A DNA stretch of 35,139 bases from a virus. Below the pieces are notes generated by a model, which saw only the letters and a program-made list of their open reading frames with translations, did not search any database and was not told the origin of the DNA. Shown piece after piece: positions 1 through 35,139 of the stretch (within the stretch, counting starts at the first letter, position 1; every line of letters starts with the position of its first letter). A program made the position numbers and the translations under genes. The DNA lies in the IMG/VR virus record IMGVR_UViG_3300023118_000022, positions 1 to 35,139 of that record. One strand, written 5' to 3'.

Positions 1-321
1 GCACGGTTGGGCCTCTCGCAAGCTCAGACAATTCTCGAACCGGGTTGGAGTGGCCATCTAACGCTCGAACTCAAGAACATACTGCCAACACATGAACGTG
101 CACAGGCATGGAAGTACAACCCTAATCAGAGAAAGTACTTCCAGATTGAAGACTGGGTTCCTATCATCAACCCCACACCTATCTGTGTCCCTGCTGGTAG
201 CCCCATTGCTCAAATCACCTTCGAAGAGCTAACCCAACCTACTGACCGCCCCTACACCGGAAAATACCAGAATCAACCCGCTGTGCCTGTGGAGGCAATC
301 AACGAGGCTCCGCCTCGATAA
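1..321 (+). CDS. dcd: dCTP deaminase / dUTPase-fold enzyme, 3' part (5' end outside window)
   Basis: The reading frame is open from base 1, so the N-terminal part lies outside the window. The first visible residues, ARLGL, match the conserved strand of dCTP deaminases. They are followed by EPGWSGHLTLELKN, equivalent to the DPGWSG..LE region of E. coli Dcd, whose glutamate (here in TLEL) is catalytic. The downstream AGSPIAQITFEEL and the C-terminal DRPYTGKYQNQ match the family's nucleotide-binding end. The enzyme deaminates dCTP to dUTP (some members go on to dUMP) and so feeds dTMP synthesis. This fits the thymidylate synthase ThyX and uracil-DNA glycosylase found further along. Whether it is mono- or bifunctional cannot be told from this fragment. 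Confidence 0.85.
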   Translation, partial: ARLGLSQAQTILEPGWSGHLTLELKNILPTHERAQAWKYNPNQRKYFQIEDWVPIINPTPICVPAGSPIAQITFEELTQPTDRPYTGKYQNQPAVPVEAINEAPPR

Positions 322-338
322 CAATCGGAGATTGTTAC

Positions 339-677
339 ATGAACGTTGATATCACTAAACGGTATAAGACACGTACTGGTAAAGATGTCAGACTCTTTGC
401 TACCGACATTCTTGGTTTCAAGCCTATCCTTGGTGTTATTAAAGATACCGTAGATCACGAAAGTACTGCTCGTTGGTATGCCAATGGTAACTACGACAAC
501 TACCCGTCTCATCAAGACCTAGTCGAAGTCCCAAAGCAGATCGAAATCGAGGTGTGGAACTATGGTGCAAGTAACACCTATATAGTCGTAACCCCGGGCA
601 ATCTACACGGTCGGGGAGAGTACTTTAAGGGCTCCTTCAAGGTCGACCTTCCCTCTGAATTTGGAGATGTCAAGTGA
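339..677 (+). CDS. small unknown phage protein
   Basis: A 112-aa protein starting at ATG 339, with a cggag ribosome-binding site about 9 bases upstream. I do not recognise it with certainty. The N-terminal pattern (KTRTGKDVRLFATD ... GVI, then an aromatic-rich ARWYANG and a DLVEV strand) recalls small beta-rich phage proteins that tend to occur in tandem. The next gene (674-1045) has a comparable opening and may be a diverged relative. The stop overlaps the next start (GTGA), so the two genes are translationally coupled. No signal peptide or membrane segment is visible. Confidence 0.7.
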   Translation: MNVDITKRYKTRTGKDVRLFATDILGFKPILGVIKDTVDHESTARWYANGNYDNYPSHQDLVEVPKQIEIEVWNYGASNTYIVVTPGNLHGRGEYFKGSFKVDLPSEFGDVK

Positions 678-1045
678 AATTCATCGTCGGTAACATCTAC
701 ACCAATCGTCGTGGTGACAAGTACAAACTGGTTGCCATCGAACCCAGTATAGTCGATGGTCGCGAGTTAGTCCTCGTCAAAGCCGAAGAACCTTATAAAG
801 GTGAACTCATTACCCTGAATAAGGAAGGTCGTCTTTGGGACTCCGAAGGAATTGGTAAGCTCGATGACAATTTCCTAGACCTAGTGCCCACAAAGCAGGT
901 CCGCTGGGGTATCATCTACACCTACAAGAATGGACGTCAATACGTAAACTCTGTGTTCAACAACAAGGCAGACGCTGACAATACTTTCGAACGTTCCCAA
1001 AATGACTTCAAGACAGCTGTTGTCAAGATCGAATACGAGGGGTGA
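674..1045 (+). CDS. small unknown phage protein, coupled to the gene before
   Basis: A 123-aa protein beginning with GTG at 674, which overlaps the upstream TGA by four bases. Its N-terminus (GNIYTNRRGDKYKLVAIE) has the same 'repeat-strand, Gly-Asp, strand' look as the preceding protein. After the DLVP turn at about residue 73 there is a second part, KQVRWGIIYTYKNGRQYVNS. No catalytic motif is visible and I assign no function. It ends three bases before the TTG of the next gene, at the upstream edge of the amidoligase operon. Confidence 0.65.
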   Translation: MKFIVGNIYTNRRGDKYKLVAIEPSIVDGRELVLVKAEEPYKGELITLNKEGRLWDSEGIGKLDDNFLDLVPTKQVRWGIIYTYKNGRQYVNSVFNNKADADNTFERSQNDFKTAVVKIEYEG

Positions 1046-1048
1046 AGC

Positions 1049-2044
1049 TTGAGTTGGCCTAAGCCTAAGATACTCATCCAAGAGATTGCGACCAACAAAA
1101 AGTATGGTCGAGCCTTCGAGCCTCAGTTCAAAGACAAGGCCGTGGCTAAGCTCAAGGAACTGAACGTTGAAGTTGTCAAGTATCGCTTGGGACGAGCCCC
1201 TTACCCAGACTGGCAGTACTACACAGAGGATACTTACGCCAGAAAGACTTATTGCGATCCCATTGACCCTCCCTCCATCCCAGCGTTCACCTATCCCGAT
1301 CAGCATCGCAATAAGTGGCGAAGGTTCTGCCCTCACACCACCACTGAGACCAAGCCCGGCCTCATGGATTACTTCAAGACCACCGAAGATCGCATGGTCT
1401 TCAAGGTCACCTCTACCCTCTACGGAAGGTTCCTAACTGAACACTTCTCTGATGTTCTAACAGCCGAGCAGATACGTGACCTCGGTACGGAGTTTAACGC
1501 TATGAATGATCCTAACGACCTGCTATGGGCGAACACACCCGAAGAAATTCAGTGGGTGTTCGAGCGTGGTACCTTCGCCTCCTGTGCCTCTTCTAAGCAG
1601 GACCCTGTTCATCAGGCTCAGGTCTATGCTCAGGGTGACATCTCCATTGCTTATCTTCTTGACAAGCTGAACCCCGAGCGTGTCATTGCTCGTGCTATCT
1701 GCTGGCCCGAGAAGAAGTTAATTGCTGGTGTATACGGTGACACCATCCGTATGAAGACCAAGCTCGCTGCTCTCGGCTACACACACATCAAAGACCGTTC
1801 CGAGATGGATGGTGCGAAGCTCAAGAAGATCGTTTACAATGGGTACTACATTGGTGCCCATATCGATTACTTCCCTGACTTTGTAGATAAGGGAGAGTAT
1901 CTCGAAGCTCTCGCCGGTTCCGGTCAGGGCTTTTATCTGTACCGTTCTAAGCCTAAAACTGGTAAGGCTATTCCTCCCGGTGGTCTCTGGGTTGATGAAG
2001 CTGGTAACGAAATCGATAATGGTCTCACAGAGAAGGCAGCCTGA
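1049..2044 (+). CDS. unknown protein heading the amidoligase operon
   Basis: A 331-aa protein beginning with TTG at 1049, with a gaggggtgaag ribosome-binding region just upstream. The N-terminal 100 residues are rich in Pro, Tyr and Trp. A middle block contains TFASCASSKQDPVHQAQVYA at about residues 175-194. This is followed by ISIAYLLDKL and then VIARAICWP...VYGDTIRM...LAALGYTHI, which reads as an alpha/beta or beta-rich core. The SCASS cysteine with a nearby histidine could be a catalytic pair, but that is inference. I do not recognise the family with confidence. Only two bases separate its stop from the next gene's first ATG, so it is probably co-expressed with the amidoligase and may supply or recognise its substrate. 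Confidence 0.75.
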   Translation: MSWPKPKILIQEIATNKKYGRAFEPQFKDKAVAKLKELNVEVVKYRLGRAPYPDWQYYTEDTYARKTYCDPIDPPSIPAFTYPDQHRNKWRRFCPHTTTETKPGLMDYFKTTEDRMVFKVTSTLYGRFLTEHFSDVLTAEQIRDLGTEFNAMNDPNDLLWANTPEEIQWVFERGTFASCASSKQDPVHQAQVYAQGDISIAYLLDKLNPERVIARAICWPEKKLIAGVYGDTIRMKTKLAALGYTHIKDRSEMDGAKLKKIVYNGYYIGAHIDYFPDFVDKGEYLEALAGSGQGFYLYRSKPKTGKAIPPGGLWVDEAGNEIDNGLTEKAA

Positions 2045-2073
2045 ATATGGGTATGATTAAGCAGGAAGTTGCG

Positions 2074-2871
2074 ATGAATGATCGTCGCTATATCAAGCAC
2101 ACCAATCCCGACGCCATCTTCGAAATCCCTCTGGGGTACGAATATGAGCTGCAGAATGGTCCCGGTCGACTAGCAGCAGGGCATGCATGGGGAGCTGGTA
2201 CTGGTGCCGAATACTTTGGCACTCAGGCTGACTTCGAAAAGTGGAAGCCCAAGGTCCTCGAAGGCTTCAACGTCAGTCGAGACAGCCTCGACTGGGGTAT
2301 CAACAAGATCGGCTGGGAGATTCGTTCCCTTGTTGCTCCTCTCCGTATGCAGCGTGTCCTCTGGGACAAGATATACGCAGAGAACCTTGCCAATGGTCTT
2401 GACCTTGAGCAGGTAGACCTTGAGCACATGGGAGCAGGTATCCACGTTCATGTGGAGAACAATGCGAAGACTGTCGAGAATGCTCACAAGGTCATCAACT
2501 TCCTGCATGGTGGCCCCCGAGATAAGTTCCTCAAGCTCTCGGAGCGTACCAAATATAGCCTTGACAAGTATGCTCGTGCTGATGTACGACCCAATGTCAC
2601 TGCTGAGACTGTGAAGAATCGCCAGCGAACCGAGCAGACCAACTATCTCACAGGTCATTACGAAATCATCACCATGGAATCTCCCAAGACTTTCGAGATT
2701 CGATGGTTTGCTGCTCGTCCTCACCTCATGCCGGTAGCTCTCGAAGCTGCTGATTCTCTCTTCCGCATGGGTCGAGACGTAGACGCAATCACCATGGAGA
2801 ACTGGTCGGCCTACACCGCTGGCAAGGCTCGTTACGCCAAGCTCCACGCTGCTATTCAGGCTGCCGCATGA
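2074..2871 (+). CDS. amidoligase (COOH-NH2 ligase, glutamine-synthetase-like fold)
   Basis: The frame opens at ATG 2047, but ATG 2074 has a good Shine-Dalgarno (gcaggaag, 2061-2068) six bases upstream and is the likelier start, giving 265 aa. Residues are numbered from 2047. The family's hallmarks appear in order: GYEYELQ (E32, E34), GWEIRS (E91), GIHVHVE (H133, H135, E137) and TFEIRWFAA (E217, R219). These are the metal/ATP-binding acids and the His-x-His of the amidoligase family related to glutamine synthetase, which joins a carboxylate to an amine using ATP. The C-terminal 35 residues are helical. The stop overlaps the ATP-grasp start (ATGA, 2868-2871). The substrate is unknown. The neighbouring ligases, amidotransferase and cyclotransferase-like gene suggest a glutamyl or peptide product. 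Confidence 0.88.
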   Translation: MNDRRYIKHTNPDAIFEIPLGYEYELQNGPGRLAAGHAWGAGTGAEYFGTQADFEKWKPKVLEGFNVSRDSLDWGINKIGWEIRSLVAPLRMQRVLWDKIYAENLANGLDLEQVDLEHMGAGIHVHVENNAKTVENAHKVINFLHGGPRDKFLKLSERTKYSLDKYARADVRPNVTAETVKNRQRTEQTNYLTGHYEIITMESPKTFEIRWFAARPHLMPVALEAADSLFRMGRDVDAITMENWSAYTAGKARYAKLHAAIQAAA

Positions 2872-3335
2872 CAATTCGTAACATCGTACGTCCAGCCTCC
2901 ATCTACACCACACCAAAACTACTGCAGGAAACACTGAATGCGAAGCGAGTACGAAAGTGGCCTCAGGCGAATATTCTACGTAGGGAGTCTTATGATTTCG
3001 ATCGTGATCTATTCCTTATCTATCCTGACCCTGCTGTAGTTCAGGTAGAGAACAAGGAAAAGTACCGTGACCTCTACCGATTCTTTTCCGCCAGTAAACC
3101 TGTACAGCGTGGCCTACTGGAACAGTTCGGCGTCTCAACGGTTCCTTTCATTACTCGAAGAGACGCAGCAGACGAACTACTCACCAAGCGATACACCAAA
3201 GAAAACACCTTCATCGTTAGACCAATGCGTCATAGCGGTGGACGTGACTACAAAGTCACCATTGACCCTCGGGATTTCGAAGAGGGTAAGGAATACCGTC
3301 AGTGTTGTTCCCCAAACGTAGGGAATACAGGGTAA
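2868..3335 (+). CDS. ATP-grasp ligase, N-terminal part (zero frame)
   Basis: A 155-codon frame from ATG 2868, coupled to the amidoligase by an ATGA overlap. It encodes the preATP-grasp part and the first ATP-binding strand: VQRGLLEQFGVSTVPFITR (about residues 79-97), then TFIVRPMRHSGGRDYKV (114-130), the strand and glycine-rich loop that hold ATP. The usual lysine of that strand is replaced by arginine. The frame stops at 3335, but the rest of the fold continues in the -1 frame (3302-3661). The slippery heptamer at 3311-3317 would join N150 directly to RREYRV, giving a continuous ligase of about 264 aa. Without a shift it makes a short protein lacking the catalytic acids. The alternative is an indel in a decaying gene or a sequence error. 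Confidence 0.8.
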   Translation: MTIRNIVRPASIYTTPKLLQETLNAKRVRKWPQANILRRESYDFDRDLFLIYPDPAVVQVENKEKYRDLYRFFSASKPVQRGLLEQFGVSTVPFITRRDAADELLTKRYTKENTFIVRPMRHSGGRDYKVTIDPRDFEEGKEYRQCCSPNVGNTG

Positions 3336-3661
3336 TCTACTTCAAAGGTGTACCAATCATTACCCTTCGGAAGCGTGTCCCCGAAGGTCTAGACAATACC
3401 GCACCATGGAATCATGCCAATGGGTCAGTCTTCGTGACTGTAGAGCATGAACTGAATAATCACCTACTCAATACTACAGTGATGGCTGATCTCGCCAAGT
3501 GTCCTATCATCATGAATGCCCACCTTATTGGTGTTGACATTCTCTTGGACAAGAAGGATCAGCACTACGCTGTCCTAGAGATCAATGCATGCCCTGCTCT
3601 AACTATCGAGCACAATCTTGAGAAGGTGAAAGCAATTGTACAAGGTCTATCAGCGGCCTAA
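3302..3661 (+). CDS. ATP-grasp ligase, C-terminal part (-1 frame, probably made by frameshifting)
   Basis: This frame completes the ATP-grasp enzyme begun at 2868. From base 3317 it reads RREYRVIYFKGVPI and RKRVPEGL. It then gives APWNHANGSVFV, LIGVDILLDK and finally VLEINACPALTIEHN, the metal-binding acid and asparagine motif (vlEiN..P) that closes the family's active site. It cannot work alone because the ATP-binding strand is in the other half. A GTG at 3302 exists but has no convincing Shine-Dalgarno and would start in the middle of the fold. Expression by -1 frameshifting from the upstream frame is therefore the better reading. ATP-grasp ligases activate a carboxylate as acyl phosphate and couple it to an amine. 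The end overlaps the second amidoligase by 26 bases. Confidence 0.8.
   Translation: MLFPKRREYRVIYFKGVPIITLRKRVPEGLDNTAPWNHANGSVFVTVEHELNNHLLNTTVMADLAKCPIIMNAHLIGVDILLDKKDQHYAVLEINACPALTIEHNLEKVKAIVQGLSAA
3311..3387 (+). promoter_or_regulatory. candidate programmed -1 frameshift site (slippery heptamer plus hairpins)
   Basis: Bases 3311-3317 read CCCAAAC, phased in the upstream frame as C CCA AAC, which fits the X XXY YYZ rule for simultaneous -1 slippage. An 8-bp perfect stem starts 11 bases later: AGGGTAAT (3329-3336) pairs with ATTACCCT (3359-3366) across a 22-base loop. A second perfect 7-bp hairpin, CCTTCGG (3364-3370) with CCGAAGG (3381-3387), overlaps it by three bases, so the two compete. 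The spacer is a little longer than the typical 5-9 bases. The shift joins the two ATP-grasp halves exactly. Confidence 0.6.
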
Positions 3662-5696
3662 TGTCAAGGCCAACATAGTCGACTTCGACTACCCTGAGGA
3701 TTTCTTCAATGTCAAGAAGAATCTCCTCTGGGGTAACGGTAAATATACCATCAGTGGCTTCTTCAATCAGATCAAACTGATGATGACTAAGGAAGCTATC
3801 CTCCACGCTAAAGATATCTACGGTGCTAGCTTCAACTGGCCTGTTGCTACCAGTCTCACTAAGACTGTAGAACTCTTCCCTGCGGATAAGCTCTGGACTT
3901 TGTTGTTCATTGGCATCGAAGATACTCACGTTTACCATCGTAAACATGTTGCTAGCGAAGGTAGGCAGGGATGGGCTATCGGCCATCACGACAACATCGA
4001 TCTCAATCCACGATGGACTAGTGCTGAACGTGGTAAAGAAGGTGTAGCCAGTATTGCCACTCTCCTTAAGGCTTCTGCTATGGTGGAAGCTGAATGGAAT
4101 GAGATGGAAAGACTGTACGGGGACAAGTTTCTCTACAATGTGAATCTTGGTCCGACTATGTTCAACCACGTTCTTTCATATCTTCCGATCTATGCAGATG
4201 ATCGTGAGATGATGTATCTGGCAAGCCCTGATGGACGTGCCGATCAAAAAGTCAAGCCAAGCGTAATCTACGCTACTGAAAATCTTAAGTTTGACACTCG
4301 TCGTAACAAGTGGGGCCACTACATCGGCACCATCACGGTAAGTTACGCTACTCGTGCTACTTTGTACAAGCAGATGCAGTACAGTGCGAATGTCCTGCAG
4401 TATCTTGAGCCTAAGAAACTCGATGAAGAGCCTGATAACGTACTTAAGTACGGTGTCGAGCTTGAACTGTCTACCAATTACTCAGTGAAGCAGTTGATTG
4501 ATGCCTGCGATGATCCTTTTTTCATCGTCAAGGCTGACAGCTCTGTCCGAGGCAATAAGCGGTATCCCTACGAACTGGTCACTCCCCCTATGAGTGCTCT
4601 TTCTCAGAAGGTGTACTGGGCTCAGTGGCTTGATGCTCTAGACTATGGTGAATTCGATACCACTCTCGATACCACCAATGGTATGCACGTCCATATCGGC
4701 AGTGACTCATTCAAGAACAAGTCTCATCGTGAGCGTTTCATCTACTTCTACACTCGTCCTCAGAACACTGAGTTCTTCCTTCGTTTCTCTGCTCGTGATC
4801 TGCAGAGTTTCAAGCGTTATTGTCCGGTGCCCAACATCCCTCTGGGCTACACCGAGCAGAATGTTATGGAGAATCTCGATGTGATCCTTGAAAACATGCC
4901 CCGTGATGATCGTGGTAATCATCTCCGAGGTATCGTAGGTGCTTCCAAGAAGGGTGGTACTATCGAGGTTCGTCTCTTCCGTGGTGTCGTTTCCATGGCA
5001 GACATCGCTAAGAATCTGGAAATGGTTGAAGCTTCCTTCCTCTATGCGAAGGATACTCCGAACATGAAGGACATGACACTCAAGGGCTTCCTTAACTTCG
5101 TCTTCGGACAGCCCGATGACACTTGGGAAATCCTCAAGGAGTACCTCAACACTCTTGATCTGGAATACGCTACTAGCTACGCCGAAGTATTCGATATCGT
5201 CTTTGCCGAGACTCGTCCTGACGTTATCAGTGAGTTGATTCGCAATGCCCCGAACTTCCAGATCAATGATTCCCATATCACCTGTCTCAACATACACTTC
5301 GGTAGGCAGGTTTTTGGGTACAAGAATGGTCAGGTTCGAGTAAAGGCTCTCAATACTTCTAGCAGTGCTGTTGCTCGATTCGATGGTATCGTTTCGGCTA
5401 AGTACAACAAGAAGCGTCCCCTCAAGAACATAAGGGGGAAGCAGGCTGCACCAGACCCTTTCGTGGATGAGGCTGCTGTACCCCCGCATCCTTGGGGGCA
5501 GAGGGCGTATAACTATAATTTCCAAGAAGTTATGAACCGTGGTGATGGACATATAGCACCTGCAGCACCTCCACAAGCACCAAGACGTGGTAACTACCCC
5601 GGTGGTAGAACCTACAATGAATACTTAGAATTTGTCCGTATGCAAGAGGCAGCAATGCGTCTTGGTATTATTGACGACATAGAAATCGAGCGATAA
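3636..5696 (+). CDS. large two-part amidoligase (COOH-NH2 ligase)
   Basis: A 686-aa protein from TTG 3636 (gagaaggtgaaa upstream), overlapping the ATP-grasp gene by 26 bases. The C-terminal domain, about residues 265-490, is an amidoligase: LKYGVELELS (E275, E277), YPYELVTPPMS (E313), GMHVHIGSDS (H351, H353) and GTIEVRLFRG (E444, R446, R449). These are the same metal, ATP and substrate positions as in the smaller amidoligase at 2074. About 260 unrecognised residues precede it, including a His-rich stretch (GWAIGHHDN). They may select the substrate or provide a second activity. The tail (about 590-686) is Pro/Gln/Arg-rich and probably disordered. Two amidoligases in one operon suggest two different condensations on one product. 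Confidence 0.85.
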   Translation: MYKVYQRPNVKANIVDFDYPEDFFNVKKNLLWGNGKYTISGFFNQIKLMMTKEAILHAKDIYGASFNWPVATSLTKTVELFPADKLWTLLFIGIEDTHVYHRKHVASEGRQGWAIGHHDNIDLNPRWTSAERGKEGVASIATLLKASAMVEAEWNEMERLYGDKFLYNVNLGPTMFNHVLSYLPIYADDREMMYLASPDGRADQKVKPSVIYATENLKFDTRRNKWGHYIGTITVSYATRATLYKQMQYSANVLQYLEPKKLDEEPDNVLKYGVELELSTNYSVKQLIDACDDPFFIVKADSSVRGNKRYPYELVTPPMSALSQKVYWAQWLDALDYGEFDTTLDTTNGMHVHIGSDSFKNKSHRERFIYFYTRPQNTEFFLRFSARDLQSFKRYCPVPNIPLGYTEQNVMENLDVILENMPRDDRGNHLRGIVGASKKGGTIEVRLFRGVVSMADIAKNLEMVEASFLYAKDTPNMKDMTLKGFLNFVFGQPDDTWEILKEYLNTLDLEYATSYAEVFDIVFAETRPDVISELIRNAPNFQINDSHITCLNIHFGRQVFGYKNGQVRVKALNTSSSAVARFDGIVSAKYNKKRPLKNIRGKQAAPDPFVDEAAVPPHPWGQRAYNYNFQEVMNRGDGHIAPAAPPQAPRRGNYPGGRTYNEYLEFVRMQEAAMRLGIIDDIEIER

Positions 5697-5713
5697 AAGA
5701 AAGGTAACTGACA

Positions 5714-6895
5714 ATGTGTCAGATTTTTCAAGTAAACCCTGGCGTTGTAGTTCCCTTTGACAAGTTTAAGCTTGCTTGTGAGCACAACGGTGATGGTTAC
5801 GGATTCATTATCAATGACCGTAACAAGTTCGAAGTCCGTAAGGAATTCGATCCTAATGGTAACGATCCCGACAAAATCTACAAGCTCCTAGAGGATGCAA
5901 GAGATTGTCAGACAGCACTCCACCTTCGCTTCCGTACTGCTGGTAACAAGGACGTAGACAATAACCATCCTTATCAGGTCCTCAAAAAGGACGAGGATGG
6001 TATTGATCTCTGGTTCATGCACAATGGTACACTGCAGGAATGGAAGGACGTAAACAAGGACTACTCAGACAGCCGTAATCTGAATGATGTGGTCCTCAAG
6101 GGTATGTTCAAGGCAGCCTACGCCAAGTATGGTGAAGACTATCTTGAGGAGCTGTGGCTTCGTCATTCCCTCCGTGCTCTCAAGAACCAGACCAGTGCAT
6201 TCACTTTCAATGATTCCCTGGGTAAGCGACTGATCCTTGGCTCAACTCATTCGAAGGAATTCGATGGATGGTGGGCTTCGAACGAATACTCCTTTCGCGA
6301 AAATTTCACCCGTTACCAGAGTACTCAACAGGGTCAGAGTGTCCAGAGTTTTACGCAGGGCGGAAAGGAAACTCAGCTCCCGGCAAAGACGTCGAATGGC
6401 CAAGTGACTCCGAACTACCGTTCGACTACGACGAATGGGAGTACTTCTGGAAACAGGGGTATCACAGCGCCAGCCTCCACTAGTGGTGAAAAGAATACCT
6501 ACGATACGCTAGTCAATGGTCGTACGTGGGACTATCAAGCCGAAGTTCTCAAAACGCGAGTTATCATGAGCACCGCAGTACAGCTCGAAGCTGCCTATCT
6601 CCGTGACGTCCTCAAGGACATGGTCAACGACACTGGCAGTAGCCCTCACTTTAAGTTGTCTCCGAACAACGCTCTCCTGCCTACCTTCGCTGATCTATCT
6701 GACATTGCTGACCATCGTGAGCTGGCCAAGATGTCCCTGAGTGATCTCTCGGCTCTCCTTGAGAATGCCCCCGAAGCTGGTGCTATCCTCGTCATGGAGC
6801 TGATCAACAAGGCGTACTTCAACAATAGTGCTTACAACGCAAACAATCGTGGCACTGCCCTTATGATCAAGGCTCCGATGAAGGACGTTGCCTGA
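5714..6895 (+). CDS. class II glutamine amidotransferase with extra C-terminal domain
   Basis: A 393-aa protein with a good ribosome-binding site (aaagaaaggt). Residue 2 is cysteine (MCQIF), the N-terminal nucleophile of class II (Ntn) amidotransferases after removal of Met. Other signatures are GDGYGF (about 27-31), ALHLRFRTAG (H70, R72, R74), FMHNGTL (N104, G105: oxyanion and glutamine site) and YSDSRNLND (D119, replacing the usual SETDT). The enzyme releases ammonia from glutamine, or hydrolyses a gamma-glutamyl bond. Unlike GlmS or PurF it has no known synthase domain. A low-complexity Ser/Thr/Gln/Gly linker (about 200-260) leads to about 130 residues of unknown, helix-rich sequence. Its stop overlaps the next start (ATGA). 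Confidence 0.88.
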   Translation: MCQIFQVNPGVVVPFDKFKLACEHNGDGYGFIINDRNKFEVRKEFDPNGNDPDKIYKLLEDARDCQTALHLRFRTAGNKDVDNNHPYQVLKKDEDGIDLWFMHNGTLQEWKDVNKDYSDSRNLNDVVLKGMFKAAYAKYGEDYLEELWLRHSLRALKNQTSAFTFNDSLGKRLILGSTHSKEFDGWWASNEYSFRENFTRYQSTQQGQSVQSFTQGGKETQLPAKTSNGQVTPNYRSTTTNGSTSGNRGITAPASTSGEKNTYDTLVNGRTWDYQAEVLKTRVIMSTAVQLEAAYLRDVLKDMVNDTGSSPHFKLSPNNALLPTFADLSDIADHRELAKMSLSDLSALLENAPEAGAILVMELINKAYFNNSAYNANNRGTALMIKAPMKDVA

Positions 6896-7593
6896 TGACT
6901 CAGAATACCATGAAGGGATTGATTCAGTTCGAGACTGGACTAGTCGATCCCGCTAAGGCTGAGGACTTCGCTGATGCAGTAGGAAACTTCCTTGAAGAAG
7001 GAGAAGAGACCCCTGACATGCGCACTCTAAATGAAAAGGCAGCGCATCTCATCTTCGTCTACGACAGCATGAAGGAGAGTTTCAAGTACAACAACACCTA
7101 CATGATCGGCAATGGTGCTGAGTTGTTGTTCACTGGTTTCACTCAGGAACCTGAATGGACCATGGACCTTGTTCATGGCAAGTACCCACTGGCTTTCCGA
7201 AAGACCTTTGATAACAAGGAACCTCCTGCTCGTATCAAGGGTGAGGTGTGGGTTGTACCAACCAAGGCTATCGTTGACATGGACTACTACAATGGTGATG
7301 GTATCATCCGTAATACAGTTAGTATTTCCACCGAAGCCCCTGTTGAGGGTGTTCCTAACCGGAAGAAGCGTCTCATCACTGTCCCTGCCATGATGTATTC
7401 TGGTATCTGGAATAAGTGGCGAGAAGATCGAGCCAATGGGCAGCTTGTCCCCACTAAGCTCTTCCGTAAGAACGTCCCTGAGAATCTCTACTACTATCAG
7501 TGGACAAAGGACATGGAAGCTGATGTAACCAAGCGTCAGCTAGCCTTCAATGCAGCAATGCGTGAACGTGCCCAGAAGAACAAAGCAGCATAA
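6895..7593 (+). CDS. gamma-glutamylcyclotransferase-like (GGCT/AIG2 fold) protein
   Basis: A 232-aa protein from ATG 6895, overlapping the amidotransferase stop. Residues 51-145 follow the GGCT-fold pattern: LIFVYDSMKES (like FVYGTLK), AELLFTGFT, GKYPLAFR, IKGEVWVVPTKAIVDMD (like v.GelYevd...LD) and then IIRNTVSIST. A 50-residue acidic N-terminal extension precedes it. GGCT enzymes release 5-oxoproline from gamma-glutamyl amines, and relatives accompany amidoligases in bacterial operons. By eye, the catalytic glutamate of the LDxxE motif is asparagine here (MDYYNG, N133), so it may bind rather than cleave. It is the last gene of the amide-bond operon. Confidence 0.65.
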   Translation: MTQNTMKGLIQFETGLVDPAKAEDFADAVGNFLEEGEETPDMRTLNEKAAHLIFVYDSMKESFKYNNTYMIGNGAELLFTGFTQEPEWTMDLVHGKYPLAFRKTFDNKEPPARIKGEVWVVPTKAIVDMDYYNGDGIIRNTVSISTEAPVEGVPNRKKRLITVPAMMYSGIWNKWREDRANGQLVPTKLFRKNVPENLYYYQWTKDMEADVTKRQLAFNAAMRERAQKNKAA

Positions 7594-7608
7594 GGAATAA
7601 CAATAATA

Positions 7609-7794
7609 ATGGCACATCGATGTGCAATCTGCGACTACACTGCTGATGAAGACGTATCGAACGCTACCTTCCGAGGGAAGCGTACACGAAGCGTTCGTTG
7701 GCAGCCTAAGTACAACGAGTACCAGTGTGATGACTGTGCTAAGTCAATTAAGATCACAGTCACCAATTATTTCATTGACAAACCCAAGTTCTGA
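7609..7794 (+). CDS. small zinc-ribbon protein
   Basis: A 61-aa protein with ATG at 7609 and an aaggaata ribosome-binding site. CAIC (residues 5-8) and CDDC (about 40-43) form a CxxC...CxxC pair typical of a treble-clef or zinc-ribbon fold. A basic stretch (FRGKRTRSVRW) between them could contact nucleic acid. It sits between the amide-bond operon and the replication genes. The target is unknown. Confidence 0.7.
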   Translation: MAHRCAICDYTADEDVSNATFRGKRTRSVRWQPKYNEYQCDDCAKSIKITVTNYFIDKPKF

Positions 7795-7806
7795 AAGGTA
7801 TCTTAG

Positions 7807-8187
7807 ATGAACAAGTGGCGAATTGTACAAGACAAACGAGGCTGGTGGGATATCCAGAAGCGTGGATGGTTCTCTTGGAAGGATGTCACCATCGAGTATG
7901 ACGAGGTGAATGCCAAGCGTACTCTACAGAGGCTTATGCGAGCTGATCGTGAACTTCCTATCATCTTTTACCCTCCGGTCTTTGGTCCCGATGAAGATAT
8001 CATTATCCCCGGAGCAGAAGATCGTCGTGATCGTAACTGGCGGGGTATACCTATTCCAGAAATTGACAACTATGGCTACGATCTAGCTGATGCCCCTGAT
8101 TTCATCCCTCTAGAGCTTGAAGAGGAACAGATTGACGATGAAGCTGAAGAAGAGAATGGTCCAGTCCCAGTTGACCGTCTCGCCTAA
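7807..8187 (+). CDS. unknown acidic phage protein
   Basis: A 126-aa protein from ATG 7807 with an aaaggt ribosome-binding site. The first 30 residues are aromatic and basic (KRGWWDIQKRGWFSWKDV), and the last 30 are strongly acidic (LEEEQIDDEAEEE). An acidic tail of this kind in phage replication modules can mimic DNA or contact replication proteins, but that is only inference. The stop codon touches the TTG start of the primase-helicase (8188), so it may regulate or accompany it. Confidence 0.7.
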   Translation: MNKWRIVQDKRGWWDIQKRGWFSWKDVTIEYDEVNAKRTLQRLMRADRELPIIFYPPVFGPDEDIIIPGAEDRRDRNWRGIPIPEIDNYGYDLADAPDFIPLELEEEQIDDEAEEENGPVPVDRLA

Positions 8188-9720
8188 TTGAAATACGTTG
8201 ATTTCCATGTTCCCTGTCCGTGTGGTAAATCATCCGATGGTTACGTAACCTACACGGATGGGGATGGTAAATGTTTTGCCTGTGATAAATATTTCAAAGG
8301 AGCTATTGCCATAGATAATGAGTCCTGTACTTTTCAATTTGTCGATAGTCGTGGTGTTTCTAAAGAAACTATGCAGTTCTACGGTGTTTCCACTAAGGTA
8401 GGACCTAATGGACAGCCACTTGAACTAGCTTATCCGTACCCTAATGGCCTAAAGATTAGAAATCTAGTGAAGAAAGGCTTCCACGCTACCGGAGACCTCT
8501 CGACACCGGGCCTATTTGGCAAGGATAAGTTCAATGCAGGATCAGCTAGAGCTATAACCATCTTTGAAGGAGAGCATGATGCTCTTAGTGGTTATCAAAT
8601 CCTCCGGTACCCATGTACATCAGTTAGGTCCTCTGCCACTGCGGTCGCTGATCTCACTGCTGACTACGATTATGTTAATTCTTTCGAAAAGATTTATCTC
8701 TGCTTCGATAATGATACTGCAGGGAAAAAGGCCCTCGAAGCCGTACTCAAGCAAGGACTTTTTGAGCCGAGTAAAGTCTATATCGTCAAAATCACCAAAA
8801 ACGGCTACAAGGACTGCAACGATTTCCTCCAACGAGGAGAAGCTGATGAGTTCAAAAAGATTTGGTGGAATAGTCGACGAGCAAGCGCTGCAGAAGGCAT
8901 CCTCAGTTCTTTCGAAGAGTTTGAAAGCCTCCTAGATGACGAGGTTAAAAAACCTTCCATCCCGTTTCCGTTCAAAACTCTTAACGACATGTCATACGGC
9001 ATACGGACTGGTGAGTGTATACTCTTCACAGCGCTCGAAGGCGTGGGGAAGACTGAAGTACTTCGAGCAATCGAGTATTCTATCCTCAAAAATACCAATG
9101 AAAAGATTGCAATCATCCACCTTGAAGAGTCGAAACCCCGCCTACTTAAGGGTCTTGCCTCCTATGAACTTCACAAACCAGCTCATCTAGACTCTTCTGG
9201 TGTGTCTGAGGAACAGATTAAGTCCACTCTAAGAGAGTTGATCAAGGAAGATGGACGACTATTTATCTATGACTATTTTGGGTCCAATGATCCAGACGAA
9301 ATGCTCCGAACCATACGATACATCGTTAGTCAAGGAGTCAAATACGTTTTCCTCGACCACATTTCCATCGTCGTATCTGGAAATTCGGAGGAAGATGAGC
9401 GAAAAACTCTTGACTACCTCTCCACACAGCTCGCAATGCTTGCAGAATCACTTGACTTCGCTCTCATCTTCGTCTCCCACGTTAACGATGACGGAAAAAC
9501 TCGAGGCAGTAGAAATATATCAAAAGTTGCACACCTTCGAATCGATCTGCACCGAGACCTCGAAGCTGAGTCCGAAGACGAACGCAACAAGACCAAACTG
9601 GTCGTTACCAAGAACCGCTTTGGCTCAACTACTGGCCCGGCTGGGGTCCTAGTCTTCGACCCTAAGACTTTTGAGATCAAAGAGCACAAGGTAAGTAATA
9701 TACCTAAGCTTCCGACTTAA
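8188..9720 (+). CDS. T7 gp4-type DNA primase-helicase
   Basis: A 510-aa protein from TTG 8188. The zinc-binding primase end has C10, C12, C29 and C32; the first pair is CPC where T7 has CxxC. The TOPRIM fold follows with TIFEGEHDALSG (E127, D131) and CFDNDTAGK (D174, D176). The RecA-like helicase begins near residue 255: a Walker A-like ALEGVGKTE (282-290, first glycine replaced by alanine), Walker B YVFLDHISI, and FVSHVNDDGKTRGS in the DNA-binding loop region, ending in KLVVTKNRFGSTTG. It unwinds DNA ahead of the phage polymerase and makes lagging-strand primers. It is shorter than T7 gp4 (566 aa) but has all domains. The polymerase is encoded 1.2 kb downstream. Confidence 0.93.
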   Translation: MKYVDFHVPCPCGKSSDGYVTYTDGDGKCFACDKYFKGAIAIDNESCTFQFVDSRGVSKETMQFYGVSTKVGPNGQPLELAYPYPNGLKIRNLVKKGFHATGDLSTPGLFGKDKFNAGSARAITIFEGEHDALSGYQILRYPCTSVRSSATAVADLTADYDYVNSFEKIYLCFDNDTAGKKALEAVLKQGLFEPSKVYIVKITKNGYKDCNDFLQRGEADEFKKIWWNSRRASAAEGILSSFEEFESLLDDEVKKPSIPFPFKTLNDMSYGIRTGECILFTALEGVGKTEVLRAIEYSILKNTNEKIAIIHLEESKPRLLKGLASYELHKPAHLDSSGVSEEQIKSTLRELIKEDGRLFIYDYFGSNDPDEMLRTIRYIVSQGVKYVFLDHISIVVSGNSEEDERKTLDYLSTQLAMLAESLDFALIFVSHVNDDGKTRGSRNISKVAHLRIDLHRDLEAESEDERNKTKLVVTKNRFGSTTGPAGVLVFDPKTFEIKEHKVSNIPKLPT

Positions 9721-9752
9721 TGGGGTTTTGGCGTATTTTCTTCTAGAAAATT

Positions 9753-10412
9753 TTGGAGGCTGTACTGCCTGATTTTACTTGGGAAGACCTAGACTGGTGG
9801 CACACAGCCCAAAGGGAAGAGACAGAAACATATGCTCTCACCCAAAAAGCGTTGCCTCATGAACAACGATGGTACCGTGCCTTCGATCTCACTCCTTTCA
9901 AGGATGTCAAGTGTGTCATCCTTGGTCAGGACCCCTACCACACACCTGGAGTAGCTAATGGCTTGGCTTTTAGTACTAACCCCGATGTTGTTCTTCTTCC
10001 TCCTTCTTTACGCAATATCTTCAAGGAGTACAGTAGCGATCTCGGCTTTCGTACTCCTCGCAGCGGTGATCTTACTGCTTGGGCCGAGCGTGGCTGTCTA
10101 CTCCTTAACACAGCTCTTACAGTAGAGCCGCATAAACCAGCTAGTCACAAAGACATCGGCTGGGACGTGCTGATCAAGGAGGTACTCACTAAGCTCAATG
10201 AAGAGACGAAGCACTCGGTCTTCATCCTCTGGGGTAGACATGCTCAGGAATACCACCCTCTCATCCATGCGAAACGGCATCTCGTTATCCGATCTGCTCA
10301 CCCCTCTCCTTTCAGCGCACGACAGGGGTTTTTTGGCTCTAGGCCATTCACTAGGACTAACACTTACCTTGCTGCCCACGGGAGAGGTGAAATTGATTGG
10401 CGTCTCAGTTAA
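9753..10412 (+). CDS. ung: uracil-DNA glycosylase (family 1)
   Basis: The protein is 219 aa if it starts at TTG 9753. The water-activating motif GQDPYHTPG (D60, H63) and the uracil-DNA intercalation motif HPSPFSARQGFFGSRPF are intact, as are LLLNTALTV and FILWGRHAQ, so it should be active. It removes uracil from DNA, which matters in a phage that makes dUTP through dCTP deaminase. The start is uncertain: the only strong Shine-Dalgarno (GGAGG, 9755-9759) lies inside the TTG-started frame, five bases before an in-frame CTG at 9765. That could be the true start (215 aa). No ATG or GTG is available before the conserved region. Confidence 0.93.
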   Translation: MEAVLPDFTWEDLDWWHTAQREETETYALTQKALPHEQRWYRAFDLTPFKDVKCVILGQDPYHTPGVANGLAFSTNPDVVLLPPSLRNIFKEYSSDLGFRTPRSGDLTAWAERGCLLLNTALTVEPHKPASHKDIGWDVLIKEVLTKLNEETKHSVFILWGRHAQEYHPLIHAKRHLVIRSAHPSPFSARQGFFGSRPFTRTNTYLAAHGRGEIDWRLS

Positions 10413-10423
10413 GGCAAAAGATA

Positions 10424-10660
10424 ATGATCACTGAACTCGGTTCCGTCTACTCTAAACTCCTGATTGACAACCTACTAAACGTACATGCTCTAACCAACAT
10501 GTATCGTGCCAGTAATAACGAAGAGTACCGCCGAGCTGCTGCTGATTGGCTTCCTGCACTAGAAAATCAGCTCAGTATCCTGAAAAGGGAACTCCTCGCA
10601 GAGAAGGTCACTGAGGACCGTAATGCCTTCGTGGCTACTACCCTAGCCGACACTCCCTAA
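10424..10660 (+). CDS. small unknown helical protein
   Basis: A 78-aa protein from ATG 10424, with aaggcaaa upstream overlapping the ung stop. The frame opens earlier at TTG 10397, but that would overlap ung and lacks a ribosome-binding site. The sequence is almost entirely helical, with heptad-like leucines (LLIDNLLNVHALTNM, then LPALENQLSILKRELLAEK). It resembles a small dimerising phage regulator or replication accessory, but I recognise no family. Confidence 0.65.
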   Translation: MITELGSVYSKLLIDNLLNVHALTNMYRASNNEEYRRAAADWLPALENQLSILKRELLAEKVTEDRNAFVATTLADTP

Positions 10661-10704
10661 ATCCCTGTCCACGGTCATTTGTGGGCACTACAGAGGCTAT
10701 CCAC

Positions 10705-10770
10705 ATGGAACCAATCACTATCTTTCTTGTTTCTCTCGCTGTTCTGTTTCTAATCATTGCTCTTAAGTGA
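10705..10770 (+). CDS. 21-aa single-helix membrane micro-protein
   Basis: ATG 10705 opens a 21-codon frame with an AGAGG ribosome-binding site eight bases upstream (10692-10696). The peptide begins MEPITIFLVSL and is then almost wholly hydrophobic, ending in ALK. That makes one membrane-spanning helix with an acidic N-terminus and one lysine at the end. Its TGA overlaps the GTG of the next gene (GTGA, 10767-10770). An equally built 16-aa micro-gene occurs at 13718. It could act as a membrane peptide or serve to couple translation. Confidence 0.5.
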   Translation: MEPITIFLVSLAVLFLIIALK

Positions 10771-10976
10771 TTACACAGGGTGACCGTGACTTCTCTAAGC
10801 TCATCTTGCTTAGGGAGAAATTAGCTGAGTATGATGCAGTCTTGGTTGACACACCAGACAATGTTATTGCTCTTATCAATCGTCGTAGTTTGCTTGCTCA
10901 GCTTGATAAAGTATTGAGCAGGCAGTTCCAAGTAATACAAGGAGGTAAGTCAGTATCAGATGTATCATCGACATAG
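10767..10976 (+). CDS. small unknown protein before DNA polymerase
   Basis: A 69-aa protein beginning with GTG at 10767, which overlaps the stop of the 21-aa micro-gene. It is mostly helical (FSKLILLREKLAEYDAVL, then VIALINRRSLLAQLDKVL). It probably forms a short two-helix hairpin. The polymerase's Shine-Dalgarno lies inside it, and the two frames overlap by 22 bases. No function can be assigned. Confidence 0.6.
   Translation: MITQGDRDFSKLILLREKLAEYDAVLVDTPDNVIALINRRSLLAQLDKVLSRQFQVIQGGKSVSDVSST
10939..10957 (+). promoter_or_regulatory. strong Shine-Dalgarno preceding a non-standard ATC start
   Basis: AAGGAGGT (10939-10946) is a full complement of the 16S rRNA tail, followed after eight bases by ATC (10955-10957) in the DNA polymerase frame. 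The only ATG nearby (10960) is in another frame and ends after seven codons. The site therefore argues for initiation at ATC. Confidence 0.5.
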
Positions 10977-12982
10977 AGGCTGATAGCCTCAAACCAACTG
11001 TAATCTGGTGCATTGTCTGTCGTGACATTGACACCGATAAGGTCTACACATTCGTAGACCCAATGAAGAAAAGCAAGAAGGATTTCCTTAACTTTGCTCA
11101 AACTGTGTCGCTTTGGGTTGGACATAATATTCTCGGCTATGATGGCATTTACATTAATGCTCTTATTGATCGGGAGTGTATTCGTCTGGCTTCCTGTATT
11201 GATACTCTCGTCGTTTCGAAGCTCGTCAACTACTCGAATCCCGGTGGCCACTCCCTTGCCGAATGGGGAGAGCGTCTAGGAGTCCCTAAGGGTGACTTCT
11301 CGGACTTCTCGAAGTTTAGTGAGGAGATGCTTAAGTATTGTATTCAAGATACTCTAGTTACTTTGAAAGTATTTAGAGAGCTTGAGAACTTTATCTTCTC
11401 CCCTCTGTGGAAGGAGTCTCTACGGCTAGAGCACGACGTCGCAGTGATCTGCACTGAGATGCACAACAATGGCTTCCACTTCGACCTACCTGCCGCTAAG
11501 GAGCTGCATACTAAGATATCACTAAGGTTGTCTGAGTTATCTAAGGAGATGGCTACTACCTTTAGTCCTAAAGCTATCTTAGTAAGAGAGATAACTCCTA
11601 AGGAAACTAAGTTTGGTACCCTTAGTAAGGTGGATTTTCGGAATGAGACAGACCTGTCTCCTTATGTGGCTGGTGCCCCCTTTAGCAGGATTCGGTGGGA
11701 ACCATTCAATCCCGGGAGTGCAAAGCAACGAGTTGAAAGGCTCAACGAAGCAGGATGGAAACCCTTCGAGAAGACAGATGGACACAAAGATTGCGAGAAA
11801 GAGCTTCGGAACTTACAGAGGCAGGGGAAGTGGCGTACACAGACACCATCAACTACTTCCTCACAGAAGGCCTTGACTATAACCGAGCTGCAGAAGAAGC
11901 TGCAAAACTTCTCTGTGTATGGTTGGACAACAAGCGAAGACAATCTGGCCACCCTACCTCCTGATGCTCCTGATGCCGCTAGGAAGCTCGTACAGTGGCT
12001 TGTGCTAGATAGACGTAGGTCGGTGCTCGAAGAGTGGTTCAACGCCGTCAGTGGGCCGGAGAATCCATTTAAAGACCTATTCACTGGCGAGGTATCCACT
12101 GAGACTCGTATCCACCCCACGATTAACCATCTTGGGGCATGGACACAGAGGAAATCGCACCAGAAGCCTAACTCAGCGAACATCCCTACCTTCCACGGTC
12201 TCCCTAAGACTCGTGAACCTACTGCCGTGGAACTTATCAAGGCTGAGTACGATCCAGTTCTTCGTACCTTCTGGACTGCTGGTAAGGACCGTCTCTTGGT
12301 TGGTGTGGATGCCGAGTCCATCCAGCTACGTGTACTAGCCCATTATATGAACATGCCTGAGTTCACATTCGCTGTGACACAGGGTAACAAGAAGGATGAA
12401 TCCGACCCACATTCTATGAACCGTAAGGCTCTTGGGAAAGACATCTGTCAGTCACGAGATGATGCTAAGACGTTCATCTATGCGTGGTTGCTGGGTGCTG
12501 GTATCCCCAAGGTAGCTGCCATTCTCCACTGTTCCCTCGAAGAAGCACGGATCGCTAGCCAAAATTTCCTTGACTTCTATCCAGGCCTTCAATATCTTAA
12601 ACAGGAACAGATTCCAAATGATGCAGCTAGAGGTTACTTCGTCGGCTTTGATGGAAGATTTATTCTGTGTAACTCTGAACACCTGATGCTAGCTGGCTAC
12701 CTACAAGCTGGTGAGAGTATTATTATGAAGAAGGCACAGACAATCTGGACACCAAAGCTTCGAGCGGAGAAGGTACCCTTTTGGGCTGTCAATGACGTCC
12801 ATGACGAATGGCAAACAGAGACAGTTAACGATCTTGACACAGCGGTTTACATCGCTGAAACACAAGCATCAGCCATCAAAGAAGCTGGTGAGTACTTTAA
12901 ACTGAACTGCCCAATGGCTGGATCATTTAAGAATGATGCAGGAGAGTATACTATTGGCGCCAACTGGTCAGTGACACACTGA
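10955..12982 (+). CDS. family A DNA polymerase with 3'-5' exonuclease (T7 gp5-like)
   Basis: The polymerase frame contains all three exonuclease motifs: CIIDIEADSL (D6, E8), VGHNILGYD (H57, N58) and YCIQDTLVTL. It also has polymerase motif A (VDAESIQLRVLAHYM), the O-helix motif B (DAKTFIYAWLLGAG, retaining the tyrosine of T7 Y526) and motif C (NDVHDEWQTE). HLGAWTQRKSHQKPNSANIP matches the T7 thumb/palm segment. The first ATG (11063) would delete exonuclease motif I. The frame is closed by TAA at 10946-10948 and has no ATG, GTG or TTG before the motif. A perfect AAGGAGGT (10939-10946) sits eight bases before ATC 10955, so I place the start there (675 aa). It is the replicative polymerase working with the gp4-type helicase. 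Confidence 0.9.
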   Translation: MRCIIDIEADSLKPTVIWCIVCRDIDTDKVYTFVDPMKKSKKDFLNFAQTVSLWVGHNILGYDGIYINALIDRECIRLASCIDTLVVSKLVNYSNPGGHSLAEWGERLGVPKGDFSDFSKFSEEMLKYCIQDTLVTLKVFRELENFIFSPLWKESLRLEHDVAVICTEMHNNGFHFDLPAAKELHTKISLRLSELSKEMATTFSPKAILVREITPKETKFGTLSKVDFRNETDLSPYVAGAPFSRIRWEPFNPGSAKQRVERLNEAGWKPFEKTDGHKDCEKELRNLQRQGKWRTQTPSTTSSQKALTITELQKKLQNFSVYGWTTSEDNLATLPPDAPDAARKLVQWLVLDRRRSVLEEWFNAVSGPENPFKDLFTGEVSTETRIHPTINHLGAWTQRKSHQKPNSANIPTFHGLPKTREPTAVELIKAEYDPVLRTFWTAGKDRLLVGVDAESIQLRVLAHYMNMPEFTFAVTQGNKKDESDPHSMNRKALGKDICQSRDDAKTFIYAWLLGAGIPKVAAILHCSLEEARIASQNFLDFYPGLQYLKQEQIPNDAARGYFVGFDGRFILCNSEHLMLAGYLQAGESIIMKKAQTIWTPKLRAEKVPFWAVNDVHDEWQTETVNDLDTAVYIAETQASAIKEAGEYFKLNCPMAGSFKNDAGEYTIGANWSVTH

Positions 12983-13020
12983 CACATCGTAGCTTACTGC
13001 TACTTATGGAGTTTAACACA

Positions 13021-13218
13021 TTGAAACTGTTCAAGATTTTCTTTAAGTATGCGGAGGTCGGACACGCACTTATTGCTGCTGATGATGAAGAAACTGCTGG
13101 TCTAGGCTTCATTGAAATGTTCGGTGAACAGATCGATGAACTAGAAATCACTGAAATCGAAACTGTTGAAGAAGAATTCACTGGCCAGATGGCCCCTACT
13201 ACGGAGACTGTTAACTGA
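13021..13218 (+). CDS. small unknown acidic protein before SSB
   Basis: The frame opens at ATG 13006, but that codon has no ribosome-binding site. TTG 13021 has TGGAG (13007-13011) nine bases upstream and gives 65 aa starting MKLFKIFF, a more typical beginning. The N-terminus has an aromatic strand, then ALIAADDEETAGLGFIEMFG. The C-terminal half is highly acidic (DELEITEIETVEEEF). Small proteins of this style next to phage SSB genes may bind replication proteins, but I recognise no family. Its stop overlaps the SSB start (ATGG after TGA, 13216-13220). Confidence 0.65.
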   Translation: MKLFKIFFKYAEVGHALIAADDEETAGLGFIEMFGEQIDELEITEIETVEEEFTGQMAPTTETVN

Positions 13219-13718
13219 TGGCTAACATTGTAAAGTTCCACGGCAAGCTTAAGTGGGTCAAGACTAAGAACCTTGATAAGTATGGTAAGTGGGGTGTTCA
13301 GCTCTACCCGGATGACGCTACTCGCAAGGCCATTAAGGCTCTTGGTATCCGTCTGACCTTGAAGGAAGACGATGAGGACGGCTTCTACTACAACTTCAAC
13401 CGTCGTGGTAAAGCTAAGTGGGGTGACCTTGAAGCACCCTATGTACTTGATGAGAACGGTACCCCCACTGATGAAGCTATTGCAAATGGCTCTGAAGGCT
13501 GGGTTGTTCTAGACGTCTACGAGTACAAAGCTGGGCGAGACGCCAATGGTAATGACTATGACGCTGGTAAGGCTGCTCGTTGGGAAGGTCTAGAGATGAC
13601 CAAGCTGATCCCCTACGTGAAGCCGATCGCAGAGAACCTGCAGGGTGACAACACGACTGAGGAAGGCAAAGAAGTCTTCGCCACCAAGTCGACTGGTACT
13701 GATGCGGTGCCCTTCTGA
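13218..13718 (+). CDS. predicted single-stranded DNA-binding protein
   Basis: A 166-aa protein from ATG 13218. It has a beta-rich, OB-fold-like body: FHGKLKWVKTKNLDKYGKWG, KEDDEDGFYYNFNRRG and GWVVLDVYEYKAG, with KAARWEGLEMTKLIPYVKP near the end. A flexible acidic tail finishes in TDAVPF, closely resembling the DDDIPF-type C-terminal tip by which bacterial SSBs recruit partners. Position between the polymerase and a recombination exonuclease supports the role. It is not recognisably T7 gp2.5 or E. coli SSB by sequence, so the call rests on fold pattern, tail and context. Confidence 0.65.
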   Translation: MANIVKFHGKLKWVKTKNLDKYGKWGVQLYPDDATRKAIKALGIRLTLKEDDEDGFYYNFNRRGKAKWGDLEAPYVLDENGTPTDEAIANGSEGWVVLDVYEYKAGRDANGNDYDAGKAARWEGLEMTKLIPYVKPIAENLQGDNTTEEGKEVFATKSTGTDAVPF

Positions 13719-13768
13719 TGACTGAAATACTCCTTCTTGTCATTATCTTTTTGTTGATCATTCGTTGA
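13718..13768 (+). CDS. 16-aa single-helix membrane micro-protein
   Basis: ATG 13718 overlaps the SSB stop (TGATG) and opens a 16-codon frame, MTEILLLVIIFLLIIR. Its TGA overlaps the TTG of the exonuclease gene (TTGA, 13765-13768). It is one hydrophobic helix with an acidic N-terminus and a terminal arginine, the same plan as the 21-aa peptide at 10705. The chain of overlaps means a ribosome could pass from SSB through this peptide to the exonuclease. Confidence 0.45.
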   Translation: MTEILLLVIIFLLIIR

Positions 13769-14619
13769 GTAAACGGATTGACACGCTCGTTGACGACATC
13801 TACAGTGTCTTCGATAAGGGCGTAGAGATCACCGAGGAGCAAGCAGCAGACTTTGGTAAGCAAGTAGCTACCATGATGACCAACAGGATTCAAGAAGAGA
13901 GGGTTCACACCCCTCTTCGTCTCTCTGGTATCGGAGAAGATTGTGATCGAAAGCTTTGGTACAATGCTAACGTACCGGAGCTAGCCGAAGCTCTCCCGCC
14001 TGCTACACGTATGAAGTTTCTCTTTGGTGATCTCACCGAGCTACTCCTTCTCTTTCTCGCTAAGATAACAGGACACGAAGTTGTCGGAGAACAAGACACA
14101 GTCTCCATTGGAGGCGTTAACGGACATCGAGATGCAATTATCGATGGAAGAACTGTTGACGTTAAAAGCGCTTCTACGTACGGCTTTAAGAAGTTCAAGT
14201 CTAATGGACTCACCGAAGACGATCCTTTCGGGTATCTTAAACAAATTGGAGCCTATCGATACGCCTCTATCAATGACCCTCTCCTTAAGGACACTACTCA
14301 AGTTTCCTTCCTAGCTATGGATAAACAGCATGGTCACGTTGTTCTTGATACTTACCCTGCTGACCGTGTTGATTACCCTAAGCTGGTTGAGAGGCAGAAA
14401 GAAATAATATCGAGTACACAGGTCCCTGCTCGTGGCTTCCAGCCTGTTCCTGAAGGTAAGTCTGGTAACATGAAGCTGGATACTAAGTGTAGTTACTGTA
14501 GTTTTAAGCAAATTTGCCACCCCCAACTTCGAACGTTTCTCTATAGCTACGGTCCCGTGTTCCTTACACACGTTGCCAGAGAACCAAATGTCCCTGAGGT
14601 ACTCAAAGTTGACGAGTAA
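13765..14619 (+). CDS. RecB/Cas4-like PD-(D/E)XK exonuclease with iron-sulfur cysteines
   Basis: A 284-aa protein from TTG 13765. The nuclease core is GHRDAIIDG (D123) followed by VDVKSAS (D132, K134), the PD-(D/E)XK catalytic set. LSGIGEDCDRKLWY (C60) in the N-terminal part and CSYCSFKQICHP near residue 250 supply four cysteines. They are spaced as in the 4Fe-4S cluster of Cas4 and AddB-type nucleases. FGYLKQIGAYRYA matches the helix with the QxxxY motif of RecB nucleases. It probably degrades DNA 5'-ends for recombination or host DNA breakdown, the job of gp6 in T7. It lies between SSB and two junction resolvases. Confidence 0.85.
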   Translation: MSKRIDTLVDDIYSVFDKGVEITEEQAADFGKQVATMMTNRIQEERVHTPLRLSGIGEDCDRKLWYNANVPELAEALPPATRMKFLFGDLTELLLLFLAKITGHEVVGEQDTVSIGGVNGHRDAIIDGRTVDVKSASTYGFKKFKSNGLTEDDPFGYLKQIGAYRYASINDPLLKDTTQVSFLAMDKQHGHVVLDTYPADRVDYPKLVERQKEIISSTQVPARGFQPVPEGKSGNMKLDTKCSYCSFKQICHPQLRTFLYSYGPVFLTHVAREPNVPEVLKVDE

Positions 14620-15034
14620 AGAGTGTACGAAGTGTAAAACCACTCAAGACATCTCTGAATTCCACAACCGAACTCTGACTTCAGGAAAGAAAACCTTTTC
14701 CTCACAGTGTAAAACGTGTAGGAAAGAGTACCTTTACAAATGGAGAGCGACGAACCCTCTAGAGTACAAAGAGCACTACACCCGCAGCAAACTTAAAAGT
14801 AAGTACGCTCTTACTGCAGCCGATGTAGAACGTATGAAGGAAGAACAGAACTTCTGTTGTGCGATCTGTGACGAACCTAAACGTCTTGTCATTGATCATA
14901 GTCACGATACAGGTAAAGTTCGTGGGCTTCTCTGTCACTCTTGTAATACTCACCTTGGTGTTATAGAGAACAAAGAAAAGATGCGTCGAATGCAGGAGTA
15001 CCTGAATGAAGCTAACGGTGGACAGTGTCCGTAA
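14588..15034 (+). CDS. recombination endonuclease VII (HNH, T4 gp49-like)
   Basis: The nuclease core is NFCCAICDEPKRLVIDHSHD followed by GKVRGLLCHSCNTHLG: two zinc CxxC pairs around the catalytic DHxHD, as in T4 endonuclease VII, which cuts Holliday junctions and branched DNA before packaging. An extra N-terminal zinc module (ECTKCKTTQDISEF...SSQCKTCRKEYLYKWR) is common in phage members. Three starts are possible: TTG 14573, ATG 14588 (chosen), or TTG 14609, which has TGAGG nine bases upstream and the smallest overlap with the exonuclease gene. From ATG 14588 it is 148 aa. Confidence 0.88.
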   Translation: MSLRYSKLTSKECTKCKTTQDISEFHNRTLTSGKKTFSSQCKTCRKEYLYKWRATNPLEYKEHYTRSKLKSKYALTAADVERMKEEQNFCCAICDEPKRLVIDHSHDTGKVRGLLCHSCNTHLGVIENKEKMRRMQEYLNEANGGQCP

Positions 15035-15395
15035 CCCTCTTGAAGCTCGTATCCTTAAGGATTTCCTTTCCTACGAACGAGCCACAGAGTACAGAGAACT
15101 TACTTACGAGGCTGAGACCCTCACCTACTCTATCCCTCGGACCTACGTCCCAGACTTTGTAGTGGAGCTATCTAATGGCCACAAGATTTATATTGAAGTT
15201 AAAGGTTATCTCCGCAGAGATGACGAAAAGAAACTACTGGCCGTACGTCGTGATCATCCCGACGTTGATCTACGAATTGTGTTTGACAAAGACAATAAGT
15301 TGGCCGGTAGGAAAATGAGATACAGTGAGTGGTGTACGAAGCATGGAATCCTCTATGCGGTAGGTCACCTACCTAAGGAGTGGTTGCTTCCATGA
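15006..15395 (+). CDS. endonuclease I, Holliday junction resolvase (T7 gp3-like)
   Basis: A 129-aa protein from ATG 15006 with AGGAG seven bases upstream, overlapping endonuclease VII by 29 bases. It aligns by eye with T7 endonuclease I: NPLEARIL (E13), YVPDFVVELSNG (D50), IYIEVKG (E64, K66), then HPDVDLRIVFD and YSEWCTKHGILYAVGHLPKEW. All four catalytic residues (T7 E20, D55, E65, K67) are present. T7 gp3 breaks host DNA and resolves branched replication products. The N-terminus is slightly shorter than in T7 (149 aa). It is odd in standing next to a second, unrelated resolvase. Confidence 0.92.
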   Translation: MKLTVDSVRNPLEARILKDFLSYERATEYRELTYEAETLTYSIPRTYVPDFVVELSNGHKIYIEVKGYLRRDDEKKLLAVRRDHPDVDLRIVFDKDNKLAGRKMRYSEWCTKHGILYAVGHLPKEWLLP

Positions 15396-15607
15396 AGCTA
15401 ACTGAGAAACAGATCGACTACTACAAGAAGCTAGACAATGCTGATCTGGGCCACACAGTCCAAGAATTCAACTATGATCTACAGCAAGCTCAGAATTATC
15501 TGTCTGATGCCCTTGACAATATAGAAGTGGTGCTGGCCCACATGGATGTGGTAGCTAGTATCCTAAAGGAAAGGGCTACCGTTGTCGACGCACCTAGTAA
15601 TCCCTGA
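15392..15607 (+). CDS. small unknown helical protein
   Basis: A 71-aa protein from ATG 15392, overlapping the endonuclease I stop (ATGA); AAGGAG (15375-15380) lies 11 bases upstream. It is helical throughout (KLTEKQIDYYKKLDNADL, then QQAQNYLSDALDNIEVVLAH) and probably a coiled coil. Its end overlaps the metallophosphoesterase by 26 bases. No function is apparent. Confidence 0.65.
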   Translation: MKLTEKQIDYYKKLDNADLGHTVQEFNYDLQQAQNYLSDALDNIEVVLAHMDVVASILKERATVVDAPSNP

Positions 15608-16343
15608 TAGCCACGCTCACTGGGAGCATAACAATGACCGAGCTGATTGGTTGGCTCAACTCATCATCGACATCAAGCCAGATGTCGTTGTCCACATCGG
15701 AGACTCAGCAGATATGCCTAGCCTTAGTGGCTATGACAAAGGCAAATCCTCGTTCCACGGACGAACCTACCGAGCAGATATTAACGCTCATCTCGACTTC
15801 CAAGAACGTCTCTGGTCGCCTGTCAAAGCAAGAAAGAAGCGACTCCCGCGCACCTATTTTTGTCTTGGTAACCATGAACACCGGATTACCCGGGCCTTGG
15901 AATACCAGCCTGAGTTGGACGGTACCATTGGATTGGCTGATCTCAACCTTGAAGAATGGTATGACCACATCGCTTGGTACGAAGGAAGTACCCCCGGAAC
16001 AGTTACCGTCGATGGGGTGCTCTACGCCCATTACCTCGTCTCGGGAGTCAGTGGACGTCCTATTGGTGGAGAACACCCAGCTACGTCACTTATCGGAAAG
16101 TCACTGACAAGTGCGACAGTGGGTCACCTTCATACTGCTGATTGGTCTAGGCGTACTACTGCTTCTGGCAAACCTGTACTTGGCTTGTTTGCTGGGTGCT
16201 TTCAAGATTACAGTCCTGAGTTCGCAGGGAACGCTGCAGACAAGTGGTGGCGTGGCGTCTGCGTTAAGCGAAACGTCGAAGACGGTAACTACGACTTGCA
16301 GATGATTTCCATAGATTCTCTCAAAAAGGAGTATGCACGATGA
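15582..16343 (+). CDS. calcineurin-like metallophosphoesterase
   Basis: A 253-aa protein from TTG 15582 with aaggaaaggg upstream. It has the five metal-binding blocks of the family in order: VIPDSHAH (D9, H11), VVHIGDSAD (D41), FCLGNHEHR (N95, H96), GVLYAHYLVSG and VGHLHTADW. The spacing is normal for a single-domain phosphoesterase. Phage members are often annotated as DNA- or nucleotide-directed phosphatases. The true substrate is unknown, although the surrounding nucleases suggest nucleic acid ends or nucleotides. The stop overlaps the next start (ATGA). Confidence 0.9.
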   Translation: MSTHLVIPDSHAHWEHNNDRADWLAQLIIDIKPDVVVHIGDSADMPSLSGYDKGKSSFHGRTYRADINAHLDFQERLWSPVKARKKRLPRTYFCLGNHEHRITRALEYQPELDGTIGLADLNLEEWYDHIAWYEGSTPGTVTVDGVLYAHYLVSGVSGRPIGGEHPATSLIGKSLTSATVGHLHTADWSRRTTASGKPVLGLFAGCFQDYSPEFAGNAADKWWRGVCVKRNVEDGNYDLQMISIDSLKKEYAR

Positions 16344-16576
16344 ATGAACTTGATAATGCTTGGGCTGTCCTCAGCCAGAATGGTGACCTCTACGTTAAGA
16401 TCACTGAGAGTGATGTAGAAGGTACTACTGGTATGGTTCTTCACTTCAATAAGGCTGAGTCCATTGAACTCTACCGTATTCTTCATCAGTGGATGAATAG
16501 CGATGATGTCTCTGAGGATGTCCCTGCCTTCGAACCTACGGACTGGGAAGTTGTAGAGGATACTCTTGATGCCTGA
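16340..16576 (+). CDS. small unknown acidic protein
   Basis: A 78-aa protein from ATG 16340 with a good aaaaggag ribosome-binding site, overlapping the phosphoesterase stop. It reads as a small strand-helix protein (NGDLYVKITESDVEG, MVLHFNKAESIELYRILHQW) with an acidic tail. I recognise no family. It begins a run of four short genes up to thyX. Confidence 0.65.
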   Translation: MNELDNAWAVLSQNGDLYVKITESDVEGTTGMVLHFNKAESIELYRILHQWMNSDDVSEDVPAFEPTDWEVVEDTLDA

Positions 16577-16745
16577 GGACTACGTGCTTAACTATTTCAA
16601 TCGTGTCCTCGATAGCATGTCTATTGAGGAAATTCTTGAAAGCTCTTCGGACTACGAGTCCGCAGAAATCCTTGCTCATCTCTATCAGGCTGGTTTCCTG
16701 AATATCACTCTGAGGCCGGAGAATCTTGAACTTAATTTCGATTAA
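16569..16745 (+). CDS. small unknown protein (58 aa)
   Basis: ATG 16569 opens a 58-codon frame overlapping the previous gene by eight bases. It reads MPEDYVLNYFNRVLDSM, then IEEILESSSDYESAEILAHL and a short C-terminal strand. The helical, acidic make-up and the overlap with its neighbour suggest a real gene of unknown role. Confidence 0.55.
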   Translation: MPEDYVLNYFNRVLDSMSIEEILESSSDYESAEILAHLYQAGFLNITLRPENLELNFD

Positions 16746-16769
16746 GTCATCGACACTAAGGAGTGTCTC

Positions 16770-16940
16770 GTGAACTCAATTTCGACTAAGAGTCCTTTCC
16801 TAAAGCGTAAGCTTAAGCTGGAAGACAAGGATCGCTACGAGTACTCGAATAAGCCTAAGCCACCCAAACCCCCTAGGCACAAGCTTAGGGTGCTGGATGT
16901 GGTAAACAAAGACCCTGAGGAGTTTCTGGATAATGACTAA
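16770..16940 (+). CDS. small unknown basic, proline-rich protein (56 aa)
   Basis: GTG 16770 is preceded by AAGGAG (16758-16763) at a proper distance. The 56-aa product is strongly basic in its first half (SPFLKRKLKLEDKDR), has a proline-lysine stretch (KPKPPKPPRHK) and ends acidic (PEEFLDND). It is probably unstructured. The charge pattern suits a nucleic acid or partner-binding peptide, but nothing more can be said. It overlaps the next start by eight bases. Confidence 0.55.
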   Translation: MNSISTKSPFLKRKLKLEDKDRYEYSNKPKPPKPPRHKLRVLDVVNKDPEEFLDND

Positions 16941-17196
16941 GGACCTACCCACCATGAACATCAAGATCAATCATGAACTGCTTGAGGAGGTCATCCTTGG
17001 TTTCCTCTTCGGTAATAGTCTGATCACTCATAAGCACCTAGCTCTTGGTATTGATCTTGGTATGGAGATTGATGATGATGGCTTCATTGACCTTGAAGTA
17101 ATCTACGAGGACCTTCCTGATGATTGGCTGTCTCAGCCGGTGTACATTGAGGAAGACCCCTACGCGATCTTCACTGAGACTGATGATGAAGGCTGA
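16933..17196 (+). CDS. small unknown acidic protein before thyX
   Basis: An 87-aa protein from ATG 16933; GAGGAG lies about ten bases upstream. It is very acidic (EIDDDGFIDLEVIYEDLPDDW) and has one short hydrophobic patch (EEVILGFLFGNSLI). An internal ATG eight codons in is an alternative start. It overlaps thyX by 11 bases. No family is recognised. Confidence 0.6.
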   Translation: MTKDLPTMNIKINHELLEEVILGFLFGNSLITHKHLALGIDLGMEIDDDGFIDLEVIYEDLPDDWLSQPVYIEEDPYAIFTETDDEG

Positions 17197-17851
17197 ATAC
17201 ATCAACCATATGGGGGATGACCTGAGCATTGTTAATAGTGCTCGGGTCTCCTTCAATAAAGAATCAGATCGATTCATTGACAAGGATGAAAAACTTGTAC
17301 GTTACCTTGCTAAGCATAGCCACTTTACTCCTTTCACCCACACAGCAATCACCCTCCGAGAAACCGTCCCAATCTTCGTTGCAAGGCAGAGGTTCAAGCA
17401 CGTTGTTGGGTTCACGTACAACGAAGTATCCCGACGTTACGTTGATGATGCTCCCGAGTTTTATGTGCCTGAGGTGTGGAGGGGCAAGCCGGTAAACGCT
17501 AAGCAGGGTAGCTCAGACGAAGTTATTACTACGTATGAAATCACCCTCGAAGATGATACTTGGACTGTAGAACCTAAGGAAGAGTATAGAGAACTCCTTG
17601 ACCACTGCGAACATGTCTACTTTAATATGATCAAAGGAGGAGTGGCCCCTGAACAAGCTCGCATGGTTCTACCGCAGTCTATGTACACCAGTTACTATGT
17701 TACTGGCAGTTTGGCTGCTTTCGCTCGGGCTTACGGTCTACGCTCTGATCCTCACGCACAGCTAGAGATTCAGGAATTGGCTAAGATGTGGGACGAGATC
17801 ATTCGTCCCTTGTTCCCTGTTGGTTGGAGTTCACTAGTTGACCCCGCATGA
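17186..17851 (+). CDS. thyX: flavin-dependent thymidylate synthase ThyX
   Basis: The ThyX beginning is MKAEYINHMGDDLSIVNSA, so ATG 17186 is the start (ATG 17183 is one codon earlier; 221 aa from 17186). The frame is open further upstream but that is not homologous. The signature region reads FVARQRFKHVVGFTYNEVS followed by RRY, a variant of RHRxxSxNExSxRY seen in phage enzymes. LPQSMYTSYYVTGSLAAF and QLEIQELAKMW near the end are the usual substrate and tetramer contacts. It methylates dUMP to dTMP using FAD, NADPH and methylene-tetrahydrofolate. With dCTP deaminase, RNR and the HD phosphohydrolase it enlarges the dTTP pool for replication. Confidence 0.95.
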   Translation: MKAEYINHMGDDLSIVNSARVSFNKESDRFIDKDEKLVRYLAKHSHFTPFTHTAITLRETVPIFVARQRFKHVVGFTYNEVSRRYVDDAPEFYVPEVWRGKPVNAKQGSSDEVITTYEITLEDDTWTVEPKEEYRELLDHCEHVYFNMIKGGVAPEQARMVLPQSMYTSYYVTGSLAAFARAYGLRSDPHAQLEIQELAKMWDEIIRPLFPVGWSSLVDPA

Positions 17852-18377
17852 AATCAAGCATCCTGCTCAGTACTTTGACTTCTCTATTGAGAGCATTGCG
17901 CTGGTACTTTCTCGCCTCCCTAGGTTTTGTGGTCATGGTGATGGTGAGCTTAGTGTGGCTCATCACCTCGTACATTGCTACAAGCTTGCTCGTATACTGT
18001 ATCCTGAGGATCGTAGGCTTCATCAGCTAGTCCTCTACCACGATGTACCAGAAGTCTTTTATGGAGACATCCCATCTTATGTTAAACATGCCTTGGGTGA
18101 AGAAGCTCTTAGTTACTTGGGTAAGCTTGATCGAGACATATTCTCTAAACTTGGTATCCCATATTACGGCGGGGATGAAAAGCGAAGAGTTAAGCTCATC
18201 GACACTCTTGCTCTGGTCCGCGAAGCTGAGTTTGTGTTCGACAATTTTGTACCTGACGACTGGCCTTATCCAGAAGTTGAAGTGAAGCTGTCCTTTATGG
18301 ACTCTGGTTTCACTCGTAGCATGATCTCTATCCAATACGAAATCGAAGAACTCTTGAAGGAGTATGCTAATGTTTAA
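17838..18377 (+). CDS. HD-domain phosphohydrolase (5'-deoxynucleotidase-like)
   Basis: A 179-aa protein from TTG 17838, with GGAG about 11 bases upstream, overlapping thyX by 14 bases. HD-fold residues are RFCGHGDGELSVAHHLVH (R29, H42/H43), LYHDVPEVFYGDIPSYVK (H68, D69, E72, D77) and a later KLIDTLALVREAE. This is the layout of YfbR-type deoxynucleoside 5'-monophosphatases and related dNTPases. It likely adjusts the dNMP/dNTP balance, for instance by degrading a host or competing nucleotide. Similarity to the dATPase DatZ of diaminopurine phages is possible, but no PurZ is present here. Confidence 0.85.
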   Translation: MTPHEIKHPAQYFDFSIESIALVLSRLPRFCGHGDGELSVAHHLVHCYKLARILYPEDRRLHQLVLYHDVPEVFYGDIPSYVKHALGEEALSYLGKLDRDIFSKLGIPYYGGDEKRRVKLIDTLALVREAEFVFDNFVPDDWPYPEVEVKLSFMDSGFTRSMISIQYEIEELLKEYANV

Positions 18378-18741
18378 AGCTCTTATCGTTGCTCTTGCTC
18401 TACTGGCTACCCCAGCTCTGGCGGAAGGCACCCCTGAAGGTTGTACCTCAGTTGCTGATGTCTACACCGAAATCACTGCTATTAACTCTCGTGACGTCCC
18501 TACTGGTGACTCTGCTATGGTCCCCTCTACCATTGATGCTTCCGTAGCCAAGCTCTACGCTTCTGCTGTAGCTGAGATGGGTGGCCCTACTATTCCTTTT
18601 GACCCTACTTCTATTGTAGTGGTTCGATATAAGGATGCAGCTACTCTTGTCTTCTTTAAGGAAGGGTGTGCCGCAGGTCATCTTAAGGTCCCCTACTCTA
18701 TCCATGTCCAGATTCTTGGTCGTGTTCAGAAGAGTCTCTAA
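18370..18741 (+). CDS. small secreted/periplasmic protein with signal peptide
   Basis: The ribosome-binding site aaggag (18356-18361) fits ATG 18370 better than ATG 18364, giving 123 aa. The first 18 residues, MFKALIVALALLATPALA, are a classic Sec signal peptide with a predicted cut after ALA. There is no lipobox. The mature part of about 105 residues has two cysteines (EGCTSVAD and EGCAAGHLK) that could form a disulfide, and strands such as SIVVVRYKDAATLVFF. I do not recognise the family. A secreted product in the middle of a nucleotide operon is unusual. Superinfection blocking or envelope modification are guesses. Confidence 0.7.
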   Translation: MFKALIVALALLATPALAEGTPEGCTSVADVYTEITAINSRDVPTGDSAMVPSTIDASVAKLYASAVAEMGGPTIPFDPTSIVVVRYKDAATLVFFKEGCAAGHLKVPYSIHVQILGRVQKSL

Positions 18742-18899
18742 TGGAAGTCGAAGCTTTCTATGAAGTCTCTTCTCAGAAGTGGCAGTTTCTAGTCCGAATT
18801 GATACCCTCGATGTTGAAGAGTATTTATATAACGAAGACACTTCTGGTTACCTTATTGATGCAATGCAGGTAGCAATGGAGATAGCCCGTGGCTCGTGA
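18741..18899 (+). CDS. small unknown protein (52 aa)
   Basis: ATG 18741 overlaps the stop of the secreted protein (TAATG) and opens 52 codons. The sequence is acidic and aromatic (MEVEAFYEVSSQKWQFLVRI, then LDVEEYLYNEDTSGYL). Its end overlaps the GTG of the next gene. The tight packing argues for a real but unknown gene. Confidence 0.5.
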   Translation: MEVEAFYEVSSQKWQFLVRIDTLDVEEYLYNEDTSGYLIDAMQVAMEIARGS

Positions 18900-19140
18900 C
18901 TACCGTAAGGAATACGACGAGTACCAAGGTACTCCCGAACAGAAGAAGCGTAGGGCACAGAGGAATGCAGCCCGGCGTAAGGCAGAACGAGAAGGCCGTG
19001 TACACAAAGGTGACGGCAAGGAAGTGGACCATAATGATCATAGCAATCGTCGTGGTAAGCTTGATAATTCGAATGTACGTGTAGTGAGCCGTAGAGCTAA
19101 CCGTAAGAAACAACCGAAGAGGGATGGGTCTGAGGATTGA
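18889..19140 (+). CDS. small HNH-like protein lacking zinc cysteines
   Basis: An 83-aa very basic protein from GTG 18889, with GGAG seven bases upstream. It reads RDYRKEYDEYQGTPEQKKRR, then KEVDHNDHSNRRGKLDNSNV followed by RVVSRRANRKK, the DH...N...N pattern of a short HNH domain. No CxxC zinc pairs are present. Small proteins of this kind recur in podoviruses. It may be a DNA-nicking endonuclease or a DNA-binding relic. Its stop overlaps the next gene's TTG. Confidence 0.65.
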   Translation: MARDYRKEYDEYQGTPEQKKRRAQRNAARRKAEREGRVHKGDGKEVDHNDHSNRRGKLDNSNVRVVSRRANRKKQPKRDGSED

Positions 19141-19496
19141 TCGAGCGTACAGACGAAGAACGGAAAGCCTATAACAGAGAAAAGACACGGCAATACCGAG
19201 CACGTAACCCTGATGCAATGCGTGCGGCTTCTCTGCGTAAGGGTGTACAGATTCGTCGTCGAAGGTACTGGCTTCATAAGTACAAGCTAGCCAAGGGCTG
19301 TTGTGAATGTGGTTATAACGTACATGCAGCAGCTCTTGACTTCGATCATATTGATCCTAAAGATAAACGTATGACAATCATGGCACGACTCTCTGACAGT
19401 CTCTCAAATCTAATGACTGAGATACGCAAGTGCCGTGTCATTTGTTCTAACTGTCATCGTATCCATACAGCTCACCAAAGAAAGAATCTAGTATGA
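19137..19496 (+). CDS. HNH endonuclease with zinc-binding cysteines
   Basis: A 119-aa protein from TTG 19137. The C-terminal two-thirds form an HNH nuclease: GCCECGYN, ALDFDHIDPKDK (catalytic His) and CRVICSNCHRIHTAHQR, with two CxxC pairs for structural zinc. The N-terminal 45 residues are basic and helical and probably hold DNA. It overlaps the ribonucleotide reductase start by four bases. Stand-alone HNH enzymes beside RNR genes are often homing endonucleases, so this pair may have arrived as a mobile passenger. It could equally be a host-DNA nuclease. Confidence 0.85.
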   Translation: MIERTDEERKAYNREKTRQYRARNPDAMRAASLRKGVQIRRRRYWLHKYKLAKGCCECGYNVHAAALDFDHIDPKDKRMTIMARLSDSLSNLMTEIRKCRVICSNCHRIHTAHQRKNLV

Positions 19497-21229
19497 CCTA
19501 CGGCCCAAGCCTCAGGATCGCTGAGGAAATCCATGCGATGAAGTACCGGCAGACTGGTGAGTCCTTTAAGGATGCTATGTCGCGTATTGCTTCGACCCTT
19601 TCAGACAACGATGAGCACTACCAAGCCTTTAGGAACCTTCTTCTTACCCAGAAATTTCTACCAGCAGGCCGAGTTCAGGCCTCTGTAGGGGCAGCTAGAC
19701 AAGTCACGGCGTTCAACTGCTACGTTAGTGGAACGATTAAGGACTCCATGAATGACATCATGGACAAGGCTAAGGAAGCTGCTGAAACCATGCGCCTAGG
19801 AGGTGGTATTGGCTATGACTTCTCAACTCTCCGGCCTAGAGGAGATCGAATTAAAACTCTCGACTCTCTCTCCTCAGGAGCAGTATCTTTTATGGGTATT
19901 TATAACGCCGTGTGCGCTACAGTATCGAGCGCAGGGCACCGACGTGGAGCACAGATGGGAGTGCTACGAATTGACCACCCAGATATTGAAGAATTCATTA
20001 GGGCAAAGCAAAACTCTACAAATCTCACCAATTTCAACGTCTCTGTGGGCGTCACTGACAAGTTTATGGAAGCTCTTTTCGTAGATGGAGACTTCGATCT
20101 AGTCTTCGAAGGTAGGGTGTACAAGACTGTCAAGGCTAAGTACCTCTGGGATGAACTGATGAGGTCTACGTGGGACTGGGCAGAACCCGGTATCCTCTTC
20201 ATTGACACTATCAATAAGAAGAACAATCTTTGGTACACGGAGACCATTGCTGCTACTAACCCCTGTGGTGAGCAGCCTCTGCCCCCTTATGGTGCCTGCC
20301 TCCTAGGCTCCTTCAATCTCGTTAAGTACGTTTCCAACCACGGTGATTGGTTATTTAATTATGATGAGTTTAGGAATGACATTCGTGTTGTTGTCCGTGC
20401 TATGGATAATATCATTGATCGTACTATCTACCCTCTACCGGCGCAGGATGTGGAAGCTAAGAACAAGCGACGAATGGGTCTTGGTCTTACTGGTGTCGCA
20501 AACACTATTGAATCTTTTGGGCCTAAGTATCAGTATGGCTCTTCTTTCTTTCTCGCTATCCTAGAAGAGATTCTGACTATCCTCAGGGACACAGCCTACC
20601 TTGCTAGCGTAGAGCTTGCTAAGGAGAAGGGCCCCTTCCCACTCTTTGATAAGGACAAGTACCTTGAAGGAAAATTTATCCAGACCTTGCCGACTAGTAT
20701 CAAAGAAGCTATCGAACGGTATGGAATTAGAAATTCGCATCTACTCTCCATCGCACCAACCGGAACTATCAGCCTCACTGCCGACAATGTATCTTCTGGC
20801 ATCGAGCCTGTCTTCTCTTACGGCTATGATCGAACCATCATTACTTTTACCGGCCCAATCGTTGAACGAGTCGACGACTACGGCTTCCGAGTATTCGGAG
20901 TACGAGGTAAAACAACTGATGACGTGTCCGTCGACGAGCACGTTAGTGTCCTGAATCTTGCTAGTCAATATGTCGATAGTGCCTGTAGTAAAACGTGTAA
21001 TGTAGGTGATAACGTTGGTTGGGAAGAGTTCAAGAATGTCTATATACAAGCTTATCGCGGAGGTGCTAGCGGATGCACAACGTTCCGTGCCAGTGGTAAA
21101 CGCTATGGAATCCTCAACAAAGTCCAAGAAGGAAAGGACGAAATCGTTGTCGAAGAACCAACTGAATACGACGAAGGAGGCACTGCCTGTTATTTCGATC
21201 CCTCAACCGGTACTCGAAGCTGTGAGTAA
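19493..21229 (+). CDS. nrdJ: class II (adenosylcobalamin-dependent) ribonucleotide reductase
   Basis: A 578-aa protein from ATG 19493. RVQASVGAARQVTAFNCYVS (C76) holds one of the redox cysteines. LGGGIGYDFSTLRPRGD and RGAQMGVLRIDHPDIEEFI are the barrel strands, and TNPCGEQPLPPYGACLLGS has the radical-site cysteine C258 and glutamate E260. MGLGLTGVANTI and IAPTGTISLTADNVSSGIEP follow. The C-terminal tail carries C566 and C577, the shuttle pair reduced by thioredoxin. The form is the single-chain, B12-dependent enzyme, with no NrdB partner nearby. It reduces ribonucleotides to deoxyribonucleotides and relies on host cobalamin. This enzyme is typical of marine roseophages and cobaviruses. Confidence 0.92.
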   Translation: MTYGPSLRIAEEIHAMKYRQTGESFKDAMSRIASTLSDNDEHYQAFRNLLLTQKFLPAGRVQASVGAARQVTAFNCYVSGTIKDSMNDIMDKAKEAAETMRLGGGIGYDFSTLRPRGDRIKTLDSLSSGAVSFMGIYNAVCATVSSAGHRRGAQMGVLRIDHPDIEEFIRAKQNSTNLTNFNVSVGVTDKFMEALFVDGDFDLVFEGRVYKTVKAKYLWDELMRSTWDWAEPGILFIDTINKKNNLWYTETIAATNPCGEQPLPPYGACLLGSFNLVKYVSNHGDWLFNYDEFRNDIRVVVRAMDNIIDRTIYPLPAQDVEAKNKRRMGLGLTGVANTIESFGPKYQYGSSFFLAILEEILTILRDTAYLASVELAKEKGPFPLFDKDKYLEGKFIQTLPTSIKEAIERYGIRNSHLLSIAPTGTISLTADNVSSGIEPVFSYGYDRTIITFTGPIVERVDDYGFRVFGVRGKTTDDVSVDEHVSVLNLASQYVDSACSKTCNVGDNVGWEEFKNVYIQAYRGGASGCTTFRASGKRYGILNKVQEGKDEIVVEEPTEYDEGGTACYFDPSTGTRSCE

Positions 21230-21590
21230 CACGGCCTTTCTTAAAGAACCTATTAACTGGGAGACGAAGGACGAACACGGTGACAACCTTAAGAAGGACT
21301 TCGGTAAGCTGCCGTGGCACCTGTTCCCTTACGATGCTGCAGAAGAGATCGTTAAGGTTCTAGACTTTGGTGCCAAGAAGTACAGTGCCCGAGGTTGGGA
21401 AGTGGGTATGGACTGGTCCCGTGTGTACAGTGCGCTCATGCGCCATATGTTCGCTTGGTTCTTCCGTCGTGGTACTGATCCTGATACTGGCCTGTCCCAC
21501 CTAGCCCATGCGGGCTGTTGTATCCTGTTCCTGATTGCTTACGAGAAGCGTAAGGTAGGCAACGACGATCGACCAACCATTCCTGAGTAA
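21222..21590 (+). CDS. DUF5664 family protein (dATP/dGTP diphosphohydrolase-like)
   Basis: The likely start is GTG 21222, overlapping the RNR stop by eight bases and giving 122 aa. The frame is open further upstream, but only as an overlap with RNR. LPWHLFPYDAAEEIVKVLDF and GAKKYSARGWEVGMDWSRVY lead to ALMRHMFAWFFRRGTDPDTG and LSHLAHAGCCILFLIAYE. This is the all-helical DUF5664 pattern, whose members are described as dATP/dGTP diphosphohydrolases. It may trim purine dNTPs to balance the pool made by RNR and ThyX. It is the last gene of the plus-strand block and ends at the terminator. Confidence 0.8.
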   Translation: MSNTAFLKEPINWETKDEHGDNLKKDFGKLPWHLFPYDAAEEIVKVLDFGAKKYSARGWEVGMDWSRVYSALMRHMFAWFFRRGTDPDTGLSHLAHAGCCILFLIAYEKRKVGNDDRPTIPE

Positions 21591-21606
21591 TCACTAGGCA
21601 AAAAGA

Positions 21607-21640
21607 AACCCCGGCGTCCTTTCGGATACCGGGGTTTTTC
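21607..21640. terminator. bidirectional rho-independent terminator between the converging blocks
   Basis: AAACCCCGG (21607-21615) pairs perfectly with CCGGGGTTT (21630-21638), followed by TTTTT on the plus strand. The run aaaaagaaa before the stem supplies the T-tract on the minus strand. It lies 16 bases after the last plus-strand gene and 25 bases from the end of the minus-strand block, so it can stop transcription from both sides. Confidence 0.93.
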
Positions 21641-21664
21641 TATGTTCAGATTTGACCGGAGGAC

Positions 21665-24202
21665 TTATTCCCAGCTATTGAGAAAGTCGTCATAGGCCAT
21701 GGTCGTACGGTTCAGACCATCACCATCATAGTAGCTCTTACCAGATGGTAGAGGTAGACCAGCCCACTCTTGGGCTAGGCGCTTACCGAAGGTAGCCTTA
21801 TCAATAGCTCCACTACGGTACTCATTCAATCCCCTACGTTCAAGCAGCTTCCTAGCTAGCTCATCCTGCAGTTCAGGAGTGAAGAGGGTATCGTCTCCAA
21901 TGTCATTCTCTTTAAGTAGTTCATTGAGAGTACCTTGGATGATCTGGTATCTACCTACTGCACTAGAGGGGAACGTCCCCTTGTTCTGCACCATGTAGGC
22001 TTGGAGTTGCTTAACGTCCCCTACGCTTAGTCGGTCTAGTGGTTGAGCGTTCTTACCGTTCCCACTTACTGCGTTGTAGTTGCCCCCAGACTCAGGCCCT
22101 GCGATGGTATCAAGGAGTTGCCTCTCCTGCTCCGCCGCTGGTCTGGCCTGCCAAGCCCCTAAAAAAGCGTCGAAGGGACTACCTCCCGTGCCCGGCTTGT
22201 CAAGGTTCTTACCTACTGCATCACCTGCACCAGCCACACTACGGTAGAGCTTCGACCAGAAGCTATCCTGTGTAGACTTAGTGGTATCCAATCCCTTCTG
22301 CTTAATTAGGTCTGTGATGGCTACAGCCGGGTCACTACCCTCTGCTTCTAGGATTGGCTTGATAAGGCTGATGCCTTGGTTAAGCTGCTTCACGCTCTGC
22401 TCTAGAGCTGCGTTGTTCCAGTTACTAACCATGTTTCCACCAAGGAAACCCTTAACTCCCTTCTGTGCCTCACGGCCCTGCGGAGTAAGGCCCCAAGAGA
22501 ACTGGGCAGTCTTAGGATCAAACTTCACCTCGGTGTAAGGCATCATAGCCTGACCTTCCTTGGTGCCATCAATAGCACTACCGAAGGTAGCTACGAAGAC
22601 TTGCTTAGACCAGTTAGTGTAGTTAGCCCACACAGCAGGATTAGCCTGCCCCAGTTCCTGCATCTTCTTAGTAACCTCAGGGCTAGACATCTTGGAGAAG
22701 ACAGCCAGCTTATCGTCAGTAGTACGGAAGCGAGTAATGAACGGAGTGTTCTTACTACCGAACATGGACTCAGCAATGTTAAGAGCTACATCAGGACGAG
22801 TGTTCTTGTCCATCAGCATGTCGACATGACCTGCAATAGAGGCCTGAAACGCTTTAGTGTCCTTAGGATCAAGGGCTTTAATCTGATCATGATACTCATT
22901 CAGACTAGCACTACCAGCAGTAGTAGTCCTTACTGCTTGAGACTGGATCACAGCCTGCATAGCACCACTCAGTAGAGCATTGCCATTAGCACTGAGAGCC
23001 AACTGAGACAGAGAGTCTCCACCAATCTTCTGGAAGTCACTGATAGCCTGTAGGGGAGCGTTGTCATTGACAAGCTTAGCTACACGAGCATCCTGAGAAG
23101 CTTTAGCCATATTCACAGTCTGGTTTACTAGACCGTATTGATTGTTTAGGATCATATCCTTGATCTGAGTGATCGGGAACATAGCCTGCTCCTGTAGAGC
23201 CTTAGCCTTATCAGGAGGAAGATAGCTAGAGAGAGACTTACCGCGATCATTAGGCTGGAACAAAGCCTGCTGTGCTACCTGCCTAGCCTGTGCCTCTAGT
23301 AGAGCAAAGGTAGAGAGGAACTCCTGCTGCTGTTCCGGTGTAGGAGCCTTACCACTAGCAACCTGTGCAGTGATACGATCCCTGAATGCTCCGAAGCCTG
23401 CCTTCTCACTTGTATCAGAAATGAAGCGATTCATCGACACGTTCAAGGTGTCTGTGGCAATGGACATAGCCTCCTGCTCATTAGCCTGTCCTAGAGAAGC
23501 ATTGTACTCTAGGTCTGCTTTACGAGCCTTAAGACTTTCTTCCTGTGCTTTACGCTGGCCCACTACGTTCTCAATCTGAACGATAGCGTTAGGGTCACCC
23601 TGCTGGTAGGACTTAAGCAGATCAGGAGGGACCAAGCCTAAGTTCTGACGAACAAAGCTCTCATCCCTACCACGTCCAGCCTCAGCCCTAGAGGCTGCCT
23701 GCTGTGCTTCCTGATTAAGTTCATTACGAAGTTGGTTAGCAGGAGTACCACCAGTGATACGAGAAATCTGCTGATCAATGTACTCACGCTGACCGGGATA
23801 CTTAGCCCTAAGAGACTTGGTAGTGGTGTTCAACTGAGACCAGTAGTAGACATCACTTACTTTACCCGCAGCCCTAGCTGCATTAAGACGCTCTAGGTTA
23901 GACACAGCCGTGTCTACAGCGGGGTTCTGTGTCTGCCAGAAGTTATTGGCACCAGCCTTATCACGCTGTAGCTGAGCCAGAGCAACCTCATCAGTGACCT
24001 TATCATAGGACTGATAGATATCGTTCTGTATCTGAGCCTGCTGAGTTTCTTCCTGAGCAGCAGCCGACACCTTAAGAGTATTCCCTACACCCTCGAAGAG
24101 AGCTTCAAAGGTACGGTTAGGTGTAGGTCTATCCACTCCCTTCGAGTTGTTAAGGAAGTTAGGTACATCTGCAGGACCCGGTGTTGGGTTGAAATCTGCC
24201 AT
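21665..24202 (-). CDS. internal virion protein with C-terminal lysozyme-like domain
   Basis: An 845-aa protein from ATG 24202. Residues 1-690 are Gln/Ala-rich and helical (AAAQEETQQAQIQNDIYQS, NQEAQQAASRAEAG), typical of T7 gp15-like internal core proteins that form the DNA-ejection channel. The last 150 residues are a muralytic domain: LLDTIAGPESGGNYNAVSG has the probable catalytic glutamate, followed by SSAVGRYQIIQGTLNELL and FTPELQDELARKLLERRG. This resembles the lambda-R/GH104-like transglycosylase fold. It would open peptidoglycan during genome entry. In T7 this activity is at the N-terminus of gp16, so the domain order differs here. It is last in the minus-strand block. Confidence 0.82.
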   Translation of the reverse strand: MADFNPTPGPADVPNFLNNSKGVDRPTPNRTFEALFEGVGNTLKVSAAAQEETQQAQIQNDIYQSYDKVTDEVALAQLQRDKAGANNFWQTQNPAVDTAVSNLERLNAARAAGKVSDVYYWSQLNTTTKSLRAKYPGQREYIDQQISRITGGTPANQLRNELNQEAQQAASRAEAGRGRDESFVRQNLGLVPPDLLKSYQQGDPNAIVQIENVVGQRKAQEESLKARKADLEYNASLGQANEQEAMSIATDTLNVSMNRFISDTSEKAGFGAFRDRITAQVASGKAPTPEQQQEFLSTFALLEAQARQVAQQALFQPNDRGKSLSSYLPPDKAKALQEQAMFPITQIKDMILNNQYGLVNQTVNMAKASQDARVAKLVNDNAPLQAISDFQKIGGDSLSQLALSANGNALLSGAMQAVIQSQAVRTTTAGSASLNEYHDQIKALDPKDTKAFQASIAGHVDMLMDKNTRPDVALNIAESMFGSKNTPFITRFRTTDDKLAVFSKMSSPEVTKKMQELGQANPAVWANYTNWSKQVFVATFGSAIDGTKEGQAMMPYTEVKFDPKTAQFSWGLTPQGREAQKGVKGFLGGNMVSNWNNAALEQSVKQLNQGISLIKPILEAEGSDPAVAITDLIKQKGLDTTKSTQDSFWSKLYRSVAGAGDAVGKNLDKPGTGGSPFDAFLGAWQARPAAEQERQLLDTIAGPESGGNYNAVSGNGKNAQPLDRLSVGDVKQLQAYMVQNKGTFPSSAVGRYQIIQGTLNELLKENDIGDDTLFTPELQDELARKLLERRGLNEYRSGAIDKATFGKRLAQEWAGLPLPSGKSYYDGDGLNRTTMAYDDFLNSWE

Positions 24203-24205
24203 CTG

Positions 24206-27200
24206 TTACTGATCCTTGCCGATAGACATTAAGTTCTTCTCCATAGCGTCTTTAGCTTCTTTAGGTGCCTGACGGAACCATTTGCTGTCAATAGTCTCTA
24301 GAACAGACTGACCACGTACAGCATCCTGAGTAAGCTGGGAAGCTTCCTGAGGGGTGAACCCACCCATCTGAGTAATAGCGGCAGCTCTAGCATTGTACGA
24401 CTTCATGCTATCCCAGTCCTGATCCTTAGCAGCTTGGAAACCCTTCTGCAGGTTCTTCACTACGTCTTTACCAAGTACCTTCTTAGCATCAGCCTGCTTC
24501 TTTAGGATATCCCCCTTAGCAAAAGCATCCGCTATTGCGATAGGGGTTAGACCGGTCATAGCACCAACGATAGAATCAAAAGTGGTTGTGGGAGCAATGT
24601 AAGTATTGTTCTTAGAGATGTACTTACCAAGGTTCCAAGCCATAACAATCTTAGTAGCATTATCGACACTAGAAATGTTACGAGCAGCATCCAGCATGTC
24701 TTCTACTGCGAGGTTCTTATACTCTCCTGTACCACGAGTTACATCGTAGACAGAAGACATCACAGGATAGATAGACTTTAGAATGTCACCAGTGATGGAA
24801 CCAGAAGCACCAAACACGAAGTCGTTAAGAGTCTTGTCACCATCAATAATCTCCTTAAAGATACTAAGACCACCGGGACCTAGACGCTGAGACACGTTGT
24901 ACTCAGTTCCAGTAGCAGCCTGTAGCATCGTAGAGATCATACCTTCGTGCCAAGCATCGACCATACCGTTGTCCATGTTAACACCACGAGCAATCATCTG
25001 CTCCCTTATTTCCTCATACCAAGGCCAGACACCAGTAGTAGCACCCACACCAGTGGGGATACCATAGAGGCTGCTATAGGTAAGGAAGGCTCTAGCCTTT
25101 TCACTACGGGTCAGACGACCCGAGTTACCAAAGCCACCGCTAAGGAACTGCTCCATGAGGCGGGCTTGGAAGGCAAAGAACTGGGTAGGAACAGAGAAGA
25201 TACCAGACTGCCAAGCAGCACTAGAAGCTCTGGTCATGTTCAGGGAGAGTAGATCAGCCCTGTCCAGTATCTTCTGACGCTCTAGGTTACCAATGGCTTT
25301 ACCGGGGTTAGCTTGCTTAAACTCACGGAAAGCAGCCTGCCAACCAGAGAGTCGAACCATACGCTCAGTCTCCTTAAAGAATACCGTACCCTTATCTAGA
25401 AAGTTACCAACAGTACTCTCATAGACCTTGGGATCAGTAACATCATTTTTAAAGGCTACTTCACCTTCTACGTTACTATAGCCAGTCTTCTTAAGTTCGT
25501 ACCAGCTTTCCAAGATATCTTCTTTAGACTGCCTTGTCAACCGAGAGGCATTCTCCGCCATAGCTTCCACAACCTTAGGGTTGCTGTTGAGGCTCATACG
25601 ACGGAAGTACCAAGCAGTACCATAGGCAGGGAAAGCATTCTGTACACCTGCTACAGCCATAACATGGGCTAGGCCCTGTCCCTGCACGAACATCTGCACG
25701 GGATTGAATAGACCAAGCTTGGAATGGAAGGCCACACTACGCATGAAGCGAGTAGGATCAGCTACGTTACCCAGCATGTGATCAGAGACGAAGTCACTAG
25801 CACCCTGTCCAAGGCTGTTGTAGACCATGTTAGCGGTCTTGTCCTGTACCCAGCGAATGTTCTTACCAAGACCAGTCTCAGTACCAATGAAGTTCAAGGC
25901 AGCTTTAGCAGCATTACGTGCAGCAGCTAGCTTATCCTTGTTACTGTTCTTGGTGTCCAGAGGAAGGTTGGAGAGATACTCCATGGGATCACGAAGGAAC
26001 TCATCCTTGCTCACCGTCAGTACGTCTTCGAACTCCGAAGAGAACTTCTCAATAGCAGTAATACGGTAATCATTCATAGCCCTGTCGGACATGATGTTCC
26101 GCATACTACGGTTGAGGGTGGGCAGAGGGTCTAGCATCTTAGCACTGTCTAGACGGTAGGTTGGGTTGCTTTCGCTTCCACCTTCACGTACGGTCCAGAG
26201 GTCTGGATCGCGGCTAGTAGTAAACTCCTTATCCAGCAACTGGTAGTTACCGTAGTTAGACTCGGTAGCGTTCTGGTCGTACTGGATGGTTCGATAGTCA
26301 TCAATGGTCTTCCTTCCACTACCCACGTTCACAAAGGGTTCAGTCTTAGAGAACTGAGCCTTGATCACATCACCAGAGGTAGGATCAATAGCGTCTTCAA
26401 AGAAAGACTTGAACTGGTTCTCATCGAAGGGAAGGTTACGAGCAAGGTAGCTCTTAAGTTCACTCGTACCTAGAAGCTTACGAGCCTCTTCCATACGAGC
26501 AGAATACTTCGCTGCTTCTGCCTGTGTTTCAAAGCCGAAGACAACTCGATCCCCCACGTACATCTTAGCCTGATCCATACCAGTATCGATACGGGGCTGC
26601 TTGACGTAGAACTTACTCTCCCACACTCGGTGACCACCGGGCTTGTAGGGAAGCTGGTCCCAAGGTAGACGCTGTTCCTGAAAGGACTTCACAAGAAGGA
26701 AGTTAACAGGGTCATCCACACCAGTGACCTTAGAGAAGGGACGCTGCATCAGAGCCTGATACACCTCAATAGGCTTAAAGCCTTTGGTGTCCATGTAGCT
26801 AGAAACAAGAGCCTTATCCTCATCAGTCATGATGGTAGACTTGAACATCTTATGTTCGTTAGAAGCCTCGTCATAGAGTAGAACAGTAAAGGGTTCTTCG
26901 TCGTACTGAGGGAGCTTTACAATCTCTTTACCTTCGAAGTTACGGATAGGTGTATCCACTTCTTCACCAGTCTTAGGATCATTCACCTTATAGCTGTAGG
27001 TGTACTCCTTGACACCCTGCCTAGCCTTGTCTCTGTACACACCGAAGTTACGGACAGTCCAGTCAAAGTCATTCAGAGCGACGTAGTCGAAGTACGCCTT
27101 AGCCTCAGCTTCACTAGGAGCTACGTTGTTTACAGTACGGTAGTTGCTCTCGAAACCTTCTAGGGTATCAGCAAAGCGACCAATCTCTCCATTAGCTGGA

Positions 27201-29032
27201 TTTACATAGCGACGATCACTGTCCCACAGACGACCAAGACGGTTACGCTGCTTACGGTTGAGAGAACCAATGCTCTCACCCACAGCCTTACCATAGCGAT
27301 GCATCTCGTTTGCGAGGCCCTGAGCGGCCTTACGCTGGCCTCTAGTGAATGGGTCTACTAAATCATCAGCCGTACGCATAAAGCCCAGCAGCGTGGTCGC
27401 TAGGCCACTAGGAACGGTGTTCCCGGTAGATACCATAACGTCACGTACTGCGTCCTGAGTTTCATCCAAGGTACGAGTGACATCAATAGCGAAGCCAGTA
27501 CCCTGTTGCACAATACGGTAGTCCCCGTCCAGCAGTTTGTACTCTTCACGAGCGAAGTAGCCCGCCTGAGCATTGCTAGAGAACAGGGTCTGATCAGGCT
27601 TAGCTAGCTTGACACTGACCTCGTAGGTACCAGCCAGAGAAGGCTGACGAGACACGTAGTCGATATCGAGTACAGCATCGTTGAGGTGTTTGAACTCCTG
27701 CCGAGCTACAGCCTTAGCCCCAGTCAGTCCAGCCTGTAGAGCTTCATCACTGAGACGTCCAATGGTAGGGGTAGTGATAGCCTGCCTGATAGCTGAGCTA
27801 GTGTCTTGCGCATGTTGAACGATGCGATCCGTTGCTTCACGACTAAAAGTACCGATGCGATCCCCTATCGTGTCAGGGTCGAAGATCGAGGCTACTTTGG
27901 TCTTAAGCTGATTGGTACGGAAGTTAGGGTCTGCTTCACTCCACAGGTCGTTCATCCGAACGATGGCCTGATGGTCAGCAGCCTTCTCCACATTACCTTG
28001 GTGCGTTAGGACTTTGTTAACATCAGGCACTATGCCCTCTAGTCCCTTCACAGCGTCACTGACGGCCTTTCGTGTCTCCCCCTTAGTCAGAGAGCCAGCG
28101 ATCTTAGAAACGGCGTCTACGCCCTTCCTAGCGCCTTTAACAGCCAATCCACCGAGACCCAAGGTAGCCACATCGGCTACGTCCAGTGCTCCGAAGAGAT
28201 TCTGTAGGTACTCATCACTGGTAGAGAAGCTAATCACTGCACTAGCGAAGGTCTCTGCATCCAGTACGTTGCTAGAGGCGATGTCTTCCACTGCGTCACG
28301 GAACGCTACCTTAAATTCCTTCTCAGGAAGGAGGTACAGGTACTCGATCTGCTGACGAAGGTTTTCACCGGGAAGGTAGGAACCAAACTTCTGGTCCTTA
28401 ATGGCATTGCTGGTGTTAGCCCACGACTTGAAGGGGATCATCGTCTCCCCGTACATGCCAATGGTCTCAGCCCAGCCCATGGACTTCTTACGCTGGGCAA
28501 GGTCCTCTAGGACAGTCTGAGCGAACTCTTTACGCATGATGACCTGAGACCCAATGTCACCCTCTTCCTCTACCTCCTGAGGTTCCGTATCCTTGAACTC
28601 AGCCTTGTTGGTGAAGTCACGGATATACGCCTGAGAGAACTTCTTCTCTAGGATGGTGTCAGGATCAGTCTCAATGTCAGTCTGGCTAAGCAGCATGATA
28701 TCTGCCATCTCACCAGTGGACAGGGGAGTAGCCTTGTTTGCCACCATATCATTGATGAGGTTCAGCTTCTCCTGCCTAAAGGCTATGTCTTCCTTAGCAG
28801 CCATCTGCCGACGAAGTATACCTTCTTCACCAGCGTAGATGTTGTTACGTAGGGCTTCTACACCGGGTGAGTCTTCACCAATGGCATAGTGAGCCTTAGC
28901 AGCCCTAGTCGTAGCAACACCTTCGTCCACGCTCTGCTTATTGATATCCACAAAGCTGACAGTGTCATCAGTGGGAGTCGTAAGCGTATCGGGGGCGAAG
29001 GTGACAGTTTCGTTATTCGGGTAGTCTACCAC
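24206..29032 (-). CDS. giant internal virion / DNA-ejection protein (T7 gp16-like)
   Basis: A 1608-aa protein from GTG 29032 (AAGGAG upstream), whose start overlaps the previous gene's stop. Size, place between gp14-like and gp15-like genes, and long helical stretches fit the largest core protein of podoviruses, which is ejected into the cell and helps pull in DNA. The sequence alternates charged helices with hydrophobic segments, e.g. FGALDVADVATLGLGGLAVK near residue 285 and FLTYSSLYGIPTGVGATTGV near residue 1290, which could insert in the membrane. I see no lysozyme motif; that activity lies in the neighbouring gene. Only three bases separate its stop from the next gene. Confidence 0.75.
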   Translation of the reverse strand: MVDYPNNETVTFAPDTLTTPTDDTVSFVDINKQSVDEGVATTRAAKAHYAIGEDSPGVEALRNNIYAGEEGILRRQMAAKEDIAFRQEKLNLINDMVANKATPLSTGEMADIMLLSQTDIETDPDTILEKKFSQAYIRDFTNKAEFKDTEPQEVEEEGDIGSQVIMRKEFAQTVLEDLAQRKKSMGWAETIGMYGETMIPFKSWANTSNAIKDQKFGSYLPGENLRQQIEYLYLLPEKEFKVAFRDAVEDIASSNVLDAETFASAVISFSTSDEYLQNLFGALDVADVATLGLGGLAVKGARKGVDAVSKIAGSLTKGETRKAVSDAVKGLEGIVPDVNKVLTHQGNVEKAADHQAIVRMNDLWSEADPNFRTNQLKTKVASIFDPDTIGDRIGTFSREATDRIVQHAQDTSSAIRQAITTPTIGRLSDEALQAGLTGAKAVARQEFKHLNDAVLDIDYVSRQPSLAGTYEVSVKLAKPDQTLFSSNAQAGYFAREEYKLLDGDYRIVQQGTGFAIDVTRTLDETQDAVRDVMVSTGNTVPSGLATTLLGFMRTADDLVDPFTRGQRKAAQGLANEMHRYGKAVGESIGSLNRKQRNRLGRLWDSDRRYVNPANGEIGRFADTLEGFESNYRTVNNVAPSEAEAKAYFDYVALNDFDWTVRNFGVYRDKARQGVKEYTYSYKVNDPKTGEEVDTPIRNFEGKEIVKLPQYDEEPFTVLLYDEASNEHKMFKSTIMTDEDKALVSSYMDTKGFKPIEVYQALMQRPFSKVTGVDDPVNFLLVKSFQEQRLPWDQLPYKPGGHRVWESKFYVKQPRIDTGMDQAKMYVGDRVVFGFETQAEAAKYSARMEEARKLLGTSELKSYLARNLPFDENQFKSFFEDAIDPTSGDVIKAQFSKTEPFVNVGSGRKTIDDYRTIQYDQNATESNYGNYQLLDKEFTTSRDPDLWTVREGGSESNPTYRLDSAKMLDPLPTLNRSMRNIMSDRAMNDYRITAIEKFSSEFEDVLTVSKDEFLRDPMEYLSNLPLDTKNSNKDKLAAARNAAKAALNFIGTETGLGKNIRWVQDKTANMVYNSLGQGASDFVSDHMLGNVADPTRFMRSVAFHSKLGLFNPVQMFVQGQGLAHVMAVAGVQNAFPAYGTAWYFRRMSLNSNPKVVEAMAENASRLTRQSKEDILESWYELKKTGYSNVEGEVAFKNDVTDPKVYESTVGNFLDKGTVFFKETERMVRLSGWQAAFREFKQANPGKAIGNLERQKILDRADLLSLNMTRASSAAWQSGIFSVPTQFFAFQARLMEQFLSGGFGNSGRLTRSEKARAFLTYSSLYGIPTGVGATTGVWPWYEEIREQMIARGVNMDNGMVDAWHEGMISTMLQAATGTEYNVSQRLGPGGLSIFKEIIDGDKTLNDFVFGASGSITGDILKSIYPVMSSVYDVTRGTGEYKNLAVEDMLDAARNISSVDNATKIVMAWNLGKYISKNNTYIAPTTTFDSIVGAMTGLTPIAIADAFAKGDILKKQADAKKVLGKDVVKNLQKGFQAAKDQDWDSMKSYNARAAAITQMGGFTPQEASQLTQDAVRGQSVLETIDSKWFRQAPKEAKDAMEKNLMSIGKDQ

Positions 29033-29559
29033 GAGTAAGGTGCTCCTTGGTCGGTAATGGTAAGAGGACGCTGAGTAGTGGGACTACCACCAACCTGATT
29101 GAATGTTTTGCTAGTGGATTGTAGTGCCCCACCGAGGCTTGAGATACCACCACCAACACTGCCAATGGTGCCACCAAGAGCTGCTGTACGGTAGCCTTCG
29201 TTAACACGCTGGTTAAGAGCAAACATCTGGTTACCCTGTGCTTCGGCAACGTTAGTAGCCTGTACACCAGCGTAGCCTTGATTCTGCTGCTGAGCGTAGG
29301 AACCGGGTAGAGCAGAACCACCGGGGTTAGCAGCACCCTGAGCAGTGGTAGTAGCTAGAGCCGTAGCACGAGCTAGGGTCGTCTGCCTGATGATCTCTCT
29401 GCGTCTACGCTGAGCGTCTAGCTGCATCTGTGATGCCCTGATCTGCTCTTGTACACCCTGAGCCTTTGATGCTTCCTGCTGTCCCTTGTACTGGATAGCT
29501 GCCCCACCTACGGACACAGCAGTACCAATAGCAAGTAGGGCGGTAGTTAGTGCTGCCAT
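29026..29559 (-). CDS. internal virion protein (T7 gp14-like)
   Basis: A 177-aa protein from ATG 29559. The N-terminus, MAALTTALLAIGTAVSVGGA, is a hydrophobic helix. A basic amphipathic helix follows (LDAQRRRREIIRQTTLARA), then a Gly/Ala/Gln-rich section with NPGGSALPGSYAQQQNQG and GGTIGSVGGGISSLGGALQ. This composition and its place just before the giant ejection protein match gp14-type core proteins that form a pore in the outer membrane on infection. Its stop overlaps the next gene's GTG by seven bases. Confidence 0.75.
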   Translation of the reverse strand: MAALTTALLAIGTAVSVGGAAIQYKGQQEASKAQGVQEQIRASQMQLDAQRRRREIIRQTTLARATALATTTAQGAANPGGSALPGSYAQQQNQGYAGVQATNVAEAQGNQMFALNQRVNEGYRTAALGGTIGSVGGGISSLGGALQSTSKTFNQVGGSPTTQRPLTITDQGAPYSW

Positions 29560-29560
29560 A

Positions 29561-30016
29561 TCATATTTCCTTTAAGAATGCTTTTTCAGTCATGGTGTAC
29601 CCCATTCGGGTATAGAACTTATCGACACTACCCTCTGAGGTAGACAGAGATACAAATTGAATGAAAGAAGCTCCTACCTTTTGAGACCAATACTCAGCAG
29701 CTTTAAAGAGATCAAGAGACATTCTAGATGTCCTATAGTCTGGCTCTACCCACCAAGCAATCTCTGTTGAGACTAGGTGGTCTGTGAACCCCAATGGGGA
29801 TAGAGACATAGCTACCATCCCCTTAGGAATATCTTGGTTATCACAACTAAGGATCACTATGTTCTTAGATGTATCTTCTATAAGCTTTAAGTAATTATCC
29901 TTAATCATGGTTATGTTCCTAGGCATATCCTTATAAGGAGATTGTCCTAGGAACTTGTCTACCATGTTAGTAACTAAGTCTATATCTTTATATAGAGCGA
30001 GTCTTAGGTTTGTCAA
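29561..30016 (-). CDS. GNAT-family N-acetyltransferase-like protein
   Basis: The likely start is TTG at 30016-30014, eight bases after AAGGA, giving 151 aa. A longer frame to 30103 would overlap the nozzle gene. The layout is GNAT-like: LRLALYKDIDLVTNMVDKFL at the start, NIVILSCDNQDIPKGMVAMS, then STEIAWWVEPDYRTSRMSLD and LFKAAEYWSQKVGASFIQFV. It closes with VDKFYTRMGYTMTEKAFLKE. The YRTSRMSLDL segment stands where the acetyl-CoA loop R/QxxGxG/A would be but lacks its glycines. Phage proteins like this lie among tail genes and may acetylate a virion or host protein. The function is unproven. Confidence 0.8.
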   Translation of the reverse strand: MTNLRLALYKDIDLVTNMVDKFLGQSPYKDMPRNITMIKDNYLKLIEDTSKNIVILSCDNQDIPKGMVAMSLSPLGFTDHLVSTEIAWWVEPDYRTSRMSLDLFKAAEYWSQKVGASFIQFVSLSTSEGSVDKFYTRMGYTMTEKAFLKEI

Positions 30017-30029
30017 GAGGTAGGTGTCC

Positions 30030-32210
30030 TTATGGTGCTTGATTGCCTGTTTCGAAATTAGAGAACCCAATGATAACGAAGGGTTCGTTCTCCACAGAGT
30101 CAATCCTAAGCTGTAGCGCTAGGCCGTGGCCTCTGATCTTCACTCGATTAGAGGAGGTACCATAGGAAAGGTCCTTAGAGTAAACCCTCTGAATCGAACT
30201 CCACCTGCCTGTATCAGCATTAACACTGAAATCCCATCGACCTTGAATATCGAACTGAGACCTACGTATGTTCTCAGAGAAACACCTAAGGTAGGTAGGC
30301 TGCCATTTCCTCATAGCCTCTCCGTGGACTTTAAATCCAAGAGAGAAGAAGGAAGGATAAGTAGTAGGTTGGAAGCTTCTCCAATCCACAAAGTTAATAT
30401 CCCTAACTTCTGCAAAAGAGAAGTGGTCAAAGCCAATGATCGGGTACGAGATAAGATACTTAAACACTGGACTTAGTGCGGAAGGTTCTGTACCTTCTAC
30501 CGTTACTGAGTCCGCGGAGTTATTGGTAACGATCTCTCCACCGATGGTTGTAACATTATCCAACGAATAAACAGACGTCTGTCCATCAACCACAACAATA
30601 CCATTTACGGTAACACCGCCTACGAGAGAGATATCCCACGGATAGAAAGCGCCAGAGGTGGTATTAAAGACAAGTACCTTATCGAACTCGTATCGTTCCT
30701 CAACAGTTAAAGGTTCAGTGCTACGGTACAACCATTGTACTGTCTTAGTCTGGTTGTTGTAAGCACCCTTGGAGTAAACTTTACTATTGATCGGGATAAC
30801 GTCCAAGAACTTCTTGATCTTCTTCTCAGTGATATTCTGAATAGACATAGAACCAAGCTGATCAGTAGACGCTATGGTGTACAAACCATCTTGATTCCAC
30901 CAGATTGGGGTGCCCTCAACATCAACAAAGTTGTAAGCACTCAAGGTCTGATTGGAGGAAATCTTACGGACAGAGTAGTCGTTAGCTTTGAAACCTAGAC
31001 CTTCTGAACCGTTGATAGCCCAGATACCATTAACAGCCCATACCACCAGAGTGTTCCCAATAGGGATCATTTTAACGATACGACCAGCCTCTGCAATAGA
31101 GATCACCCCACCATCACTGGGGAGTAGGTCACTATTGTCTTCACTGGTAGGATCGTTCTGCTGGTAGCATCGGCCAAACTGTTCGTTGGTCTCAATGATC
31201 TGGGAGAAATAAATCTTCCCAACATATTTCGGCTGGGTTAGACCACTGTAGAATACTCTACCGGCATAGAAGGTATTAGTGCTAAGTCTTTGAGTCCCAG
31301 TAGATTGTACAGGAATGCCGGGGATACCAGATTGAAGAGACCTGTCCTGAACGTGTACAGGGAGGATGTAATGGCCCTTAGGTGCCGGTGTATTACCAAT
31401 AGAGAGGGTATCCACCAAAGCATTTCGAAAGAAAGAAGGGTTAGCCTGTAAGGCATTATCAGGGTCTAGAACGTAGGGTCCTCGGTAGAACCACCACACA
31501 TCAGAATTGGAAGGGTAGTCCCCTCGTGCAAATGCACCATCCCAACGCCACAAGTTGATTGTGTTGTCGTACCCACCATAGTAGCCCTTAGCAGACTGCC
31601 ACCATCCTTGGTTAAAGAGGTTGTACCAATGGAAGGTAGAGAGAGTGGTAGGACGACCAGAGATGGGGATACCATCATTCAAGCCTTCGAAGTCTCGAAT
31701 TTCCTGATAGATGGGATTAAGACTAAATGTATCCGTATCCTGAGAGTAGGAAATGTATGCAGAGTTTAGGGAGGGATGGGTAACAAACAGGTACCCTAGA
31801 CCAGACGAGAAAGAGATTTCAGTCTGAGCCGCATCCACAGACCCAACAACTAGGTAGGGGCTCAGATCAATGACGTCACTACGTACACCAGTAGAAAGGG
31901 AGACAGCACCAGTGACTTCATAGAGACGAAGGACTAGGCCCACTTGGACAACATTGAAACTCTTGGTCCCAGTGTTGCCAACATTCTTCCAAAGGAACTG
32001 GTTAATACTCCTGTTGGTCTTATCCGTATACGTAAAAAGGAAGTCTTCTTCTAGATCGAAGCCTTCCCTACGTTCTACCTTGCCGATGGGGTCAAAGACA
32101 CAGTTCACAGTCTCAGTACAAGCGTTCTCTGGGTAGTTAAGACCAGTAGCTTCTGTAATAAGCCCGCCTGTTAGATTATTGTCTACTACGATTCCAGCAG
32201 AACGAGCCAT
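30030..32210 (-). CDS. tail nozzle protein (tail tubular protein B, T7 gp12-like)
   Basis: A 726-aa beta-rich protein from ATG 32210 with aagg upstream. The N-terminus (NNLTGGLITEATGLNYPENA, then CVFDPIGKVERREGF) is the hallmark of podovirus nozzle proteins, where the chain runs past a Pro/Asn-rich start to 'G.v.RR.GF'. The body has repeated strands, Trp/Tyr-rich loops (HWYNLFNQGWWQSAKGYYGG) and a middle propeller-like portion (IPIGNTLVVWAVNGIWAING). It forms the distal tail tube that closes the channel and carries the fibres. The position two genes from the adaptor fits the family. Confidence 0.83.
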   Translation of the reverse strand: MARSAGIVVDNNLTGGLITEATGLNYPENACTETVNCVFDPIGKVERREGFDLEEDFLFTYTDKTNRSINQFLWKNVGNTGTKSFNVVQVGLVLRLYEVTGAVSLSTGVRSDVIDLSPYLVVGSVDAAQTEISFSSGLGYLFVTHPSLNSAYISYSQDTDTFSLNPIYQEIRDFEGLNDGIPISGRPTTLSTFHWYNLFNQGWWQSAKGYYGGYDNTINLWRWDGAFARGDYPSNSDVWWFYRGPYVLDPDNALQANPSFFRNALVDTLSIGNTPAPKGHYILPVHVQDRSLQSGIPGIPVQSTGTQRLSTNTFYAGRVFYSGLTQPKYVGKIYFSQIIETNEQFGRCYQQNDPTSEDNSDLLPSDGGVISIAEAGRIVKMIPIGNTLVVWAVNGIWAINGSEGLGFKANDYSVRKISSNQTLSAYNFVDVEGTPIWWNQDGLYTIASTDQLGSMSIQNITEKKIKKFLDVIPINSKVYSKGAYNNQTKTVQWLYRSTEPLTVEERYEFDKVLVFNTTSGAFYPWDISLVGGVTVNGIVVVDGQTSVYSLDNVTTIGGEIVTNNSADSVTVEGTEPSALSPVFKYLISYPIIGFDHFSFAEVRDINFVDWRSFQPTTYPSFFSLGFKVHGEAMRKWQPTYLRCFSENIRRSQFDIQGRWDFSVNADTGRWSSIQRVYSKDLSYGTSSNRVKIRGHGLALQLRIDSVENEPFVIIGFSNFETGNQAP

Positions 32211-32213
32211 ACC

Positions 32214-32435
32214 TTAGTCCTTTTTTAGTTCGTCTTTTTTCTGTTCTGCAATATATCTCTTAACTGCAGTCTCAGCTTGAATGAGCATAGTATAACTGCC
32301 TTTAAGAGCCTTAGGCACCATTCCTTTAGAGACCTTAATCTTGTAGAAGTTATGGGGCTCAGACATCTGAATGGTGTACGTGACACCCTTAGTGGCGATC
32401 TCTACAGCCTCTTCTTCACCAATATTTGTAATCAC
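32214..32435 (-). CDS. small unknown protein between adaptor and nozzle genes
   Basis: A 73-aa protein from GTG 32435, four bases after the adaptor gene. The front half is beta-like (VTYTIQMSEPHNFYKIKVSK), and the C-terminus is a charged helix (KRYIAEQKKDELKKD). There is no membrane segment or known motif. Being tightly placed between two tail proteins, it may be a minor virion or assembly protein. Confidence 0.6.
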   Translation of the reverse strand: MITNIGEEEAVEIATKGVTYTIQMSEPHNFYKIKVSKGMVPKALKGSYTMLIQAETAVKRYIAEQKKDELKKD

Positions 32436-32439
32436 TCAA

Positions 32440-33258
32440 TCACCACCGGTTAGAAAACTTATTAGACGACCTACGATACAGCCCACCAGAGTTACTTCTA
32501 CCATAGTTCGGTGCACGATCTAGTTCACTGATCTGGTTAGGAAGGGCTCGCTTGGTACGCATTAGATTGACCCAGCCTTTCTGAGCCTCTCTTTCTGCTT
32601 TACCATGCTGGGCTTGTTTAAGTTCTGCCCAAGCTAGGGCCTTTGTCTCGTTAAGCCAGAGCTGATGTTGCTTCTCATCGAGATTGGGTATGAAAGTGTC
32701 TTGCATAAGGAAGGGGAAGGACTCTTCACCGTACCCTAGGGTCTTATCTTTCTGTAGAGTGGAGTCCACTGAACTATCGAAGCTGTCAAAGATAATGATA
32801 TTATCGTTATAAGCTGTCCAATAGGTAGGGGCTACATCATTCTTCCAAGAAAGAGTAATAGCGTCACCGTTTACATTCAGGATACCAGAGCCACTGTTGG
32901 GCTGAGTAGGATCAATGTTGTGCATACGGTCTATGAAATCTTCGAGGCACAACCAGCCAATCACCTCAAACAGAGGAAGAGGATCAGTCTCAGTGGCTCT
33001 GTTATACTTAATCCAATGGACATTCTGGATCGTCTCTGGACGATTCATAACTGTGGGAAGGTCACCAGTAAGGGAAGGCTCTAGAGTAAAGAGGGTCTTA
33101 GTCTCGTTAAGATCAGAGCGAGAAGCAATATTAAGATACGCTGTACGGGCTACAACAGCAGCCTGCATCGCCTCTTGAGTATCAGAGATACTATTTACTT
33201 CATCACTGTCTAGAGACGACAGTACCGTCTGTACAATGTCTAAGAGTGTAAATTTCAT
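32440..33258 (-). CDS. tail adaptor (tail tubular protein A, T7 gp11-like)
   Basis: A 272-aa protein from ATG 33258 with a clear agaggaaa ribosome-binding site. The opening LDIVQTVLSSLDSDEVNSIS then DTQEAMQAAVVARTAYLNIA is the usual helix pair of podovirus gatekeeper/adaptor proteins. IGWLCLEDFIDRMHNI and YWTAYNDNIIIFDSFDS give the beta part, and a basic Ser/Asn/Arg-rich tail (SGGLYRRSSNKFSNRW) closes it. It should form the 12-subunit ring between portal and nozzle. Size and order relative to the nozzle agree with T7-like phages. Confidence 0.82.
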   Translation of the reverse strand: MKFTLLDIVQTVLSSLDSDEVNSISDTQEAMQAAVVARTAYLNIASRSDLNETKTLFTLEPSLTGDLPTVMNRPETIQNVHWIKYNRATETDPLPLFEVIGWLCLEDFIDRMHNIDPTQPNSGSGILNVNGDAITLSWKNDVAPTYWTAYNDNIIIFDSFDSSVDSTLQKDKTLGYGEESFPFLMQDTFIPNLDEKQHQLWLNETKALAWAELKQAQHGKAEREAQKGWVNLMRTKRALPNQISELDRAPNYGRSNSGGLYRRSSNKFSNRW

Positions 33259-33552
33259 TTAGTTTCCTCTCAGAGCCTTGTCTCGGTTAAGGTAGAATTT
33301 AGTCTTGGCGTTATCCTTACCCTTGCACTGGGTTAGTCTCTGCCTGTCCTCCGCCCACAAGGCTTCTACTTGAGCCTGTTCCAGACTTGTGTTAGGGAGA
33401 GCCACAGGGTCTGCACATTCTACCAAAAGCTGCTTAGGGGCGTCCTTGAGTTGCACGGTGGATGCGCTGCACGCTGCGAGCAGGAAGGGCAATGCGCTTA
33501 GCATCAACATCCTTGGCAGCTTGTGCTTTAAGTTCTCGTAAGTCGTTTTCAT
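33259..33552 (-). CDS. o-spanin (Rz1-like outer-membrane lipoprotein)
   Basis: From ATG 33552 (MKTTYENLKHKLPRM...) the protein has a basic N-region, a hydrophobic core and the lipobox LLAAC. It would be cut before the cysteine and lipid-anchored in the outer membrane. A TTG seven codons earlier (33573) is also open. The first third overlaps the i-spanin gene in another frame, the classic nested Rz/Rz1 arrangement. The mature part (about 70 aa) has one Pro-containing stretch (ADPVALPNTSLEQAQVEALW). Together the spanins join the inner and outer membranes in the last step of lysis of a Gram-negative host. Confidence 0.8.
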   Translation of the reverse strand: MKTTYENLKHKLPRMLMLSALPFLLAACSASTVQLKDAPKQLLVECADPVALPNTSLEQAQVEALWAEDRQRLTQCKGKDNAKTKFYLNRDKALRGN

Positions 33553-33769
33553 TTGTCTTTGCTTCCGCTTCAAGTACAGCTACTTTCTGTAGAGCATCTT
33601 CCAAAGATAATCTATTTATCTCTGTCTGTCTAGTGTATTCAAGTCTAGCTGCGTCTCTGTAATACTCACCACCCTGCCAATAAGCCCACCCTAGGGAGAC
33701 CAACCAAAGTCCCCCTAAGATCAGGTATGGCTTAAAGGGTTTAAGAAGAACCGATGCCCATGTAAACAT
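33434..33769 (-). CDS. i-spanin (Rz-like inner-membrane protein)
   Basis: A 111-aa protein from ATG 33769. Residues 14-30 (YLILGGLWLVSLGWAYW) form one membrane helix, and the rest is a charged periplasmic coiled coil (LSLEDALQKVAVLEAEAKTN, ENDLRELKAQAAK). The C-terminus ends in a basic, proline-containing tail. The reading frame overlaps the o-spanin start by about 120 bases. Both features are those of the Rz half of a spanin pair. No holin or separate endolysin is seen in the window; they would lie beyond the right edge or elsewhere. Confidence 0.82.
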   Translation of the reverse strand: MFTWASVLLKPFKPYLILGGLWLVSLGWAYWQGGEYYRDAARLEYTRQTEINRLSLEDALQKVAVLEAEAKTNENDLRELKAQAAKDVDAKRIALPARSVQRIHRATQGRP

Positions 33770-33777
33770 TTTCTAAG

Positions 33778-35139
33778 TTACCTAGCAAACACAGTAAAGC
33801 CAAATTCAGTCGTAGGTGCGGCTGCTGCTCCTGCGCTACTCAACACCTGCATAGTAAAGCCATTTACGGTTCTGCTGGACAGGGTGTAGAACTGAGCGGT
33901 TAGTGGCATAGTTGGCACCACAGCATAAATAGCGCTGGACGTTGGAGCTGCAAATGTAACTACGTACGTGCCGGTTCCGGGGTTAGTGATGGAAGTAATA
34001 TTGCTCGAAGCGAATAGCGTTCCGGCAGGGGCGGCTACAGCCCAAGCATGTGCGTGATTGGCCCTTCCGTGGGTCTTACCAGTATAGGTCGGGGTCTCGG
34101 TAGCACTTTCATACATACAACCTTCATCACTGAAAGTATGGTTGGTTAGAGTACCAGTATGAGCTACGTAAGGCCTGCCTGCATTAGGAACATATCCACC
34201 AACAGACCTAAAGCCAGAGCGGACAATAAGTTGAGACTTAGTGGCACCAGTTGTTCCGAATAGAATGTTATTCGTCGGGAAGTTAGCTGTACCATTACGA
34301 ACGAAGTCACAACCATCCACGACGTAGACACCGGGATGAGCACTATGGTCAACAATAATATCTGCCGTACCACCCGAACTCTCAAAGTGAGTACCGTAGA
34401 GCATTAGGTTAGCTGCACCATTGTAACCACCGTCTAGGATACGAACACCCCAACGGACAGCATCAGAGGTCCAAGCACCAGTCCAACCATTACCTTCGAA
34501 GGAGCCGCCAACGAAGACAATGTTCGCACTATCTTGGAAGGTAGCACCCCACTGACGGTTAGCGATGAAGGAACACTTATTCAGTACAAGGATGTTAGTG
34601 GGAGAGCCGTTGTTATCGATACCATAAGACGGAGAACGAGCAGTACCCAAACCATAGTTGTTAAAGGCAAAATTGACATCTGTCAGAGACCAGTGAACGA
34701 TGTCCACAACATAAGCACCGTAATAGCACTCAAGAATTTCAAGGTCTTCCCAATGCAGTCCAATAGCTCGGGTAACGCCGATACCAATACGACCAGTAGC
34801 AGGAGTAGGACTCATACCACGGAGACGGAAACCCTTTACAGTCTGTCGAGACGCGGGAGAAGTGGCCCAATTAGGACCAAGCAAGTTCAGAGCACTAGTG
34901 CCCGGAGGTCCCCAGTAACGCCACTCCGTACGGCCCTTACCAGCACCAATAACATTAATACGACGCTGATCATTAAAGGCCAAACCGGAGAGGTTGATAG
35001 TTGTAGTAGCGTCAGTGGAGTAGTAGCCTTCGGGAATAAAGAAGTCTGCGTTATCAGCCACACACGCTGTAGCACAAGCAGCAAAGGCAGCAGTAGACAT
35101 GGTCACACCTGTGGGGTCTGCACCATAGTCTAGTACTGA
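33778..35139 (-). CDS. tailspike / tail fibre with beta-helix, 5' end outside window
   Basis: The minus-strand frame is open to the window edge, so the N-terminus (probably the part that attaches to the tail) is missing. GTG 35106 is not the true start. The visible beginning, VLDYGADPTGVTMSTAAF, is the pectate-lyase-like motif that opens beta-helix tailspikes. Many repeats of short strands follow (e.g. NILVLNKCSFIANRQWGATF, IVFVGGSFEGNGWTGAW), giving a right-handed parallel beta-helix. The C-terminus (GTGTYVVTF ... GFTVFAR) is a beta domain frequent at fibre tips. It should recognise, and perhaps cut, host surface polysaccharide. No clear catalytic pair can be named. Confidence 0.85.
   Translation of the reverse strand, partial: SVLDYGADPTGVTMSTAAFAACATACVADNADFFIPEGYYSTDATTTINLSGLAFNDQRRINVIGAGKGRTEWRYWGPPGTSALNLLGPNWATSPASRQTVKGFRLRGMSPTPATGRIGIGVTRAIGLHWEDLEILECYYGAYVVDIVHWSLTDVNFAFNNYGLGTARSPSYGIDNNGSPTNILVLNKCSFIANRQWGATFQDSANIVFVGGSFEGNGWTGAWTSDAVRWGVRILDGGYNGAANLMLYGTHFESSGGTADIIVDHSAHPGVYVVDGCDFVRNGTANFPTNNILFGTTGATKSQLIVRSGFRSVGGYVPNAGRPYVAHTGTLTNHTFSDEGCMYESATETPTYTGKTHGRANHAHAWAVAAPAGTLFASSNITSITNPGTGTYVVTFAAPTSSAIYAVVPTMPLTAQFYTLSSRTVNGFTMQVLSSAGAAAAPTTEFGFTVFAR

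Follow-up and report, generated by a model that had tools for sequence, protein, structure and literature searches.

An amidoligase cassette upstream of a phage primase gene has a core co-inherited in related phages and carries an additional gene pair

A "peptidoglycan modification cassette" has been published for the podoviruses PSA-HP1, RIO-1, phiEco32, 7-11, PA11, tf, LUZ24, PaP3, and CW02 (PMC5498523). The accompanying hypothesis is that the cassette alters the peptides of peptidoglycan and thereby prevents superinfection (PMC5498523; PMC10580990; UFV-P2, PMC3890496). For related operons in the network of Iyer et al. (2009), as cited in PMC10580990, metabolite synthesis was proposed. The same kinds of enzymes are encoded by LUZ24 (gp16-gp22), phiEco32 (gp77-gp86), RIO-1 (gp8-gp14), CW02 (gp2-gp16), Sinorhizobium phage phiM6 (gp70-gp79), Rhizobium phage RHph_N3_19, and MEP402, and these cassettes mostly lie directly 5' of the primase gene. 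Hosts are mostly Gram-negative, with mycobacteriophage Marvin in addition (PMC10580990). The cassette recurs in phages of very different bacteria, and the hypothesis has stood for more than 15 years, apparently with no test of the substrate; our literature search found neither a substrate demonstration nor an experimental test for any cassette member.

The locus described here lies in IMG/VR record IMGVR_UViG_3300023118_000022, and "the window" denotes the whole stretch analyzed, 35,139 bases. A first, sequence-only reading had called the substrate undescribed as far as it could tell. The view that the gene set itself is undescribed in phages is not supported: the same cassette and the same superinfection hypothesis appear in PMC5498523 and PMC10580990. 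The window has in common with the podovirus cassette an Amidoligase_2 protein, an ATP-grasp ligase, a class II amidotransferase, and a GGCT protein, clustered near the primase gene in the early region (Table 1). It differs in lacking a PF14395 COOH-NH2 ligase (likewise unlisted for MEP402 and ctgrD200) and a homolog of LUZ24 gp17, and in having a second Amidoligase_2-like gene, an extra gene for a 331-aa protein, a ~240-aa N-terminal extension on the large amidoligase, and a longer GGCT-like protein without the catalytic Glu. Phages phiM6 and RHph_N3_19 resemble the window in having amidotransferase, GGCT, and then primase genes, with amidoligase and ATP-grasp genes upstream, and the window amidotransferase matches that of RHph_N3_19 with E 2.5e-24 in a 60-sequence search; unlike the window, they have the amidoligase before the ATP-grasp gene, two amidotransferases, and a C26 peptidase. 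This is almost certainly a divergent podovirus amidoligase cassette belonging to the Iyer et al. (2009) network, to which a second amidoligase and a GNAT-like candidate have been added in this lineage; the virus is probably a distant relative of Zobellviridae/Cobavirinae. The kind of cassette is known; what is new here is the extra gene pair (331-aa protein and small amidoligase) and two possibly impaired genes.

Table 1. Genes of the cassette and its downstream flank in the window.
Feature	Position	Strand	Remarks
331-aa protein, short member of a phage family; possible divergent GNAT-like transferase	1049..2044	+	TTG start; conserved SC, YGD, R, GA
Small amidoligase, GS-like, 274 aa	2047..2871	+	GxExE, HVH, ExR motifs; profile match to large amidoligase
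ATP-grasp ligase, RimK/TTL-like, split (ORFs 2868-3335 and 3302-3661)	2868..3661	+	EYRV and D/E/N metal site kept
Large amidoligase, 686 aa, TTG start	3636..5696	+	PF12224 20.0 bits; invariant catalytic motifs
Class II glutamine amidotransferase, 393 aa, N-terminal Cys2	5714..6895	+	GATase_6 E 5e-5
GGCT/AIG2-like protein, 232 aa, without canonical catalytic Glu	6895..7593	+	PF06094 E 6e-4
61-aa zinc-ribbon protein between cassette and primase, conserved there in some relatives	7609..7794	+	Homologs in L076, L153
DNA primase/helicase, marking the downstream side here and in most known cassettes	8188..9720	+	phrog_239 E 3e-121

An ORF check recovered the seven plus-strand frames of the sequence-only reading, overlapping or nearly abutting, with spacings of 2, -4, -26, 17, and -1 bases along the cassette genes. 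Sigma-70-like promoter matches were no more frequent than in shuffled sequence, and terminator-like matches were just slightly commoner. Early genes occupy the plus strand and late genes the minus strand. The DNA polymerase is nearest to those of the Roseobacter phages CRP-5 (about 42%; Veravirus) and CRP-4 (about 41%), both Zobellviridae, Cobavirinae; the cassette is absent from these two phages, in contrast to RIO-1 and CW02, also Zobellviridae, which have versions of it.

In a Pfam profile search none of the cassette proteins reached a curated cut-off (Amidoligase_2, 20.0 vs. 22 bits; GATase_6, 23.8 vs. 27; GGACT, 20.7 vs. 22.8; the ATP-grasp part scored 18 bits), so the family assignments rest on motifs and relatives. 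Relatives score higher: the L062 contig yields 36 bits for the amidotransferase (cut-off 23) and 43.6 bits for the GGCT protein (cut-off 22.8), and relatives such as phiM6 pass the gathering cut-off of Amidoligase_2 (PF12224). The block of amide-bond enzymes is nevertheless real: its frames and positions are confirmed, and so are the named families, mostly through relatives.

Both amidoligases contain the GxExE, HxH, and ExR motifs of the GS-like fold, as had been seen from the sequence (GYEYE, HVH, and TFEIR in the small protein; GVELE, HVH, and TIEVR in the large one). The Amidoligase_2 domain of the large protein spans residues from about 270 to 470 and is preceded by the uncharacterized N-terminal region. 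All seven large amidoligases, the window's included, match Amidoligase_2 individually, and their catalytic motifs are invariant among relatives. The TTG start is supported by relatives that begin at the homologous residue (M-Y-K/R) and, in L062 and L155, with an identical 26-base overlap with the ATP-grasp gene. For the small amidoligase, which has no Pfam match, the assignment comes from profile matches to the large amidoligases of the window (E 4e-5) and of L157 (E 1.4e-8). Its identification as a COOH-NH2 ligase was considered and rejected, as it matches Amidoligase_2 proteins instead; the Pfam search gave no PF14395 match anywhere in the cassette. The PF14395 ligase is a variable rather than a defining part of the cassette, and an Amidoligase_2-like gene stands in its place here. 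In a comparison with named phages, the small amidoligase matched best to gp06 of the Methylophilales phage MEP402 (L069; 1616-3262, 548 aa), a protein annotated as hypothetical that is encoded before the amidotransferase and is itself Amidoligase_2-like. Neither amidoligase had DNA-level or tblastn relatives in 50,697 phage records; narrow peptide-pattern scans with the large amidoligase, amidotransferase, and small amidoligase returned nothing new, or L062 alone; and bacterial genomes scanned with the large-amidoligase alignment gave distant Amidoligase_2 relatives alone, mostly in Clostridia.

The ATP-grasp ligase had been read as one intact gene with an EIN motif. The family and the motif (LEINACPA) stand, but the gene is divided between two frames. 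Its C-terminal half retains the metal-binding D/E/N residues (VDILL...LEINACPA). Aligned with five relatives whose frame is unbroken, as well as with phiM6, CW02, and RIO-1, it proves to lack one base at about 3297-3299; the gene is in one piece in L062, L076, L153, L155, and L157. A lost base would explain the frame change better than programmed frameshifting, and since it is a single base in a metagenome contig, it could be a sequencing or assembly error. Programmed -1 frameshifting was rejected: the conserved F-P-K is already in the second frame before the candidate heptamer, no change of frame occurs in the relatives, and slippage would be predicted to yield a product with the motif disrupted. 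That heptamer, C CCA AAC, lies in frame at 3311-3317 inside the overlap of the two frames and was judged coincidental.

Cys2 and HNG, the amidotransferase residues pointed out from the sequence, are present together with R72 and D119, and Cys2, R72, HNG103-105, and D119 are invariant in seven relatives. A Glu residue is catalytic in GGCT enzymes. The window's GGCT-like protein belongs to the family by homology (PF06094, 20.7 bits; 43.6 for L062), but in the alignment it has Asn at the Glu position and YDS for the YGT/YGS cradle motif. The Glu is also missing from the GGCT-like proteins of L155, L093, L084, L080, L077, L079, and L160. Given the altered residues, and contigs in which the GGCT-like gene occurs alone, canonical cyclotransferase activity is doubtful in the window, and the solitary retention of the gene suggests a separate role. 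Glu-less GGCT-like proteins are encoded directly before the primase (window:6895-7593; L077, L079, L080, L084, L093), including in contigs that have no other cassette genes. With the ATP-grasp frame change, this leaves two enzymes that had been counted as intact in doubt.

Related contigs were collected through their primase or amidotransferase genes and then mapped. The core genes follow one another as ATP-grasp, large amidoligase, amidotransferase, GGCT-like, primase, on the same strand and with near-identical junctions, in L062, L076, L153, L155, and L157; L092 shares the order, its ATP-grasp gene being more divergent. This sharing of order, strand, and junctions exceeds chance. None of these six has the 331-aa gene or the small amidoligase of the window, and the pair is absent from ten related contigs (some of them fragments). 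Of the 26 contigs that extend 7 kb or more beyond the primase on its upstream side, seven had the ATP-grasp, amidoligase, and amidotransferase genes all together and none had two of the three; 13 others have none of the four genes, five have the GGCT-like gene only, and one has the ATP-grasp gene only. The strong association has a Fisher p of 1e-5, a value uncorrected for kinship among contigs that share ancestry. Scattered genes without co-inheritance, a case that the sequence-only reading had named against itself, did not arise. Its view that the phage has an operon for forming and editing amides is supported, and related phages inherit these genes together. In L078, L085, L094, and L095, a LUZ24/CW02-type cassette with a COOH-NH2 ligase and a C26 peptidase occupies the same place. 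The cassette is real, conserved, and co-inherited, and its identity is secure in a way that its substrate is not. By showing that ATP-grasp, amidoligase, and amidotransferase are inherited as a set, which enzymes are optional, and which may be inactive, the relatives narrow the set from which the product might be found.

The 331-aa protein has relatives in 55 IMG/VR loci and in Rhizobium phage Pasto and Bradyrhizobium phage BDU-MI-1. Most other members are about 450-600 aa long with a Cys-rich C-terminal part; those of Pasto and BDU-MI-1 (about 480-520 aa, also with the Cys-rich part) have a core homologous to the window protein at 28-31% identity and are followed by an M28-type peptidase, in contrast to the amidoligase of the window. 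A large gene lies immediately 3' in 48 of 57 family loci, and 47 of these 48 have M28-type motifs (30 by a strict pattern, the remainder by inspection); 11 of 12 following genes tested matched the Peptidase_M28 profile. The two-gene unit of a long family protein and an M28-type peptidase within tens of bases is widespread in phages (L007-L061, e.g., L020:8719-11060), and weak matches liken the C-terminal part of the long proteins to LIM-like zinc repeats. Homology of the 331-aa protein to LUZ24 gp14/gp15 or phiEco32 gp87/gp88 was considered, and none was found.

PDB folds were searched with AlphaFold models of two family members, the window protein (pLDDT 74.5, core above 90) and that of L020 (pLDDT 90.7). 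Both lists are dominated by GNAT folds, yet no match passes E 0.001 (best E 3e-3). The top weak matches of the L020 model are malonyl-CoA decarboxylase (E 3e-3), FemX, MprF, and ATE1, with RimI also matched. FemX, MprF, and ATE1 all have the GNAT fold and use aminoacyl-tRNA to make amide or ester bonds, and FemX acts on peptidoglycan precursors; the Fem, MprF, and ATE1 types are independent of acyl-CoA. The sequence profile of the 331-aa protein had no GNAT match in PDB, and the protein has no Q/RxxGxG/A cofactor loop of GNATs, with a conserved YGDxxR at the corresponding strand-helix junction. As the fold matches are weak and sequence profiles do not confirm them, the GNAT reading stays a lead. 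A tentative reading, held with considerable doubt, is that the family forms a novel phage lineage among the amide-forming transferases with a GNAT fold, perhaps dependent on aminoacyl-tRNA (FemX/MprF-like), paired with M28 elsewhere and recruited here into the cassette with a second amidoligase. If so, a single phage pathway would bring together three unrelated folds that form amides. The M28 pairing and the Fem/MprF/ATE1-like fold hints turn an unknown gene into a testable enzyme candidate.

From gene content, gene order, catalytic motifs, and co-inheritance, all directly observed, we infer a possible substrate, location, timing, and benefit. Early-expressed cytoplasmic enzymes would make and edit amides on a peptide carrier containing glutamate or a diamino acid, most likely a precursor of the cell envelope, for example the UDP-MurNAc/lipid II stem peptide. 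The glutamine amidotransferase would free ammonia, and the amidoligases and ATP-grasp ligase would join ammonia, amines, or amino acids to side-chain carboxylates; the GGCT-like protein would bind or remove gamma-glutamyl-amine products, and an aminoacyl or acyl group may be attached by the 331-aa protein. With its envelope altered, the infected cell would be less accessible to a second phage, or the timing of lysis would be adjusted. An envelope precursor, built on and edited in the cytoplasm to protect the infected cell, is our best single guess at the target, at somewhat short of an even chance, with a soluble metabolite next and a protein target after that. The conserved catalytic residues of both amidoligases and the amidotransferase, the co-inheritance, and the primase-adjacent genes of known phages argue for it, as do the published superinfection hypothesis and the weak FemX/MprF/ATE1 fold matches. 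The Gram-negative and mycobacterial hosts of the cassette phages share meso-diaminopimelate peptidoglycan. Glutathione is missing from mycobacteria, which speaks against it as the target. Against the envelope precursor, cytoplasmic enzymes could reach only newly made precursors, a small pool late in infection; the broken ATP-grasp gene and Glu-less GGCT-like protein suggest that the window's copy may be partly decayed; the GGCT-like gene stands alone in some relatives, as if it had a role of its own; and the 331-aa protein has neither a fold match at E 0.001 nor a GNAT match by profile.

The product might instead be a small soluble peptide or glutamyl metabolite, such as a nitrogen store, a signal, or a defense-blocking molecule. 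Metabolite pathways typically combine ATP-grasp and GS-like ligases with GAT-II and GGCT, neither a signal peptide nor a membrane protein was noticed among the cassette products, an M28-type peptidase gene follows the relatives of the 331-aa gene, and metabolite synthesis is the proposal attributed to Iyer et al. (2009) for related operons; we nevertheless consider it distinctly less probable than an envelope precursor, as no transporter or carrier gene is linked and the hosts differ in thiols and metabolism, arguing for a widely shared target. Modification of a host or virion protein by RimK-like glutamylation or amidation, e.g., of ribosomal protein S6 or another host factor, appears unlikely: the ATP-grasp part does match RimK/TTL and the PHROG "ribosomal protein S6 glutaminyl transferase", and the 331-aa-family model also matches the protein modifiers RimI and ATE1, but two or three ligases with an amidotransferase exceed the needs of a single protein tag, and the cassette encodes no conserved substrate protein.

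Decay or partial loss of function of the window's cassette would be compatible with any of these targets. The one-base change in the ATP-grasp gene, the Glu-to-Asn replacement, and relatives with the GGCT-like gene alone or without the cassette are consistent with it; no damage is seen in the remaining catalytic residues, in the gene overlaps, or at the start sites, and one base can be lost from a metagenome contig in sequencing or assembly, making decay improbable to a similar degree as a protein target. Hypermodification of phage DNA bases through amide chemistry is very improbable. Modifications by amino-acid-like groups are known in phage DNA generally, giving precedent, and the cassette sits among replication genes, but no base-priming gene was noticed, the thymidylate synthase is an ordinary ThyX, and a uracil-DNA glycosylase is encoded. 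An envelope precursor remains the reading we prefer.

The sequence-only reading had called the virus lytic, which is unproven. The window is a fragment with tail, spanin, and lysozyme-like genes, and no capsid, portal, or terminase gene was recognized in its 35,139 bases. An integrase gene lies just upstream of the cassette in L157 (2453-3433), and an integrase-like C-terminal remnant lies at the same place in L062 (5119-5316), so these relatives may be temperate. The uracil-DNA glycosylase gene of the window (9753-10412) follows the primase gene, as in several related contigs. A GNAT-like acetyltransferase is encoded among the tail genes (29561-30103, minus strand) and is annotated likewise in CRP-5.
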